Shown in pieces: positions 1 to 64,000 of a stretch of DNA of 64,000 nucleotides. The DNA lies in the NCBI RefSeq assembly GCF_002196705.1, contig NZ_NADJ01000040.1, forward strand, positions 496,001 through 560,000, written 5' to 3'. The notes under the pieces are model-generated. The model saw nothing but the letters and a program-made list of their open reading frames with translations. It searched no databases and was not told the DNA's origin. Position numbers and translations under genes: made by a program. Within the stretch, counting starts at the first letter, position 1, and each line of letters starts with the position of its first letter. Origin of the DNA: Desulfosporosinus sp. FKB. Its GTDB lineage: Bacteria; Bacillota; Desulfitobacteriia; Desulfitobacteriales; Desulfitobacteriaceae.

Positions 1-102
1 TTTTATTTCTCTAAAAAAGAACATGACATTATAATCATTATTAGCAATCTCTTATGATTTTTAGAATAAATGGCAAGTATCTAAGAAAGGAGGGTAAACC
101 TT

Positions 103-501
103 GTGCCAGAACTCGGAAAAAAGCTTAAAGAAATTCGCTTAACAAAAGGTCTCAGCGCTAAAGAACTATCGATACGATCCGGGGTAGCTCGCAGTCTTAT
201 CAGTCAATTAGAAACTGGTAAACGTCAATCCACCGGCATAGATACCATTAGCCGTTTAGCACTGGCCCTTGAGGTTTCCCCTACCGTCTTTCTTAGCAGC
301 GACTCTCTTCCAACATCACTAGCAAACTTAGGAACTTCCGAAGATTCTCAAAACAATCAGGAACCAACTCAATTTACGCTTAAAGAAGAAAGTCGGCCTT
401 ACCTGCGTGTCGTTCAAAAAGCAGAAGAAGCCGGTCTCTCGCCAGACCTTCTGGAAGATCTGCTGGACATTATCGTTAAACTCCGTTCAGAGTCTCGTTG
501 A
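103..501 (+). CDS. XRE-family helix-turn-helix regulator
   Basis: A 132-residue cytoplasmic DNA-binding protein. Residues 5-65 form a typical XRE/Cro helix-turn-helix: the segment LGKKLKEIRLTKGLSAKEL is followed by a recognition helix around SGVARSLISQLETGKR. The C-terminal ~65 residues are acidic and may dimerise; no effector domain is recognisable. The start is the GTG at 103, because AAAGGAGGG lies at 86-94 with good spacing. A TATAAT-like box lies at 30-35. It stands alone, with the next gene on the opposite strand. The target is unknown; the family includes sporulation, competence and biofilm switches such as SinR-like proteins, but nothing here fixes the role. Confidence 0.9.
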   Translation: MPELGKKLKEIRLTKGLSAKELSIRSGVARSLISQLETGKRQSTGIDTISRLALALEVSPTVFLSSDSLPTSLANLGTSEDSQNNQEPTQFTLKEESRPYLRVVQKAEEAGLSPDLLEDLLDIIVKLRSESR

Positions 502-539
502 CCTGAAGAATCGAACTAAATGATTTTATAAATGAAATA

Positions 540-572
540 ATCCCTGATGGCCAGAGACAGTGCCACAGGGAT
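540..572. other. Inverted repeat downstream of the XRE gene
   Basis: ATCCCTG pairs with CAGGGAT, and an inner TGGC pairs with GCCA around a 10-nt loop. It may end the XRE transcript, but no clear T-run follows on the plus strand, so terminator status is uncertain. The rest of 501-727 shows nothing else that I can support. Confidence 0.45.
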
Positions 573-727
573 ATTTCTGCTTCATATAAATTATTTAATC
601 ACCTTGGATCTGAACCAAATATTCATTATGATTCTTTGTCCTCTGGTTGTTCTAAATTCTTGCATGTCTTTAGAAGAATTGACTATTTAGTTCCCATGCC
701 CTCTCAAGCATGTTCATCAAAAATTAA

Positions 728-769
728 AAGAATCCTGAATGGAGGTTACTTCAGCCATTCAAGATTCTT
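728..769 (-). terminator. Rho-independent terminator of the small Cys-rich gene
   Basis: On the minus strand AAGAATCTTGAATGG pairs with CCATTCAGGATTCTT, followed by TTTAATTTTT. It lies just past the stop codon at 774. Confidence 0.8.
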
Positions 770-773
770 AGTT

Positions 774-1013
774 TCAACTATGAATTCCTAATTTAAGACA
801 CCTTTCGCAAGAAGTATTCGGCAAATTATTAATTATCATTTTGCAGGAACAACACGGTTCGTTTAGATCCCTTGAATCTGTTCGATGCGAATCATTCTCT
901 TTTCGATCTTTTCGTTCCGATAATTCAGATATTCTTTTTTCTTTTGAGTGAGCTCCATAATTAAAAAGTAATAAAATTGTCAAGAGAACGAGATAAATTA
1001 ATACGAATTTCAT
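774..1013 (-). CDS. Small cysteine-rich membrane-anchored protein under c-di-GMP riboswitch control
   Basis: A 79-residue protein that I do not recognise. Residues 2-18 are a hydrophobic N-terminal segment (an anchor, or an uncleaved or cleaved signal). A highly charged Lys/Glu/Arg/Asp stretch follows to about residue 50. The tail has five cysteines in CCSC and CERC patterns, possibly for metal binding or disulfides. The ATG at 1013 is preceded by GGAGGG about 6 nt upstream. The gene has its own terminator and a c-di-GMP-I riboswitch ahead of it, which supports real expression and suggests a role in the switch between motile and sessile life. Function is unknown. Confidence 0.7.
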   Translation of the reverse strand: MKFVLIYLVLLTILLLFNYGAHSKEKRISELSERKDRKENDSHRTDSRDLNEPCCSCKMIINNLPNTSCERCLKLGIHS

Positions 1014-1051
1014 GTCGATCCCTCCAATTCAGAAGATAACTCATGTCGATA

Positions 1052-1092
1052 ATTTTAATAAAATAAATCGCTTACCTAAAAGGCAAAGCGAT
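1052..1092 (-). terminator. Riboswitch expression-platform terminator
   Basis: On the minus strand ATCGCTT, with inner GCC, pairs with GGT and AAGCGAT, followed by a U-rich run (1051-1065). It lies between the c-di-GMP aptamer and the start codon at 1013, so ligand binding may control read-through. The direction of control (on or off) is not resolved. Confidence 0.6.
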
Positions 1093-1111
1093 AATCAGCA
1101 ATTTGTTCGTT

Positions 1112-1195
1112 TGGCGGCTTGGCAGTCATCAGCTTTACCTGGGAAGACCCATAGCTTTGCGTCCTTAGTTTTCACTAAGTTTGCCCTTATCGCAA
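1112..1195 (-). promoter_or_regulatory. Cyclic di-GMP-I (GEMM) riboswitch aptamer
   Basis: Read on the minus strand, this region shows the GEMM-I landmarks in order. GGGCAAAC comes first, then a stem CTTAG/CTAAG capped by a GAAA-type tetraloop, then the conserved GGACGCAAAGC, a GGGTC arm, and finally GATGACTGCCAAGC with its tetraloop-receptor side. The spacing matches clostridial GEMM-I aptamers. It sits 99 nt upstream of the small cysteine-rich gene, with a terminator between. The call rests on sequence pattern only; a covariance-model search was not possible. Confidence 0.82.
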
Positions 1196-1335
1196 TATAT
1201 TACTATTAAGTGTTAAGCAATTGTAACACGAAGAATGTAAATATTATGTCGAAATAAATCTTTTTAATGTAAAATTTTACTCCATTTTTTAATTTTCTAC
1301 AACAGAGTATGACAAAGTAAGGGTTATTCAGGATG

Positions 1336-1383
1336 AAGTTTAAATAAAGGTTAGGGTCTCGGTCCCTAATTCTATTTAAACTT
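1336..1383. repeat. Long imperfect hairpin in the 1210-1496 gap
   Basis: AAGTTTAAATA pairs with TATTTAAACTT, and an inner TTAGGG pairs with CCCTAA. No T-run follows on either strand. It lies between the terminator of the repeat protein and the riboswitch transcription unit, and may be a transcript end or a small mobile-element trace. No gene is seen in 1210-1496. Confidence 0.5.
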
Positions 1384-1439
1384 ATTACAGTTTATAGCGG
1401 ACTTCTTGCTTTAGGTTCGACTGTCTACAGAAAACAAAA

Positions 1440-1468
1440 CCTCAAATCCTTGCGGCAAGGACTTGAGG
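1440..1468 (-). terminator. Terminator of the exported repeat protein gene
   Basis: On the minus strand CCTCAAGTCCTTG pairs with CAAGGATTTGAGG, followed by TTTTGTTTT. Confidence 0.8.
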
Positions 1469-1496
1469 TATCATCATGATTTTTCCATATCTATCA

Positions 1497-3842
1497 TTAA
1501 TCGTTCGTCATATATGAGCCATTCTTAGCATTGGACAATATTTTGTTTACGTCGTCTACCAATTTTTGAATTTCTTCTAACAGTAATTCAGAACCTTTGA
1601 CTGATTTCGCTGCAACAATCGCCTTATCATAGTTACCTTTATATCTTCCAACAGCACCTTTTATCCCTGCTAAGGCAAAATCAGAAAATTGTTCCGTTCC
1701 ATCGTTGATTAATTGTAAACTTCGAGGAGGTACAGTTGTTGCATTTACACTATTCACTGTTTTTTGAACTTCATCCAGAGTTAAGTCAGATCCCTTGGTT
1801 TTCAAGGCTTTCGCTATTGCGCTATCGTATTTTTCTTTGTCAGTTATAATAGCTTTTGTCACCCCAGCTATTGAAAAGTCATTATATAGCTCTGTTCCTT
1901 CATTAATTGCAGCTAAGGCAGTTGCTGCTCTTGCGTTTACATTGTCTACTGCAGCTTGTACTTCATTTAGGGTTAAATTTGAACCCTTTTTATTAATATC
2001 AGTTATGATTTCTGTATCATAGAATCTTTTGAGTGCGCCAATGGCTCCTTTTACTCCCGCCATTGCATAATTAGAGAAATCCTTTGTTCCTTCATTAATT
2101 AAGTTTAAGGCTACAACAGCAGCGGCCTTATTAACCTTGTCTACTTGAGTTTGAACTTCAGATTTTGTTAAAGGAGGTCCATTTGATTCTCTTGCTGCTT
2201 GTATTGCCGCATCATATTGTGCCTTGTTTTTGGAAAAAGCATCTTTTATTCCGGCCGTAGCGAAATCATCAAAACTTTCAAGTCCTCCGTTGATTAACAA
2301 AAGTGCGCTCCATGGAGCTGTAATATTTACTTCATCTACAATTTCTTGCACATTAGCAAGTTCTAACATCGAACATCGTTTTCCTCGTTCCGTCGCTATT
2401 GCAAGATCATAGCGTTCCTTGTTAGCCTCAGCTGCTTTTGTTATTCCCGCTGTTGCGAAATTAGAAAAAATCTCAGTCCCAGCATTAATTGACGCTAAGG
2501 CGCTTGAAGCAGCTGCTGCGTTAACGTTATCCACTGCTTCTTGCACTTCAGCTAATGATAAACTAGTCCCTTTCTTTTTCAAAGCTGACGCAATTGCCGT
2601 ATCATATTCTGACTTGCTTGTTTTAATCGCTTTCTTTACTCCTGCCGTTGAGAAATCCGTAAAAATTTCCGTTCCTCCATTAATAGCAGTCAAACCGGCA
2701 GCGGCAACAGCCTCGTTTACTTTCTCTATTGTTTTCTGCACTTCTTTTAAGTTCAGATCTGATCCTTTCGTTCTCTGATCATCTGCTATGGCAGAGTCGT
2801 AACCTGCCTTGTTAGCCTTAAGAGCGTTCTTTATTCCGGCAATTGCAAAATCCGAAAAGTCTTCTGTTCCTTTATTAATAGCAGCTAAGGCTGCTGCAGC
2901 TGCTTTTGCATTTATACTATCTACTGCTTTTTGAACTTCAGCAGTAGTTAAGCTAGTCCCCTTGATTCGCAAAGCATCAGAAATAGCAGAATCGTATCCT
3001 GCCTTGTTCCCTTTAACGGCATTCTTTACACCGGCCATTGCAAAATCAGGAAAAGTCTCTGATCCCGCATTAATTGCGGATAAGGCAGTCTCGACATTGC
3101 TTGTATTTGTGCTTTCAACTATTTTCCGAACTTCAACCAGGGTTAAGTTTAAGCCCTTAATTTCCTTAGCATCTGCGATTGCCGCATCATATTCCGCTTT
3201 GTTAGCTTTAACCGCTTTAGTTATTCCGGCCTTTGTGAAATCTTCAAATAACTCTGTTCCACTGTTAATTGCTGACAGTGCATCTGCAACGATAGTTGTA
3301 TTCACGCTATTCACGGTATTTTGCACTTCATTTAAGGTTAATCTGGATCCTTTAATTTTGAAAGCAGCTGCAATAGCAGAATCGTAGTTCGCTTTGTTAG
3401 CTTTAACCGCTTTGGTTACTCCCGCAGAGGCGAAATCATCAAACACCTCTGTTCCAGCATTAATTGATAATAAAGCGTTTGCGGCAGCTGTTTTATTTGC
3501 ACTATCTACAGTTTTTTGAACCTCAGATAGGGTCAAGCTAGACCCTTTAATTTTCAGAGCAGACGCAATAGCGGAATCATATTCTGCTTTGTTTGCTTTA
3601 ATAGCTTGAGTTACTCCAGCTGTTTTAAAATCAGAAAAATCCTCTTTCCCACTATTAATAGCTGATAATGCTATCACTTTTGCGGATGCGGATTTATTAC
3701 TTTTACCGAGATCATTAGCCATATACCTTATGTTTCCTGATCCAATAGTTTGGGCTTGTGCAGACTGAATAGGCACACCATTTAAGAGGAGAAGATTCAT
3801 TGTGAATAAAGCAATTTTAACCTTAAGTCCACTAGAAAGCAC
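1497..3842 (-). CDS. Exported protein with eleven tandem ~66-residue repeats
   Basis: A 781-residue protein. Residues 1-31 form a signal peptide (Lys, then a Leu-rich core, ending SAQAQ). From about residue 57 to the end the protein is eleven repeats of about 66 residues. Each has the pattern A-L-x-x-I-N-x-G-x-E-x-F, then D-F-x-x-A-G, A-N-K-x-x-Y-D-x-A-I, K-G-x-x-L-T-L-x-E-V-Q and V-D-x-V-N. The repeats are Ala/Lys-rich and look alpha-helical. The start is GTG at 3842 with AGGAG about 12 nt upstream; an internal ATG at residue 15 is less likely because it would cut into the signal peptide. There is no catalytic motif, cell-wall sorting motif or SLH domain. A surface or matrix fibre is an inference. 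The repeats differ enough at the DNA level to be old rather than freshly duplicated. Confidence 0.82.
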   Translation of the reverse strand: MLSSGLKVKIALFTMNLLLLNGVPIQSAQAQTIGSGNIRYMANDLGKSNKSASAKVIALSAINSGKEDFSDFKTAGVTQAIKANKAEYDSAIASALKIKGSSLTLSEVQKTVDSANKTAAANALLSINAGTEVFDDFASAGVTKAVKANKANYDSAIAAAFKIKGSRLTLNEVQNTVNSVNTTIVADALSAINSGTELFEDFTKAGITKAVKANKAEYDAAIADAKEIKGLNLTLVEVRKIVESTNTSNVETALSAINAGSETFPDFAMAGVKNAVKGNKAGYDSAISDALRIKGTSLTTAEVQKAVDSINAKAAAAALAAINKGTEDFSDFAIAGIKNALKANKAGYDSAIADDQRTKGSDLNLKEVQKTIEKVNEAVAAAGLTAINGGTEIFTDFSTAGVKKAIKTSKSEYDTAIASALKKKGTSLSLAEVQEAVDNVNAAAASSALASINAGTEIFSNFATAGITKAAEANKERYDLAIATERGKRCSMLELANVQEIVDEVNITAPWSALLLINGGLESFDDFATAGIKDAFSKNKAQYDAAIQAARESNGPPLTKSEVQTQVDKVNKAAAVVALNLINEGTKDFSNYAMAGVKGAIGALKRFYDTEIITDINKKGSNLTLNEVQAAVDNVNARAATALAAINEGTELYNDFSIAGVTKAIITDKEKYDSAIAKALKTKGSDLTLDEVQKTVNSVNATTVPPRSLQLINDGTEQFSDFALAGIKGAVGRYKGNYDKAIVAAKSVKGSELLLEEIQKLVDDVNKILSNAKNGSYMTND

Positions 3843-4079
3843 ATTAGTTCACACTCCTATATGATATATTACAAAAAATACAATCTATCCCCCTCTTTCA
3901 AAGCTAAACCTTATATGTAAATTCTATCCATGATTTAAAAATCCTGTTAATATTTTTACTTTTTCTAAATATTAATGAACTTATGTGACAGAATTACTGC
4001 ATCGATTAATGATCTGAATGCCCCTCCCACTACTATCTGTAACTGAACGAACAATATCGTTCTTCTTTAAAGAAAGAAG

Positions 4080-4104
4080 CCCTTCGAAGAAAATCTTCGA
4101 AGGG
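4080..4104 (-). terminator. Terminator after the truncated hepT
   Basis: CCCTTCGAAGA pairs with TCTTCGAAGGG and directly abuts the stop codon at 4105. On the minus strand a CTTCTTTCTTT run follows. The position right after the deletion point shows that hepT lost its 3' half. Confidence 0.75.
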
Positions 4105-4302
4105 TTACTTTCTTAGCCTACTGAATTCTATAATGAATGTTAAGTCAATAGCTGCCTCACAGCCTCTTTGTATATTCAGAATAATTGAATCCTGCTTTGT
4201 ATAGTTTTCCAGATTTTTTGGGTTGTTTTCATATTCCTCATAAATACGCTCAACACAACGCTCAATAATCGAGCATTTGTTATAAACCACATCATCCCCC
4301 AT
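4105..4302 (-). pseudogene. hepT: Truncated HepT-family toxin (HEPN ribonuclease)
   Basis: The readable part matches the N-terminal half of HepT (DUF86/HEPN): IERCVERIYEEYENNPKN, then an ENYTKQDSIILNIQRGCEAA segment. Family members run to about 135-150 residues and carry an R-x(4-6)-H ribonuclease motif near residue 100. Here the frame diverges after AAIDLT and stops at about 65 residues, so the catalytic motif is missing. I place the start at the ATG at 4302, overlapping the antitoxin gene by 11 nt; an in-frame ATG at 4314 is also open. It is probably inactive as a toxin. Confidence 0.75.
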
Positions 4303-4714
4303 AGATCGTCCCACTCTCTTTTATCCTTTTTAGAATAAGTGCCCGTTCCTCATTAAGAAGAGCGTACTCTTTGTACGTACGAATGAAATAATATTTCCGT
4401 CGCGTCTCATCCTGACAATAAAGAACTTTTCCGTATCCAACCACTTGAACTTGAAACACAGTGCTAACTAACTTCAAGTTAATACAATCACAACTCTTAC
4501 CTAGTAAATCGGCCAAGTCTTGAGCCATACAAAAAGACTGATATTCATTAACGACCTGATCGGTCAGATAAGCGATATCAATATCACTATCCCCGCGGGC
4601 TCTGCCCTTGGCATAGGAGCCAAATAGGATAATGAGCCAAGGAGCTACAGATTTTCTTAACGTATGGATAATAGTCTCTATTTGCTTTGAATGAAGTTCA
4701 AGATGGCCCTCCAT
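4292..4714 (-). CDS. mntA: MntA-like nucleotidyltransferase antitoxin
   Basis: A minimal nucleotidyltransferase of about 140 residues. The catalytic signature is intact: GSYAKGRARGDSDID, with the G-S and D-x-D residues. MntA proteins neutralise their partner HepT by AMP-ylating a tyrosine next to its active site. I choose the ATG at 4714 because AAGGAG lies 9 nt upstream; a longer in-frame TTG start at 4735 would run through that ribosome binding site. It overlaps the start of the truncated hepT, as in the usual operon. With the toxin broken, this antitoxin may be a relic or may act on related HepT toxins elsewhere in the genome (inference). Confidence 0.85.
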   Translation of the reverse strand: MEGHLELHSKQIETIIHTLRKSVAPWLIILFGSYAKGRARGDSDIDIAYLTDQVVNEYQSFCMAQDLADLLGKSCDCINLKLVSTVFQVQVVGYGKVLYCQDETRRKYYFIRTYKEYALLNEERALILKRIKESGTIYGG

Positions 4715-4740
4715 TAAAATTAGCTCCTTCTCCAAAAAAA

Positions 4741-4772
4741 TACAACCATATTATGCCAATAATATGGTTGTA
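4741..4772 (-). terminator. Terminator of the phd-parE operon
   Basis: TACAACCATATTAT pairs with AATAATATGGTTGTA, with a T7 run on the minus strand at 4734-4740. The T-run merges into the ribosome binding site of mntA. Confidence 0.88.
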
Positions 4773-4782
4773 AATAAAGCCA

Positions 4783-5088
4783 TTATTTCAATAAGTCGGG
4801 ATAATCCCTCATTCCATGAAGTACTCTGTATACTACGACCTCGTCATCAATTACCTTATAAAATGCGATGTAGCTATCGATAATCAGCATACGGTATTCC
4901 TGTTTTGCCAACTCATTATCCGGTACAATTTTACCAATATGCGGAAGCTCCGCAAGAGTATCTATTTTGTCAGTAATCTTGTTGATCACTACAAGCGCCG
5001 ATTTCGGACTGCCTTCTGCAATATAAAGATATATTTCCCCAATGTCCTCTCGCGCAATCTGTAATATCTTAATCTTATACTTGCTCAT
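4783..5088 (-). CDS. ParE/RelE-superfamily toxin
   Basis: A 101-residue protein with the ParE/RelE fold pattern: N-terminal KIKILQIAREDIGEIYLYI, a central helix, L-P-x-x-G near residue 53, EYRMLIIDSYIAFYKV and a C-terminal VVYRVLHGMRDYP strand. ParE members poison DNA gyrase and RelE members cut ribosome-bound mRNA; the sequence alone does not settle which applies, but R-x-L/V-H-G-x-R-D is typical of ParE-type proteins. Its start overlaps the antitoxin stop by 14 nt, so the two are translationally coupled. A strong terminator follows. Confidence 0.88.
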   Translation of the reverse strand: MSKYKIKILQIAREDIGEIYLYIAEGSPKSALVVINKITDKIDTLAELPHIGKIVPDNELAKQEYRMLIIDSYIAFYKVIDDEVVVYRVLHGMRDYPDLLK

Positions 5089-5344
5089 TGTGCAGACCTC
5101 TGATATATTCTCTCACATCATCTGTTGAATAGGTAGGAGCGCCGCTAAGACGTTGTTGTTCAGCCTCTAAAAGTTTGGCCCTCAGGTTAAGCATTGCTTC
5201 CCTGCGTTCAAATGCAGCAATGCTCATTACAACTAACTCACCCTCACCATTTTTGGTCAAATAAACAGGTTCAGACTTTTCTTTACATATTCTTGTTATT
5301 TCACCAAGCTCTGTCCTTAATGCAGATGTGGGTTTAATAATCAC
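5075..5344 (-). CDS. Phd/YefM-family antitoxin
   Basis: An 89-residue antitoxin of the ParE-like toxin encoded downstream. The N-terminal part matches Phd/YefM: a TSALRTELGEI segment and the PVYLTKNGEGELVVMS core. The charged C-terminal half should wrap the toxin. The start is GTG at 5344, preceded by AGGAGTG. The pair is expected to autorepress through this protein's DNA-binding N-terminus (family knowledge). Confidence 0.88.
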   Translation of the reverse strand: MIIKPTSALRTELGEITRICKEKSEPVYLTKNGEGELVVMSIAAFERREAMLNLRAKLLEAEQQRLSGAPTYSTDDVREYIRGLHNEQV

Positions 5345-5387
5345 GATCTATCACTCCTGTGCAAAATTCTGACTTAATTATGATCTT

Positions 5388-5417
5388 ATTATATGCCAGG
5401 TTTAGCACAAATATCAA
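5388..5417 (-). promoter_or_regulatory. Likely promoter of the phd-parE operon
   Basis: On the minus strand there is a TTGATA box (5417-5412) and a TATAAT box (5393-5388) with an 18-bp spacer, about 45 nt upstream of the GTG start. Confidence 0.6.
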
Positions 5418-5425
5418 TGCGATTT

Positions 5426-5974
5426 TCAATTGAAGATGACGCCATCTTCCACAAACCTTTGATATTTCAGCCTCTTGGGATCCTTAAAATAGCCCAATAT
5501 CTTATAGGTATCTGCCAATGAATTCTCTATTTCCTCTTGAACGTAACTCTGGTAACTACTCCAGTTATACTCCTGTGGCCTTTCCACCATCTCTGCCTTC
5601 ACTGGATTAAGATGAATATAGCGGCTAACTTCAAGGTAATAAGGATTGTTATCCACCAGTTCCCAACGAAAACGTCCTTGAAAAAGATGACCGACAAAGC
5701 TGTACTTCTGATTGAAATAAACCGCATAGTCCTTATTAATATGATACATGATCTTAGTGATGTCTACAGTGGTTGTCTCAATTAGTAAATGAACATGGTT
5801 ATCCATTAGGCAATAAGCATGAAGTAAAAAAGGACAAATAACTTTCAACCGTTTCAAAACAATAAGATAAAATTCACGATCCTCGTCATCCCGAAAGATA
5901 TTTTGCTGGTGATTGCCCCGGCACATGATATGATATGTATCACCTGGAACCCAAACCCTTCTCTTCCTTGGCAT
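5426..5974 (-). CDS. REP-associated tyrosine transposase-like protein (Y1 HUH family)
   Basis: A 182-residue Y1-type HUH endonuclease related to IS200 transposases. Features visible: PRKRRVWVPGDTYHIMCRGN at the start, the HUH motif in MDNHVHLLIE, a candidate catalytic tyrosine in NKDYAVYFNQKY, then GHLFQGRFRWELV and VSRYIHLNPVKAEMV. These are hallmarks of RAYT proteins. RAYTs act on short palindromes in single-stranded DNA. I see no paired IS200-type ends and no REP-like palindromes next to it, so it looks like a single-copy domesticated gene. The start ATG at 5974 is followed by a basic N-terminus; the protein is near the short end of the family. Confidence 0.85.
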   Translation of the reverse strand: MPRKRRVWVPGDTYHIMCRGNHQQNIFRDDEDREFYLIVLKRLKVICPFLLHAYCLMDNHVHLLIETTTVDITKIMYHINKDYAVYFNQKYSFVGHLFQGRFRWELVDNNPYYLEVSRYIHLNPVKAEMVERPQEYNWSSYQSYVQEEIENSLADTYKILGYFKDPKRLKYQRFVEDGVIFN

Positions 5975-6081
5975 AACCCCACCTCATTTATCCCTTGTTC
6001 AAGTAATTCTCCTTATTTTACCACGACCAAAGTATTCCTTCTACAATAAAATCTACTCAACTCCAATTACCTAAGCCTTCT

Positions 6082-6375
6082 TTAAAATGTCGAATTTTCC
6101 AAGATATCGGAGGTTCCAGGAACCTGTCCGGAACGGTGACCAACGGGAGACGTTCCGGCGAATAAGCACGCCGTATGAGCGTAACTGTCAATTCCTTTGG
6201 CCAACCCACTAACCACGGTTACCCCTTGTTGAGCCAGGTCTGCCGAACGCGGACCATTGTCTCGTTCAGAAAGATTCAGGAAACCAACTGGTAACAGATT
6301 CGGAGTCTTTAGACATAGCAGCAGATGAGGCGACTTTGTACCGGCTAAAAAAATGGTTTCAAATACGGTTGCCAT
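6082..6375 (-). pseudogene. dprA/smf-like gene fragment
   Basis: A core segment, LAQQGVTVVSGLAKGIDSYA, clearly matches the Rossmann-like part of DprA (DNA-processing protein of transformation). The flanking residues do not read as DprA and the reading frame is short (97 codons), whereas intact DprA has about 290-370. Part of the N-terminal SERDNG region also hints at scrambled homology. It lies just left of an IS21 element and is a decayed fragment. Confidence 0.6.
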
Positions 6376-6566
6376 ATTTTCTTGGCTGTCTTAGTGCAAT
6401 CGCTATCCGTCTCGGACAAATCCCTGTGAAAGAGCCGTCCATCTATAAACGCTAAAATAAAAGTGAGCCAAAAATAAGGGAAACGCCAGGAAAAAAGTGA
6501 GCCACTTCTATAAAAAAACCTGTATAGTTCAGTAAAGAGAAAAGCTGACGTACAGGGGGAGAAAGG

Positions 6567-8036
6567 GTGTCAATAGAAGTGGATATTTACGAAAAGATAC
6601 GCTATTTGCACGTACATGAGGGCAAGTCACAAAGGGCAATTTCTCAGATGCTCGGGATATCACGCAATACGGTCAAAAAATACTGCGAAGGATCACAGGT
6701 CCCCTGGGTACGTCAAGGAACAAGTGGTCGTCAGCGATATGTGGTTACTAATGAGGTCATGGATTTTATCAAAAACTGCCTAGCCATTGATGAAACAGAA
6801 AATATTAAGAAACAGAAACACACTGCTAAGCGAATATATGACCGCCTTGTGGACGAAAAAGACTTCAAGGGCGGCGAATCAACTATCCGGGAAATCGTAG
6901 CTGAACTAAAAGGCAAACAGGCAAAAGTATTTGTCCCATTGTCTTATGATCCGGGAGAAGCGATTCAGATCGATTGGGGCGAAGCAACCGCATACATCAG
7001 TGGCAAAAAGACGAAGTTGAACTTGTTTTGTATGAGGGAGTGTTACAGTGCAGATATCTACTGCCGGGCATATTACCGCCAGAACGAGGAAAGTTTTCTC
7101 GAAGCCCAAATCATCGGCTTTGACTATTTTGAAGGTGCCCCAAAACGGGTGATATTTGACAATGCTAAAGTAGCCGTTAAGGAAGGGTTCGGTACCCATG
7201 CCAAAGCCCAAGACAGATACCTTGCGTTGGCCGCACATTATGCCTTTCAATGCGACTTTTGTAATGTAGCGTCGGGGCATGAAAAAGGGCTGGTCGAGGG
7301 ACTTGTAGGCTGGGTGAGGCGCAATGTTTTAGTGCCCATACCTCGAGTAGAAACGATTGACGAGCTAAATACAGAAATACTGCGCAGGTGCTTAAAATAC
7401 CGTGAACATAAGATAACTGGCCGCGAGCAGACCGTCGGTGAGATGTCCATGACCACTAGAGTCATGCTGACATCACTGCCACGATATAGATTTGACCCAA
7501 GCAAGAGCATAACACAAAGAGTTAGTGATTTTTCAACGGTGAGGTTTGACTACAACCACTACTCCGTGCCAGTTAAGTACGCTGACAAAGAAATCAGTAT
7601 TAAGGGCTACGGTAACGAGATAGTGATGATATACAGAAATACTGAGATAGCCAGGTATCCTCGCTGTTACGAACGAGGACAAACCAAATATCGTCTTGAA
7701 CACTACATAGACCTGATTGAAAAGCGTCCTCGCAGTGTTTTCAATGCCAAGCCTGTAAAAAGTACCCTAACAACACAATTGCTGGAGATCGGCAGACGGC
7801 TTTCTGGCCCGCGTGAAATGGTCAAGTTGCTAAGGCTTTGTGTTGACTATGGAGAGGACAAGGTTCTGAGAGCAATAGCCTCTCTGAAAAGTCCCGAACT
7901 ATCGGTCGATCACATAAGAGCTTTTCTAACGCCGATTAATACACCTGAAAAAATACCTGTAGAAATAGATATTCCGGTGCCCAAGCCTCAGTTTGAAAAG
8001 TATAACGTTCTGATGAACAGGGGGGCTGCGGTATGA
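6567..8036 (+). CDS. istA: IS21 transposase IstA
   Basis: A 489-residue DDE transposase. An N-terminal helix-turn-helix (SQRAISQMLGISRNTVKKYC) is followed by the rve/DDE catalytic core, with the first Asp in IQIDWGEA, the second in IFDNAKVAV and the Glu in GHEKGLVEG. A C-terminal region follows that binds the end repeats and IstB. The start is GTG at 6567 after GGGGGAGAAAG. The stop overlaps the istB start (ATGA), which couples the two proteins. Confidence 0.95.
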   Translation: MSIEVDIYEKIRYLHVHEGKSQRAISQMLGISRNTVKKYCEGSQVPWVRQGTSGRQRYVVTNEVMDFIKNCLAIDETENIKKQKHTAKRIYDRLVDEKDFKGGESTIREIVAELKGKQAKVFVPLSYDPGEAIQIDWGEATAYISGKKTKLNLFCMRECYSADIYCRAYYRQNEESFLEAQIIGFDYFEGAPKRVIFDNAKVAVKEGFGTHAKAQDRYLALAAHYAFQCDFCNVASGHEKGLVEGLVGWVRRNVLVPIPRVETIDELNTEILRRCLKYREHKITGREQTVGEMSMTTRVMLTSLPRYRFDPSKSITQRVSDFSTVRFDYNHYSVPVKYADKEISIKGYGNEIVMIYRNTEIARYPRCYERGQTKYRLEHYIDLIEKRPRSVFNAKPVKSTLTTQLLEIGRRLSGPREMVKLLRLCVDYGEDKVLRAIASLKSPELSVDHIRAFLTPINTPEKIPVEIDIPVPKPQFEKYNVLMNRGAAV

Positions 8037-8800
8037 GTGGGGCCCATGAAATCAACCCTGTTAAAGAGAGCATCAAGCTTTATGCTAAGCAACTCAGAAC
8101 ACCTGCATTCGTAAGCTATGAAAACGTTGTCCGGCAGCTCTCTCCTGGTGACGGATATGACCAATTTCTCTGTGAGACCATGAAACTTGAGGTCTCACAG
8201 CGACAGGTTGCCGGGCAAAGACGCAGGGTTAAAAAAGCTTGCTTTCCAGTCATGAAGACCCTTGATGAATTCAAATATGAACGACTCGAACATATAACGG
8301 ACTCCTACATATGGGAGCTTGCCTCTTGCGATTATATTAAAAACCGACAAAACATTGTAATGATCGGTACCCCCGGCGCAGGGAAAACCCATCTTTCTAT
8401 AGGACTGGGCATGAAGGCCTGCTATGCAGGATTTAATGTAAAATTCTATTCGGCGATCAACTTGGCGAACGAACTTGCAGAGGCTATTCAGTTTCACCGG
8501 TTGTCAAAACTCGAAAAAAGCCTAGCCAAGATTGATTTACTGATCATCGATGAACTCAGTTATCTTACCTTTAACCGTCACCAATCCGAAATGTTGTTTC
8601 AGGTGATATCGGAACGTTCCGAAAGGGGGAGTATAATCTTAACCACCAATCTAGAATTCTCACGTTGGACAGAGCTATTTGAGAACGAAATTATGGTTGC
8701 AGCATTGATTGATAGAGTAACCTTCCGGTCCCACGTATTAAACATGAATGTGAAAGATTCTTACCGATTAGAGCAGACACTGGCTAAACAAACCATGTGA
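8033..8800 (+). CDS. istB: IS21 helper ATPase IstB
   Basis: A 255-residue AAA+ ATPase related to DnaC. Walker A is GTPGAGKTHL at about residues 113-122 and Walker B is LLIIDELSY. IstB forms an ATP-dependent oligomer on target DNA and recruits IstA. It overlaps istA by 4 nt. No frameshift is present. Confidence 0.95.
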   Translation: MSGAHEINPVKESIKLYAKQLRTPAFVSYENVVRQLSPGDGYDQFLCETMKLEVSQRQVAGQRRRVKKACFPVMKTLDEFKYERLEHITDSYIWELASCDYIKNRQNIVMIGTPGAGKTHLSIGLGMKACYAGFNVKFYSAINLANELAEAIQFHRLSKLEKSLAKIDLLIIDELSYLTFNRHQSEMLFQVISERSERGSIILTTNLEFSRWTELFENEIMVAALIDRVTFRSHVLNMNVKDSYRLEQTLAKQTM

Positions 8801-9190
8801 ATATAGGCATGGAGTTTGGCCGCGCGCGCCTGTAAAATCTCCATTCGGGCTACGCCCTCTTTCCGATTTTACAGGCGCATATCTTTACCAGTGAGTGGCT
8901 CAATATTCTTCCAGCGTTTTCACAAATATGGATCACCTTTTTACTGGCGTTAGTGGATCAATTTTTTTCTGGCGAATGGCTCACTTTTTTCTTGACATTC
9001 GCAGTCCATCCCTTCACTATCCGCACACCAGCGAATCGGACTTTATGTCGGCAACGCACCAGGGTGGCTCGCGAGAATTGTTCGACCCATTGCTAATTCA
9101 AATTTATGGCTACATACCCGTTCTGCATTTTTTGTCCGGAACCACTTAAGTTAGACTCGAAGAGAAGTCAACTTAAGGAAGGTGTTGGGG

Positions 9191-9298
9191 ATGAAAGATC
9201 GGAAAAAGGCCGAGGAAATTGCTGCCGAGCGTGTACAACTTTTAGCACCGTTATTGGCGGATGGAATTGATGCGGCCAAAATACGGGAAATTAAGTGA
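9191..9298 (+). pseudogene. N-terminal fragment of a transposase
   Basis: An ATG after GGAAGG opens 35 codons beginning MKDRKKAEEIAAERVQLL and reaching DAAKIREIK before a stop. This looks like the N-terminal lead of a helix-turn-helix DDE transposase (Mu/IS481-like). The rest is absent; a group II intron remnant follows within 60 bp. The sequence before it (TTGTCCGGAACCACTTAAG) could be the old IS end. Confidence 0.5.
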
Positions 9299-9347
9299 AT
9301 AAATTCAGGGTAAAAGTAGGAAATATTGTTATATAAGTAAGTAGTTT

Positions 9348-9442
9348 TGATTGATGGAACGCCGTATGAGGTGAAAGTCTCACGTACGGTGTGGAGCAGG
9401 GGAAAAAGTGGAGATTGTATCAAAGCCTTACCTATTGCTATG
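9348..9442 (+). mobile_element. Group II intron remnant (domains V and VI)
   Basis: The core GCCGTATGAGG-TGAAAG-TCTCACGTACGG at about 9360-9391 is a textbook group II domain V hairpin with a GAAA-type loop. It is followed by a domain VI-like stem and an end CTTACCTATTGCTAT with a bulged A before the 3' splice site near 9441. No intron-encoded reverse transcriptase and no 5' GTGCG end are found nearby, so this is a 3' fragment. Confidence 0.72.
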
Positions 9443-9645
9443 AACGACGACCGCCGGGAGTCGTTTCGGCGAGTACGAGTCCCCGACCGAGCGGGGACCG
9501 CGAGGCGAACATTACCAGATTTATCCTGGCGCAATCAGAATTGTTTCCCATTGTTTGAGGGTACGACCCCGTGGGAAGGTTGACCGGATGGGAGACCTTC
9601 CCTCGAGCAGTATCACCGTGAGGGTGGTTCGCTTTTTTCGTGCAG
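9443..9645 (+). other. GC-rich structured non-coding stretch ending in a terminator-like hairpin
   Basis: It contains GTCCCC/GGGGAC (9487-9506), GGGAAGG/CCTTCCC (about 9573-9603) and finally TCACC-gtga-GGGTGG, followed by T6 at 9632-9638 on the plus strand. There is no convincing ORF. The AGGGTGG near 9620 resembles a T-box antiterminator only superficially. It is probably debris of a mobile element or a decayed non-coding RNA. Confidence 0.45.
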
Positions 9646-9692
9646 ATGGATTACATTAAGCGGAATCTACACCGGGTAAGTTACATATGTGG

Positions 9693-11114
9693 TTAGATTA
9701 TCCAAGAAACTTTTTTCTTAACAAAGGTAAAAATTTTATTAATCATATCTAAATTTAGCATAAAAAATATCAAATATGACACAAATATTGTTATTAAACA
9801 TATTAGTTGGTTTTTAAAATAGTAGGCAAGAAGAACAACAACTAGTAAAAAGGAATAAATTACTAGTGTTTTGATTTTCAACTTTATTTTTACGTACTTT
9901 TGAATGTCAATTAATCTGTAAATAGCCATGGCTAGATATGCTACCAATGTTGATAATGATGCTGCATACAACCCTATTTTTGAAATCAAAATCAAATTTA
10001 CTAAAAAGTTTATAATAGCAGCAAAAAAAGATGTCTTAGCTATCTCATCGCTTTTCTTTAAAGCAAGATAAACAGACCCAATTAGTGATACTAAAATATT
10101 AAAAATGGTAGAAATTAACAATATTGGTATCTGATAATAAGCATTTTTGTAGCCCTCACCTGTAATTAGATATTGAAACACAAAAGGCATGGTTGCAATT
10201 AAACAAATAATAATACCCAAAAAAAGTACAAATGCTTTGTCAATAATATCAGAAAAAAAAGTTCCACAATCATCATCGCGTATGTGAAGTGCAGTAGATT
10301 CTGACCATGTAAGATTAAAAATACTATAAATTGTAATTATTATTGCTGATAGTTTATTAGCTGCTGAATATATTCCATTAAAAGAAGAACTCATCATATA
10401 GGTTATTAAAATTCTATCTGAAAGATTTACAATCCACCAAGATAACATGTTTGGAATAAGAGGAACAGAATACCTCAATATCGCTTTTAATTCATTTTTA
10501 TCAAAATCCTCTAGGTGAATGTAAATAAGCATTTTCTTTTTCAAAAAGACAAATAAGAAACATAGTAGATTAGCTATAAAAGAAGCTAAAAGCATTCCTA
10601 ATGCACCAAGCCCAAACACTGCAATAAATATAACATTTAATGCAACGGTTGAAACACCAGCAATTAGACTACCGATAGAATAAGTGACGTTATCTCCTAG
10701 GCCTCTAGTCACCTGTAAACAATAACTTGAAAGCATAGAAATCACTACGTTAGTAGCCAGAAATATTTTATATTGATTAGTCCATAGTTTACCGATTAAA
10801 GAGAATACAATTAAATATAATATTGTTTGTATGCAAATCGATAAAAAAGAAGTTGATAATAGCTTCTTAATATGCCTTTCATCTTCTCTAGAATCGATCA
10901 AAAAACGAAAGATTGCTTGATCAATTTGTAAGAATACAACCGGCATCAAGAGTGATATGTATGTATTTAGGAGATCAACCGTGCCATACTCTTCAGTCGT
11001 AAGTAAAGCAGTATAAAGTGGCAGTAGAAAAAAACTTATAAATTTAGTACTTACTTGGCCAATTCCAATAATTATTGTATTTTTCACTAATTGTGATTTT
11101 TTATTGTCTCTCAT
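9693..11114 (-). CDS. Wzx-type polysaccharide flippase
   Basis: A 473-residue integral membrane protein of the MATE/MOP superfamily with about 12-14 hydrophobic segments. The N-terminus (KNTIIIGIGQVSTKFISFFL) and EYGTVDLLNTY are typical of O-antigen/exopolysaccharide flippases. It should move the lipid-linked repeat unit across the membrane. Its ATG overlaps the end of the pyruvyl transferase gene by 14 nt. It is the last gene of the exopolysaccharide transcript and is strongly AT-rich, like its neighbours up to 17.2 kb. Which sugar unit it carries is not predictable. Confidence 0.9.
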   Translation of the reverse strand: MRDNKKSQLVKNTIIIGIGQVSTKFISFFLLPLYTALLTTEEYGTVDLLNTYISLLMPVVFLQIDQAIFRFLIDSREDERHIKKLLSTSFLSICIQTILYLIVFSLIGKLWTNQYKIFLATNVVISMLSSYCLQVTRGLGDNVTYSIGSLIAGVSTVALNVIFIAVFGLGALGMLLASFIANLLCFLFVFLKKKMLIYIHLEDFDKNELKAILRYSVPLIPNMLSWWIVNLSDRILITYMMSSSFNGIYSAANKLSAIIITIYSIFNLTWSESTALHIRDDDCGTFFSDIIDKAFVLFLGIIICLIATMPFVFQYLITGEGYKNAYYQIPILLISTIFNILVSLIGSVYLALKKSDEIAKTSFFAAIINFLVNLILISKIGLYAASLSTLVAYLAMAIYRLIDIQKYVKIKLKIKTLVIYSFLLVVVLLAYYFKNQLICLITIFVSYLIFFMLNLDMINKIFTFVKKKVSWII

Positions 11115-12165
11115 TACTTTTGCCCAGCACCTTATCTAAGGAATCGAAATGTTTTTCAGCATTTGATTCCAAATCCGAGATATCAAGTTTATAATTCAAA
11201 TCTAAACTTTCCATTTTTGATAGTTCGATAAAATTGCTTTCTCTTATATCGAATATTCGGTTTTCGTAACCCGCATCTTTTAGGGCATTGATTGTTTTAT
11301 CACTATAAGCTAATGGGATAATAGTACAACCCAACGAGAGTCCAATGATATTGGCGTGAAAACGAGATCCAAATATAATAGAAGAACTACTCAATTCTTC
11401 AATAGCTTCTTCCACATTGCCATCATAATAAAATTTTTTTACATTATCTTTTGATAATAAAGAATTGAATATTATTTCTATTGCTTCTTCATCACCTTCG
11501 TTTTTACAAAAGGACATAAGAACTATATTATATTTCAATTCTTGCAAATTCTTAATCAGTTTAATCATGGTGCTTTCATATCTATCGGTTATAACTTTAT
11601 CAAATCTACAGTAAGTATCAATTATTGATAATACAACTTTTTTTTCGTTTTTTCGAATCTGATTTAGTTTTCCAAAAGAATAAATAATATCTGGAGCAAC
11701 TCTTACATTTTTCAATTTTTTAAATAACTCGTAAGAATAAGTATCTCTAAAGCAAACATCTTTAGCTAAGGAAAAGTATTCCCTGCTTTTATCAAAAAAA
11801 TTTTCTGTTAAAAATGGGCCGAAATTGGCACCAAGAATATAATGTGGTTTTGAAAACATTAAATAATTTTTAAATTCTTGTTTTTCTATAAACATACTTC
11901 CACCCAGTGTAATAACTAGGTCACATCTATTAATTATTCTAATTCTAGTATCATATTTGCTTTTACTAAAAAACTTCATTAACTTTAAAGCTAAACTTTC
12001 GATAAAATAAACTTTTTTTGAATAAAAAGAGATATTATCATGTTTTAGATATTTAGCTATTTCGTCAAGATAGAAAATGTGGTCCTTATATCTTTCACAT
12101 AGTATATTCAAAAAAATATCATCACCTAAATTCTTATTTATGTATGCGATAACATAGATTTTCAT
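11101..12165 (-). CDS. Polysaccharide pyruvyl transferase family protein
   Basis: About 354 residues with the CsaB/EpsO/WcaK-type fold: N-terminal YINKNLGDDIFLNILCERY, central DLVITLGGSMFIE and GANFGPFL, then VAPDIIYSF and the C-terminal GSRFHANIIGLSLG signature. Family members add ketal pyruvate to a sugar of the polysaccharide. I choose the ATG at 12165 because AAAGGGATG lies about 9 nt upstream; a longer frame starting at 12234 would overlap the preceding gene by 56 nt. The expected donor is phosphoenolpyruvate (family knowledge). Confidence 0.85.
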   Translation of the reverse strand: MKIYVIAYINKNLGDDIFLNILCERYKDHIFYLDEIAKYLKHDNISFYSKKVYFIESLALKLMKFFSKSKYDTRIRIINRCDLVITLGGSMFIEKQEFKNYLMFSKPHYILGANFGPFLTENFFDKSREYFSLAKDVCFRDTYSYELFKKLKNVRVAPDIIYSFGKLNQIRKNEKKVVLSIIDTYCRFDKVITDRYESTMIKLIKNLQELKYNIVLMSFCKNEGDEEAIEIIFNSLLSKDNVKKFYYDGNVEEAIEELSSSSIIFGSRFHANIIGLSLGCTIIPLAYSDKTINALKDAGYENRIFDIRESNFIELSKMESLDLNYKLDISDLESNAEKHFDSLDKVLGKSNERQ

Positions 12166-12178
12166 TTTCGTCATCCCT

Positions 12179-13192
12179 TTAAAGCAAAAAACTATTTTGC
12201 TTTTTATTTTTAATACTGTATATAAAATGTACAATAGAAAATAAATTATATTTTGAGAGCAACAACAGCACTTTGTCTTTACTCTTTAACTTTCCATCTA
12301 TACTATCAAGATTAAACTTTAAATAGTTGTAATATTCTTTTATTGATACAACCGATTTTTTTCTTTCCCATAACGAGACAGCTGTATTTATTAATCTTAA
12401 ATAAAATTCGAGGCATGTATAATTATACGCTATTCCATTATAACCGACCTCACCAAGATAATCCTTTAGAACTTTTAATATCAGTTTTATATCCGTATAT
12501 TGAGTTTCATAGAATTTATTTGTAACCGAACTTGGATTTTTACAATAGTTATAGAATGTATACCCCAATAAAGATATTTTATTACATCCTTCTATATATC
12601 TTAGATTGAACATCCCATCTTCAAATGACTTTAATGTTACCGGAAAAAAAACTCCCTGCTTTTTTATTATTTCACGTCTAAAAACTTTTCCGCCGATACA
12701 TCTGCAATTTCCATATTTTGTGTTGCAATGCATTTCTTCAAAATAGAAAGAAATTATAGAATTAATTATTTCGTTTTTAGGACATTTCTCTATATATTCT
12801 AAATTAAACAAAGGTCTTCTTTGGCCTTCAAAGCACTCTAGCATATTAGATAAAAATAAATCCACCTCTGGATCATAATCTACATACTCCTTAATCCTCA
12901 CAAGGCTATTATCATCAATCCAATCGTCTGAATCTAGAAATAGTATCCAATCACCACTAGAAATTTCAAGTGCTCTGTTTCTTGAATCGGATACACCTGT
13001 ATTTTTTTTATTAATTATCTTTATATTCTTATTGTTATTATATTGATTAATAATATCCAAGGATTGATCTGTTGAACCATCATTTACAATTATTAGTTCA
13101 AAATTATCAAAATCCTGATTTATAACGCTTTCGATTGCCCTTAATACATAGTTTTCACAGTTAAAAACAGGCATTATTATTGATATAAACAT
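12179..13192 (-). CDS. Glycosyltransferase family 2 protein
   Basis: 337 residues with a GT-A fold. The N-terminus reads SIIMPVFNCENYVLRAIESV, with VNDGSTDQS and the metal-binding D-x-D in FLDSDDWID. It should transfer one sugar of the repeat unit at the cytoplasmic face. The C-terminal ~120 residues are AT-coded and variable. Donor and acceptor are unknown. Confidence 0.9.
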   Translation of the reverse strand: MFISIIMPVFNCENYVLRAIESVINQDFDNFELIIVNDGSTDQSLDIINQYNNNKNIKIINKKNTGVSDSRNRALEISSGDWILFLDSDDWIDDNSLVRIKEYVDYDPEVDLFLSNMLECFEGQRRPLFNLEYIEKCPKNEIINSIISFYFEEMHCNTKYGNCRCIGGKVFRREIIKKQGVFFPVTLKSFEDGMFNLRYIEGCNKISLLGYTFYNYCKNPSSVTNKFYETQYTDIKLILKVLKDYLGEVGYNGIAYNYTCLEFYLRLINTAVSLWERKKSVVSIKEYYNYLKFNLDSIDGKLKSKDKVLLLLSKYNLFSIVHFIYSIKNKKQNSFLL

Positions 13193-13203
13193 CCACTGAC
13201 TCC

Positions 13204-14106
13204 TTATAATTTATTAAAAATCACCTTCATAATATAATTACATTTGGAATACTTATAATTGGTTTTTATCATATATTTAGTTAGCAACAAAAACTTATGT
13301 TTTAAACTCTTTTTATAAAACGAGAGCGAAATCAAATATTCTTTCATCATTTCTTCAACAAAGTTACTTTTTAATAATTCGATTGCACTATTGCTGGCAT
13401 CATAGTCTGATTCTTTAAACCTATTGAGCATTGTATTATAAATTTTTTTATGTTGATTACTCATCCCTAATGTATTATTAGGATGCTGCCTATACTTAAT
13501 ATAAGAATCATTATCTAAAAACACCTTTGCACCAGAAATAATTGCGAATTTATATAAAAAAGAATCATGCATTGTATAATTGTGTATGCTTGAATCAACT
13601 ACATTTTTTCTTAAAATTTCATCAAATACCATAGTACATCCAGTAGCTTGATTCCTCACCATTGCAGGATTAACAGAAGGACTATCCAACAGTTTTGTCT
13701 TAAATAATGGTTTCAAATTCACATCAACAACATTTAAAGAAGATAAATATAATTTTCCTTTCAGTGAAATCATCTCATCTAAATGATCTATTGCAAAACT
13801 AAGTTTATTTTTTCCCCAAAAGTCGTCTTGATCACAAAAAGCATAATAATCATATAACTTAGCATACCTTAATAATGTCATGAAACTTTCTGCAGGACCA
13901 ACATTCATGTTAGATTCCATGACAATAATTTTAGATGAATCATATGTTTTCACAATGTTCGTAGTGTCATCTGTTGAGCCATCATCTCTTATTAAAATCG
14001 AAACATCAACTTGTTCTTGCGATAAAACTGAATCAATTTGTTCTTTAATATATTTCTCGCCATTGTATGTAGACATCAAAACTAATACTTTTCTCACTCT
14101 AATCAC
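13204..14106 (-). CDS. Glycosyltransferase family 2 protein (rhamnosyltransferase-like)
   Basis: 300 residues: VLVLMSTYNGEKYIKEQIDS, IRDDGSTDDT, then FCDQDDFW as the D-x-D region and a conserved HDSFLY segment. These patterns are common in putative rhamnosyltransferases of streptococcal type, which would fit the rhamnose genes in the cluster. The start is either GTG at 14106 or GTG at 14097; the latter has AAGGTG at good spacing. It overlaps the end of the polymerase gene. Confidence 0.88.
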   Translation of the reverse strand: MIRVRKVLVLMSTYNGEKYIKEQIDSVLSQEQVDVSILIRDDGSTDDTTNIVKTYDSSKIIVMESNMNVGPAESFMTLLRYAKLYDYYAFCDQDDFWGKNKLSFAIDHLDEMISLKGKLYLSSLNVVDVNLKPLFKTKLLDSPSVNPAMVRNQATGCTMVFDEILRKNVVDSSIHNYTMHDSFLYKFAIISGAKVFLDNDSYIKYRQHPNNTLGMSNQHKKIYNTMLNRFKESDYDASNSAIELLKSNFVEEMMKEYLISLSFYKKSLKHKFLLLTKYMIKTNYKYSKCNYIMKVIFNKL

Positions 14107-15211
14107 CTTGAAATACAGTTCGATACGGCACTGTTTCGTCTAATCTGTGATATCCGTAATAAACAAAAGAATAACTCATAAGAAGCGTTATGACGATAAT
14201 TGAAATAATAACTTTGTTTTCCCTTTTCTTAAAATGATAAATGAAATAAGGAATGACAAAAATTGTAAAGTAATAAAAGTAATAAGAAAATCTATAAGCA
14301 TATGATGCTTTTAACCCTACAAAATATAATACTAAATCAAGAACCAGAAAATAGAAATAAGTTCTTAGTCTAATATCTTTACTATTATATAATTTGTAAA
14401 AAAGAGAGACTATTAAAACAATGATTTTCAGCAATAATTCTATTTTAATAATTCCACCATCAGTATTGATATAAAGAAGGTACCTTGCATTGAGTCCTAA
14501 ATTCGTAACCAATAGCATAATTATCTGATCATACCAAACTACAAACATAAGTGCAAAAATAAAAATTAAGACCTTGATCCAGTTTTTCATCTTGCCATTG
14601 TTTATCATATAGTTAATTGGATATAGCAACATAAAGAAAATAGCGGCCTGATGAAACAATGACGCAACGAGACATAAGACTACATATTTAATTGGCTTCT
14701 TTTCAAATAGATATTTTGAGGAAAATAATATAATTGCAATTGCAATTGATTGCCTAGTCATATTTAATGATTTGTTAAAAAATAAAATCATAAAGACTAA
14801 GTAAGCAACACTATATTTATGTAATTTAAACCTATTGTCGTAACATGCTCTATACACAAAATATTGAATAAGAAACTGTGATGCAAAATATACGACACCC
14901 ACACTGGAAGTAAATCTAGAAATTACATAATTCATCAAAACATAGAGAAATTCTACATTCGACACCTCAGCAACTAATACTTGTGCTTGAACAAAATCGT
15001 TGCTTTTTAAACATATATCAAAAACATTTTTAATATAGCTATGAGTATCTGTACCTACACCAACCGCTCTAAAAGAAGCTAAAAAACATGGAATACTAAT
15101 AGCTAATAATGAGAAGAATTTTCCTGCCTTTTTTTTACCTTTTTTAAATTTTAATTCTGCTTCATATGCAAAAATAAAACTAATAAAAAATGTGCAAAAA
15201 TAAATTAGCAT
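14099..15211 (-). CDS. EpsG/Wzy-type polysaccharide polymerase
   Basis: About 370 residues with 10 or more hydrophobic segments. Near the N-terminus FRAVGVGTDTHSYI is the EpsG-family signature (D-T/Y-x-x-Y). The middle region NMTRQSIAIAIILFS is also typical. It should link repeat units outside the membrane. I choose the ATG at 15211 because TGGAGGAGG precedes it. It overlaps the upstream glycosyltransferase by 7 nt. Confidence 0.87.
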   Translation of the reverse strand: MLIYFCTFFISFIFAYEAELKFKKGKKKAGKFFSLLAISIPCFLASFRAVGVGTDTHSYIKNVFDICLKSNDFVQAQVLVAEVSNVEFLYVLMNYVISRFTSSVGVVYFASQFLIQYFVYRACYDNRFKLHKYSVAYLVFMILFFNKSLNMTRQSIAIAIILFSSKYLFEKKPIKYVVLCLVASLFHQAAIFFMLLYPINYMINNGKMKNWIKVLIFIFALMFVVWYDQIIMLLVTNLGLNARYLLYINTDGGIIKIELLLKIIVLIVSLFYKLYNSKDIRLRTYFYFLVLDLVLYFVGLKASYAYRFSYYFYYFTIFVIPYFIYHFKKRENKVIISIIVITLLMSYSFVYYGYHRLDETVPYRTVFQGD

Positions 15212-16080
15212 TTCTTTTCCTCCTCCATTTTGCAATTTGAGTTATACTTTCCTAAAACACCTTTTTTCCCATGTACAATCCCTAATTTCACCATTTTTGT
15301 CTTTTCTGACGAATTATCCTCTAAGAATTTAATTCCGATATAGGTTTTTGTTCTATAACCAAGAAAATGTTTTAGAAAAAATAAAGGATGCCCCTCCTTA
15401 CAAGCTCTATAAAAACAATAAGTTTCATTTCTATACATATAGTAATCTCGCAACGGGGAGTGGTTCATCAATGGAATGCTGATAAACAATACTTTTTTTA
15501 TCACCGGCTCTCCTATGACATGATTCATTAATATACGATTACATAAAACTATCTTCTTATTAATTTTAAAGAATTGATAACAAAGATCAAAGTCTATATG
15601 ATCTATAAAAAGTTTCTCATTATAGCCCTCAATCATTCCATAACAATCTAAGTTAAGAACATTGCCCGAAGTAATCGTTTCTTTTACAATAGAATATCTT
15701 TCCTTACAATTGTGTTTCTTTAAACGAACACCATAAAGGGCAACATCTTTTATTTTACAAGTGCTTATTTCATTAAAGTATGCTGAAAAATCATCAAAAG
15801 AAGAATCCTGATCCATCGTCAACAGATGAGAAAATCCTGACTGCTTTGCTCTTGTTGCACAATAGTCCAGAGCAAAACCCAAACCTTTGTTTTCTTTAAA
15901 ACTAATATACTCATACTTATCAGTGTTAAGTAATGAACTTATCATTACATTATTGTCTATTTCACTGTTATCAAAAATATATAAACATTTTAAATCTTCA
16001 ATATAAGTATCAATATTTTCAATAATGTTCTCATCTGGATAGTATAAAACAACAACCCCAGCTATATTCAAATCGCTCAT
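15205..16080 (-). CDS. Glycosyltransferase family 2 protein
   Basis: 291 residues. It begins IAGVVVLYYPDENIIENI, with IFDNSE in place of the usual NDGS loop and TMDQDSSFD as the D-x-D motif. This variant layout matches WbbL/RfbF-type rhamnosyltransferases, a likely but unproven assignment. The start ATG is at 16080, 2 nt after the preceding gene's stop. Confidence 0.88.
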   Translation of the reverse strand: MSDLNIAGVVVLYYPDENIIENIDTYIEDLKCLYIFDNSEIDNNVMISSLLNTDKYEYISFKENKGLGFALDYCATRAKQSGFSHLLTMDQDSSFDDFSAYFNEISTCKIKDVALYGVRLKKHNCKERYSIVKETITSGNVLNLDCYGMIEGYNEKLFIDHIDFDLCYQFFKINKKIVLCNRILMNHVIGEPVIKKVLFISIPLMNHSPLRDYYMYRNETYCFYRACKEGHPLFFLKHFLGYRTKTYIGIKFLEDNSSEKTKMVKLGIVHGKKGVLGKYNSNCKMEEEKKC

Positions 16081-16082
16081 TT

Positions 16083-17180
16083 TTAAACTTCTCTCAATAT
16101 ATTCTTTAAAGTATCAATATTGGCATTAATTGAGTATTCTTCCTCAAGATATTTTCTTGCAAACCTACCCATTTCTTCAAATCTATCATAATTATTAATC
16201 ATAGATTCAAATCCTTTTTCCCAATCATCACCATCTACTAAAAAACCATTTTTTTCTGAGACAACAACGTCTTTATTTGTACCAACGTTCGATGCTAATA
16301 CTGGAATTCCTCCAGCATAATACTGAAGAGCTTTAAGAGCACACTTGCCACGTGACCAATCTGTATCGAACAAAGGCATAATTCCGAAATCAGAACTTCT
16401 TATTTCATCGTATTCTGTAGCGATATTCCAATCTTTTACTACAATATTAAAATTATAATTAGAGCTTTCTTTTTCTATTTCGTAACTGGCTCCTATCAAC
16501 AACAGTGTGCAATTAGCAATGTTGTGATTAGTTATAACTTTATTTAAACCATCTAGTACTGTATATATGTAACTAGTATTCCCCGGATTTCCAATCCACA
16601 CGATTTGTAATTTATCGATATCATTTATGTACTCTTCTTTTGCTTTTATTTTATTTGTATCGATAAGTGTAGGAAATATTGTTGTCTTGTTATTATATAA
16701 ATTACAGTGCTTTTCAAGAAAAGAATTACCACATAGAATATGGTCTGCTAGCCTTATTGTTGTGTCAAATCGTTTTCCATATTTTAATTTATAGAGTAAA
16801 CCATTGCCTCTAGAAATTTCAGAAGTTTCATCAACAAAAACCGCATCATCTAAATCGAGTATAATCTTGTTCCCTCTTTTACTTAATTTTTTTTCTAAAA
16901 ACATAGGTCCAAAGGGTACAACGTCACGATGTATAAATACCAATGCATCTTTATCAATTCTATTAATTTCTGAAATTCTTTTAAGGTACATGAAAGGAAG
17001 TTTTAAAGCTAACTTCATTTTTCCTGCGCTTTTAAAATAAACATAATCTTCGTTACTCATAAGAGGAAGGACTTGAAAATCAAATTCATCTCCTAAATAT
17101 GGTAAAAAATGATATACTCTATATCTCGAACTAGCTTGCATATCTTCGCAAGGGACAAAAAAAACGATTCTTTTCATCAT
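16083..17180 (-). CDS. Glycosyltransferase (GT-B fold, family 1/4-like)
   Basis: About 365 residues. RIVFFVPCEDMQASSRYRVY at the N-terminus, LDLDDAVFVDE in the middle, and the nucleotide-sugar region VWIGNPGNTSYIY followed by GIMPLFDTDWSRGKCALKAL and GIPVLASNVG. This is the retaining GT-B pattern. The start is one of two adjacent ATGs (17180 or 17177) after GAGG; an upstream TTG at 17195 has no ribosome binding site. Confidence 0.88.
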   Translation of the reverse strand: MMKRIVFFVPCEDMQASSRYRVYHFLPYLGDEFDFQVLPLMSNEDYVYFKSAGKMKLALKLPFMYLKRISEINRIDKDALVFIHRDVVPFGPMFLEKKLSKRGNKIILDLDDAVFVDETSEISRGNGLLYKLKYGKRFDTTIRLADHILCGNSFLEKHCNLYNNKTTIFPTLIDTNKIKAKEEYINDIDKLQIVWIGNPGNTSYIYTVLDGLNKVITNHNIANCTLLLIGASYEIEKESSNYNFNIVVKDWNIATEYDEIRSSDFGIMPLFDTDWSRGKCALKALQYYAGGIPVLASNVGTNKDVVVSEKNGFLVDGDDWEKGFESMINNYDRFEEMGRFARKYLEEEYSINANIDTLKNILREV

Positions 17181-17260
17181 ATTTACCTCATACAATTATT
17201 TTGTAAAAAGATGATCAAATAACCATATAAAATGAAATCTATATAATATTAGTGATCTCT

Positions 17261-18247
17261 TTATTTCAATTTCTTCTTACCACAATCTTCAAACCAGTCC
17301 TTGAAGCTTTCTTCTAAACTCCAATGGAACTCATACCCACAATTCTTCAGCTTCTCACCATTGATATTTGTACAAATCATCAACTTCTTAACCCTTGCTG
17401 GATGAATTCCTACGGCCGTACCACCGATAGGACCGAGCACTCTTGCTGCTCCCATTAGTAGCCATCCCGGCACTAACATTATTCTTCTCTTCAATCCAGT
17501 CGCACTCTTCATTGCCTCGCAAATCTGCTCAATAGTGTAAGCAGGAGAGAAGGTACAATTGTACACTCCTTCAAACCCCTCCTCTAAACTGTAGAGGAAA
17601 AACCTCACAAGTTCTTTTACATAAATACAAGCCTTGATGGTATCTTTTCTTCCTGTATAAACGAAGTATCTACCCTTTATACCAGCGTATAAACGAGTCA
17701 TATTTCCATACTCACCTTTACCATAGACAATTCCAGGTCTAACAATTACTAATTGCCTTCCCTCTCCTACCGCCCATTTCTCATGTATCTTCTCAGCAAC
17801 TAATTTGCTGATACCGTAAGGAGTATTAGGGGTAGGAAGGGTTGTTTCCTTCTTCTCTTCCTCTGATGCACTATATGGTGCGATTGATGAGGTAAATAGG
17901 ATTTTGGTGATATGGTGGTTTTCACACCACTCTGTTACGTTTTCCGTACCACGGATATTTGTTTCAAAATATTCTTCGTCTTTATGTCCTGGATTTCTAT
18001 GAACTGCAGCAAGATTAAAGACTATATCTTCCGGAGTTGTTTCAATTTCCCACTCTATCTTTTTTCTCACATCTACTCTTTCGTAGATGACTCCATCATT
18101 CTTTTCAACAATTCCAGGAACGACTCCCTCTTCACCCGGCATGACCATGTCTAGGCAGTAAATTTTCGCCTCTTTTTTCTGCTCCTTGAGTAAATGGATG
18201 AGGTGTGTCCCTATAAATCCTGATCCGCCAAAAATAATGTAATTCAT
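17261..18247 (-). CDS. NAD-dependent epimerase/dehydratase (extended SDR)
   Basis: 328 residues. The Rossmann motif GGSGFIGTHL is at residues 8-17, the catalytic Y-x-x-x-K is in PYGISKLVAEK and the VRPGIVYGKGEYG segment follows. It should act on a nucleotide sugar, for example UDP- or dTDP-linked, to supply the exopolysaccharide; the substrate cannot be told. AAAGGAG precedes the ATG. Its base composition is closer to the rml genes than to the AT-rich distal genes, so it marks the edge of the conserved half. Confidence 0.88.
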   Translation of the reverse strand: MNYIIFGGSGFIGTHLIHLLKEQKKEAKIYCLDMVMPGEEGVVPGIVEKNDGVIYERVDVRKKIEWEIETTPEDIVFNLAAVHRNPGHKDEEYFETNIRGTENVTEWCENHHITKILFTSSIAPYSASEEEKKETTLPTPNTPYGISKLVAEKIHEKWAVGEGRQLVIVRPGIVYGKGEYGNMTRLYAGIKGRYFVYTGRKDTIKACIYVKELVRFFLYSLEEGFEGVYNCTFSPAYTIEQICEAMKSATGLKRRIMLVPGWLLMGAARVLGPIGGTAVGIHPARVKKLMICTNINGEKLKNCGYEFHWSLEESFKDWFEDCGKKKLK

Positions 18248-18733
18248 TTTATCTGACTCCTTTTAGGGACCTCGTCCCTTTCTTTTTTTGTTTTTGACTT
18301 TACCTCCCACTCTTCTTATCAACTACTAAACTCAACATCCCATCTTCTTACCTAGCCAATACTAACAATCCTCACAACTTCTCTTGTGAGGATTGTTAGT
18401 ATTTAGGTTTTGTGGTTGATGAGGTGTTAGGTTAGTGGTTGATTCGTTTTCGTTTTCGTTTTCTCTACTTCACTGCCCCATATCCTTATCACCCTCATCG
18501 CTCCGATGAAGTGGATCATAAACCCACGGATAGTTGACCAAGAAGTATCACACTTACTCCTCGGCATTCAGAGCCAGAATCCAGACCACACTAAATGCAG
18601 TAGAGTTATGCACTCAGAGCACCATATTGTACAATCCCTACTTTCTTGCTTCCTTACTTATATCATACGTGCGCTTTTATTCCATTATCATATCAAAAAT
18701 ACCGATTTAATATTCTCATTACTTCAATAGCAC
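18248..18733. other. Non-coding gap inside the exopolysaccharide locus
   Basis: 486 bp with no supported gene. It holds a perfect 20-bp inverted repeat (18358-18403) and a short run of CGTTTT units near 18440-18465. Short open frames on the plus strand have no ribosome binding site or homology that I recognise. Confidence 0.6.
18358..18403. repeat. Perfect 20-bp inverted repeat with 6-nt loop
   Basis: AATACTAACAATCCTCACAA is exactly repeated in inverse after CTTCTC. No T-run follows on the minus strand, the direction of transcription. It could be a processing hairpin that separates rml from distal gene expression. Confidence 0.85.
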
Positions 18734-19279
18734 TCAATAATTACGAATCCCACGCCAATTCTTATCTCTCTCACTTAAGCAAATCTTCATTTCCTCTTCA
18801 ATCGGCCACTCAATCCCAATCTCCGGATCATTCCAAGCAAGTCCGCCTTCATCCCCAGGATGATAGAAGTCTGTACACTTATAACAAAACTCTGTAGTCT
18901 CCGATAGCACCAAAAAACCATGGGCAAACCCTTCAGGTATATAGAACTGTTTCTTATTCTCATCGCTAAGTTCTACCCCATACCACTTACCAAAGCTCTT
19001 ACTGTCTTTTCTTAAATCCACCGCCACATCAAACACAGAGCCTCGAATAACTCGAACCAACTTCCCCTGTGGATGTTGTTTTTGATAGTGTAGTCCACGT
19101 AAAACACCTTTTACAGACATTGACTGGTTATCTTGAACAAATACCATATCCAGTCCCGCCTCATGCATATCCTTCTGATTGTAAGTTTCCATAAAGTAAC
19201 CTCGGCTGTCTTCATGTATAGTGGGCTCAATTACATAAAGCCCTTTTATTGGACAAGTACTTACTTTAATCTGCCCCAT
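18734..19279 (-). CDS. rfbC: dTDP-4-dehydrorhamnose 3,5-epimerase
   Basis: 181 residues, the normal RmlC length. Motifs: DSRGYFMETYNQKD, GVLRGLHYQ with the catalytic His, GSVFDVAVDLRKDS, then PEGFAHGFLVLSE and the conserved Tyr region. It catalyses the third step of dTDP-L-rhamnose synthesis. Its four pathway partners are contiguous (A, B, D, C in transcription order), so the polymer should contain rhamnose. Confidence 0.96.
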   Translation of the reverse strand: MGQIKVSTCPIKGLYVIEPTIHEDSRGYFMETYNQKDMHEAGLDMVFVQDNQSMSVKGVLRGLHYQKQHPQGKLVRVIRGSVFDVAVDLRKDSKSFGKWYGVELSDENKKQFYIPEGFAHGFLVLSETTEFCYKCTDFYHPGDEGGLAWNDPEIGIEWPIEEEMKICLSERDKNWRGIRNY

Positions 19280-19292
19280 ATTAACACTCCTG

Positions 19293-20156
19293 TTAAAACT
19301 CTATTTCTTTAAGATAGCGACCCAAAGCATCCTGCCATGAAGGCATTCTCTTAAAACCGTTATCAGACAACTTTTCTTTACTCATTCGGCTGTTAAAAGG
19401 TCTTTTTGCCTTCGCTGGATAAGCACTGCTATCAACCGGATCAATTAAGATGCCCTTATAAATAGAATTGATCTCCGCAGCTTGTCTGAAAATTTCGCAA
19501 GCAAATTCATACCAAGAACACAAACCTTCATTTGTGGCATGATAACGCCCGTACGTTTCAGTCTCAACCATGTCAACGAGTAGTCGTGCAAGATCATACG
19601 TATAAGTAGGAGAACCTATCTGGTCATTTACAACTCTAAGTTGGCTTTGCTTTTTACCAAGATTCAACATCGTTTTAACGAAGTTATTGCCATTAACTCC
19701 AAATACCCAAGCTATACGAACAATGAAGTATTTAGAAAGGCTGTTTTCAACCGCAAGTTCCCCTTCATATTTAGTTTGGCCATATACATTAAGAGGACTC
19801 CGCTCATCATCGGGAAGCCACGGCCTTTTGCCTTGCCCATCGAATACATAATCTGTAGAGATATACATCATCTTAATATCCAGCGCTTTACATACCTTAG
19901 CTACATTTTCCGTACCAGTCGCGTTGACAAGTCGGCACTTCTCCAAAGCGTCCTCTGCTGAATCCACCGCAGTCCAAGCAGCACAATGAATTACTGCATC
20001 CGGATTGGCTCTTGTGATTACTTCGCTAACAGACTTATCATCGGTTATATCCATTTCATGAATATCAACACCGATTGCGGTATGCCCTCGTTTCCCAAGT
20101 TCATTAACAACATCGTATCCAAGCTGTCCATTAGATCCAGTAACTAATACCTTCAT
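19293..20156 (-). CDS. rfbD: dTDP-4-dehydrorhamnose reductase
   Basis: 287 residues. MKVLVTGSNGQLGYDVV is the Rossmann start, YVFDGQGKRPW is the RmlD signature, and the active-site Y-x-x-x-K sits in NVYGQTKYEGE. It reduces dTDP-4-keto-L-rhamnose to dTDP-L-rhamnose with NAD(P)H. GGAGGAG precedes the ATG. Confidence 0.96.
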   Translation of the reverse strand: MKVLVTGSNGQLGYDVVNELGKRGHTAIGVDIHEMDITDDKSVSEVITRANPDAVIHCAAWTAVDSAEDALEKCRLVNATGTENVAKVCKALDIKMMYISTDYVFDGQGKRPWLPDDERSPLNVYGQTKYEGELAVENSLSKYFIVRIAWVFGVNGNNFVKTMLNLGKKQSQLRVVNDQIGSPTYTYDLARLLVDMVETETYGRYHATNEGLCSWYEFACEIFRQAAEINSIYKGILIDPVDSSAYPAKAKRPFNSRMSKEKLSDNGFKRMPSWQDALGRYLKEIEF

Positions 20157-20209
20157 TAGATATTCTACTCCTCCATATAGACTCTTAATAAACTGTTAAA
20201 AAACTGCCA

Positions 20210-21244
20210 TTACTTCTCAGAATTTAATCTCTTACGATACATCTTCTCAAAATATTGAGTGTATTCGCCAGTGAGAATGCCTTCCCACCACTTCCTATTA
20301 TCCAAATACCACTGAATGGTTGTTTTAATACCATCTTCAAATCTAGTTTCAGGTATCCATCCTAACTCTCTATGGATTTTAGTAGGATCGATTGCATACC
20401 TCATATCGTGACCAGGACGGTCAGTTACATAAGAAATAAGGCTATCTGGTTTTCCCAATTCACGAAGAATCGTCATTACAACCTCAAGATTTGTTTTTTC
20501 ATTATGGCCACCAATATTGTAGACTTCACCCGAACGACCTTTTCTCATTACTAAGTCTATTGCTTTACAATGATCTTTTACATATAGCCAATCCCTTATG
20601 TTTTCACCTTTACCATAAACAGGAAGAGACTGATTAGCTAAAGCACGACTAATCATCAAGGGTATTAACTTTTCCGGGAAATGATAAGGACCATAGTTGT
20701 TGGAACAACGTGTAATTGATACGGGTAGCTTAAAGGTTCTATAGTAAGCAAGAACCAATAAATCTGCTCCAGCCTTACTTGAACTGTATGGGCTACTTGC
20801 ATGAATCGGAGTGTTCTCAGTAAAGAATAGATCTTTTCGATCTAAGGGAAGGTCACCATATACTTCATCAGTCGAAACTTGATGATAACGCTCAATGCCG
20901 TATTTTCTGCAAGCGTCCATTAAAACTCCTGTACCAATAATATTTGTCTGAAGGAAGATGGAAGGGTCTTTTATACTTCTATCCACGTGACTCTCTGCTG
21001 CAAAGTTGACTACAATGTCTGGATGCTCTTCTTCAAAGAGTTCGTATACAGCTTCTCTATTGGCAATGTCGGCTTTCACGAACCTAAAATTCGAAGTTTT
21101 CATAGCCTTTTCAAGAGTCGAGAGGTTTCCTGCGTAGGTAAGATTATCTAGGCAGATAATTCTATCCTCTGGATGCTCCTCTAATTCGTAATATATAAAA
21201 TTAGAACCTATGAATCCGGCTCCACCAGTCACTATTATGTTCAT
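20210..21244 (-). CDS. rfbB: dTDP-glucose 4,6-dehydratase
   Basis: 344 residues. MNIIVTGGAGFIGSNFI binds NAD. VSTDEVYGDL carries the catalytic Thr-Asp-Glu and PYSSSKAGADLLV the Tyr-x-x-x-Lys. ITRCSNNYGPYHFPEKLIPL is the family's substrate loop. It makes dTDP-4-keto-6-deoxyglucose. Confidence 0.97.
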   Translation of the reverse strand: MNIIVTGGAGFIGSNFIYYELEEHPEDRIICLDNLTYAGNLSTLEKAMKTSNFRFVKADIANREAVYELFEEEHPDIVVNFAAESHVDRSIKDPSIFLQTNIIGTGVLMDACRKYGIERYHQVSTDEVYGDLPLDRKDLFFTENTPIHASSPYSSSKAGADLLVLAYYRTFKLPVSITRCSNNYGPYHFPEKLIPLMISRALANQSLPVYGKGENIRDWLYVKDHCKAIDLVMRKGRSGEVYNIGGHNEKTNLEVVMTILRELGKPDSLISYVTDRPGHDMRYAIDPTKIHRELGWIPETRFEDGIKTTIQWYLDNRKWWEGILTGEYTQYFEKMYRKRLNSEK

Positions 21245-21287
21245 AACTTTTTCTCCTAATAAAAATGACCTGAAACAATCTCCTAAT

Positions 21288-22205
21288 TTAACCTTCGGCT
21301 ACTAATCGCAGTTGAGGATTTTTCTCAACATATTTTCCAGTCAGTACATCCATCAAGTACTCGCCATATTGGTTTTTACTAAGAGGTTGAATTGCTTTGA
21401 TTAACTGTTCTTTATCAATCCACCCATTAAGATATCCAATCTCCTCAAGGCAAGCGATTTTACGATGCTGATGTGTCTCTACAGTCTTAACGAAATTTGT
21501 TGCCTCTACAAGGCTTTCATGTGTACCAGCATCGAGCCAAGTGAAACCTTGTCCGAGTAACTCTACATTTAACTCCCCGTTTTTAAGATACATACGATTA
21601 ATGTCAGTAATCTCGAGCTCACCACGAGCTGAAGGAGTTAAACTTTTAGCATAATCAACTACACGATTATCGTAGAAATAGAGACCTGTAACACAATAAT
21701 TTGATTTTGGAATCTTTGGCTTTTCTTCTATAGAAATTGCTTTCCCATTCTTATCAAACTCGACAATCCCAAAACGTTCCGGGTCATCTACATAGTATCC
21801 AAATATTGTAGAAATCTTATTTTCAGCATTTTCCACAGCACTTTTAAGACGTGTCTTAAAACCATGACCAACGAAGATATTATCACCAAGCACCATTGCC
21901 ACACTATCATCATCAATAAATTTTTCACCGATGATAAAAGCCTGTGCTAAACCATCAGGGCTTGGTTGCTCCGCATATGATAGTCTAACCCCGAACTGAT
22001 GACCGTCGCCCATAAGTGCTTCAAATCTAGGAGTATCGGCAGGAGTGCTTATAATCAAAATATCCCTTATACCTGCATCCATTAATACACTTATCGGATA
22101 GTAAATCATTGGCTTGTCGTAAATTGGCAACAACTGCTTAGAAGTAACCATCGTTAATGGATAAAGTCTGGTACCGGAGCCTCCGGCTAGCACTATACCT
22201 TTCAT
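21288..22205 (-). CDS. rfbA: Glucose-1-phosphate thymidylyltransferase
   Basis: About 305 residues. [18 protein letters not shown] is the nucleotide-binding loop, followed by [14 protein letters not shown] and [11 protein letters not shown] with the metal-binding Asp. I choose the ATG at 22205 since AAGGAG lies 9 nt upstream; an 8-residue longer frame is unlikely. It makes dTDP-glucose, the first step of rhamnose synthesis, and is probably feedback-inhibited by dTDP-rhamnose (family knowledge). Confidence 0.96.
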
Positions 22206-22275
22206 ATCTCGATTCTCCTTAACACTCATTTCATAAGTATTAATTCATTAGGTTTAGATATAAAGTCTATGTTTT

Positions 22276-23667
22276 TCAACTCGCACCCTTCCTCAACAAC
22301 ACCACTGGCACCGTCTTCGCCAAAATCGCCATATCCATCCACAACGACCATCGCTCCACATACTCAGCATCCATTTCCATCCACTCTTCAAAATCCACTT
22401 CATTCCGTCCACTGATCTGCCATATACAAGTGATCCCTGGCTTAACCGCTAACCTCTTCCGATGCTTCGGATCGTACATATTAACCTCATTCGGCAATGG
22501 TGGCCTTGGCCCCACTAAACTCATGTCACCAATGAATACATTCCATAACTGCGGCAGCTCATCTAAACTCGTTCTCCTCAAAAATCTCCCAATAGGAGTA
22601 ACCCTCGGATCATTCGTTATCTTAAATACAGGACCGCTCATCTCGTTAAGATGAGCTAACTTGGCCTTTAATTCTTCAGCATTAATAACCATTGATCGGA
22701 ACTTATACATTTTAAAGGTTCGTCCATTGATACCCACTCGATCCTGAGCAAATATCACTGGCCCCTCGGACGTCAACTTAATAGCAATTACAATAACCAA
22801 GAGAATCGGACTAATAACAAAAAGGCCAACACCCGTAAGAATAACATCGAATATCCTCTTGGCTAATTCATGCCAGGGACGTCTAGGTTTTCCGTCGTAG
22901 GCAACCATCGCCATTCCATCAAAATCAACGGGTCGGCTCCGCGTCAACTTAGCTACCAAATCATCGAGAAGAATCGTGACTGTCTTACCCATTTCATTGA
23001 GCAAATCCACACAAGTTCTAACTCTTTCATCGGATAATGGGGCTGTGATTACCGTAAGATCGACGATTTGCATATTAATCACTGTTTGAAGATTCGTGTA
23101 ATCTCCTAAGTAAGGAATTTCTAAGCTGTTCCTTTCCGGTGCCAAATAACCAATAACTTTATATCCCAACTGAGGACTGGAAATAACCTTCTGCAGATAT
23201 GTGTGAGCAGCCGCACCACTACCTAGAATTAAGACATAACGAGTATTACGGCCAACAGCGCGCCATGCTTGTAAGAACAAACGGACCATTATGTGAAAAC
23301 TCAATGTTAAACACAAAGCCACTATCTCAAAGTAAAATACAAATCGGTTATGTATAAGCGTCGGTTTGTAAAACGTGACAATTGTAATTGTTACAACAAA
23401 GGTAGTTATATGTGTCTTAATTAGCTGCTTCATTTCCACGCTCAAAGCCATAAATCGCCGGGATTGATAGACACGATGAACATTAGAACTTATCAACCAA
23501 CATAAGATATAAACTAAAAATATAAGAAAATACTGCTCCCATACTCTCCCATTAACAGATTGTTTGAATCGATATAGTTCAACACTAAAGTAAAATCCTA
23601 AACCGAAAACAATTAAATCTACTATCTGGGAAACATCATCTAAAATCGTCCCAAATTCTCTTATCAC
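22276..23667 (-). CDS. Undecaprenyl-phosphate sugar phosphotransferase (WbaP/EpsL-like)
   Basis: 463 residues. Residues 15-125 hold four to five membrane segments, then a Rossmann-like CoA-binding-type domain (VLILGSGAAAHTYLQKVI), then the bacterial sugar transferase domain from about residue 265: KRIFDVILTGVGLFVISPIL, YKFRSMVINAEEL, RRTSLDELPQLWNV and DMSLVGPRPPLP. It should load the first sugar-1-phosphate onto undecaprenyl phosphate, starting each repeat unit. The start is GTG at 23667 after GAGGAGGAG. The gene follows a 550-bp gap and terminator, so it probably begins its own transcript. Confidence 0.93.
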   Translation of the reverse strand: MIREFGTILDDVSQIVDLIVFGLGFYFSVELYRFKQSVNGRVWEQYFLIFLVYILCWLISSNVHRVYQSRRFMALSVEMKQLIKTHITTFVVTITIVTFYKPTLIHNRFVFYFEIVALCLTLSFHIMVRLFLQAWRAVGRNTRYVLILGSGAAAHTYLQKVISSPQLGYKVIGYLAPERNSLEIPYLGDYTNLQTVINMQIVDLTVITAPLSDERVRTCVDLLNEMGKTVTILLDDLVAKLTRSRPVDFDGMAMVAYDGKPRRPWHELAKRIFDVILTGVGLFVISPILLVIVIAIKLTSEGPVIFAQDRVGINGRTFKMYKFRSMVINAEELKAKLAHLNEMSGPVFKITNDPRVTPIGRFLRRTSLDELPQLWNVFIGDMSLVGPRPPLPNEVNMYDPKHRKRLAVKPGITCIWQISGRNEVDFEEWMEMDAEYVERWSLWMDMAILAKTVPVVLLRKGAS

Positions 23668-23819
23668 ATTTTCTCCTCCTCTTGAAGATAAACCAAACTT
23701 CTTTCTTCAAAAGGACTACCTGATCTCAAACATTTGGCTTGAGTCGATCAATAATCCCATCTCATCCTAAATCTCCTTTCAAGCAATCTTTCGCCAACGA
23801 TTAAAATGTATGCTCAAAA

Positions 23820-23859
23820 CTAGTACCGTAGACCCAACCGTATGAGTCTACGGTACTAG
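23820..23859. repeat. Perfect 14-bp inverted repeat upstream of the sugar transferase
   Basis: CTAGTACCGTAGAC is inverted at 23846-23859 with a 12-nt loop. It lies about 150 bp upstream of the GTG start, so it would fall in a leader RNA or an operator. The remainder of 23668-23980 shows no gene. Confidence 0.7.
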
Positions 23860-23980
23860 GACGAATGTACTTCCTTGTTCTTTTTTCTAATTCGTCATTT
23901 GCCTTTAATTTCCTTTACAAAAAATAACATATTATCCTTTATAAAGTTACATGAATCGCCAATATTAATAATCTAGAGTT

Positions 23981-24029
23981 TAAAATAAAAGAAATTATCT
24001 CGTTAATCGAGATAACTTCTTTTATTTTA
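23981..24029 (-). terminator. Long hairpin terminator downstream of the PHP phosphatase
   Basis: Two 22-nt arms (TAAAATAAAAGAAATTATCT... and its inverse) pair with one mismatch and a 5-nt loop. The AT-rich outer arms give a U-rich tail in either direction. On the minus strand it would end the wzz-kinase-phosphatase transcript. Confidence 0.7.
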
Positions 24030-24223
24030 ATAGTGGATAGCCTTTTATTTTATTTTATTCGACTCAATTCTCATTTCATACGATCGCTTTTTCATCTTAT
24101 CTATGTTATATCCGTTATATTTCAACATCTTATTCCTGATCATGAGGTATCCTCGTCTTGAGCTCTCTATCCAGAATTAACATCTTTCAATGTTTATTTC
24201 ACTTTAAGATATTCCGAATCACC

Positions 24224-25027
24224 CTAACCTCTAATCCAATCCCAAAATTTCTTCTTCCTTTTCTCACGTTTAACCGGCATATCCCCTAATGAATAATCCC
24301 CACCACTTAGTAGTATCTCTCCCTCAATCATCCTGCGAGGATTTGTAACGGCCATTTTCCGGAACTCTTCTTTTCCGACAAGCTTCCTTATGTACTGAAG
24401 AGCCTCCTGGTCAACAAAATCGCTGCTTGACACCCTATGAGCATCAGAACCTAGAAAGTGAATTATCCCGCTGCTCAGCATTCTTTCTGCAAACTGCTTG
24501 GGTTTTGAGCCGTATCTCCCTGTAACGCTTCTGTAGTCCAGCTGAAAGAGAACTCCCTTTTTGGCCCATTCGATCGCTCGCTCTGCTTCTTGGAACAAAC
24601 TCAAGTATCTCTCAGGATGAGCCAGGATTGGTGTAATCCCTTCAACCTGGAGTTCGAAGAAAACTTGATCAACATAGTGGGGTATTTCCAGCATAGGAAG
24701 TTCTACGAGCAGATACTTTCCCGCATTTCCCAGAGTCAGGAGTTTCCCCTCCCGCAGCCACTTCGCCATGTCCGGGAAAATATAGTTCTCTGAACCGGGC
24801 AAAATCTCTGCGCTAATTCCGGCTTTCCAAGCCGCTTGACGCACTTCCTCGGCAGAAGCTAAAATTTCCTCAGGACTTAAGAAATCCTTCCCTTCCAAGA
24901 CATGAGGTGTTGCCAGGATGGTCTCAAACCCGGCCTTTTGTAACTGGCGCAGGATATCCAAGGATTCCTCAACAGTTTTAGAACCATCATCTAATCCCGG
25001 TAAAATATGCGTGTGAAGATCAATCAT
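24224..25027 (-). CDS. PHP-domain tyrosine-protein phosphatase (CpsB/YwqE family)
   Basis: 267 residues. MIDLHTHILPGLDDGSKTVE is the metal-binding PHP start, ATPHVL and LLVELPM follow, then ILAHPERY and GSDAHR near the C-terminus, all metal ligands of the family. It should dephosphorylate the tyrosine kinase encoded just upstream, cycling polymer export and chain length. The final 20 residues are basic. A terminator lies between it and the kinase gene, so partial read-through or a separate promoter is likely. Confidence 0.94.
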   Translation of the reverse strand: MIDLHTHILPGLDDGSKTVEESLDILRQLQKAGFETILATPHVLEGKDFLSPEEILASAEEVRQAAWKAGISAEILPGSENYIFPDMAKWLREGKLLTLGNAGKYLLVELPMLEIPHYVDQVFFELQVEGITPILAHPERYLSLFQEAERAIEWAKKGVLFQLDYRSVTGRYGSKPKQFAERMLSSGIIHFLGSDAHRVSSSDFVDQEALQYIRKLVGKEEFRKMAVTNPRRMIEGEILLSGGDYSLGDMPVKREKRKKKFWDWIRG

Positions 25028-25119
25028 CTGAAACGCTCCTAAACGATAACTAAGCAGAAAGCTTTAACAATTTCGGCCCATAATTTTGACATTGTATTGT
25101 TTATCAGAATCACTAATTA

Positions 25120-25164
25120 AAAAAGCAGCCCTTTCAGTTGTCTGAAATTAATAAGCTGCTTTTT
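25120..25164 (-). terminator. Terminator after the tyrosine kinase gene
   Basis: On the minus strand AAAAAGCAGC pairs with GCTGCTTTTT around an inner TTTCAG/CTGAAA stem. A T-run of at least seven follows. Confidence 0.8.
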
Positions 25165-25215
25165 AGTACATGTTTTTTATTACATGGATTAGCTTTTGAA
25201 TAACTTCACACTAGG

Positions 25216-25941
25216 TTATGCTGAAGCTGAAACCCTATCTTTCCGATGATGCCGCTTTTTGCGCTTGTCTTGAGAGCCATGATAATAATAGTAGTAATAG
25301 TAATCACCGGCTTTAACATCAACTTTATTGAGAACTGCACCGAGGATTTTAGCCCCAACTTTGTCAAGCTGCTCTTTGGCAGTTTGGGCATAGTCCTTGC
25401 TTACTTCCCCTGAGGCCACAACCATAATAACTCCGTCGACTTCCTGGGCCAGTATGGACGCATCAGTAACTGCTACAACAGGCGGAGTATCAATGAGAAG
25501 CACATCAAATTCCTGACTGGCTTCCCGGATTAGCTGTTTCATACGATTTGAGCCAACAAGTTCAGCTGGATTCGGCGGGATTGGCCCCCCTGTTAAAACC
25601 GTTACACCGGTCACCTCTGTTTCTTTGAGATAGTCGCGGAAATCTTCGTCCTCAAACAAGGCGACAGAAAGTCCCTGCCCGTTATGTAAGCCAAAAATCT
25701 TATGCTGTGTGGGATTTCGCAAATCAGAATCAATAATGAGCACTGTCTTTCCTGTTTGCGCTATACTAACCGCTAAGTTGGCAACGGTGATGGATTTTCC
25801 TTCGCGGGGTCCGGCACTGGTCACCATGATCTTTTGGGTCTTTAAATCGATACTTGTAAACTGAACGTTCGTCCTAAGCGTCCGAAAAGCCTCCGAAATC
25901 GGTGATTTCGATTGCTCTACAGTAATTAAAGAATAGGTCAA
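25216..25941 (-). CDS. Bacterial tyrosine kinase (CpsD/CapB/YwqD family)
   Basis: 241 residues. Walker A is SAGPREGKSITVANLA, A' is VLIIDSDLRNP and Walker B is VLLIDTPPV, the BY-kinase signature. The C-terminus has a run of seven tyrosines after AGD, the autophosphorylated cluster, then a very basic His/Lys/Arg tail. The start is TTG at 25941 with GGAGAAG upstream. It works with the separate membrane activator encoded immediately upstream (16-nt gap) in the Gram-positive two-protein arrangement. Confidence 0.95.
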   Translation of the reverse strand: MTYSLITVEQSKSPISEAFRTLRTNVQFTSIDLKTQKIMVTSAGPREGKSITVANLAVSIAQTGKTVLIIDSDLRNPTQHKIFGLHNGQGLSVALFEDEDFRDYLKETEVTGVTVLTGGPIPPNPAELVGSNRMKQLIREASQEFDVLLIDTPPVVAVTDASILAQEVDGVIMVVASGEVSKDYAQTAKEQLDKVGAKILGAVLNKVDVKAGDYYYYYYYHGSQDKRKKRHHRKDRVSASA

Positions 25942-25956
25942 TTGAATCTTCTCCTC

Positions 25957-26655
25957 TTACCCTTTTCTTGCGACTTCATAATTTGGGATCACGCCAAGTA
26001 CCGGAATTCCCAAAAGGGTTTCCACATCCTGCGAGGTCTTTACGGTATTATCGAAGTATTCCAGCAGGAAGGCCATGCCAACGGCAGCCATTAACCCGAC
26101 AACAAAGGCGATTGCGATGTTTAAGGATTTTTTGGGTTTAACCGGGATATCCGGAGGTACCGCTTTATCGACAATGCTTACACTGTCGACCTTTTTAATC
26201 TCAATCACAGCTTTAGAAAACTCTGAGACCATGGCATTGGCTATCGAGGCTGCCTGTTTAGGGTCAGTATTATCAACCTTGATCTCTAATACTTCCGTGG
26301 TATTGACTTGATCGACTGAAATTAATTTATCCAGTTGTTCTACGGTCATGGTTAAATTCAGGTCGTTAATAACATTTTCCTCGACGGTTCGGCTCCGTGC
26401 GATAGTGGCGTAGGTTTTGGCGAGCTGTTGATTTGCCAGGAGAACATTATTATCCAGCATTTGGGCTGCTGCTGCACCTTCTTCGGTGGCCTTTTTGCCA
26501 ACAATCAGGGTCGTGGATGCTTGATAAACCGGTTTAATGATAAAGTAACTGATTATACCGCTGGTCAGGGCCGCAATGAGAGGTATCGTAATGACAATTA
26601 GCCAACGTTTTTTTAGCACTTCCCAGTACTGTCTTAAGTCTATTTCTTCTTCCAT
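25957..26655 (-). CDS. Wzz-type chain-length regulator and kinase activator
   Basis: About 232 residues. EEEIDLRQYWEVLKKRWLIV leads into the first membrane segment, an extracytoplasmic domain with a helical stretch follows, and FVVGLMAAVGMAFLLEYFDN is the second membrane segment, with the conserved cytoplasmic tail LLGIPVLGVIP that activates the kinase. I choose the ATG at 26655 because GGGAGG sits 6 nt before it; the ATG at 26661 nearly touches the ribosome binding site. Confidence 0.93.
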   Translation of the reverse strand: MEEEIDLRQYWEVLKKRWLIVITIPLIAALTSGIISYFIIKPVYQASTTLIVGKKATEEGAAAAQMLDNNVLLANQQLAKTYATIARSRTVEENVINDLNLTMTVEQLDKLISVDQVNTTEVLEIKVDNTDPKQAASIANAMVSEFSKAVIEIKKVDSVSIVDKAVPPDIPVKPKKSLNIAIAFVVGLMAAVGMAFLLEYFDNTVKTSQDVETLLGIPVLGVIPNYEVARKG

Positions 26656-26661
26656 TGTCAT

Positions 26662-27060
26662 CCTCCCGAATCGGTGCTTTTAAAGTTGTTTGAATTATTA
26701 TTTTATTATTCGCGGTAAATTTTGGTTTTCCTTCCACCTTTATAGATAGAAAAGAAGTTTTGGAAATCGAAATGTCCTCCCATCGCAAATTGGCCAAATT
26801 GAGACCGGATTTGTAATCTTAACTCTGTGGTAAAGTTTTGCTCTTAGTGAACTCGTTCGGCTAAAGCTGAACATCGGGACTTCGGTGACGAAAGTGTCCT
26901 GTGGACACTTTCGCCGAAAACGCCTAGCCCATAACAAATGCTATTGCGCTGAAGGATGGACTCTACCCCCACCGAAGCAAGGTATTGGAACCACTCCCAC
27001 TTGTAGAAGTAGGAGTCTTACGATTGAATAAATCTGATCAAATTGATCCCTTATAAATAG
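26662..27060 (-). other. Structured 400-bp leader or mobile-end remnant upstream of the exopolysaccharide operon
   Basis: No convincing gene. It contains three clear hairpins: GTTCGGCT/AGCTGAAC (26853-26872), TTCGG plus CGAAAGTGTCC with its exact inverse (26881-26918), and CTCCCACTT-gtag-AAGTAGGAG (about 26994-27015). The last resembles the end hairpins of IS200/IS605 elements, but no tnpA or tnpB is present. Alternatively the whole is the folded 5' leader of the wzz transcript. Confidence 0.5.
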
Positions 27061-27074
27061 GAAAGGATTCATAA

Positions 27075-27108
27075 CAAAGGTCGACTGTTCCCAGGCAGTC
27101 GACCTTTG
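27075..27108 (-). terminator. Terminator of the CWB2 surface protein gene
   Basis: CAAAGGTCGACTG pairs exactly with CAGTCGACCTTTG over an 8-nt loop. TTATG follows on the minus strand; the T-run is short but the stem is strong. Confidence 0.75.
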
Positions 27109-27136
27109 AACTCCTTATTTAAGGTCTTCTAAATTA

Positions 27137-29416
27137 CTATTTGCTGTTACCAAGGTTAATGGTAAGGGTAACCGTACTCGCAGACGTTCCTGAACTTGAG
27201 AGAGTTCCCGTAAAGGTTACGGAGGAACCAAACAAGGCACGTAACGAACCGACGCTGACATCACCGTTAGTGATTAAGTTCCCGAAAATGTCGCTCATGG
27301 TGATCGTCCCCGGCAAGGTGAATGTCTGATTGCTGTACATTAATGAATTATCAGGATTGGTGGGAGAGGTTACAATTCCAGAGACAACCCCTGTTTTAGG
27401 AGAGGAAATCTGAGTTAAAACGAGAGTAGAGTTTGCAGGCACTGCTGAAATTTCGATATCACGAATCATGGTGCTGTTCGAACTTGAGCTGAGATCATAG
27501 GTATAGCTTGTGCCGTTTACTGTGACCGGTGTTCCATTATTGATAGCAACGGTAGAAATCTTAGCGGAAGCTTCTGTACTTCCTCCTCCGCCACCGCCGC
27601 CGGAACTTCCGCTGCCGGTGCTTGTACCCGTGTTACTTGTTTTCGTCGGAGGAGTGCTTGGAGTTGACGAGGTCATCTGCCCGTTGACATTACCGCCGCC
27701 GCTGGTCAATGTGCCTGTTGTTCCATAATCCAAACTGCCAATACTGGAACCAACAGGAACTTTAATCATTGCTTTTGTTTCTGCCTTCACGGTGTCGATC
27801 TTTGTATTTGACCCAAGAGTAAGGTCCACTTCCCCTTGGCCTCCAACGGTTACCGCTTGTTTAAATTCCCCGCTTAAATTAACTGCGGTTGTTTGCCCAG
27901 GTTCGCTGACGATACTAATTGAACCAAGGCTATTGCCTGTTCCGCTGGTAATCGTGATCGTACCCGTCTTAACCTTATTTCCTTGGGCATCAGTTTCGTA
28001 AACTTCGTAAGTTTGAATCGTTACGCCATCTTTGACCGTTGTTCCGCTGAGGACTACAGAGGTGTCATTATTCGAACTGACGGTTATCCCGCCGCTGACG
28101 GTTGAATTGGCTATCGTAACACTGTGTGACGCCCCGGAAAGAACAACAATATTCCCGGCGGTAACCCCATCAAGCTTAGCAGAGCCGTCTTTTCCGGGAT
28201 CAATAAAGACCGTTCCTTGAACAGTTAAGTTGCTCAAAGTAACATTGTTCCCTTTAACATAAACACTGGCGTTGGCCTCAGCGTTTTTCAGAGTCACGTT
28301 ATCTCCGGTAATCACAAGGTTATCCGTATATCCTGCCGGTTTTTTGGAATCCGTGGAACCAATAGTGGCATTGTCTGTGTCGTACATAACGCCCGAGGTC
28401 AACTCATTAATCTCAGCAGAAGGAACAACTGCCTCTCCTCCTAAGACAGTCATATCGGAGGTAGACAGATTTAATTTCACAAAATCCTTCGTCTCATTGT
28501 CCAACGATTGATTAACCAGCAGGAGAGGCGATTGGCTTGCAGCTGCAAGGGGTACCCCGGCTAAAGCATCAACTAAGCTTTCCCCGCTGGCAACATAGAC
28601 GCTCTTGTTGCGGTAGTTTTGAGAAAAACCTTTTAAAATCTGCTTATTCGTATCATATTTTGTCAGCCCGGAATAGCGTTTTATAGTTCCTGTCAATTTA
28701 CCCTTAACATTATCTGAGACAACAGCCGTTCCGCCAACAACATAAGAATCCTTGACCTTTGACTTAAGGCTGTCCAGAAAGGCCTGGACCTCAGCAGGAA
28801 GTTTATCTTGAGTTGTCGTCAAAATTGGCATACCCTGGGCTGCCGCAATCGGAGCAATAGAAAGGGCATCTGCCGGGCTTAACCAACCTGCGGCAAGCAC
28901 AATTTGAGAAACGTCGCCGCCCTGATTTACTATTTCCTTAGCAATATTAACGGACGTTTCATATTGGTCATTTCCCCCCAGTTGAACCGGGGTAATACCC
29001 ATCCCTTGGATTTCGTCAAGGACGGATTGTTTAATGACAGACGCGCCGCTCGTTATGTATGCTTTTTGCGGTTTAAGCCGTAGTAACTCTTCTTTGGTCG
29101 AAGAATTCAGACGTTCTCCATTATCCGTTAAAAGAATGGGAGCATTTAATTTTGCAGCCAAGGGGCCTGCAGCAAGGGCGTCGACTAAGGCATAATTCAT
29201 TCCCGATGAAATGACTACGCTGCTGCAGGTTCCCGACCAGCCCTTTTCAGCCATCAGAGCTGCTGTGGCGTACTGATCAGCTCCGCCGATCCTCATTGCA
29301 TTAGTTGTTGCACTCGGAACCGCAGCATTTGCCACTACTGGAGCTAACGTCGTTGACAATGCCACGGCAGCTGCTACGCAACCCTTTAGCAGCACTTGCT
29401 TTGTCTTTTTTCTCAT
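27137..29416 (-). CDS. Cell-wall-binding repeat 2 (CWB2) surface protein
   Basis: About 759 residues. The signal peptide is KKTKQVLLKGCVAAAVALST..., ending near ANAA. Three CWB2 (PF04122) repeats follow in the first ~340 residues: RIGGADQYATAALMAE, then QLGGNDQYETSVNIAKE, then RYSGLTKYDTNKQILKG, each with the S-G-x-x-x-x-D-A-L-A pattern. The middle is a beta-strand-rich region of V-T-L-x-N/S-x-T type, probably a beta-helix. A Gly/Ser-rich linker (Gly7) then leads to a C-terminal beta domain. CWB2 units bind wall anionic polymer. I choose the ATG at 29416 because AGGAGG lies 8 nt upstream; a longer frame reaches 29530 but would hide the signal peptide. Confidence 0.9.
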   Translation of the reverse strand: MRKKTKQVLLKGCVAAAVALSTTLAPVVANAAVPSATTNAMRIGGADQYATAALMAEKGWSGTCSSVVISSGMNYALVDALAAGPLAAKLNAPILLTDNGERLNSSTKEELLRLKPQKAYITSGASVIKQSVLDEIQGMGITPVQLGGNDQYETSVNIAKEIVNQGGDVSQIVLAAGWLSPADALSIAPIAAAQGMPILTTTQDKLPAEVQAFLDSLKSKVKDSYVVGGTAVVSDNVKGKLTGTIKRYSGLTKYDTNKQILKGFSQNYRNKSVYVASGESLVDALAGVPLAAASQSPLLLVNQSLDNETKDFVKLNLSTSDMTVLGGEAVVPSAEINELTSGVMYDTDNATIGSTDSKKPAGYTDNLVITGDNVTLKNAEANASVYVKGNNVTLSNLTVQGTVFIDPGKDGSAKLDGVTAGNIVVLSGASHSVTIANSTVSGGITVSSNNDTSVVLSGTTVKDGVTIQTYEVYETDAQGNKVKTGTITITSGTGNSLGSISIVSEPGQTTAVNLSGEFKQAVTVGGQGEVDLTLGSNTKIDTVKAETKAMIKVPVGSSIGSLDYGTTGTLTSGGGNVNGQMTSSTPSTPPTKTSNTGTSTGSGSSGGGGGGGSTEASAKISTVAINNGTPVTVNGTSYTYDLSSSSNSTMIRDIEISAVPANSTLVLTQISSPKTGVVSGIVTSPTNPDNSLMYSNQTFTLPGTITMSDIFGNLITNGDVSVGSLRALFGSSVTFTGTLSSSGTSASTVTLTINLGNSK

Positions 29417-29711
29417 AGGGGGGGCCTCCTCTTTCATTTTTCTTTTTCTTGTGCTTGTGCTTTCAGGATCTTCTCCTTGTTCTTCTACCTTTCCATATAT
29501 GTTTAAAGGATCAGAACTATTCAGCGTCAATACTTTACCTTAATTTTGGAAAAGATGGTCTGTCCTAGGAATTGCCATTTGCTTTACTTCGCCGCCCTGC
29601 TTAATATTCCTGCAAGGATTATCCTTTTTTACCCATTTTTTGTTAATGTTACAAAATAAATGGTTTTTCGCCTAACTTCGTCATAAATATAACCTCCATT
29701 ATATAGTAAAA

Positions 29712-29747
29712 AACATTGAGGCTCTGCTTTCACACAGCCTCAATGTT
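29712..29747 (-). terminator. Strong terminator with no evident gene in front of it
   Basis: AACATTGAGGCT pairs exactly with AGCCTCAATGTT, and on the minus strand a T6 run follows (29708-29713). Going upstream on that strand there is no coding gene before the next terminator at 30115-30163. It may end an unrecognised small RNA. Confidence 0.75.
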
Positions 29748-29965
29748 GCTATTGACCTGGTCTACTTTGTAGTTCTATTTATTCACTTTGGCAATAAATT
29801 ATATTCCAACTATGTATTTCACTTATGTATGAAAAGGATTTAGAATAACTATAGAAACCAAGAGATGATATATATAGCAGCACAAGGAAAACTTGCCTAT
29901 TCTTTACAAACAGACATTGCCAAGAATTAAGTTTGTGTCAAATAAAATAAAGGATGTGTTATATA

Positions 29966-30061
29966 ATGAGAAAACAACTTTTAATGTACGTTATGGGTTG
30001 CCCTGTATATGTTGACGTTAAGGAATCAAAGGAAACATTAGCAACTATTGCAGCGAAATAA
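29966..30061 (+). CDS. Possible 31-residue peptide
   Basis: ATG AGA AAA CAA... encodes MRKQLLMYVMGCPVYVDV followed by a charged tail ending AAK. AAAGGAT lies about 10 nt upstream and a strong bidirectional terminator follows 54 bp later, which argues for a real plus-strand transcript. A hairpin with arms AAACTT/AAGTTT and ATTCTT/AAGAAT (about 29888-29935) lies in the leader. Not recognised; single Cys. The surrounding 29531-29965 holds no larger gene. Confidence 0.4.
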   Translation: MRKQLLMYVMGCPVYVDVKESKETLATIAAK

Positions 30062-30114
30062 AAATGACCAATAGCAAACCATTTGAATTCTGAGGCACAC
30101 AATAGCCAACTTTC

Positions 30115-30163
30115 AAAAACACATGTGGTTTTTAAGTCACACTTAAAGACCACATGTGTTTTT
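30115..30163. terminator. Bidirectional terminator
   Basis: AAAAACACATGTGGT pairs exactly with ACCACATGTGTTTTT, with an inner TTTAAGT/ACTTAAA stem. A/T-runs on both sides let it stop rng on the minus strand and the small plus-strand transcript. Confidence 0.88.
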
Positions 30164-30236
30164 ACTTTGGAAGAAAGGCGCAAAACAAAAATGGAGCGGT
30201 ATCTACATGCCACTCCTAAACAAGACTATTACTAAG

Positions 30237-31529
30237 TTAAACCCTGCCGTTTCCGTCACAGGTCGGACAGGGCTCCGTATATCGCACCGCCAAAGTCTGG
30301 CCGACTTTCTTGCGGGTCATTTCCACCAAACCAAGCTGAGTCAGTCCTAAAACCTGAGACTTTGTTTTATCCGGGGCACAAGCCGCCTCTAAAGCTTCAA
30401 TCACCTGCTGCTGATTCTCTTTCGCTGCCATATCAATAAAATCGATAATAATAATTCCGCCCAGATTTCTCAGCCGCAGCTGCCGGGCAATCTCCCCAGC
30501 CGCTTCCAAATTGGTATGAACGACAGTCTCCTCCAAAGAACGCTGCCCAACATATTTTCCCGTATTCACATCAATAACACTTAAGGCCTCTGTTTGCTGA
30601 ATGATCAAATATCCGCCGCTTTTTAACCATACTTTTGAACGCAGGGCCTTACGGATTTCATCGTCTACTCCGTAGCGGCCAAACAAGTTCTCACCCGGCT
30701 CAACAAAAATTCGCTTAGCGGCCGGATGTTCTATTTCCCGTAAAGCCTGACGCAAGGTCTCAGCCGTTTCCTCCAGATCGACAGTAATTTTCTCTACATC
30801 CTGATCAACCCAGTCACGAACTAAGCGCGAAAGCAAATCAACATCCTTATGTACTAATCCCGGGACAGAGACATGGGGAATCTTGCGCTCCAGATCTTGC
30901 CAAGTCGTCACCAGATGAGCAATATCCTCGGCAATCTCCTCACCATCAATTCCTACCGCCAAGGTGCGAATAATCACACCCATCCCTTCAGGTTTGACCT
31001 TCTCCGCCAAATCCTTCAACCTTGCCCGTTCCTGCGCATCGCTAATCTTCCGCGACACCCCGATATAACTCACCTGAGGAAGAAGGACAACATACCGCCC
31101 CGGCAGCGTCAAGTTAACACTAATCCGGGCTCCCTTCGTGCCCACAGGTTCCTTAGTAATCTGAACCAAAAGTTCCTGACGGGACTTTACAATGTTCTCA
31201 ATCCGCTCTTGAATCACCGAAGAACCCTTATCCTTATCCTCGTCCTCAAAACGGGAAGGGGAAGGAATAGCATCACCAACATAGAGAAAAGCATTCTTCT
31301 CCAAGCCAATATCAACAAAAGCCGCCTGCATCCCGGGCAAAACATTCTCCACCCGCCCCCGGTAAATATTCCCCACCAAATGGGAAGAACCACCCTCATC
31401 CTCAAAGACATCCATCAGATCACCATCTTCAAACACAGCCGCCCGAATCCTTTGGGATTTAGATTTCGCCAATTGTTCACTTTGAAGAACCAGTTCCTTC
31501 TTACAGCTCCCCAAGCTTTCAAGTTTCAT
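30237..31529 (-). CDS. rng: Ribonuclease G/E family endonuclease
   Basis: 430 residues. An S1-like RNA-binding region (VGNIYRGRVENVLPGMQAAF, DIGLEKNAFLY) is followed by the 5' sensor and the DNase I-like catalytic domain. The metal-binding aspartates lie in VIDVNTGKYVG and IIIDFIDM, and the Zn-link CPTC is at the very C-terminus. The length is that of RNase G, not E, with no degradosome tail. It should process rRNA and mRNA. The start ATG has GGAGG 12 nt upstream, which is long. It follows the radical SAM pair, an order seen in many clostridia, but here four structured repeats intervene. Confidence 0.95.
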   Translation of the reverse strand: MKLESLGSCKKELVLQSEQLAKSKSQRIRAAVFEDGDLMDVFEDEGGSSHLVGNIYRGRVENVLPGMQAAFVDIGLEKNAFLYVGDAIPSPSRFEDEDKDKGSSVIQERIENIVKSRQELLVQITKEPVGTKGARISVNLTLPGRYVVLLPQVSYIGVSRKISDAQERARLKDLAEKVKPEGMGVIIRTLAVGIDGEEIAEDIAHLVTTWQDLERKIPHVSVPGLVHKDVDLLSRLVRDWVDQDVEKITVDLEETAETLRQALREIEHPAAKRIFVEPGENLFGRYGVDDEIRKALRSKVWLKSGGYLIIQQTEALSVIDVNTGKYVGQRSLEETVVHTNLEAAGEIARQLRLRNLGGIIIIDFIDMAAKENQQQVIEALEAACAPDKTKSQVLGLTQLGLVEMTRKKVGQTLAVRYTEPCPTCDGNGRV

Positions 31530-31563
31530 AGATTGATTACACCTCCCCGTCGAACTATGCGAG

Positions 31564-31832
31564 AGAACTTTGCGTTACAACGCTCACCGTCATGATCTCG
31601 TGGGCCAAACTAAGGCTCAAGAGGTCTGATGCAAGAGGCGGGATACCCGGCATATCGGACGTCCTGTCCGAATGCCGGCGGAACACGCCCGACGGCCACG
31701 GATGGCCTAGTGCCCCTGGAGCCATGGATGGCGGGAAGGGGCCTGTGTTCCGTCCCGCTATGCAAGCACCTCTTTCACCAAGTTTGGCGAGCCACTCTAT
31801 CAAAGAGATTCCCTTTTGTAAGCGCAAGTTCT
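31564..31832 (+). repeat. Structured repeat element, copy A (enlarged, divergent)
   Basis: The terminal arms AGAACTT-t-GCGTTACAA and TTGTAAGCGCAAGTTCT pair. Inside, CCAAACT/AGTTTGG and AAGAGGT/ACCTCTT occupy the place of the long inner stem of the other copies. The tip carries extra hairpins: CCGGCAT/ATGCCGG, GGCC/GGCC, and CGGAACAC/GTGTTCCG. It has the same topology as copies B-G with little sequence identity. It sits just upstream of rng. Confidence 0.65.
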
Positions 31833-31906
31833 AAGCTAATTCTGCCCCAAGCGTTTCTATTAGGAATACGAGCAGGAATGCCAAGGCGCCATCCGAGCTT
31901 CAGAGC

Positions 31907-32122
31907 GAGGGGCGCGATCACCGGCGAGAAACCTTTGCGGGAGCCGCTGCCAAACTTGGCTTTAACCCCTCTTTCATCCAGCAGGGCGGGAAACAGGACG
32001 TTTCCCGCCGGCCTTGCGTCAAGGATGACGCATAGGCCGGGAACCCTGCCCACTCCAAATCAAGGGGTTAAAGCCCTAGTTTGGCCGACGACCGCACGGT
32101 TGAACAAGGTGACGCGCCACTC
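31907..32122 (+). repeat. Structured repeat element, copy B
   Basis: Terminal arms GAGGGGCGCGATCACC and GGTGACGCGCCACTC. The long inner stem reads GGCTTTAACCCC with GGGGTTAAAGCC, where copies C-G have GGCTTTAAATTC with GAATTTAAAGCC: a three-pair compensatory change. The hairpin GCGTCA/TGACGC is kept. Confidence 0.9.
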
Positions 32123-32205
32123 CCTCCCCAGCAGGACCCGCAACGGGCCCCTACTCCGCGAGCCCCAATAGGAATACCCAAGCGTTGCCGCCCAAGCTTC
32201 AGAGC

Positions 32206-32420
32206 GAGGGGCGCGATCACCGGCGTGAAACCTTTGCGGAAGCCGCTGCCAAACTCGGCTTTAAATTCGCTTGCATCCAGCAGGGCGGGAAACAGGACGT
32301 TTCCCGCCGGCCTTGCGTCAGGGATGACGCATAGGCCGGGCACCCTGCCCTCTTCCATCAAGAATTTAAAGCCCTAGTTTGGCCGGCGACCGCATGGTTG
32401 AACAAGGTGACGCGCCCCTC
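32206..32420 (+). repeat. Structured repeat element, copy C
   Basis: Arms GAGGGGCGCGATCACC and GGTGACGCGCCCCTC, with one extra A on the left side. It holds all helices of the family: GCGG/CCGC, the long CCAAACT stem, CAGGG/CCCTG, GGCGGGAAAC/GTTTCCCGCC and GCGTCA/TGACGC. It lies 299 bp from copy B, with related spacer sequence between them. Confidence 0.92.
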
Positions 32421-32505
32421 GCTCCCCAGCAGGACCCGCAACCGCGTTTCCCCACTCAGCGAGCCCTGTAGGAATACCCAAGCGTTGCCGCCCGAGCTTC
32501 AGAGC

Positions 32506-32720
32506 GAGGGGCGCGATCACCGGCGAGAAACCTCTGCGGGAGCCGCTGCCAAACTCGGCTTTAAATTCTCATGCATCCAGCAGGGCGGGAAACAGGACGT
32601 TTCCCGCCGGCCTTGCGTCAGGGATGACGCATAGGCCGGGCACCCTGCCCTCTTCCATCAAGAATTTAAAGCCCTAGTTTGGCCGGCGACCGCATGGTTG
32701 AACAAGGTGACGCGCCCCTC
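32506..32720 (+). repeat. Structured repeat element, copy D
   Basis: Exactly 300 bp from copy C and nearly identical to it, including the spacer. This is recent tandem amplification. The spacers contain CACTCAGCGAGC, which matches the 3' end of the neighbouring DUF2344 gene, so the duplicated unit included gene-edge sequence. Confidence 0.92.
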
Positions 32721-32752
32721 GCTCCCCAGCAAGACCCGCAACCGCGCGGCCC

Positions 32753-33454
32753 CTACTCAGCGAGCAACTCAAACGGCGAACTCTTCCGCCCCTGATAACT
32801 CACATGCACACCCGTCCTCTTAACCCGCAAGTTATCCAAATCAAGCGGCAAATTCTCCAACTCCCGAAGGCTGCCCAGAACTTCCTCCGGCCGAACGCTG
32901 CCCGCATTCCCCATCTCAACTTCCAATTCAAAGACAACCTCATCGCCCTGAATATTCCCCGTTAAACTCTTCACCCAGGGACGAATATCCTTATCCGTCG
33001 GTCCCTTTTTCGAATAGCGTGAAAACGTCACATGGTCCCGGCCCAGCCAGGCTTGCAGCCCTTCCTGGAGGCGGTCCTCCTGAATCGGCAGAGCCATAGG
33101 CACACGCATCCGGTAACTCGCCGCATTCAAGACAGCCATCAACGGCTTAGCTCCCGTCGTCAAAACCTGACCTTCCAAAAGCCGGATTCCCGAAGGCAGC
33201 TGTTCCTGAATTCGTCCTAAGGCATCTCCCAGCTCCAGCTCCCGTTCCAGGTCAATATCCACATATTCCCGTTCCCCTTCTGTTCCCACCGCTAAAGCGA
33301 AACCGAAGGAGATTTTGGGCCGGGGGTTAAAACCTTCTGTATAGACCATTCTAATCCCTGCCCGCCGGATTGCCCGCTCAAAGACCCGAGTTAAATCGAG
33401 ATGGGCAATAAACTTAGCATCTTCTTTTTTGGTATAGGCGATCCTTAGCCGCAT
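32753..33454 (-). CDS. DUF2344 (TIGR03936) radical SAM-linked protein
   Basis: About 233 residues. MRLRIAYTKKEDAKFIAHLDLTRVFERAIRRA and GFNPRPKISFGFALAVG are the family signatures. In Firmicutes it is fused to or encoded next to the radical SAM protein upstream and is thought to act with it, probably in RNA or ribosome modification; the exact role is unsettled. I choose the ATG at 33454, preceded by AAAGGGTG. Its last codons (ELLAE) lie in sequence duplicated in the repeat array. Confidence 0.9.
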   Translation of the reverse strand: MRLRIAYTKKEDAKFIAHLDLTRVFERAIRRAGIRMVYTEGFNPRPKISFGFALAVGTEGEREYVDIDLERELELGDALGRIQEQLPSGIRLLEGQVLTTGAKPLMAVLNAASYRMRVPMALPIQEDRLQEGLQAWLGRDHVTFSRYSKKGPTDKDIRPWVKSLTGNIQGDEVVFELEVEMGNAGSVRPEEVLGSLRELENLPLDLDNLRVKRTGVHVSYQGRKSSPFELLAE

Positions 33455-33459
33455 GGCAC

Positions 33460-35316
33460 TCACCCTTTCAAATCAATCTGAACTCCTCTGCCCGGGCAAA
33501 TACCACACCCGGTACAGACATCATACCGACAATCAATGGTCCTCGCTTCCTGCAGCGCCCGATGATGCTCTTCAACCAAGAATTGTTTGGTTACACCGCT
33601 TTCTAAATGGTCCCAAGGCAGGATATCATCATAATCCATAGCCCTGTTGGCATAAAACTTAGGATCGATGTCCAGTTCCTTAAATCCTTCCATCCAAGTC
33701 TCCTGGTCAAAATGTTCAGACCAACCATCAAAACGGCAGCCATGTTTGAACGCCCATTCCAAAAGCGGAGCTAAGCGCCGGTCTCCCTTGGCAAAAACGG
33801 CTTCCATATAGCTGGTCTCCATGTCATGGTAATTATATTTTATGCGCCGATCCCTAAGTTTCTCTTTCAGATAGTTCTGCTTCAGTTTTACGGAAAGATG
33901 TGACTCCTGAGGTTCCCACTGAAAAGGAGTATGCGCTTTGGGAACAAAAATGCTGGTGGAAACCGTCACATTCACATTGCGTCGCCCGTGCTGGGTCCCC
34001 AGATTAGCCACTTTTTTGGCCAAATCCGCAATTCCGTCAATGTCTTCCTGAGTTTCCGTCGGCAGTCCCATCATAAAGTAAAGCTTAATGTTGGACCAGC
34101 CCTTTTGGAAAGCAGCCCCTACAGCAGCCAGCAGGTTTTCCTCAGTAACACCTTTGTTAATCACATTGCGCAAACGCTGAGATCCGGCTTCCGGAGCAAA
34201 GGTCAAACCGGATTTGCGGCTTTTTTGGATGGACTCGGCGAGATCCACATCAAAAGAGTCGACTCTCAGAGAGGGCAGTGAAACCCCCACGCCTTCACAG
34301 CTATGTTTTTCCATAATGGAATGAATCGTCGGCTGAATGCAGGTATAATCTCCGCTGGAAAGTGACGTCAGCGCAATTTCATCATACCCTGTGGAGCGTA
34401 CCAGTTCTTCCGTCTGTTTAAGGAGAGTTTCTGTTGATCTCTCCCGTACAGGCCGATAAATCATGCCTGCCTGACAAAAACGACAGCCCCGGGAACAACC
34501 GCGCATGACTTCCAGCATCATCCGGTCATGGACAATTTCCATATAAGGAACAATAGGCTTCGTCGGGAAAAAAGCTTGATCAAAATCTTCCACAATGGCT
34601 TTTTCCACGACGGCCGGAACACCGGGTTCTGCTTTAATCTCCGCAATCCGTCCGTCCGGCTTATAGGATACATGGTAGAAATCCGGAACATATACGCCTT
34701 GGACTTGGGCCACTCGCAGCAAAAACTCCCGGCGCGGCAGGGGATGTTTCTTCTGCTCAGCAATCAGACGCAGCACTTCCGGCAATTGTTCTTCGCTTTC
34801 GCCCAGTAAAAAGAAATCAACAAATCCGACCAAAGGTTCAGGATTAAAGGCACAGGGTCCCCCGGCAATAATCCAGGGATCCTCCTCTTTACGTTCCTCG
34901 CAGCGCAGAGGAATACCTGCTAAATCGAGCATATTGAGAATGTTGGTAAAACTCATTTCATACTGCAGCGTGAAGCCGATAACATCAAAGGCTTGCAGCG
35001 GCTGAAAGGATTCGAGGGTATAAAGAGGAAGCTTCTTTTGCCGCAGCATTTCCTCCATATCCACCCAGGGAGCAAAAACCCTTTCACAGAGAAACTCCGG
35101 AAACGAATTTACCAAATGGTAAAGAATCTTAGTTCCCAGATGGGACATTCCTACTTCATAGACATCCGGGAAAGCAAAAGCCATACGGACCTCTGTTTTA
35201 TCCCAGTCCTTTTTTATCGCGTTCCATTCCGAACCCAGGTAACGGCTTGGTTTCAAAACTTTAGGCAAAAACATTTCTACCTGCCGGCGAAGCTCCGCCG
35301 CAGTAAGTTCACTCAT
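33460..35316 (-). CDS. TIGR03960-family radical SAM protein
   Basis: About 618 residues. An N-terminal B12-binding-like half (MAFAFPDVYEVGMSHLGTKI) precedes the radical SAM core with RGCSRGCRFCQAGMIYRPVR, the C-x3-C-x2-C cluster site. A further Cys-rich tail, CRYDVCTGCGICPGRG, may bind a second cluster. I choose the ATG at 35316, 13 nt after GGAGG; a GTG at 35340 overlaps that site. It is translationally close to its DUF2344 partner. The substrate is unknown. Confidence 0.92.
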   Translation of the reverse strand: MSELTAAELRRQVEMFLPKVLKPSRYLGSEWNAIKKDWDKTEVRMAFAFPDVYEVGMSHLGTKILYHLVNSFPEFLCERVFAPWVDMEEMLRQKKLPLYTLESFQPLQAFDVIGFTLQYEMSFTNILNMLDLAGIPLRCEERKEEDPWIIAGGPCAFNPEPLVGFVDFFLLGESEEQLPEVLRLIAEQKKHPLPRREFLLRVAQVQGVYVPDFYHVSYKPDGRIAEIKAEPGVPAVVEKAIVEDFDQAFFPTKPIVPYMEIVHDRMMLEVMRGCSRGCRFCQAGMIYRPVRERSTETLLKQTEELVRSTGYDEIALTSLSSGDYTCIQPTIHSIMEKHSCEGVGVSLPSLRVDSFDVDLAESIQKSRKSGLTFAPEAGSQRLRNVINKGVTEENLLAAVGAAFQKGWSNIKLYFMMGLPTETQEDIDGIADLAKKVANLGTQHGRRNVNVTVSTSIFVPKAHTPFQWEPQESHLSVKLKQNYLKEKLRDRRIKYNYHDMETSYMEAVFAKGDRRLAPLLEWAFKHGCRFDGWSEHFDQETWMEGFKELDIDPKFYANRAMDYDDILPWDHLESGVTKQFLVEEHHRALQEARTIDCRYDVCTGCGICPGRGVQIDLKG

Positions 35317-35426
35317 GATTTTAGTGAAGCCTCCTTGCACTCCTTTGTGAACTTACATTATATCACAGATAGTCCAAAATACCCAATATTTTGTCCAAGT
35401 TCCCTTAGGTTTCCAGATCATTAAAA

Positions 35427-36317
35427 TCAGCCGCTCTTTTTCTCCAACTTGCCCACGGGAAAACGAATTCCTTCTCTTAACATGCCCTCTAAGACATCCG
35501 TTTCTGTCAGAATTTTTTCCAGATCCATTCCTTCCTTTGTCAAACTGATAAGGGTGTAACGATCTGGGGTAAATTCCTCAACAATGCGTACCAAGGGAGT
35601 ATTGGGCTGAACCGTGAGCCACTTGCTGCGCATAAGTCCCTTCTTGAGCAGTTCCTCCTTCTTATGGGTTAACTGCCGGAGAAAGGTGATATGCGCAGCC
35701 GAAATTTCCTTGCTGCCTGCCAGCCAGAAAAATCCTCCCAGAATTATAAAGGTCAGAGGGCCTTCAGAAAACTGTCCCTTACTCCAGAGAAAGATTCCAT
35801 AAAGAGCCAGCAGAACCCCCAGCCCTTTCCCTGCCCAAGCCAAAAACTTCGTCGTCCGCACAAAACCGAAAGCATCCGCCCAAAGTGCCCGCATAATCCG
35901 CCCGCCGTCCAAGGGCAAGACAGGAAATAAGTTAAACACTGCCAGCCAGAGATTATAGCGAACAAAAGCATCGGCAAAATCACCTGTCCAAATTCCCTGC
36001 CACCTTAGGCCTTGGGCTACAAACAAAAGTACGATATTAAAAGCCGGACCGGCCAGAGCCATAATGCTCTCCTCGGCTTTTCGCCCCTCAAAAAGATCAT
36101 CACAATAGGCTGCACCGCCAAAGGGAAAAAGTTCCAGACCGACGACTCTGAAGCCATAGGCCCGAGCCGTTAAAAGGTGGGTCAACTCATGACCTAAGAC
36201 CAAGGCGAAGATAAGAAGAGCCTGGGCAACAAGACCCAGGACCCCATAAATTGCCAAGAAAAGAAAGAATGTCGGATGGATTCGCAGGCTTATGCCAAAA
36301 ACTTTAAAAAGCTCCAT
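35427..36317 (-). CDS. SpoIVFB-like site-2 metalloprotease (M50)
   Basis: 296 residues with five to six membrane segments. Zinc ligands are in LGHELTHLL (HExxH) and the second motif in NLFPVLPLDGGRIMRAL. A C-terminal domain from about residue 225 resembles a lone CBS-type unit. SpoIVFB cuts pro-sigma-K inside the membrane during sporulation; the gene next door resembles its regulator SpoIVFA, which supports that role here. Confidence 0.9.
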   Translation of the reverse strand: MELFKVFGISLRIHPTFFLFLAIYGVLGLVAQALLIFALVLGHELTHLLTARAYGFRVVGLELFPFGGAAYCDDLFEGRKAEESIMALAGPAFNIVLLFVAQGLRWQGIWTGDFADAFVRYNLWLAVFNLFPVLPLDGGRIMRALWADAFGFVRTTKFLAWAGKGLGVLLALYGIFLWSKGQFSEGPLTFIILGGFFWLAGSKEISAAHITFLRQLTHKKEELLKKGLMRSKWLTVQPNTPLVRIVEEFTPDRYTLISLTKEGMDLEKILTETDVLEGMLREGIRFPVGKLEKKSG

Positions 36318-36391
36318 AATTAAACCCGGTTTTCGTAAACCGGAGATTTCACCTCTTTCTCTAGATTCAATAACCCGCAGGAGGTTAGCCC

Positions 36392-37174
36392 CTAATTTTT
36401 AGACTGAGGTGGAATCAAGTATGGTATCGGATCAAGGGGTTTGTTGTTCTTGCGCAGTTCAAAGTGCAGCCAGGGCTTCTTCAGAGGAGCCGATAAACCA
36501 ACCGTCCCCAGAACGCCTCCCCGGTTGATCCGTTGGCCTTTTTCAACATAAACTGTGCCCAGATTTCCCAGCACCGTCGTCCATCCGTCACCTAAATCGG
36601 CTTTCACGACATTCCCTAACTGAGGGTCACTGCCCACGAAGGTGACGACTCCGTCGGCCGGCGCAGCCACAGGGTTTCCCAAAGCGCTGAGAACGTCAAT
36701 GCCTTGATGGACTGTACCGGCAGCATTCGTTCCGCCTTCGCCTTTGACCCCAAATTTAGCCATCACTTGCCCGGAAATGGGCGGCAAAAACTGTCCCAAC
36801 ATCTTAGCATCAACGGGAACACTGTTATTGCTGACACCACCGAGAGACAGGGCATCTTTGGCCATTCCGTTCAGAGTATCATAATAATTTCCCGAGTCCA
36901 TGGCACTGCGGTAGAGACTGTGGACCGCCTGCGAGATGCCGTCCGTACCATTGGCACTGAAGAAAACCAGGAGAAATAACATAGCTGCAATAAGTGTCTG
37001 TTTCTGGATTCCGTTCCAATGCTTAAAGATGTTGCCCCAGGTCTCCCTGGGCGATGGCCGCTGCCCAGCGGGATTGTAATTACGGTTCCCTGCCCTTCCC
37101 TGTCCTTTTCCTTTCCCAACCTCTTGGATCGCTCGTTCCCATTCCCAATCATCCCAACGTTCAAAAGGATTCAT
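36392..37174 (-). CDS. SpoIVFA-like membrane protein with degenerate LytM (M23) domain
   Basis: About 260 residues. A basic cytoplasmic N-terminus and one membrane segment (QTLIAAMLFLLVFFSA) precede a C-terminal peptidase_M23 domain. GTVHQGIDVLSALG keeps the first His and Asp, but the second motif reads PWLHFELR instead of H-x-H, so one zinc ligand is lost and catalysis is unlikely. That is the SpoIVFA condition. I choose the ATG at 37174; the longer frame from a TTG at 37213 lacks a ribosome binding site. Confidence 0.85.
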   Translation of the reverse strand: MNPFERWDDWEWERAIQEVGKGKGQGRAGNRNYNPAGQRPSPRETWGNIFKHWNGIQKQTLIAAMLFLLVFFSANGTDGISQAVHSLYRSAMDSGNYYDTLNGMAKDALSLGGVSNNSVPVDAKMLGQFLPPISGQVMAKFGVKGEGGTNAAGTVHQGIDVLSALGNPVAAPADGVVTFVGSDPQLGNVVKADLGDGWTTVLGNLGTVYVEKGQRINRGGVLGTVGLSAPLKKPWLHFELRKNNKPLDPIPYLIPPQSKN

Positions 37175-37288
37175 ACTGCAAGGCCTCACTTTACCGTTGA
37201 TCGCTATGACCAAGCTCGTACTAGTTCTTTACTAGTCTATGAGAGGGCAAAAAAAATAGAACTCCTGAGAGTTCTATTTCTGATCCAA

Positions 37289-38449
37289 TCAGAACATTAG
37301 CCTCTGACTCCTGAGATTGATGCTCAGCAGCAGTCCCACTGCCGCCATATTGGACCACATGGCGCTTCCGCCAAAGCTTATCAGCGGTAAGGGAATACCG
37401 GTTACAGGCATAATCCCTGAAGTCATCCCCACATTGACTAAGATATGAAAGGTAAACATCGAGATAATTCCTGTTCCGATCAGCATCCCGTAAGTTCCTC
37501 GTGCTTTCATAGCAATACTGACACTGCGGAGAATAAAAATCAAGAAAATGAAGAGCAAGGTCACCGTACCGATAAAGCCAAATTCTTCACCAACAACGGA
37601 AAAAATAAAATCCGTATGGTGCTCAGGGAGAAAATTCAACTGCCCTTGTGTACCCATGCGATACCCTTTGCCCCAGAAACCTCCCGAGCCGATGGCCCAG
37701 ATGGATTGAATGATATGGTAACCGTCACCTGAGGTATCTGCCGCCGGATTAACGAAAATCGTCAGCCGCTTTAACTGATAGTCCTGCATGGGAAGCGGAA
37801 GTCCTTGGGCCCAATGCAGCCACCAAGGCAGGTCCGTCGCGAAGTGAAGCCAGAGAGCAACGGCCACGATGCAGGCTCCACCCAATAACAAACCCCCGAA
37901 TTTGTAGGGATTCGCACCGGCAACAAACATCATGCCGATGAAAATCGCTGCAAAAACCAAAGTAGTTCCCAAGTCAGGCTGTTTAAAAATCAAGAGCATG
38001 GGGATTAAAACGAAGAGAAAGGGCGGGATAAAATCTTTGAAGTCATTCAGTTTTCCTTGTCGCTCCGCTAAAAAGTCCCCCAGGGTAAGAATAATGAAAA
38101 TCTTAGCGAATTCCGAGGGTTGGATCGTAATCGTTGAGGTGATGGGAATCCAGCGGGTTGCTCCCTTGGCGCTGGAACCGAATAGGATAACCGCTCCCAG
38201 CAGAGCGAGATTCAGACCGTATATCCACCAGCGAAAATGCCGCCATTTCTGATAATCAATACCGGCCAGAACAATCGCAATCACAATCCCGCTGGCTATC
38301 CAAATCGCTTGGGCTTTGACATAATGCATAGGGTCTGCCTTGTCCACATTGATAGAAGCGGTGCTGAGAATAAATAAGCTCGCTGCTAAAAGCAGGAATG
38401 TAAAGACTACAAACAACAGGTCTATGTTTCTATATACACGTTTATCCAC
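37289..38449 (-). CDS. rodA: Rod-shape SEDS glycosyltransferase RodA
   Basis: 386 residues with about ten membrane segments. WIPITSTITIQPSEFAKIFI, PDLGTTLVF and GIPLPLISFGGSAMWSNM are SEDS signatures, and a large extracytoplasmic loop lies around WWLHWAQGLPLP. It polymerises lipid II with PBP2 during elongation. The start is GTG at 38449 after GAAGGGGA. Placement beside min and mre genes supports RodA over FtsW/SpoVE. Confidence 0.94.
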   Translation of the reverse strand: MDKRVYRNIDLLFVVFTFLLLAASLFILSTASINVDKADPMHYVKAQAIWIASGIVIAIVLAGIDYQKWRHFRWWIYGLNLALLGAVILFGSSAKGATRWIPITSTITIQPSEFAKIFIILTLGDFLAERQGKLNDFKDFIPPFLFVLIPMLLIFKQPDLGTTLVFAAIFIGMMFVAGANPYKFGGLLLGGACIVAVALWLHFATDLPWWLHWAQGLPLPMQDYQLKRLTIFVNPAADTSGDGYHIIQSIWAIGSGGFWGKGYRMGTQGQLNFLPEHHTDFIFSVVGEEFGFIGTVTLLFIFLIFILRSVSIAMKARGTYGMLIGTGIISMFTFHILVNVGMTSGIMPVTGIPLPLISFGGSAMWSNMAAVGLLLSINLRSQRLMF

Positions 38450-38542
38450 AAAAGTAGTCCCCTTCAGTTATAATCCTTAAACATTATAACACAACTCGAC
38501 TTTTCTCCCCAATATATTAAAAAGGAAAGAAATAGGAAAAGA

Positions 38543-38570
38543 CTGCAGCAACTTATTTCTGTCGCTGCAG
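38543..38570 (-). terminator. Terminator after minE
   Basis: CTGCAGC pairs with GCTGCAG over a 14-nt loop, followed on the minus strand by TCTTTTCC. It separates minCDE from rodA. Confidence 0.65.
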
Positions 38571-38622
38571 CGTTACCAACATTCTCCCAACATATTGACC
38601 TGCTTAATGACTTATTATTGAC

Positions 38623-38901
38623 TTAACATTTTGCCGCATAATCGCGTTTCATCTTAATGACCGGAATATTAGCCACTAAGGCCACATCCCGTTCATCCTG
38701 ACAAAGATTAAATTCCAGGGCAGATTCGTCAATTTCCATGTAGTTGGAGATTACTTGAACCAAATCTTCCCTCAACCGATTGAGCATGGCTGGTGATATA
38801 CTGGCACGGTCATGAACCAAAACGAGCCGCAGACGTTCTTTGGCCAGCGACTTGCTCGAGGCAGTTTCCTTGCCAAGGATGCGGCTGATAAATTCTAACA
38901 A
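38623..38901 (-). CDS. minE: Cell division topological specificity factor MinE
   Basis: 92 residues. The N-terminal LEFISRILGKE amphipathic helix binds membrane; RLRLVLVHDRASISPAMLN is the MinD-contact strand, and a beta-sheet dimer domain follows. The start is TTG at 38901, 7 nt after GGAGGG. Having MinE rather than only DivIVA means this organism should use oscillating Min control. Confidence 0.95.
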   Translation of the reverse strand: MLEFISRILGKETASSKSLAKERLRLVLVHDRASISPAMLNRLREDLVQVISNYMEIDESALEFNLCQDERDVALVANIPVIKMKRDYAAKC

Positions 38902-38930
38902 GGACGATCCCTCCTCTCACTACCGAACGA

Positions 38931-39725
38931 TTAACGTAAGCCGATGAGTTTCTTAAGTTTATCCATAAGTCCTTCCGGTACCTCTAAATTCATCAGAGGA
39001 ACCTCCTCGCCCTGAATCCGCTTGGTGATTCTGCGATAGGCCTCTCCAGCCTTAGAATTTTTATCCATAACACAAGGTTCTCCCCGGTTCGTAGAAATGA
39101 CAATACTCTCATCTTCCGGGACAACCCCGATCAAGTCAATAGCCAAAATATCCAGGATATCATCGATATCCATCATATCCCCACGTTTTACCATCTGGGG
39201 ACGAATGCGATTGATAATTAATTTAGGGTTTTTAAGATCTGCCGCCTCTAAGAGGCCGATAATCCGGTCAGCATCCCGCACCGAACTGACTTCAGGAGTG
39301 CAGACAACAACTGCTCGATCTGCTCCGGCAATAGCATTGCGGAAACCTTGCTCAATGCCTGCGGGACAATCGATAATTGCATAGTCAAATTCTTTCTTTA
39401 ACTCCTCTGCCAAGGCTTTCATCTGCTCCGGGCTGACGGCTGTTTTATCCTTCGTTTGCGCCGCCGGAAGCAGGTGGAGATTGGGAAAACGTTTATCTTT
39501 AATGAGCGCTTGCTTTAAACGGCAATTTTCGCTCGTTACATCCACAAGATCATAGACAATCCGGTTCTCCAGTCCCATCACAACATCAAGATTACGTAAC
39601 CCGATATCTGTATCAACTAAAACGACGCTAAAACCTGCCGACGCAAGTCCTGTCCCGATATTTGCTGATGTTGTGGTCTTGCCTACGCCCCCTTTACCGG
39701 AAGTTACGACGATTACCTCTCCCAT
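38931..39725 (-). CDS. minD: Septum site-determining ATPase MinD
   Basis: About 264 residues. The deviant Walker A, TSGKGGVGKTTTSANIG, starts near residue 8; VDTDIGLRNLD and YAIIDCPAG follow. The C-terminal LMDKLKKLIGLR is the amphipathic membrane anchor. I choose the ATG at 39725, after AAGGTAGG; a longer frame would overlap the minC end. Confidence 0.95.
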   Translation of the reverse strand: MGEVIVVTSGKGGVGKTTTSANIGTGLASAGFSVVLVDTDIGLRNLDVVMGLENRIVYDLVDVTSENCRLKQALIKDKRFPNLHLLPAAQTKDKTAVSPEQMKALAEELKKEFDYAIIDCPAGIEQGFRNAIAGADRAVVVCTPEVSSVRDADRIIGLLEAADLKNPKLIINRIRPQMVKRGDMMDIDDILDILAIDLIGVVPEDESIVISTNRGEPCVMDKNSKAGEAYRRITKRIQGEEVPLMNLEVPEGLMDKLKKLIGLR

Positions 39726-39762
39726 AGTTTGACCTACCTTTCCGCTTAGTTCTTTATTCTTC

Positions 39763-40443
39763 TCAACGACCCTTAGCACGAAAACCAGTTAAACCGGCTG
39801 CTTCTACAATCAAGCGGTCATCTTTGATTCTGGCAATTTCCGGTCCACGTTCCTCTGCATCCTCATCCGGCGCTCTGGTAACTAAATCTGCGATTCTTAG
39901 CTGAGTAGGGGCAAGATGATAGGCGCTTACTGAGGCCTTCCGTTCACCGGTTGCTCCTGCATGAGCAACACCGCGCAAGGATCCTAAAACAACAATGTTC
40001 CCCGTTGCAATAATTTCAGCACCAGGATTGACATCACCCAGTACAACTACATGACCCTCATATTGCACACTATTGCCGTTACGCAAGTTGCGCTCTACGA
40101 AAAGGCAAGGTCCTTCCACCATTCCTTCATCTCCAAGTCGCGTTTCTTTCTCAATTGCCTGGGATTGAACTTTTCCTGGCACGTACACTTCCTCAGTCGT
40201 TAACCATCCCCCAAGTTCCAACTGATGCTCTTGTAAAAGATTTGTTAGCTGATCATGTTCATCCTCTGAGTATTCTTTGTCTCCAGCAAAACACCGAACC
40301 GTCGCACCTTGCAGGAATTGAACTGAATCCTTCAGCAGCTTGTTGAGTTCCGTTAGCAACAATCCAAAATCCGCGAGGGGATCAAAGTATAGCACTAATC
40401 CTTCGCGGGTACCCTTCAGGGCAACATGTTCTGTCCGTGTCAA
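39763..40443 (-). CDS. minC: Septum inhibitor MinC
   Basis: About 226 residues. The N-terminal domain (ALKGTREGLVLYFDPLADFG) and the C-terminal beta-helix (VEGPCLFVERNLRNGNSVQY, GDVNPGAEIIATGNIVVLG, LRGVAHAGATG) are both intact. The start is probably TTG at 40443, 10 nt after GGAGG. It inhibits FtsZ near the poles. Confidence 0.93.
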   Translation of the reverse strand: MTRTEHVALKGTREGLVLYFDPLADFGLLLTELNKLLKDSVQFLQGATVRCFAGDKEYSEDEHDQLTNLLQEHQLELGGWLTTEEVYVPGKVQSQAIEKETRLGDEGMVEGPCLFVERNLRNGNSVQYEGHVVVLGDVNPGAEIIATGNIVVLGSLRGVAHAGATGERKASVSAYHLAPTQLRIADLVTRAPDEDAEERGPEIARIKDDRLIVEAAGLTGFRAKGR

Positions 40444-40526
40444 CCTGCACAATCCTCCATTGCTTCTCATAATCAATGCTTACTATAAATTCTACAAGCC
40501 TGTCCCAATTCCCTTTTCTTCTTAAA

Positions 40527-40556
40527 AAAAAACGAGGAGAAATTTCCTCGTTTTTT
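40527..40556 (-). terminator. Terminator of mrdA
   Basis: AAAAAACGAGGA pairs exactly with TCCTCGTTTTTT and continues into a T-run. It overlaps the mrdA stop codon. Confidence 0.9.
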
Positions 40557-42660
40557 AGCCCCCATTCGTGGATTTCCACCCAAAATACTTCATAAATGCC
40601 GCTCTAGCGACGTATCCTGCGGTATCCCCGCCGTGACTGCCATATTCAACGACACCGGCAAAGGCAATTTGAGGATGATCATAAGGAGCAAAGGCCACAA
40701 ACTCTCCATTATAGAGTTCACCCGAAATTGTATCTTTCGACCCGATTTGCGCAGTACCTGTTTTAGCACCCCCTGAGAATTCCGGAAGGTCGGAGAATAG
40801 AAAGGACGCTGTTCCTTCTCCTTGTGTCGTAGCCTTCATGGCTTGTTTAACAGTATTTAAAACATCAGGCGAAATGGACACCGTATTTGTAACTTGCGGC
40901 TCATTTTGTTTGACAACTTTTCCCGTAATGGGATCTGTGATTTTATTGACGATATAGGGACGATAGTGTTTTCCGCCATTCACTATAGTTGCTACATAAT
41001 CCGCCAGTTGGAGAGGCGTATAATCATTATACCCCTGCCCGATAGCATTGTTATAGCTGTCATAAGCTTGCCAATCGACATTCTGGCTGATCATTTGCTG
41101 ATACCAAACCTGAACCTGTTTTTTCTCCTGGTCTTCCTGGGCCTGGAGTTTTTGTTTAGTCTGAGCATCCTTCGCCTGAGCGATCTTGGACGCATATTTG
41201 CTGTCAATGTCAGCCAGTTTCTGATCCCTCTGTTTATCATAGGTAGGCTGATTATTGGCTTTTTTCCAGGCCGCTGACGGTACAAGTCCCTTCGCTTCTC
41301 CGGGCAAATCAACGCCGCTGTACGTACCTAAGCCGAATTCATGGGCAATCTGGCCAATAAATTCCGGATTTGAATCGAACACCCGCCGGCCTATGACCTC
41401 AAAATAAATATCTGACGATAAGGCTATAGCCCGATAGAGGTTTACAAGACCAAAGTTATTGCCGCCCCATTCAACAAACCCCTGTCGCTGGGCTACCATA
41501 TTTCCCAAGGACGAAATGGTGTCATTGATCTGTTCCTGCGGATTCGTCACTTTCAGCTGTAAGGCAGCCATAGCTGTAATCATTTTAAAAGTGGAACCAG
41601 GCGGGTAAAGCCCGGCTAAGGCACGGTCCAGAGAAGCAGCAGGTGCATCTTTATTGGTAAAGTATTTATCCGATACGGCCTGAGAAATATTGCCGATTAA
41701 ATCATTCGGGTCCATACTCGGGCGGGAAGCCATAGCCAGAATCTTGCCGGTATTAACGTCAATAACCACAGCAGCACCCGACTTGGCGTTAGGATTCGTC
41801 GTCTTCTGAACATCGGCGATAACCTGATCAAGGCTGTCTTCGACAGTTTTTTGCAAATCTGCATCAATGGTTAGCTGAACTGTCTTTCCCGGTTCGGGAG
41901 GCTGAACCACTTTTTTGGACAGGGGGCGGGCATTATTGTCAACTTCTACTTGTTGAACGCCTTCCTGGCCGCGCAGCCAAAAATCATAGCTTTTCTCCAC
42001 ACCGTCCTTACCCACCAAATCTCCTTGAGAATAAGTAAAGCCGGCCTTTTGGGCATCCGGGTTTTTATTAAACTGATCTATCTCGTTGGGACCAATCTCC
42101 CGCACATAGCCAAGAATCTGACCTGCCAGGGTATGCTGAGGGTAAGAGCGAAGCGGTGTTGCATCGACACTGACACCGGGAAGCTCATCCTGATGCTCAG
42201 CAATGATGGCTTGAAGTTCCTGAGGAACATTGTCCATAATCGTCACTGGACGGTAGCGTTCCCATTGATGGTTTTGGATGTTGACCAAAATATCCACATC
42301 GATGTTATCAACACTCTCATTGGGGTTAGTCCAATAGGGTCTAATAAAGCCCGCTAAACGTTTGACAACGTCCTTCCAGTTTGTGGTTTTCGACTGTTGC
42401 AGATCGAGCCAGTCCAAGGTTAAAACAAATTCCGGTACACTGGTGGCCAGAAGTTTATTGTTTTTATCAACAATATCCCCTCGGGTCGTTGGAATTTTCA
42501 CAACCTGCATCACGTTGCCCTTGGCCATTTCGGAATAATAAGATCCTTCAGCAATCTGCAAGCGCCAAAGGTTAAAGCCTAAAATTAAAAATACAAGCAA
42601 AACCACCGTGGAGAGTCCCCAAAAACGATGTATATATGGCTTTCGTTCTTTGTCATCCAT
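40555..42660 (-). CDS. mrdA: Penicillin-binding protein 2 (elongation transpeptidase)
   Basis: 701 residues: an N-terminal membrane anchor (14-36), a PBP dimerisation domain with TTRGDIVDKNNKLLATS, and a transpeptidase domain with STFK at 356-359, SSD at 415-417 and KTG at 633-635. Between about 470 and 535 there is a Lys/Gln/Ala-rich, probably coiled-coil insert that is not usual for PBP2. It works with RodA, MreC and MreD. Confidence 0.94.
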   Translation of the reverse strand: MDDKERKPYIHRFWGLSTVVLLVFLILGFNLWRLQIAEGSYYSEMAKGNVMQVVKIPTTRGDIVDKNNKLLATSVPEFVLTLDWLDLQQSKTTNWKDVVKRLAGFIRPYWTNPNESVDNIDVDILVNIQNHQWERYRPVTIMDNVPQELQAIIAEHQDELPGVSVDATPLRSYPQHTLAGQILGYVREIGPNEIDQFNKNPDAQKAGFTYSQGDLVGKDGVEKSYDFWLRGQEGVQQVEVDNNARPLSKKVVQPPEPGKTVQLTIDADLQKTVEDSLDQVIADVQKTTNPNAKSGAAVVIDVNTGKILAMASRPSMDPNDLIGNISQAVSDKYFTNKDAPAASLDRALAGLYPPGSTFKMITAMAALQLKVTNPQEQINDTISSLGNMVAQRQGFVEWGGNNFGLVNLYRAIALSSDIYFEVIGRRVFDSNPEFIGQIAHEFGLGTYSGVDLPGEAKGLVPSAAWKKANNQPTYDKQRDQKLADIDSKYASKIAQAKDAQTKQKLQAQEDQEKKQVQVWYQQMISQNVDWQAYDSYNNAIGQGYNDYTPLQLADYVATIVNGGKHYRPYIVNKITDPITGKVVKQNEPQVTNTVSISPDVLNTVKQAMKATTQGEGTASFLFSDLPEFSGGAKTGTAQIGSKDTISGELYNGEFVAFAPYDHPQIAFAGVVEYGSHGGDTAGYVARAAFMKYFGWKSTNGG

Positions 42661-42866
42661 CTCAAAAACTCCTCCAATTTACTATACGTGGTTCGAAACG
42701 GATTCTATGAATCGAAGAACGGCAGTTACCAGTTAAACGTCACTTAAAATAGAGTCGATCCAACTGCTAAAATCTTTCTAGCCTTTATTTGTGAAGTAAC
42801 CTTTTATTATTTTATTTGTGTATAGCCTCTATTATATGCATATAAAGGCAGCGAGTTATTATTTAT

Positions 42867-43373
42867 TTATCGATCATACCTGGGGCGATAGCGCAGCCAG
42901 CCGTGCAAAAAGGACCTATGGATCAAAGGATAGGTTACAGGAACCAGAACAGCGTTATATAGCGCAACTCCCAAGACTAATTGAGCAATATCCCCCATGG
43001 ACCATTGCAGCCCCGCTCCCAGTCCTAAAAAGGCAACACAGATTTGGCCAACAACCGTGACAATGAAAACCATGAAGGTGGTTAACAGAAAGTTATCACG
43101 ATACCAACGTTCCGTCAGCCAATTGCTTAAGAAGGCCACTACCAATAACGTGAGGGTATACATTCCTATATACCTGCCTAAGTAAAAGTCTTCCAATAAA
43201 CCTGCTCCCAAACCCCAAAGCACACTCGAAAGACGCCTGTGGTGCATGGCCATATAGATGGTTAACAAGATCAGAAGATCCGGTTTAATCCCCGACCAGG
43301 CCCAGAAGTGAAAGAGAGTTCCCGGCAGGATCAGACTAAGGATGAACATTAAAGCAATTAGGATGTAGCGCAT
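42867..43373 (-). CDS. mreD: Rod shape-determining protein MreD
   Basis: 168 residues with five to six membrane segments; GIKPDLLILLTIYMAMHHRR and GAGLLEDFYLGRYIGMYTL are the family's conserved loops. Its ATG overlaps the mreC stop (TAATG). A 200-bp gap without a gene separates it from mrdA. Confidence 0.93.
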   Translation of the reverse strand: MRYILIALMFILSLILPGTLFHFWAWSGIKPDLLILLTIYMAMHHRRLSSVLWGLGAGLLEDFYLGRYIGMYTLTLLVVAFLSNWLTERWYRDNFLLTTFMVFIVTVVGQICVAFLGLGAGLQWSMGDIAQLVLGVALYNAVLVPVTYPLIHRSFLHGWLRYRPRYDR

Positions 43374-44239
43374 TATTTCGCCCCCACCACTTTAACTATA
43401 TACACCTCTTCTAAGGAGTCAAAATCAACTAAAGGTTCGATATAAGCTGTTTTGAGAAGTCCTGATGGATCAAGCTCGATTTGTTTGACTTTCCCGATGG
43501 GAACATCTTGGGGATATACTCCGCCTTGGCCTGAAGTCAGGACCAGATTGCCGACATTAACATTGTCGGCTCGACGAAAGAGCATCTCCAGATTTCCCTC
43601 AGGAGTCAGACGCGAGCCTCGCTTATACGTCCCCTGGACAATTCCGAAAGTACCGGTGCCGGTACTGCCGCGGACAACGGCGCTTACTTCTCCTTCACCA
43701 TCGAGAATCATCAGAACTTCTGACGTCGTTGGTGAAACAGACACCACCTTACCTACGAGCCCCAAGTCTCCGATCACAGGATCATTAACCTGAACCCCGT
43801 CCTGACTACCCCGATTAACGGTCAGCGTCCGGTACCAAGTCGTCGGATTGCGGTTGATGATCGAAGCCCCCACTTTGACATATTTGTCAAGGGTCGGGCT
43901 GCGAAAGATCCCCTGATCGAGCTCGTTGTACCTTAATCCGGCTAAGACTTGTTGTTTAAGTTTAAGGTTATCACCGGTTAACTGATCAACTTTTTTTTGT
44001 AAGTCCTGGTTTTCTTGTTCTACATTTCTAAAATTCCACAAGGCTTTGGTATTATCCCGAATCCCGTTTCCTAACTGAAGAATTGGTTTTTCTACAACAC
44101 TCAGCACTCGCTGCATCGCTCCCCCAACAGGGTTGGGAAACCGACTGCCGATACCTGTCAAGCGAATACTTATCAATACCCCTAGTAACAGAAAGAAAAC
44201 GAGAACCGCAATTCCCGTTACATTAACTCTCTTCCCCAC
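43373..44239 (-). CDS. mreC: Rod shape-determining protein MreC
   Basis: About 288 residues: a membrane anchor at 10-28, a coiled coil at about 70-100 (VEQENQDLQKKVDQLTGDNL), then the beta-barrel domain with VIGDLGLVGKVVSVSPTTSE and VLTSGQGGVYPQDVPIGKV. I choose the GTG at 44239, 7 nt after GGGAGG; a TTG just before it is also possible. Confidence 0.95.
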   Translation of the reverse strand: MGKRVNVTGIAVLVFFLLLGVLISIRLTGIGSRFPNPVGGAMQRVLSVVEKPILQLGNGIRDNTKALWNFRNVEQENQDLQKKVDQLTGDNLKLKQQVLAGLRYNELDQGIFRSPTLDKYVKVGASIINRNPTTWYRTLTVNRGSQDGVQVNDPVIGDLGLVGKVVSVSPTTSEVLMILDGEGEVSAVVRGSTGTGTFGIVQGTYKRGSRLTPEGNLEMLFRRADNVNVGNLVLTSGQGGVYPQDVPIGKVKQIELDPSGLLKTAYIEPLVDFDSLEEVYIVKVVGAK

Positions 44240-44260
44240 CAAGATTCCTCCCCGCTATCC

Positions 44261-45280
44261 TTAGCTTTTTTGCGAGGCAGCTATTTTACGAAGAACATCA
44301 GCGTGTTCCAAGACATGCCCTGTCCCGTGGACAACACAGGATAGAGGGTCCTCTGCCAAGTGCACCGCAATTCCTGTTTCATCTGAAATCAACCGGTCAA
44401 GATTACGCAGCAATGAGCCTCCTCCCGCCATCATAATCCCACGATCCATAATGTCTGACGATAATTCCGGCGGAGTTTTCTCCAAACATGACTTTACCGC
44501 ATCGACAATAGCCATGACAGGTTCCTGCAGCGCATCCTGGATTTCCTCCGCAGAAACATCGATGGTTTTGGGAAGTCCGGTCAACAGGTCACGCCCTCGC
44601 ACGGTGTAATTTCCAGGTTCGGACATGTAGGCATAGCCAATTTCAAATTTCAACGATTCAGCAGTCCGATACCCCACCGTCAAATTATAGCGTCTCTTAA
44701 TATGAGCAATAATCGCATCATCCATTTCATCGCCTGCAACGCGGATGGATCGGCTGGTTACAATTCCTCCCAAAGAAATGACGGCAACTTCCGTTGTTCC
44801 CCCACCGATATCAACAATCATGTTGCCCGTAGGTTCACTCACGGGAAGTCCGGCACCGATAGCCGCTGCCATGGGCTCTTCCAAAATCATCGGATCTTTC
44901 GCTCCGGCGGCCATAGCTGCTTCTTTAACTGCCCGTTCCTCAACAGGAGTTACACCGGAAGGCACGCAGATTACCACCCTGGGACGAATAAACGGATGAT
45001 CCGTGCCAAGGGCTCGGCTGATAAAGTATTTCAACATTTTCTGAGTTATATTAAAATCTGAAATGACCCCATCTTTAAGAGGACGAATGGCAACAATATT
45101 GCTGGGAGTACGGCCAATCATTTCCTTAGCCTTGTCTCCAACAGCCATCGGGGTCTTCGTCATAATATCCATCGCAACAACAGAGGGCTCGCGTACAACA
45201 ATCCCTTTTCCTTTTAAATGAACTAATGAGTTCGCTGTCCCAAGGTCAATCCCTAAATCCCGGCTGAAAATACTAAACAT
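44261..45280 (-). CDS. mreB: Actin-like rod shape protein MreB
   Basis: 339 residues. [19 protein letters not shown] is the phosphate-1 loop, [19 protein letters not shown] is phosphate-2, and [18 protein letters not shown] is the adenosine site. GGAAGGAG precedes the ATG. First of mreBCD. Confidence 0.97.
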
Positions 45281-45416
45281 GGTTTATAAAAACTCCTTCC
45301 AGTCACTCTCTATATACGAACAGTATACCCGTTTAAACCTTAAACTACCAAATCTTCTATTCGAACCTGACAAATTGATTGTCTAATTAATTATGAGCAT
45401 ATTTTGCTTGTCTCTA

Positions 45417-46100
45417 TTAGAGGATTCCCCGTTCTTTCAAACTAACATAACGGTTATCTCCAATAATCACGTGATCAAGAACTTCAATTCCCAGAATCTT
45501 TCCCCCGTCTGCCAGACGGCGGGTAACGTCTATATCTTCCTTACTAGGTGTTGGGTCACCGCTGGGATGATTATGTAATAAAATAATGGCATTGGAGTTT
45601 CTCCGAATAGCCTCTTTAAAACATTCCCGCGGATGAACCAACGATGAATTCAGCGAACCAATAGAAATGGGACTGATCCCCAAGACATGATTTTTCGTCG
45701 AAAGAGAGACGACTCGAAAATGTTCTCTGTCGAGATAGCGCATCTCTTCCATGACAATATGGGCCACATCCTGCGGTGAATTAACGGTAGGCCTTGACAT
45801 TGGATCTACAGAAACCGAACGGCGTCCCAATTCAAGGGCAGCTTTCAGCTCAGCGGACTTCGCCTTGCCTAAACCGTGAATTTGAGCTAATTCGTGAACG
45901 GTAAGCTTTCCTAACCCCGAAAGACCGCCAACCCCGGCTAAGATACGTTCTGCCAGAGTTAAAACGTTTTCCCCTTTAATACCGGTGCGCAAGAGGATTG
46001 CCAGAATTTCACTATTGGACAGCACCTCAGGTCCCAGTAAGCAAAGTCTTTCCCGAGGCAATAATTCCTCAGGTAAATCTTTCAGACGCCGATACTCCAT
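45417..46100 (-). CDS. radC: RadC-family JAB-domain protein
   Basis: About 227 residues. An N-terminal helix-hairpin-helix (LTVHELAQIHGLGKAKSAEL) is followed by the JAB/MPN domain with the metal site in ILLHNHPSGDPTPSKED. The true role is uncertain despite the historical name. I choose the ATG at 46100 (MEYRRLKDLPEE); it overlaps the maf end by 32 nt. Confidence 0.93.
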   Translation of the reverse strand: MEYRRLKDLPEELLPRERLCLLGPEVLSNSEILAILLRTGIKGENVLTLAERILAGVGGLSGLGKLTVHELAQIHGLGKAKSAELKAALELGRRSVSVDPMSRPTVNSPQDVAHIVMEEMRYLDREHFRVVSLSTKNHVLGISPISIGSLNSSLVHPRECFKEAIRRNSNAIILLHNHPSGDPTPSKEDIDVTRRLADGGKILGIEVLDHVIIGDNRYVSLKERGIL

Positions 46101-46707
46101 GATACACCCCGCGTGAAGCGATATTTGTCTGCTCAATCCCCCACGCCTTCAACTGTTCCGTTAGATATTCCATAGGAAGACCAATGACGTTTGTCAGCGA
46201 TCCCTCGATGGCTGTGACAAACTTTTTAGCTCCCCCCTGAATTCCATAAGCACCCGCTTTATCCATCGGTTCCCCGCTGCGAACATAATCTTTAATTTCC
46301 TTAGCAGAAATCGGGCGAAAAACCACAGAGGTTTCAATCACCTCAGTCTTTAATTTTCCCAAACTATCGAGCAAAGCCACGCCGGTCAGAACAGCGTGAT
46401 TGCGTCCGCTTAATTCTTGCAGCATTTCTTCTGCTTCCTGCGGATTCGCCGGTTTCCCCAAAATTCGAGTATCCAATACAACCATAGTATCCGCACCTAA
46501 GACAACATCCAAGGAGTCTCCCCCAAGTTTCAGCCACTGCTCAAGGCCCGCTCTTGCTTTGCGTTCTGCTAATTCTCTAACCCCGGGCTTCGGTAACATT
46601 CCATTGGGCAGCGTTTCCGAAACAGTCGATTTAACGGTTTCGAATGTGAAGCCAGCCTCATGAAGCAACATTGATCTGCGGGGAGATGTCGATGCAAGTA
46701 CAAGCAT
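46069..46707 (-). CDS. maf: Maf-family nucleotide pyrophosphatase
   Basis: About 212 residues. MLVLASTSPRRSMLLHEAGF is the substrate-binding start, VVLGADTMVVLD the catalytic Asp region and DKAGAYGIQGGAKKF the C-terminal signature. It removes modified or canonical dTTP/UTP. I choose the ATG at 46707, which follows the DUF4321 stop by one base. Confidence 0.94.
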   Translation of the reverse strand: MLVLASTSPRRSMLLHEAGFTFETVKSTVSETLPNGMLPKPGVRELAERKARAGLEQWLKLGGDSLDVVLGADTMVVLDTRILGKPANPQEAEEMLQELSGRNHAVLTGVALLDSLGKLKTEVIETSVVFRPISAKEIKDYVRSGEPMDKAGAYGIQGGAKKFVTAIEGSLTNVIGLPMEYLTEQLKAWGIEQTNIASRGVYHGVSASERFT

Positions 46708-46708
46708 C

Positions 46709-46972
46709 TTACCACTTCCTTGATAACATATATCCGCCCAGGGCACCGAGTAAGGTAGCACTGGTAATACTCAAACGAAAACCAAAAGAAAGGGAAAGAA
46801 AAAAGAAATCGAGGTAAGTATGTGACGGAAAATCGATGACGGCCGGCTTTAAAAACGGCGCAAAAATGCCGTATTTATCCAAACCGAATCCGACTAGAGT
46901 TCCCAGGGCAGCACCAATCAAAATGAGCAATATTATTCTTCCTGTCCCCGAAGAATTACGCCCAACCGCCAT
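46709..46972 (-). CDS. DUF4321 small membrane protein
   Basis: About 87 residues with two membrane segments (IILLILIGAALGTLVGFGL and FRLSITSATLLGALGGYML). Proteins of this type sit just upstream of maf in many Peptococcaceae. I choose the ATG at 46972 after GGAAGGGG; the longer frame would include the ribosome binding site. Function unknown. It is first in the maf-radC-mre transcript; 46991-47256 is the divergent promoter region, with no gene seen. Confidence 0.82.
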   Translation of the reverse strand: MAVGRNSSGTGRIILLILIGAALGTLVGFGLDKYGIFAPFLKPAVIDFPSHTYLDFFFLSLSFGFRLSITSATLLGALGGYMLSRKW

Positions 46973-47256
46973 AGTTTTTTCCCCTTCCATCTACAGAAAT
47001 TCAGTCTTTTTATCTACAAATCCCCAAACTATGACTTCTCACTAAGTTTAGCATCTTCCCCCTGACTAAGCAAGTTCAACCCCTTGCCTGAAGCCTAAAA
47101 AGAACACCTTTGAAAAAATAAAAATCATTCTCCATACAATCGTTTACCTCAAAACCTCTTTATCTTTATGCCTTACTTTGGATAGGGGTTTCCAACTCTT
47201 AAACCGTCTTATATCTTTAAAAGAATATCTTCGAATTAACTTCCATAATATAACAC

Positions 47257-47305
47257 CACCTCTTGGAATATACACACTTGATGTGTATAATATAGCCAAG
47301 AGGTG
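47257..47305 (+). promoter_or_regulatory. hicAB promoter with nested inverted-repeat operator
   Basis: TTGGAA (47263-47268) and TATAAT (47286-47291) are 17 bp apart. The spacer holds TATACACA/TGTGTATA, and an outer pair CACCTCTTGG/CCAAGAGGTG flanks the whole promoter, its right arm overlapping the hicA ribosome binding site. The inner palindrome is a likely HicB operator; the outer one could also fold in mRNA. Confidence 0.75.
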
Positions 47306-47310
47306 AAGCG

Positions 47311-47484
47311 ATGAAAAGAAAGGATTTGATTAAACTTCTGGAGAAAAATGGCTGGTACTTCAAAAGAGAAGGTCATGACCATACAATCTTCACCAACGGC
47401 TTAGATAATGAACCGATTTCAAGGCAATCGGAAATTGATGATATATTAGCAAAAAAGATTATCAAGAGACGGGGGTTAAAATAA
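47311..47484 (+). CDS. hicA: HicA-family mRNA interferase toxin
   Basis: 57 residues beginning MKRKDLIKLLEKNGW, then YFKREGHDHTIF with the family's catalytic His, and a C-terminal ISRQSEIDDILAKKIIKR. HicA is a double-stranded RNA-binding-fold RNase. AGGTGAAG precedes the ATG. HicB follows 32 nt later. The C-terminal half departs from the common H-R-E-I/L pattern but keeps its length. Confidence 0.88.
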   Translation: MKRKDLIKLLEKNGWYFKREGHDHTIFTNGLDNEPISRQSEIDDILAKKIIKRRGLK

Positions 47485-47516
47485 GCCTCGATACTACTAA
47501 AAAAGGAGTGCATAAA

Positions 47517-47903
47517 ATGATTAAGGCCTACCCAATTATTCTGACTCCCGCAAAAATCGGTTACGTTGTGACCGTCCCTGATCTAGATATCAATACTCAG
47601 GGAAAGGATATTGCTGAAGCCATCTATATGGCTCGTGATGCAATAGGACTTTGGGGAATTACTGAACAAGACGATGGCAGGAAAATTCCAGAACCCTCCA
47701 GCGTTGAGCCGGAACATGAACCTAATGAAATGGTAACCTGGGTGGATATCGACTTTGACAAATACCGCAAGGCAAATGATATGACAACAATGCGAATCAA
47801 CGTTTCTGTGCCAAAGTACCTCAAAGTCTTGGGAGATGAAGCCGGGGTGAATTTCTCTCAAGAACTACAGGAACGTCTAAAGGAAAAACTCATTAACAGC
47901 TAA
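47517..47903 (+). CDS. hicB: HicB-family antitoxin
   Basis: About 128 residues. An RNase H-like N-terminal domain (AYPIILTPAKIGYVVTVPDL, then EAIYMARDAIGLWGI) precedes a C-terminal ribbon-helix-helix-like DNA-binding part (MTTMRINVSVPKYLKVLGDE). I choose the ATG at 47517, 8 nt after AAGGAG; a GTG at 47508 overlaps that site. It should neutralise HicA and repress the operon. Confidence 0.92.
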   Translation: MIKAYPIILTPAKIGYVVTVPDLDINTQGKDIAEAIYMARDAIGLWGITEQDDGRKIPEPSSVEPEHEPNEMVTWVDIDFDKYRKANDMTTMRINVSVPKYLKVLGDEAGVNFSQELQERLKEKLINS

Positions 47904-47904
47904 C

Positions 47905-47930
47905 TGAAGCAGCCGTAATCGGCTGCTTCA
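47905..47930 (+). terminator. Hairpin after hicB
   Basis: TGAAGCAGCC pairs exactly with GGCTGCTTCA, just past the stop codon. No T-run follows, so it may stabilise or weakly terminate. Confidence 0.55.
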
Positions 47931-47942
47931 CCCCAAATAGAA

Positions 47943-47962
47943 AAGAGCCTTTACAGGCTCTT
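47943..47962 (-). terminator. Terminator of the His/Trp/Gly-rich peptide gene
   Basis: AAGAGCCT pairs with AGGCTCTT over TTAC (GTAA in the minus-strand transcript), followed on the minus strand by TTTCTATTT. Confidence 0.75.
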
Positions 47963-47967
47963 GAAGC

Positions 47968-48087
47968 TTACCAATGACGATGTCTCCAACCAAAATGATG
48001 TCCCCAACCAAAAAACGGATGATGATGGAATCCCCACCCCAGATGTCCCGCATGGTGATAACCCCAATAACCAGGCATGCCGTACAT
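47968..48087 (-). CDS. His/Trp/Gly-rich 39-residue peptide
   Basis: It begins MYGMPGYWGYHHAGHLGWGF and continues with HHHPFFGWGHHFGWRHRHW. It has 10 His, 6 Trp and 9 Gly in 39 residues, and no Cys, Asp, Glu or Lys. GGGGA lies 7 nt before the ATG and a terminator follows directly. Similar short Gly/His-rich peptides exist in sporeformers as coat or metal-binding proteins; neither role is shown here. It is too short for standard gene callers. Confidence 0.65.
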   Translation of the reverse strand: MYGMPGYWGYHHAGHLGWGFHHHPFFGWGHHFGWRHRHW

Positions 48088-48199
48088 ATATTATTCCCCC
48101 TATTTCCTATAATGGAGTTAGATTACTATACAGTCCATAATATGGAAGGAAAATTTTGTCCCGTGCATGTACAGCACATTCGGATTAAGCTGAACGAAT

Positions 48200-48379
48200 T
48201 CAATCTATACCTGTAAAAACCAGCTTCAAATCTATTGTTAGATTCGGGATAATATTAAGGGATATTTGATCTTCCTCTGAGTATACTTCTTGTCTTCCAT
48301 AACGGCCATCCTCTTGAAGTACAAATACACTTACTATTTTCCCTTCAAGTTCAACAATACATGGATAAAAGATTTCGCT
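48200..48379 (-). pseudogene. C-terminal remnant of an Uma2-family (DUF820) nuclease
   Basis: An open stretch without a start reads VELEGKIVSVFVLQEDGRYG, then QEVYSEEDQISL and a final LTIDLKLVF. This matches the C-terminal strand pattern of Uma2 family endonucleases, which are normally about 190 residues. The N-terminal two thirds, with the catalytic residues, are gone. Confidence 0.55.
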
Positions 48380-48462
48380 CTATAACTTCATCATATCAAG
48401 TAAGCCGGTAAAGGGGAACCCCCCAAAACCTGTGCTTTTGATCGCTAAATGAAGAATGAAGA

Positions 48463-48509
48463 ACGGTTCTTTACGGCATGAAAATTAAGTTCATACAGTA
48501 AAGAACCGT
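48463..48509 (-). terminator. Hairpin downstream of the 40-residue membrane peptide
   Basis: ACGGTTCTTTAC pairs exactly with GTAAAGAACCGT, with an inner ATGAA/TTCAT. The T-run on the minus strand is broken (TTCTTCATTCTTC). Confidence 0.5.
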
Positions 48510-48563
48510 CCCTTGTTTCTCTCGGAATTTCTCTTATTCTTTGTTAACCCACAGCTTGTCTGA

Positions 48564-48686
48564 TTAGTGAAACAAAAGATATGAAACACCTATAACACAC
48601 AATGCAATTAGGATACACACCCCGATGATAATTTTATTTTGCTTTCCAGCATTCATTTTATGCCAAGGTAATGGTTTATCCGACAA
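48564..48686 (-). CDS. 40-residue single-span membrane peptide
   Basis: TTG start at 48686, 8 nt after GGGGG. The peptide begins SDKPLPWHKMNAGKQNK, followed by one membrane segment IIIGVCILIALCVIGVSYLL. A hairpin follows. Not recognised. Upstream is repeat copy E and then aspA. Confidence 0.5.
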   Translation of the reverse strand: MSDKPLPWHKMNAGKQNKIIIGVCILIALCVIGVSYLLFH

Positions 48687-48807
48687 ATCAAGATCCCCCT
48701 AAACAAAATTCTTACCTCAACTGTAGAATATAGCATAGAAGGTGTAAATAGTCCATATAGCCTATCTTTTGCTAAGGATCCGCCGGGGAAACAGGCCACT
48801 AAACCAA

Positions 48808-48968
48808 GAGAATCGCGTCACAACGCGTAAAGCCTTTGCGCAAGTCGCAGCCAAACTCGGCTTTAAATTCCCTTTCATCAGCAGGGCACCCTGCCCGCTT
48901 GCATCAAGAATTTAACGCCCTAGTTTGGCGCGACGAACGCATGGCTGAACAAGTGTGACGCGATTCTC
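48808..48968 (+). repeat. Structured repeat element, copy E (short form)
   Basis: Perfect 15-bp arms GAGAATCGCGTCACA and TGTGACGCGATTCTC, different from those of every other copy but complementary. The inner long stem is kept. The two apical hairpins are precisely missing, leaving CAGGG-ca-CCCTG. The right end is 3 bp from the aspA stop. Confidence 0.92.
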
Positions 48969-48971
48969 TCC

Positions 48972-50381
48972 CTATTTTCTCTTCAACAACTCCGCCCCCG
49001 CAATACCGGGTTTCGTCATTTCATAGGGATGTAAAATTATATCAAGCTCTTCAGAAGTCAAAACTCCCTTTTCCAGCACAATATCCCGAACAGGTCTGCC
49101 GCTCATAATCGCTTCCTTAGCCACACCGGAAGCTACTTCATAGCCTACGTGCGGGTTAATGGCGGTAACAATCCCCACACTGTTTTCCACCATGTGTCTG
49201 CAGCGTTCGACATTTGCCGTGATCCCCTCCACACAACGTTGGCGGAAAACACGGATCACATTGCGTAATATATCTAAGGACTGCAGCAAGTTAAACACAA
49301 CGACAGGTTCCATAACATTCAGTTCAAGCTGCCCGGCTCCACAAGCTAAGGCAATCGTAAAATCATTCCCCTGAACCTGAAAAGCAACTTGATTAACCAC
49401 TTCAGCCATCACTGGGTTTACTTTTCCAGGCATGATTGAAGACCCTGGCTGCATCGGGGGCAGATTAATCTCATTCAAACCGGTTCTCGGCCCCGAGGCC
49501 ATCAGCCGCAAGTCATTTGCCACTTTAGAAAGATTAACAGCCAAAGTTTTCAGAGCTCCCGAAACCTCCATAAAGGCATCCGTGTTCTGAGTGGCATCAA
49601 CCAAATCATCGGCCATACGCATTGGCAGGTCTGTCCAGTCCACAATACGTTCCGTAACCTTCTCAATATACCTGGGGTCTGCATTCAAACCCGTACCTAC
49701 CGCAGTAGCACCCATATTAATCACTTCAAGAGATTTGATCGCCTGCTTTATCCGCTGAAGATCACGGCCTATCATATGAGCATAGGCCGAAAACTCCTGA
49801 CCAAGTCGAATCGGCACTGCATCCTGTAAATGAGTCCTGCCCATTTTAATGACACCGTCAAATTCCTGAGCTTTCTTCTCCAGGGATTGGCGCAATTCGT
49901 CTAAAGCCTTCACTAAATCCGTAGCCACATTCAGACTGGCGATCCGAATTGCCGTAGGAAACACATCGTTGGTGCTTTGTGCCATGTTGACATGAACATT
50001 GGGATGAACTTTAAAGTACTCTCCCTTTTTACCGTCAAGAAGCTCTATCGCCCGATTGGCAATAACTTCATTGGCGTTCATATTTATAGAAGTCCCGGCC
50101 CCCCCTTGAATCACATCAACAACAAACTGATCATCAAACTTCCCGTCAATAAGCTCCTTCGAAGCTTCAACAATCACTTTGCCTATGGCAGGACTTAGAG
50201 AACCAACAAACATATTAGCCTCAGCCGCCGCTCCTTTAACCATGCCCAAAGCACGAATTAACTCTCGATGAGGATGATACCCCGTAATGGGGAAATTTTC
50301 GGTTGCTCTTAATGTTTGAATCCCATAATAAACATCATCCGGAACATCATGAACACCTATCAAATCTTTTTCTTGACGCAT
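48972..50381 (-). CDS. aspA: Aspartate ammonia-lyase
   Basis: About 469 residues. TLRATENFPITG near the start, GGAGTSINMNANEVIAN, HPNVHVNMAQSTNDVFPTA and the superfamily signature GSSIMPGKVNPVM are all present. The N-terminus and length fit aspartase better than fumarase C, although the two are close. It deaminates aspartate to fumarate and ammonia. I choose the ATG at 50381, 8 nt after GGGGAGG. Confidence 0.92.
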   Translation of the reverse strand: MRQEKDLIGVHDVPDDVYYGIQTLRATENFPITGYHPHRELIRALGMVKGAAAEANMFVGSLSPAIGKVIVEASKELIDGKFDDQFVVDVIQGGAGTSINMNANEVIANRAIELLDGKKGEYFKVHPNVHVNMAQSTNDVFPTAIRIASLNVATDLVKALDELRQSLEKKAQEFDGVIKMGRTHLQDAVPIRLGQEFSAYAHMIGRDLQRIKQAIKSLEVINMGATAVGTGLNADPRYIEKVTERIVDWTDLPMRMADDLVDATQNTDAFMEVSGALKTLAVNLSKVANDLRLMASGPRTGLNEINLPPMQPGSSIMPGKVNPVMAEVVNQVAFQVQGNDFTIALACGAGQLELNVMEPVVVFNLLQSLDILRNVIRVFRQRCVEGITANVERCRHMVENSVGIVTAINPHVGYEVASGVAKEAIMSGRPVRDIVLEKGVLTSEELDIILHPYEMTKPGIAGAELLKRK

Positions 50382-50514
50382 ACTTTGTCCTCCCCAATCA
50401 TAAGCGAAGTAAGTATAATGTATTTTGTATACATTATACAACCATTCTGAAAGGTTGTCGACGGAAAACTAACAAGCATTTAAAGAACGAAAAGATCTTC
50501 CCTTTACTTATTAG

Positions 50515-50545
50515 CCAAGAGGCGCGCAATTATACGGCATTACTT
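50515..50545 (+). repeat. Solo left end of the structured repeat element (copy H)
   Basis: GCCAAGAGGCGCGCAATTA, then TACGGC, matches the left arm and flank of copies F and G. No right arm or inner stem follows. It lies in the 50442-50681 gap, which holds nothing else that I can support. Confidence 0.6.
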
Positions 50546-50681
50546 TTGAAGGTGTCCTAAGAAAGCGGAATGTGCATTTTTCATCTTTTACATAAAGAAT
50601 TGGTATTACATTCCTTTGTGACAGTGCCCCTAGACAAATGTACTCGATATTTCTTCTACTTCATTAAACCCTATCTTATTC

Positions 50682-51158
50682 TTATAAGTCTAAGTACATA
50701 ACCTTACTTAGATCTTTAAAACCCTTCCTTGAATAAAATTTATCCGCTGAATTATTGAAAGAATACACTTTTAATTCAACCCTTACTATTTTCTTACTTT
50801 TAGCCCATCCAATAACTTTACTCAATAACAAAGAACCAATTTGATAATTCTGGTACTCTTTCTTCACAGCAATACCGTCTAACTGTACCCATTCCCTCTT
50901 CTTGATAACTGGGAAATCAGTTGATTTTTGAATACAACACTCCGCAAAAGCTACAACTATCGAATCAACAACTGCAACAAATAGGGTCTTATTACCATCA
51001 TTGATGATTTCTGATATATATTCTTTTGCCCTTCCATAATCTTCAGGTTTCTTGAAAAGCTCAGGATGATTTAACCTGTGTTGTTCATCAAGTTCAACAT
51101 AAATTTCACATAAGTCTTCGTAATCATTTATTTCTGCTTCTCTTATCTTAATGTCCAA
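50682..51158 (-). CDS. GNAT-family N-acetyltransferase
   Basis: 158 residues with the acetyl-CoA fold: IKIREAEINDYEDLCEIY at the start, LDGIAVKKEYQNYQIGSLLL as the Q/R-x-x-G-x-G/A pyrophosphate loop (here QNYQIG) and FYSRKGFKDL at the end. The substrate is unknown. It follows the MerR/GyrI genes on the same strand and may be cotranscribed. Confidence 0.88.
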   Translation of the reverse strand: MDIKIREAEINDYEDLCEIYVELDEQHRLNHPELFKKPEDYGRAKEYISEIINDGNKTLFVAVVDSIVVAFAECCIQKSTDFPVIKKREWVQLDGIAVKKEYQNYQIGSLLLSKVIGWAKSKKIVRVELKVYSFNNSADKFYSRKGFKDLSKVMYLDL

Positions 51159-51192
51159 AAGTAAGTCCTCCAGCGACTGATTAACTATAAAT

Positions 51193-51855
51193 CTAGATTT
51201 TTTTGACTGGGTGCCTTAATACTGTTTTTAACTTTTCGGGTGTCGTCTTTCGTGGATCACTTAAATAAATTTCATGATGACGTCGAATTTGACCAGAAGA
51301 AAGTGTATCGGAGATCGCACATATATATCCATTATTCAAAAGGAATTGTTCCATTTGCCCAAGAGTAACCGGCTCGCTATCATAGGGGCCCTTATGCATC
51401 ATTTGTACACAGAGTCCCTCTGTCAAAGATTCGAAGCGAGCTTTTGTTAGATCAAGCTTAGGCTTTTTCTGTTTGAGCACGCTAACAGCCCAGTTAAAAA
51501 CTTCCTCGTTGACAAATTCAGGTTGACGAATCATAGAGGTCCATTGAAATTTAGATTTATCGATTAACTGTGTACCGTCAAAACTATTGTCCTTAGACCA
51601 CCACAGTCCCTCCAAAGGCGGTACAACATATTCGAAATATCCTGCAGGTTGCTTTCCGCTCATCTTACTCATCTTAATGGCAAAGCTTAAACCGTAAAGA
51701 ACTTCCAAGGCGTCCTGATATTCTTCAGAAGTATTCGGGTCCCCTGCACCATCAACCATAATGAAATTCATCGCCGGAACGTCAATAAGGACAGGCTTTT
51801 GTTTGGGCATATACAAATCCTTATATTCTTTTTTGTAATCGAATTTATCAGCCAT
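51193..51855 (-). CDS. GyrI-like small-molecule-binding domain protein
   Basis: 220 residues. VLIDVPAMNFIMVDGAGDPN and the C-terminal CVQMMHKGPYDSEPVTLGQM match the GyrI-like/COG4832 family. These bind hydrophobic small molecules, and some hydrolyse them. It lies 3 nt after the MerR-type gene, which carries a second GyrI-like domain, so the two may sense or sequester the same compound (inference). Confidence 0.85.
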   Translation of the reverse strand: MADKFDYKKEYKDLYMPKQKPVLIDVPAMNFIMVDGAGDPNTSEEYQDALEVLYGLSFAIKMSKMSGKQPAGYFEYVVPPLEGLWWSKDNSFDGTQLIDKSKFQWTSMIRQPEFVNEEVFNWAVSVLKQKKPKLDLTKARFESLTEGLCVQMMHKGPYDSEPVTLGQMEQFLLNNGYICAISDTLSSGQIRRHHEIYLSDPRKTTPEKLKTVLRHPVKKI

Positions 51856-51858
51856 AGT

Positions 51859-52659
51859 TTAACCCTCCTGTTCAATGGGAATCACAATTTCTGTAACATA
51901 CTTATTGGGATTACCTTTAAAAACCAGGCCAGGCCCTTTATGATAAATCTCTCTCGAAGGCAGTATAGACTTAAGACTATGTTCTTTCGCATAATCCAAC
52001 ACAGCTTTGTAAGCTAAATTCAAAGTTTCATAAGTCCCGATATGCATGGTGCAAATTGCTCGTATTTTGGGCAACTGTTTTGAAGCAGTTTTCTTTCCTG
52101 CTGCCATCCCTTTAGTAGGAACGCAAAGTTCAATATCGGCCTCTTCCCTAAAATCGTCATCGTAATAGCAGCAAAACGGTTCTCCGGAAGTTTTTCCTTT
52201 AGCCTCTTGATAGATCATGCCTATGTATTTACCAACATTGCTATACTTTCCTTTAAATCGAATAGCTGTAACTGTCAGTGCGTTGAATTCTTTTAGCTCA
52301 ATTTTGTAGTTCATACTACTTACCTCCATCTTTTTCGGCTGAAGGTAAAGGTCAATTTTGTTAATCAGTTCTTTTCCTTTACTGATCTGTTCAGCAATCA
52401 TTTCTTGCTTCTCGGATAAATAATATGATAAATCATCATGACTATCACAATTGGCAATGATATCTCTAATTTCTGAAATAGAAAAATCTAAATTACGTAA
52501 TAAAATAACAACCTTTGCTCTTTCAAAATCATTGTCATCATAATAACGATAAGCGTTTTCTGCACGGTAAGACGGCTTCAAGATATTCTGTTCATCGTAA
52601 TACCTCAAGGTCTTGACCGTTAAATTCGTAATTTTAGAAAACTCACTGATTTTATACAT
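51859..52659 (-). CDS. MerR-family regulator with GyrI-like effector domain
   Basis: About 266 residues. The winged helix (KISEFSKITNLTVKTLRYYD) is followed by a coiled-coil linker at about 75-115 and an effector-binding domain of BmrR/GyrI type from about 120 to the end. I choose the ATG at 52659, 7 nt after GGAGG. The promoter has the long spacer that MerR proteins untwist. Multidrug or stress sensing is the usual role. Confidence 0.92.
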   Translation of the reverse strand: MYKISEFSKITNLTVKTLRYYDEQNILKPSYRAENAYRYYDDNDFERAKVVILLRNLDFSISEIRDIIANCDSHDDLSYYLSEKQEMIAEQISKGKELINKIDLYLQPKKMEVSSMNYKIELKEFNALTVTAIRFKGKYSNVGKYIGMIYQEAKGKTSGEPFCCYYDDDFREEADIELCVPTKGMAAGKKTASKQLPKIRAICTMHIGTYETLNLAYKAVLDYAKEHSLKSILPSREIYHKGPGLVFKGNPNKYVTEIVIPIEQEG

Positions 52660-52679
52660 GACCTCACCTCCTCGTAAGC

Positions 52680-52711
52680 AGTATAAACCCTCCATTGCAA
52701 GGGATAGTCAA
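52680..52711 (-). promoter_or_regulatory. MerR-type promoter/operator
   Basis: TTGACT (52711-52706) and TATACT (52685-52680) have a 20-bp spacer containing the dyad CCCT...AGGG. The long spacer is diagnostic of MerR activation, so the gene is probably autoregulated. Confidence 0.75.
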
Positions 52712-52829
52712 TAGGCGTTTCGGGGCAAAAAATTCCCATCCCAGTCTTACTATTATATTCCTTTAGAGATAAAACCAAGGCAGGTCTAGTTCCTCGCTGC
52801 TCATGACCGGCCTGGAATCCACAATGCAA
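52703..52829 (-). pseudogene. MazF toxin fragment
   Basis: FQAGHEQRGTRPALVLSLKE, then YNSKTGMGIFCPETPI, matches residues ~18-55 of MazF/PemK endoribonucleases. Both ends are missing, and the MerR-type promoter now occupies its 3' side. There is no antitoxin nearby. Confidence 0.65.
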
Positions 52830-52886
52830 ATTTCCAGTATCGTATTTTCCAACTTGGAAACTCTAACTAAAAGGAGTGTGATAAGG

Positions 52887-53450
52887 TTGAAAAAAATAAA
52901 CGATAGAATTTTCCTTGGAATATTATCCGGTATCGTTGGTTTAACAGCATTAATGGTAACTGATAATATCTCGTCAAAAATGAAAATTTCGCAACGGTCA
53001 TTTGCAACCACAGCTGCTGGCGTGTGGGTATCTTCTCGTAGACAAGCAGAAAAATGGCAAGGACAACTTCTTGGAACATTAATGACATTAGGGTTAAGTA
53101 TGGTCGGCGGAGTTTCAGCGGTTAAACTGTTAACTACTTATGGTCGAGACAAATTAGTCGCCAAAGGTATTTTTTTGGGAGTCACGTTTGGGGCGGTGAT
53201 AACAGCTATACTTAGCGGCTTTGCTCAAAACAAAGTTAAGCCCAAAGATGCTAATAGTAATCTTTCATATCTGTTATCACATGCATTATTTGGTTTAGCA
53301 ACAGTATTAACAGCTGCTAAAGCAGGTGATGATTCTTTGTTTGACACTCCCCCTATAAATGATTACTTGCAATCAACAAAACAAACAACCGAGCAAATAA
53401 TAGGGGCGAACAATGATAATATTCAACCTGTCCAACCTATATACCATTAA
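52887..53450 (+). CDS. Membrane protein of unknown function
   Basis: About 187 residues. Four hydrophobic segments are visible: FLGILSGIVGLTALMV, LGTLMTLGLSMVGGVSAV, GIFLGVTFGAVITAILSG and SHALFGLATVLTAA. The hydrophilic Gln/Asn/Pro-rich C-terminal ~40 residues may be cytoplasmic. I choose the TTG at 52887, 10 nt after AAGGAG. It stands alone with a good terminator. Not recognised. Confidence 0.7.
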   Translation: MKKINDRIFLGILSGIVGLTALMVTDNISSKMKISQRSFATTAAGVWVSSRRQAEKWQGQLLGTLMTLGLSMVGGVSAVKLLTTYGRDKLVAKGIFLGVTFGAVITAILSGFAQNKVKPKDANSNLSYLLSHALFGLATVLTAAKAGDDSLFDTPPINDYLQSTKQTTEQIIGANNDNIQPVQPIYH

Positions 53451-53461
53451 TAAAATATTTT

Positions 53462-53497
53462 GGCAGTCATACGAAAAATCGTATGAGTGCCTTCTTT
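53462..53497 (+). terminator. Terminator of the membrane protein gene
   Basis: GGCAGTCATACGA pairs with TCGTATGAGTGCC (one G/G mismatch), followed by TTCTTT. Confidence 0.75.
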
Positions 53498-53513
53498 AAT
53501 AACAACGCCAAGA

Positions 53514-53731
53514 GAGGGTCGCAATTATACGGCGTGAAGCCTTTGCGAGAATCGCAGCCAAACTCGGCTTTAAATTCTCTTTCATCAGTGGGGCGGGAAA
53601 CAGGGATGTTTCCCGCCGGCCTTGCGACAGGGATGTCGCATAGGCCGGGCACCCCACCCGCTTGCATCAAGAATTTAAAGCCCTGGTTTGGCGCGACGAC
53701 CGCATGGCTGAACAAGTATAATGCGACCCTC
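53514..53731 (+). repeat. Structured repeat element, copy F
   Basis: Arms GAGGGTCGCAATTATAC and GTATAATGCGACCCTC; as in copies B-D the left arm has one extra A. Compensatory differences from copies B-D: GTGGGG/CCCCAC for CAGGG/CCCTG, GCGACA/TGTCGC for GCGTCA/TGACGC and GCGA/TCGC for GCGG/CCGC. A CTGG for CTAG change gives a U-G pair only if read on the plus strand. Confidence 0.92.
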
Positions 53732-53803
53732 GCCTGGAGAAGCAATCGAGCACCAAACCCCCAAAAGCTACCCCACCAACCGTCTCTCTTCTTAATAAGC
53801 CAA

Positions 53804-54021
53804 GAGGGTCGCAATTATACGGCGTGAAGCCTCTGCGGGAGCCGCAGCCAAACTCGGCTTTAAATTCTCTTTCATCAGTGGGGCGGGAAACAGGGATGTT
53901 TCCCGCCGGCCTTGCGACAGGGATGTCGCATAGGCCGGGCACCCTACCCACTTGCATCAAGAATTTAAAGCCCTAGTTTGGCGCGACGACCGCATGGCCG
54001 AACAAGTATAATGCGACCCTC
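53804..54021 (+). repeat. Structured repeat element, copy G
   Basis: 290 bp from copy F and nearly identical; its GCGG/CCGC hairpin is the copy-C version. It ends 39 bp from the cimA stop. Confidence 0.92.
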
Positions 54022-54059
54022 GGCAGAATAAGAGACCCTTTAACAAACCTCAGCAGGGC

Positions 54060-55664
54060 TTAAACCCTCGCCCGCCGCGCCCCCTCATCAAACTTCCAAA
54101 TCGTCCAATTAATCGCATCAAGCAAAGCCTGCGCACTGGCCTTAAGAATATTATTGGAAACCCCAATCGTCCCCCAAACCTCGTGCCCCAAACGCGTATC
54201 AATAATAACCCGAACAATAGCCTCAGTCCCTCGCGAACCATCCAAGACCCTAACCTTATAATCCACCAGTTCACTCTGCGCCAGAATCGGAAAGAAACTT
54301 GCCAGAGCCTGACGCAGCGCCGAATCCAGAGCATTCACAGGACCATTTCCTTCTGCGGCAATTTGCACGGTTTGTTCCCCAACTTTAACCTTCACAACAG
54401 CCACTGAATCAAGTTCACCGCGCAGCGGATCACTCCAGACATGATAATCTAAAACTTCAAAGGGAGACATAAAACGATTTAAGGTGCGTACCAGCAGCAA
54501 ATCAAGACTTCCCTCAGCAGCCTCGAACTGGAACCCATTGTTCTCCATGTCCTTAATCTCCAGCATTGCCTTTTCCACCAAGGGATCTTCTTTAACAATA
54601 TCCGGATCAAAACGACGCAGCCGTTCGTAAATATTCGCTTTCCCCGCTTGGTCAGAAATCAATATTCTCCGTTCATTCCCTACTTCGCCCGGATCCATGT
54701 GTTCAAAGGTCCGATGATTCTTAAGAATCGCATCAACATGCATCCCGGCTTTATGAGCAAAGGCGCTGCGGCCCACGTAAGGCTGTTTCTCGTCAAAAGG
54801 CGCATTGGAAAGCTCCGCGACAAAGCGGGAAAAGGGAGTAATTTTATGCAAGGCGGAATCCGGAAGAACGTCATAGTTTCCCTTGACTTGCAAAAGAGGA
54901 ACTAAAGTACTTAAATTGGCATTTCCGCAGCGCTCACCGTATCCGTTCCAAGTTCCCTGGATTTGAGTTACCCCTGCCTCTACGGCCACCAGAGAGTTAG
55001 CCACTGCTAATCCGCTGTCGTTATGAACATGAACCCCTAACTCTTGAGGCGCAAATTCACGCCTTACCATTTCTACTCCCAAGGCGATATCTTTCGGCAA
55101 AGAACCGCCATTCGTATCACATAAGATGGCAATAGAGGCTCCGGCTTCAAGAGCCATCTCAATACACTTCAGAGCATAGTCCGGGTTTTCTTTAAACCCA
55201 TCAAAAAAATGCTCGGCGTCAAAAAAGACGTCATGGCCTTGTTTGACTAAAAAGGAAACAGATTCCCTAATCAGGCGCAGATTTTCCTCCAAGTTCGTCC
55301 GTAAAACATCTCGTACATGCAGATCCCATGCTTTTCCGAAAATAGTAATAGTTTTAGCTCCAGAAGCCACCAGCTTAAGCAGAATCTCACTGTTTTCCGG
55401 CGCTTCATTCACTTTGCAGGTACTTCCAAAGGCAGCAATATGTGTCATAGGAACCTCTTGTTCCTTGAGAAGCTGAAAGAAATTATCATCTCTGGGATTG
55501 GCTCCCGGCCATCCTGCTTCGACATAGAGACTGCCCATTTCCCCGATCCGCTTGACATAACTTAGCTTATCTTGTGTCGAAAAATGAATCCCTTCTCCCT
55601 GCGCACCATCTCTCAAGGTTGTATCATAGATTGTAATTTTTCTTTTGACCCCATTTTGATCCAT
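54060..55664 (-). CDS. cimA: (R)-citramalate synthase
   Basis: 534 residues. IYDTTLRDGAQGEGIHFS is the acyltransferase TIM-barrel start, DAEHFFDGFKENPDYAL and GVHVHNDSGLAVANS hold the metal ligands and family signature, and a LeuA-type allosteric domain follows from about 390. It condenses acetyl-CoA and pyruvate, feeding isoleucine synthesis without threonine; the C-terminal domain should sense isoleucine. GGAGG precedes the ATG. A ykkC-class riboswitch lies in the leader. Confidence 0.94.
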   Translation of the reverse strand: MDQNGVKRKITIYDTTLRDGAQGEGIHFSTQDKLSYVKRIGEMGSLYVEAGWPGANPRDDNFFQLLKEQEVPMTHIAAFGSTCKVNEAPENSEILLKLVASGAKTITIFGKAWDLHVRDVLRTNLEENLRLIRESVSFLVKQGHDVFFDAEHFFDGFKENPDYALKCIEMALEAGASIAILCDTNGGSLPKDIALGVEMVRREFAPQELGVHVHNDSGLAVANSLVAVEAGVTQIQGTWNGYGERCGNANLSTLVPLLQVKGNYDVLPDSALHKITPFSRFVAELSNAPFDEKQPYVGRSAFAHKAGMHVDAILKNHRTFEHMDPGEVGNERRILISDQAGKANIYERLRRFDPDIVKEDPLVEKAMLEIKDMENNGFQFEAAEGSLDLLLVRTLNRFMSPFEVLDYHVWSDPLRGELDSVAVVKVKVGEQTVQIAAEGNGPVNALDSALRQALASFFPILAQSELVDYKVRVLDGSRGTEAIVRVIIDTRLGHEVWGTIGVSNNILKASAQALLDAINWTIWKFDEGARRARV

Positions 55665-55705
55665 TTTTCCCCTCCTGAATTCAAAAGTTAACCAAATGGT
55701 ATCTG

Positions 55706-55817
55706 AAAGCCCCGCAGCCGTTCCTAAGAACTTCCACAGGGCTTTTGTCCCACACGGTGTAGTTGGGTATTATCCAACCTGTGTTGCTCGGTCCAGACCC
55801 AGTACGGCGGAACCCTT
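55706..55817 (-). promoter_or_regulatory. ykkC-class riboswitch, probably ppGpp-sensing, ahead of cimA
   Basis: Read on the minus strand: AAGGGTTCCG (55817-55808), GGACCGAGC, ACACAGG, a variable hairpin TTGG/CCAA, ACACCG, and the hallmark GGGACAAAAGCCC (55751-55739). These are the conserved blocks of the ykkC family. The AAAGCCC can instead pair with GGGCTTT (55706-55712) in a competing hairpin, so ligand binding should free the transcript (ON switch). Subtype 2a members (ppGpp) often control branched-chain amino acid genes, which fits cimA; PRPP or guanidine subtypes are not excluded by eye. Confidence 0.78.
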
Positions 55818-55836
55818 AACACACTTCTTGCAGTCT

Positions 55837-55866
55837 ATTATATGACACAAAACCCTTGATGTACAA
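55837..55866 (-). promoter_or_regulatory. Likely promoter of the cimA leader
   Basis: TTGTAC (55866-55861) and TATAAT (55842-55837) with an 18-bp spacer, about 20 nt before the riboswitch. Confidence 0.65.
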
Positions 55867-56144
55867 CAGTACATTTTCTATAACAATAATCAATTACGAA
55901 ACAATAGCAGAAATTTCATAATCATTGAGTCTAATTATGTATAATTATTTTATTAAAGGACACGCATATTTATTTAAATGGTTTAGATAATTATTTTTTT
56001 AATCCACCGGCGCTTAAAAAGCAGAACCTAAAAACTATTAACAAAGAACTAATTTTCTTTGAAGAAACAACAATGAGAACGGTCTATGCCTATTTGAAGG
56101 CATTTGACCGAACTCATTAGTTAGCAACTATTTTCATATGAGGC

Positions 56145-56265
56145 TATTCCATTAGTTAATTCATTATAGTCAATTTCCTATAGTGAATTAACTATAGATA
56201 ATTTCCCTTGAGTTAATCCCGATAGCTAATTTCTCATAGTTATTTCTTACAGCATAGTTCCTTAT
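56145..56265. repeat. Degenerate ~14-bp AT-rich tandem repeats next to rex
   Basis: About eight imperfect units of the form TTTC-nn-ATAGTTAA, some in inverse orientation (GAATTAACTATAG). They end 9 bp before the rex stop codon. The rest of 55867-56144 is AT-rich with no gene. Confidence 0.6.
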
Positions 56266-56273
56266 GCATGACT

Positions 56274-56906
56274 CTAGAATCTTTGAGCCCCAACGTTAAA
56301 GGTAAGTACCTCAAGGTTAACAGCAAGATCCACATTCCTCAGTTCAATCTCAGGCGGAACATTCAAGACAACAGGTGCAAAATTTAATATTGCCTGCACA
56401 CCGGCCTTAATAAGTTTATCCGCAATTTCCTGAGCGACAGACGAAGGTACGGCTATAATCCCGATCTGGGTATGATTTTGCCTCGTAACTTCTTCAATCT
56501 GGTCAATTGGCAGGATTTCAACGTCACCAATTTCAGTTCCTATCTTGCTAGGATCTGAATCAAAAATACTGGTAATGATGAAACCCCGCTCACGAAAGCC
56601 TTTGTATGAACTTAAGGCCAAACCTAAGTGCCCGGCACCGACCAAAGCAACGCTCCAATCAACACTTAACCCAAGAATCCTTAAAATATGCTGACGAAGA
56701 TCTTTGACGTTATATCCTACACCCCTTGTTCCAAACTCTCCGAAGTAGGCAAGGTCTTTCCGGACTTGTGCGGGGCTGACGCCGACTCCTTCCGCGATAT
56801 CCCCTGATGAGGTGGTAATTATTCCTTTTCTATCGACGTCTGTCAGATGTCGTGAGTAAACTGAAAGTCGAATAATGGTAGCCTCTGGGATTTTAAGCGT
56901 TTTCAA
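56274..56906 (-). CDS. rex: Redox-sensing transcriptional repressor Rex
   Basis: 210 residues. A winged-helix N-terminus (SGDIAEGVGVSPAQVRKDLA, FGEFGTRGVGYNV) is followed by a Rossmann domain with VALVGAGHLGLALSSYKGF and the C-terminal swapped helix. It represses fermentation and respiration genes until the NADH/NAD ratio rises. The start is TTG at 56906 after GAGGG. It stands alone. Confidence 0.96.
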   Translation of the reverse strand: MKTLKIPEATIIRLSVYSRHLTDVDRKGIITTSSGDIAEGVGVSPAQVRKDLAYFGEFGTRGVGYNVKDLRQHILRILGLSVDWSVALVGAGHLGLALSSYKGFRERGFIITSIFDSDPSKIGTEIGDVEILPIDQIEEVTRQNHTQIGIIAVPSSVAQEIADKLIKAGVQAILNFAPVVLNVPPEIELRNVDLAVNLEVLTFNVGAQRF

Positions 56907-57105
56907 TAAGTTCCCTCATTTCTCATCTGATATTTAAATCAAATTAACTTAATCGGTTAATAATTAGATAATTATAAGATAGTTATGTTAATTATATCAC
57001 TATTAATTAAAAACGCAAATAGTTCCATTTTATAATCTTCTGACAATAAATCATCGCCTTTAATTCTCTCCCTTTAGCATTTTTTCGGCTTATATCTTAT
57101 AGTTA

Positions 57106-57798
57106 TTATTTCCCAGAAAACGCATTTATAATCCTCGTGGCGGCAAAATATAGAGCCAATCCTAAAAGCTGCTGATCTTGCGGATCATTCTTCGACCGCA
57201 GCAAATTATAGAGATTATGAAGCTGAACTAATTGGGTAGGGGAATGCTCTCCGGCCAGACTATTCCATAGTTGGAGTTCCTGAGCTAAGCGTTGAGAACT
57301 GATTCCTTCCTGCAAGAGAGCATTGACGTTGGCCAGGAGTTCTATCGTCAGACGAGAGCCATTCCCTAGAACACGAAACGTCCGCTCCGGAAGTTCAACT
57401 TGTTTAATCACAGCGGGAATACCCTTGGCAGCAAGAGCTTCTTTAACACCGCTTAATTCCTTTGCCGTATGGCCAAAACCGATAGCGACAATCCAGGGGT
57501 TCCTGCTGATAATGCCGCCCGCATTCGCTAACTCCTGAAGCTGCTTAAGGCAGGACTGAGCATTTTCTTCACTCTGAAAGACACCAATTTGGCAGGTCCA
57601 GAAGGTTGCTTTGGGCAGCACCAAGGTGTCTGCTTGATTTTTTATTTGCCCGTCAGATGTGGTTTGGGGAACGCTTACCTTTGCCGAATGCTCTACAAGT
57701 TCTAAATAGGCCTTTCCGATTCCCCAGGTCAGTAACCCCAGAGCCATCATCGCCAAGAGCACCAACGTGAGAATACGCAGCCGCTGAAAATAATTCAT
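57106..57798 (-). CDS. SPOR-like domain membrane protein
   Basis: About 230 residues: a short cytoplasmic N-terminus, one membrane span (ILTLVLLAMMALGLLTWGIG), then a SPOR-like domain (FWTCQIGVFQSEENAQSCLK through GIPAVIKQVE) and a helical C-terminus. SPOR domains bind denuded peptidoglycan at division sites; the weak match makes this tentative. I choose the ATG at 57798, 9 nt after GGGAGG. The reading frame extends further but without a better start. Confidence 0.78.
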   Translation of the reverse strand: MNYFQRLRILTLVLLAMMALGLLTWGIGKAYLELVEHSAKVSVPQTTSDGQIKNQADTLVLPKATFWTCQIGVFQSEENAQSCLKQLQELANAGGIISRNPWIVAIGFGHTAKELSGVKEALAAKGIPAVIKQVELPERTFRVLGNGSRLTIELLANVNALLQEGISSQRLAQELQLWNSLAGEHSPTQLVQLHNLYNLLRSKNDPQDQQLLGLALYFAATRIINAFSGK

Positions 57799-57990
57799 CC
57801 TTCTACTCCTCCCGCAGGGTCCGGACAACCCTTCTACCGGAAGATATGTAGCAAAACCGAAAATTAGACTCCAAAATTCAAAAAGGGGCTGCCGCAAACG
57901 CTTAACAGTTTACGGTACCCCTCTTTAGCTTCTTTATCCCCATCTAAGACCCTACTTCTCCAAGTGGGAGTTATTACTTCGATTTCACTC

Positions 57991-59013
57991 CTACATAATT
58001 CTTGAAACAATGAGATAGTATAGGGCCGCTATCAGCGAAGTTGTGGGAATTGTCACAATCCAAGCAATCAGCATTTGTTGGGCAACGCCCCAACGCACAG
58101 CCGAAACCCTTTTGGCACTGCCGACTCCCATAATAGAACCGGAGACAACATGGGTCGTCGAAACCGGAAGGTGAAGACTTGGAAATACAGTCGCCGTCCA
58201 GATGACAATTGAAGAGCTCAGATCGGCAGCAAAGCCATTAATGGGTTCCAGTTTAAAAATTTTCCCGCCCATAGTATGAATAATTTTCCAACCACCGGCA
58301 GCCGTCCCCAGAGACATGGCCAGAGCACATGCCAGTTTAACCCATAGAGGCGGCGCCAGAACCGTTTGAGCCTGAATTCCGGTGGCGATAAGCGTCATAG
58401 TAATAATCCCCATGGATTTTTGGGCATCATTGGAGCCATGATTAAAGGCCAACAAGCCTGCAGAAAGGACCTGCATTTTCTTGAATCCATGATTGACACG
58501 TGACGGTGATAATTTACCAAAGGCCATATTTAAAATTTTCATAATGATAAAGCCTAAAATCATACCAACAATGGGAGAAAAGATTAAGGCTGCCAGGATC
58601 TTGCCTAAACCATCCCAATGCAGAACGGCAAAGCCGGCTTTGGCGGCAGCAGCACCGGCAACGCCTCCGACGATAGCGTGGGAAGAGCTGCTGGGAATTC
58701 CTAAATACCAAGTGAGTAGATTCCAGGTAATCGCGCTGAGCAAGGCGGCAATTATAACCTCTTGGGTCGTTAACTTGGGCGAAACAATATCCTTGGCAAT
58801 CGTTTGGGCGACTCCCGTACTAACCAATGCTCCCAGCAGATTAAATGCCGCAGCTAAAACAACGGCATGCTTCGGACTCAAAGCCCGAGTCGATACGCTG
58901 GTGGCAATGGCATTCGCTGTATCATGGAATCCATTAATATAGTCAAAGCATAAGGCTAAAAAGACAACTACTACTAATAATACGCCAATATTAGTCATAT
59001 TTGAGAACCACAC
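57991..59013 (-). CDS. PiT-family inorganic phosphate transporter
   Basis: 340 residues with about ten membrane segments. The paired signatures are FDYINGFHDTANAIATSVST and LAFNHGSNDAQKSMGIITM. It is a proton- or sodium-driven phosphate carrier. The start is GTG at 59013 or ATG at 58998; both overlap the DUF47 gene end, so the two are translationally coupled. Confidence 0.94.
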   Translation of the reverse strand: MWFSNMTNIGVLLVVVVFLALCFDYINGFHDTANAIATSVSTRALSPKHAVVLAAAFNLLGALVSTGVAQTIAKDIVSPKLTTQEVIIAALLSAITWNLLTWYLGIPSSSSHAIVGGVAGAAAAKAGFAVLHWDGLGKILAALIFSPIVGMILGFIIMKILNMAFGKLSPSRVNHGFKKMQVLSAGLLAFNHGSNDAQKSMGIITMTLIATGIQAQTVLAPPLWVKLACALAMSLGTAAGGWKIIHTMGGKIFKLEPINGFAADLSSSIVIWTATVFPSLHLPVSTTHVVSGSIMGVGSAKRVSAVRWGVAQQMLIAWIVTIPTTSLIAALYYLIVSRIM

Positions 59014-59617
59014 TTTTTAGAAGATCGGCAATAGATTCACAATGATCTAACGTCGTTTCGATATGCTCAAGAATCTCTTTCCACTTAATAATCTCTATGG
59101 GATCCTTTTCAAATTCAAAAAGTCGAGCCACTTCCTGGCGATAAAGTTTATCTCCCGCGCTTTCCAGATGATAGATTTCCTCTGCTGCAGCTAGGATCGT
59201 GGTCTTTTTGAAATGAATATTGCCTAAACAAGAGAAGGCTGATTGGATTTGCTGTGTTGCCAGTTCCACTAAATGAACAAGTTCTTGGGCACCAAGGGAA
59301 GGTTTTCCGGTTCGGTAGAGAAGCATGCGTTCCACAGTACCTTCGGCGAAATCAACGATATCATCCAATACTTGAGCGAGTTTATAGATGTCTTCTCGAT
59401 CCAGGGGCGTGATAAACGTAGAATTAAGACGTTCCATGATTTGATTGGTTACATTGTCCGCTTCATGTTCAAAACGATGCATTTGAGCCGCATCTTCCGA
59501 GGATACTGAGTCTTGCTGCATAATATCCTGGAGTCTCTTTAAGGTCTTGGAAACGATTTGGGTACTTTGAGTGAAAAGCAAATAGAATTTATCTTCTTTA
59601 GGCGACAAACCGAACAT
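58991..59617 (-). CDS. DUF47/PhoU-like partner of PiT
   Basis: 208 residues, all helical. FGLSPKEDKFYLLFTQSTQ is the family start, with FEHEADNVTNQIMERLN and DREDIYKLAQVLDDIVDF as metal-binding helices. These proteins regulate the neighbouring PiT transporter. No Pho box is recognised upstream in 59618-59802. Confidence 0.93.
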   Translation of the reverse strand: MFGLSPKEDKFYLLFTQSTQIVSKTLKRLQDIMQQDSVSSEDAAQMHRFEHEADNVTNQIMERLNSTFITPLDREDIYKLAQVLDDIVDFAEGTVERMLLYRTGKPSLGAQELVHLVELATQQIQSAFSCLGNIHFKKTTILAAAEEIYHLESAGDKLYRQEVARLFEFEKDPIEIIKWKEILEHIETTLDHCESIADLLKSVVLKYD

Positions 59618-59802
59618 ACGAAATAACCCCCAACGTATTTTTTTCAGCTCCCTAGAAAACGCAAACTATTTCATGTCATTCCAGGGAGTATTGTATCAAA
59701 TCTTTGGGGGTTTGTGTAAAAAAAATGTTAAGTTTTTCGAAAGAGTTTCCAAAAAAGTGACTTTTATCAGGATTTTTGGGCCTTTATTATGTTAAGGAAA
59801 AG

Positions 59803-61128
59803 TTATCGTTTCTTTAACTCCTCAATTAAGGCTTGACGGGCATCGGCAAGCATATAAAGGGAACCTGTAACACAGAGCATATCCTTTTCGCCCAGGCGGC
59901 TAAGGGCATAAATAACTGCCTCTTTAGGATCTTCGATACATTGAACGGGACGGCCGTGCTTTTCGGCCAGCCTCCCCAGAGACGTCCAATCTCCGGCCCG
60001 AGCAGAATTGGGGCGGGTGACGATAATCTCTTCGGCCATGGGCACCAGCATATCCACGACCTTTTCCCGCTCCTTATCGGCCAGCATGCCGAAACAAAGG
60101 ATGAGACGATCCCGGGAATAAAGGGGCAGGGCTTCTGCCAAAGCTTGAGCCCCATCAACATTATGAGCCCCATCCAAAAGAATTTTAGGTTTAAGGGAAA
60201 GTAATTCTAAGCGCCCGGGCCATTCGACATTGCGCAAGCCCGCATAGACAGCCTCCCTCGGAATTGTTACTCCATAATTGCTCTGCAAAAGTTCGCAGAC
60301 GGTTACAGCTGTTGCGGCATTGCGCAGCTGATGAAGACCTATGAGGTGGAGGCGCAATTTGTAATACGTCGAGTGCAGGCCCACCAGATCAAATTCCTGC
60401 TCCAGTTCACCGCTCCAAATGCTCTCCCAGTTGACATCCTCGCCAACCAGGTATAGGGGCACGCTGTTGGCCTGTGCCGTGTTACGCAGGACTTGAATAA
60501 CATCAGGGTTTTGCGCAGCCGTTACCACCAAAGACTCCGGTTTAATAATCCCGGCCTTAACGTTGGCAATGGATACCAGGTCGGGGCCCAGATAATCCAT
60601 ATGGTCCATGGCTACATTGGTAATCACAGAAATTAAGGGGGTTACTACATTGGTTGAATCTATGGCCCCGCCTAAACCAACTTCAATGAGAGCATAATCA
60701 ATTTCTTCTTGAGCGAAGTAAAGGAGCGCCAGAGCAGTGCTCACCTCAAATTCTGTGGGATGCTCAAACCCTTCTGTCACCATCGCCTCCAATTGGGGAC
60801 GAAGGTCATCAATGATCTGGATCATTGTTTCTTTGGGAATCATTTGCCCGTTGATTGTCATACGCTCACGATAATCGTGGAGATGAGGCGACGTAAAGAC
60901 ACCAACCTTATAGCCTGCTTCCCGTAAGATCCGGGCAATCATCACCGTCGTTGAGCCTTTGCCATTGGTCCCCCCCACATGGACGACGCGCAGTTTCTTT
61001 TCCGGGCTGCCTAACCGTTTCAGAAGCTCCCGGATTCTGTCCAAACCAAAGTTCATCCCAAATGTTGTCAGGTTGACAAGGTAATCAAGACTCGCTTGAT
61101 ACTTTTGCTCAAGTTCCATTGATTTCAT
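59803..61128 (-). CDS. folC: Folylpolyglutamate synthase / dihydrofolate synthase
   Basis: 441 residues. VVHVGGTNGKGSTTVMIARI is the ATP P-loop, TSPHLHDYRERM binds folate, and VGLGGAIDSTNVV with NVAMDHMDYLG are Mur-ligase-type signatures. It adds glutamate to folates. GGGGG is 8 nt before the ATG. It follows valS by 22 nt, a common pair in Firmicutes, so it shares the T-box transcript. Confidence 0.95.
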   Translation of the reverse strand: MKSMELEQKYQASLDYLVNLTTFGMNFGLDRIRELLKRLGSPEKKLRVVHVGGTNGKGSTTVMIARILREAGYKVGVFTSPHLHDYRERMTINGQMIPKETMIQIIDDLRPQLEAMVTEGFEHPTEFEVSTALALLYFAQEEIDYALIEVGLGGAIDSTNVVTPLISVITNVAMDHMDYLGPDLVSIANVKAGIIKPESLVVTAAQNPDVIQVLRNTAQANSVPLYLVGEDVNWESIWSGELEQEFDLVGLHSTYYKLRLHLIGLHQLRNAATAVTVCELLQSNYGVTIPREAVYAGLRNVEWPGRLELLSLKPKILLDGAHNVDGAQALAEALPLYSRDRLILCFGMLADKEREKVVDMLVPMAEEIIVTRPNSARAGDWTSLGRLAEKHGRPVQCIEDPKEAVIYALSRLGEKDMLCVTGSLYMLADARQALIEELKKR

Positions 61129-61150
61129 CTCGTTTTCCCCCTGTAACTTA

Positions 61151-63817
61151 TTAACTCTGCTGCAATTCCTTTAGACGCTCTTCTAAAGCAATTTTGCGGG
61201 CAGCTAAACCTTCTGCTCTTTCCCGTTCTTTAGCCACAACAGCTGCCGGCGCTTTGCCGACAAAGCCTGGGTTATTAAGCTTCACTTCCAGTACTTTCTG
61301 TTCTGAACCCACGAGAGCGATCTCTTTCTCTAAACGGGCCACTTCCTTATCCAGATCCATGAGCCCTTTTAGCGGCAGATAAATTTCCACACCTTCTAAG
61401 ACAGCACTGGCCGCTTGTGAAGGTTTTTCGGCCGTAGCTTCGAGCAGTTCCACACTCGCTCCTCCGGCAAGCTTGAGGATATCTGCTTTTCCCTGTTCCA
61501 AAACCTGACGCTGACTGGGATCAGCGGCCAGGATCAGAATCTCCACTTTCTGGCCGGGTGAGACTTTCATTTCAGCTCGAATATTTCGTATGGCTTTAAT
61601 AGCATCCATCAAAAGCGTCATGTTTCTCACGGCATCTTCTTCATGATAAGCCGGTGCCTCAGGCCAGGACTGCATCATAATGCTGACTCCCTCAACGGGA
61701 AGGTTCTGCCAAATTTCCTCCGTCAGGAAAGGCATAAAGGGATGCAATAAACGCAATGTCCCTTCGAGGACTTCCAGGAGAATAGATTGGGCAGTATGGC
61801 GGGCAAGCGCATCTTCTTTGTTATAAAGGCGGGGCTTGCTGAGTTCAATATACCAATCACAGAATTCATTCCAAATAAATTCATACAGAATTCGGCCGGC
61901 TTCACCGAGATCGAAGGATTCTAAGGCTTCTGTCGTTTTCTCAACCATGGAGGCATAACGGGTCAGGATCCAGCGGTCTGCCAGGGTAAGCTCTCCCCTT
62001 GGACCGGCCTCGTAGTCTTCTAAGTTCATGAGCACAAAGCGGGAAGCATTCCAGATCTTATTGCAGAAATTCCGGGTTGCCTCCAATCGTTCCGGATGAA
62101 AGCGCAGATCATTGCCCGGAGTATTGCCGGTAATTAGCATAAAGCGCAGAGTATCGGCTCCATACTGTTCAATAACTTCAATCGGGTCAACACCGTTGCC
62201 CAGGGATTTGCTCATTTTCCGGCCTTTAGAATCGAGAACCAAGCCGTGAATCATTACTTTCGGGAAGGGCACTTCTTTCTTGAACTCCATAGCCATAAAG
62301 ATCATCCGCGCCACCCAGAAAAAGATAATATCCCTGCCGGTTACCAACACCGACGTCGGATAAAACTGCTTCAGTTCCGGTGTTTTTTCCGGCCAGCCCA
62401 TGGTGGAAAATGGCCACAGTCCTGAGGAAAACCAGGTATCCAAAACATCAGGATCTTGCTTGAGATGAACTCCTCCGCAAGAAGGACAGCTTGTGGGATC
62501 TTCCTTCGCACAGATCTCCTGACCGCAATCGTCGCAATACCAAACCGGAATGCGGTGTCCCCACCACAGTTGACGGGAAATACACCAATCACGAATATTT
62601 TCCATCCACCCGAGATAGATCTTATCAAAACGATCCGGCACAAATCCTAAACGTCCGTCCTTAATGACCTCAATGGCCGGCTTAGCCAAAGGCTCCATTT
62701 TCACAAACCATTGTTTGCTGACCATTGGCTCGATAACCGTGGCACAGCGATAACATTCACCGACTGCATGAGCATGAGCATCGATTTTAACTAAGACGCC
62801 TAAGGCCTTGAGATCCTCGACGATCACTTTGCGGGCTTCAAAACGGTCTAACCCTAGATATTTCCCGGCGTGCTCATTCATTTTGGCTTCTTTGTCCATC
62901 ACGGCAATTTGAGGCAGCTGATGGCGCAGACCAATTTCAAAATCGTTGGGGTCGTGGGCCGGGGTTATTTTCACGGCACCAGTACCAAACTCCCGATCCA
63001 CATACTCATCGGCAATAATCGGGATTTCTCGTCCCACCAAGGGTAAGATCAAGGTTTTGCCGATTAAATGCTGATAACGCTCATCCTCTGGGTGAACAGC
63101 CACTGCTGTATCTCCCAGCATCGTCTCCGGCCTTGTCGTGGCAACAATTAAGGTTTCATCACTATCTTTTACAGGATAGCGCAAATGATACAAGTTTCCT
63201 TCGCTGTCCACATGTTCAACTTCAATATCCGAAATCGTGGTGTGGCATTTCGGGCACCAATTGACGATATAATTTCCCCGGTAAATCAGCCCTTTTTGAT
63301 ACAAGGTTACAAAGGCCTCTCGAACCGCCCGGGAACAGCCTTCGTCCATGGTGAACCGTTCCCGCTCCCAGTCACAGGAAGCACCTAAACGGCGCAGTTG
63401 CTGGGTAATCCGCCCGCCGTACTGATTTTTCCATTCCCACACCCGGTCTAAAAATTTCTCACGTCCAAGTTCCTGCCGGCTCGTCCCTTCTTTGACGAGC
63501 TGAGCTTCCACTTTGGCCTGCGTAGCAATCCCGGCATGATCCGTCCCGGGCAGCCAAAGGGTATTAAAACCGCGCATGCGCTTATACCTTGTTAAGATGT
63601 CCTGGATCGTTCCATCCATAGCATGACCCAGGTGCAGAGCGCCTGTAACGTTCGGCGGCGGCATGACAATACTAAAAGGGTTTTTCTTCTCATCAACCTC
63701 CGAGTGAAAGAATCCGTTTTCCTCCCAAAATTGATACCATTTCCCCTCAACTTGACTTGAATCATAGGCCTTAGCCATTTCTATCTTTTCCGGATTTTTA
63801 TTAAGAATTTCATCCAT
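61151..63817 (-). CDS. valS: Valyl-tRNA synthetase
   Basis: About 888 residues. The HIGH motif is in PPNVTGALHLGHAM and KMSKS is in GRKMSKSLGNG. The editing domain has TTRPETMLGDTAVAVHPED, a zinc-type CDDCGQEICAKEDPTSCPSC follows, and a C-terminal coiled coil (LDKEVARLEKEIALVGSEQK) closes the protein. I choose the ATG at 63817, 11 nt after GGAAGGAG; the ATG at 63865 lies inside the T-box terminator. Confidence 0.96.
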   Translation of the reverse strand: MDEILNKNPEKIEMAKAYDSSQVEGKWYQFWEENGFFHSEVDEKKNPFSIVMPPPNVTGALHLGHAMDGTIQDILTRYKRMRGFNTLWLPGTDHAGIATQAKVEAQLVKEGTSRQELGREKFLDRVWEWKNQYGGRITQQLRRLGASCDWERERFTMDEGCSRAVREAFVTLYQKGLIYRGNYIVNWCPKCHTTISDIEVEHVDSEGNLYHLRYPVKDSDETLIVATTRPETMLGDTAVAVHPEDERYQHLIGKTLILPLVGREIPIIADEYVDREFGTGAVKITPAHDPNDFEIGLRHQLPQIAVMDKEAKMNEHAGKYLGLDRFEARKVIVEDLKALGVLVKIDAHAHAVGECYRCATVIEPMVSKQWFVKMEPLAKPAIEVIKDGRLGFVPDRFDKIYLGWMENIRDWCISRQLWWGHRIPVWYCDDCGQEICAKEDPTSCPSCGGVHLKQDPDVLDTWFSSGLWPFSTMGWPEKTPELKQFYPTSVLVTGRDIIFFWVARMIFMAMEFKKEVPFPKVMIHGLVLDSKGRKMSKSLGNGVDPIEVIEQYGADTLRFMLITGNTPGNDLRFHPERLEATRNFCNKIWNASRFVLMNLEDYEAGPRGELTLADRWILTRYASMVEKTTEALESFDLGEAGRILYEFIWNEFCDWYIELSKPRLYNKEDALARHTAQSILLEVLEGTLRLLHPFMPFLTEEIWQNLPVEGVSIMMQSWPEAPAYHEEDAVRNMTLLMDAIKAIRNIRAEMKVSPGQKVEILILAADPSQRQVLEQGKADILKLAGGASVELLEATAEKPSQAASAVLEGVEIYLPLKGLMDLDKEVARLEKEIALVGSEQKVLEVKLNNPGFVGKAPAAVVAKERERAEGLAARKIALEERLKELQQS

Positions 63818-63856
63818 AATGTGCCAAACTCCTTCCTGCATTGTTGAATTAAAAAA

Positions 63857-64000
63857 GCTTTTCATCCTGATAAAGGACGAAAAGCGATCGTGGTACCACC
63901 TTAATTTAGTGAAACAACCTTAAAGGCATTGTCGGTTTCACACTCATTGTTTTGTCTAACGGGTTTTCCGTCAGAGAGTACTCCATTCCCCTCTGCCCCT
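63857..64000 (-). promoter_or_regulatory. T-box leader of valS-folC (3' part)
   Basis: On the minus strand the antiterminator core AAGGTGGTACCACG (63902-63889) is followed by the terminator GCTTTTCGTCC/GGATGAAAAGC with T6 (63885-63851). The bulge TGGT would pair with the uncharged tRNA-Val ACCA end. The specifier stem lies at or beyond the window edge, so valine specificity is inferred from the gene. Confidence 0.92.

Follow-up and report, generated by a model that had tools for sequence, protein, structure and literature searches.

The cimA gene, encoding citramalate synthase, is preceded by a riboswitch of the ykkC family; the existence of this RNA is established, and by homology it is probably of the ppGpp type (subtype 2a), with ppGpp as its predicted ligand. 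We regard it as quite likely that the leader is a ppGpp-sensing riboswitch that turns cimA on. An earlier note on this DNA had proposed a ppGpp (2a) riboswitch, a reading supported by a higher score on the 2a than on the 2b model (63.0 versus 40.4 bits), by the presence of C49, and by a score on RF00442 (52.8 bits) below the cut-off of that family. Judged from its sequence, the leader belongs to a 2a variant that is specific to the lineage and in which the lower P3 helix is remodelled. Control of branched-chain amino acid genes by 2a riboswitches is known and has been reviewed (PMC7266159), and the cimA leader, with its predicted ligand and predicted gene control, would add to this known kind of control a member displaying lineage-specific P3 variation. 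Most likely, a known control system has here been extended in a sensible though rather ordinary way. In the literature searched, which lay outside the primary 2018 gene list (PNAS 2018), no paper was found to join citramalate synthase, a riboswitch and ppGpp.

Organization of the cimA leader

Within the window, that is, the whole 64,000-nucleotide stretch of DNA analyzed, the interval 55706-55866 given in the earlier note covers very nearly the span from a -35 box to the end of a hairpin. The closest named relatives of the source genome belong to Desulfosporosinus. Along the minus strand, a promoter-like site is followed by the ykkC-family aptamer, an overlapping hairpin, a ribosome-binding site, and cimA (Table 1). 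Two promoter-type sites were found in the scanned region against 1.3 expected by chance, and a TATAAT-like box at the same spacing is retained in Desulfosporosinus leaders; transcription from TGTACA-17-TATAAT would begin a few bases 5' of the aptamer.

Table 1. Features of the cimA leader, with coordinates in the window
Feature	Coordinates	Strand	Basis or remarks
Sigma-70-like promoter TGTACA-17-TATAAT	55837..55865	-	10/12 consensus bases matched
ykkC subtype-2 aptamer, ppGpp (2a)-like (P0, P1, P1a/P1b, P2, P3)	55726..55829	-	R1 63.0, R2 40.4, RF00442 52.8 bits
P0 5' strand AAGAA	55825..55829	-	last A = A5; G6 = 55824
GGGTTCCG block	55815-55808	-	sequence
Conserved GGGUUCCG block (P1a/P1b)	55808..55815	-	sequence, RF00442 match and alignment
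GGACCGAGC block	55786..55794	-	G48 = 55787, C49 = 55786; RF00442 match and alignment
ACACCG block	55760-55755	-	sequence
ACACC (A74-C75-A76-C77-C78)	55756..55760	-	C75 = 55759, C77 = 55757
Remodelled P3, CC-GUGU-GGGACAAAAGCCC-UGU-GG, then linker AAG	55731..55757	-	sequence and alignment
GGGACAAAAGCCC block	55751-55739	-	sequence
P0 3' strand UUCUU	55726..55730	-	sequence; shared with terminator hairpin
Terminator-like hairpin	55706..55745	-	12 pairs, AA/GG mismatches, 4 pairs, UUAG loop, short U run
Ribosome-binding site GGAGGGG	55675-55669	-	ahead of cimA
cimA, citramalate synthase, 534 aa	54060..55664	-	TIGR00977 626.6 bits, cut-off 450

All of the ykkC-family blocks claimed in the earlier note were located on the minus strand, at 55815-55739, and several positions of the binding pocket resemble those of 2a RNAs (positions are given in T. 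mathranii numbering, aligned via the primers and text of PMC6031431). Firstly, position 49, a published marker that is A in guanidine-I RNAs and a pyrimidine in the ppGpp type (PMC6031431), is a C, and thus the pyrimidine of a 2a RNA; C occupies this position in 26 of 30 amino-acid contexts while U does so in 22 of 26 purine contexts. Secondly, C75 in ACACC, the expected partner of the ppGpp guanine (PMC6031431, PMC10687018), is invariant across 17 aligned cimA leaders. Thirdly, a P0 helix with A5-G6 and a purine-rich 3' linker is present (AAGAA-G / AAG-UUCUU). This linker, which follows GG and reads AAG in the window, CAAG in relatives and AAAG in Desulfosporosinus ilvE leaders, fits 2a RNAs (NARG), unlike the 5-nt GUAGG of PRPP RNAs, albeit with AAG here rather than ARGG. 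Additionally, compensatory changes across species are observed in two P1 pairs, and the downstream gene, assigned as cimA by TIGR00977, is of the amino-acid and branched-chain kind expected of 2a.

The window contains other RNA matches as well, including a c-di-GMP-I-GGC riboswitch (1109-1194, minus strand, 66.4 bits), a group II intron (9357-9441, plus strand, 62.3 bits), and two TwoAYGGAY RNAs (RF01731; 53550-53699 and 53834-53994, plus strand, 48.7 and 50.2 bits). The latter two lie in the convergent gap 3' of cimA, within a direct repeat of 247 nt (92% identical, spacing 290); since a tandem pair occurs at the same place in genomes G001 and G009, and up to 14 matches are found per Desulfosporosinus genome, TwoAYGGAY behaves like a repeated element.

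Subtype assignment and the remodelled P3 helix

In a scan of 801 bases, the only meaningful Rfam match was RF00442 (guanidine-I; 52.8 bits, E 1.9e-8), for which the gathering cut-off is 63 bits. Scores on this model lie at 77.6-94.8 bits for genuine guanidine-I RNAs from the same order. Such a sub-cut-off score is normal for subtype 2, as the ilvE and purE leaders of Desulfosporosinus score about 38-56 bits. Rfam alone left the subtype undecided, its sole meaningful match being to guanidine-I below cut-off. T-box control of cimA was considered and dropped, there being no T-box match at gathering threshold in the window and none at E up to 10 in the 801-base scan.

Subtype was scored with two models that contain no cimA sequences: R1, for 2a, was built from ilvE leaders, and R2, for 2b, from purE leaders, all taken from the same order. 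On these models, both derived from one lineage, the window aptamer scores 63.0 bits with R1 (E 1.9e-12, 331 kb searched) and 40.4 bits with R2, the PRPP model. The R1 and RF00442 matches both lie well outside chance expectation. The scoring proposed in the earlier note, which had named a best score to guanidine-I or PRPP as grounds for refutation, thus gave neither outcome. The R1-R2 margin of the window aptamer, +22.6, lies above those of 26 of 26 purine-context controls (maximum +12.0). Within the same order, margins range from +42 to +72 for ilvE-type RNAs, from -75 to -37 for purine RNAs, and from -5 to +13 for guanidine-I RNAs above the Rfam cut-off; the cimA-leader class spans +21.5 to +33.8, with the exception of one degenerate leader, L107, at +14.2. 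An outside check of 56 RNAs, drawn by R1 score from the phylum's other families and sorted by downstream gene (ten genes were searched against Pfam, of which L201 gave no match, and the others classed by N-terminal sequence), yielded -13.4 to +12.0 for purine genes versus +9.8 to +53.4 for amino-acid genes. By this measure, the window aptamer sits clearly on the amino-acid side of the distribution. On R1, the cimA class scores approximately 40-60 bits below the Desulfosporosinus ilvE leaders. A divergent ykkC-like RNA encountered elsewhere (L103 301-418, genome G049) carries G at position 49 and a GGCAUAAAAGG core, lies ahead of what looks like a CutA1 gene, and matches neither subtype model well (R1 21.3 bits, R2 25.6 bits).

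The lower part of P3 distinguishes the cimA leaders. The strand between GCCC and GG reads UGU in the window and CGU in relatives; the same strand is NAGC in ordinary 2a RNAs and N-G-R-C in PRPP RNAs. Having three bases against the four of NAGC, UGU can be aligned with position 96 deleted, its G being paired to U80, while a gap-free alignment instead places the G at 96. The best reading of the alignment is that base 96 is missing and that lower P3 is paired C-G, C-G, G-U, U-G, G-(C/U); none of the 17 aligned cimA leaders breaks any of the 8 proposed P3 pairs. Because position 96 is not the usual 2a A, and falls in a shortened and re-paired P3 strand, the subtype call relies upon the whole pattern. 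Among 398 genomes of the phylum, exact matches to the P3 pattern ACACCGTGTGGGA-N-AAAA occur only in Desulfosporosinus, and one-mismatch sites of the GUGUGGGA pattern outside that genus were found on inspection to lack the surrounding ykkC blocks. Four ppGpp-type leaders of glutamate synthase, a recognised 2a context (PMC5912903), have their P3 core separated from GG by 2-3 bases instead of 4 (L212, L218, L220 and L225), which is another natural loss near base 96.

Conservation and alternative readings

CimA was found in 25 Desulfosporosinus genomes, in every one of which the leader RNA precedes the gene; ahead of cimA in Ca. Dichloromethanomonas, one Peptococcaceae MAG, and two Gracilibacteraceae MAGs, the RNA was not found. 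Well conserved leaders, scoring 57-73 bits on the 2a model, are present in 22 of the 25, one of them (G022) with part of the CCGAGC block missing; the remaining three are degenerate (38.7-45 bits). These three (L254, L255 and L256, the sequence of L255 being identical to that of L107 from Desulfosporosinus fructosivorans) lack the GGGUUCCG block and carry differing alterations of CCGAGC, while P1, P2, P3 and the hairpin are kept. They may represent either aptamer decay or a further variant, and their existence shows that the aptamer is not strictly required.

Four other readings of the leader were weighed. It is possible, though unlikely, that the Desulfosporosinus cimA leaders constitute a ykkC sub-variant of their own, whose re-paired P3 and deleted base 96 alter affinity or specificity for a guanosine alarmone (pGpp, ppGpp, pppGpp) or another ligand, such that the remodelled P3 would bind a ppGpp relative (pGpp, pppGpp, a nucleoside diphosphate, or the 2d ligand). 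The inner P3 strand is indeed unlike that of all 2a RNAs compared outside Desulfosporosinus, and the P3 pattern is confined to that genus among the 398 genomes; however, the remaining contact positions are those of 2a, and the glutamate-synthase 2a leaders shorten the same strand. The subtype models cover 2a and 2b; as to 2c (NDP) and 2d, the gene context here is one of branched-chain amino acids rather than of NUDIX, HAD or EamA/TauE genes (PMC7266159).

Sensing of PRPP (2b), with the G of UGU (55737) acting as G96 and pairing with C75, appears very unlikely. Although UGU, aligned without a gap, does place G at 96, and PRPP and ppGpp aptamers may differ by a single base (PMC6031431), the R2 score is just 40.4 bits, C rather than U occupies position 49, the N-G-R-C/GG-GUAGG pattern is lacking, and the G at 55737 lies in a U-G pair of P3 in 17 of 17 leaders. 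In addition, cimA has no purine connection, and a canonical PRPP-type 2b RNA (L003), scoring 119.7 bits on R2, stands ahead of purE in this genome.

Highly improbable, too, is a vestigial aptamer, in which the conserved hairpin would merely attenuate cimA, and the ligand response would be lost or weak in this strain. The mutated P1a/P1b blocks of three species that keep P3 and the hairpin, as well as the short U tract in the window, are consistent with this reading, but every conserved block is intact in the window and P1 shows compensatory changes across species. Lastly, a guanidine-I riboswitch, suggested by RF00442 being the sole meaningful Rfam match, is excluded by C, not A, at the published marker position and has negligible probability, given also the score below the cut-off and below genuine members of the order, the P0 tails, and a gene unconnected with guanidine.

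Predicted switching and relation to known systems

The AAAGCCC/GGGCTTT pairing described in the earlier note as a competing hairpin corresponds to the base of the hairpin at 55745-55706. The 5' arm of this hairpin (55745-55734 and 55731-55728) takes in the P3 3' strand and the start of the P0 3' strand, and P0 shares 55730-55728 with the GUUC/GAAC part of the hairpin; since the arm uses these strands, the hairpin cannot coexist with P3 and P0. Despite a 3' arm that varies between species, the hairpin is retained in 21 of 21 leaders examined. In the window, the hairpin alone is predicted at -23.3 kcal/mol, and a longer segment at -27.6 kcal/mol, where shuffled sequences average -16.6 and none of 200 dinucleotide shuffles is as stable. 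The minimum free energy fold of the entire leader forms the hairpin and not the aptamer, the bare secondary structure of which is -21.4 kcal/mol (ViennaRNA), a value that excludes the ligand contribution. A strict intrinsic-terminator scan of the region found none, as the U tract is short; it is UUU in the window and four to six residues in most relatives, so termination here may be weak.

The arrangement of hairpin and aptamer fits an ON switch, by analogy with the ON-switch behaviour shown for a ppGpp riboswitch (PMC10687018). In the proposed mechanism, nascent RNA without ligand would form the hairpin, and transcription would end early. Upon amino-acid shortage, RelA/SpoT enzymes, three family members of which are encoded in the same genome, would increase ppGpp, the guanine of which would pair with C75 while its 5' pyrophosphate is gripped by A5/G6 and the 3' linker. 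Ligand would thereby hold P0 and P3, the hairpin would be blocked, and cimA would be transcribed.

A canonical 2a RNA (124.6 bits) precedes ilvE-ilvB-ilvN-ilvC-leuB in the same genome, the genes having been identified one by one, and the two switches acting together would upregulate a large part of the citramalate pathway to isoleucine in starvation. The statement of the earlier note that starvation would directly switch on isoleucine supply goes too far, as the genome also has a strong match to TIGR01127 (threonine ammonia-lyase, 542 bits), so that CimA may not be the sole source of 2-oxobutyrate.

If the 2a reading holds, direct, protein-free control by ppGpp would also act on the step at which the citramalate route to isoleucine begins, and the two ppGpp-type switches of one genome are suggested to cover much of that route. 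The leaders also offer a natural test of how well a ykkC RNA tolerates the loss of base 96, the position separating ppGpp from PRPP binding, and three relatives provide cases in which an aptamer may be decaying while its hairpin persists.

Among known systems, the cimA leader most resembles the ppGpp (2a) riboswitches, as represented by the Clostridiales oral taxon 876 switch and ilvE leaders, with which it shares the P0-P3 architecture, A5/G6, G48/C49, A-C-A-C-C, a purine-rich 3' linker, the opposition of P0 and P3 to a terminator, and a branched-chain amino acid gene. It differs from these in its lower P3 strands (GUGU / (C or U)GU versus GU / NAGC), in lacking the usual A96, in the short U tract of the window, and in its gene, cimA being so controlled, as found here, only in Desulfosporosinus. 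With PRPP (2b) riboswitches it has in common the fold, the P0 helix and most conserved blocks, but not N-G-R-C/GG-GUAGG with G96, U at position 49, a purine gene, or a high 2b score (40.4 bits). With guanidine-I RNAs (RF00442) it shares the core GGGUUCCG, CCGAG and GGGA-AAAA-GCCC blocks, and is set apart from them by C rather than A at the marker position, an extra P0 helix, a sub-cut-off score, and an unrelated gene.
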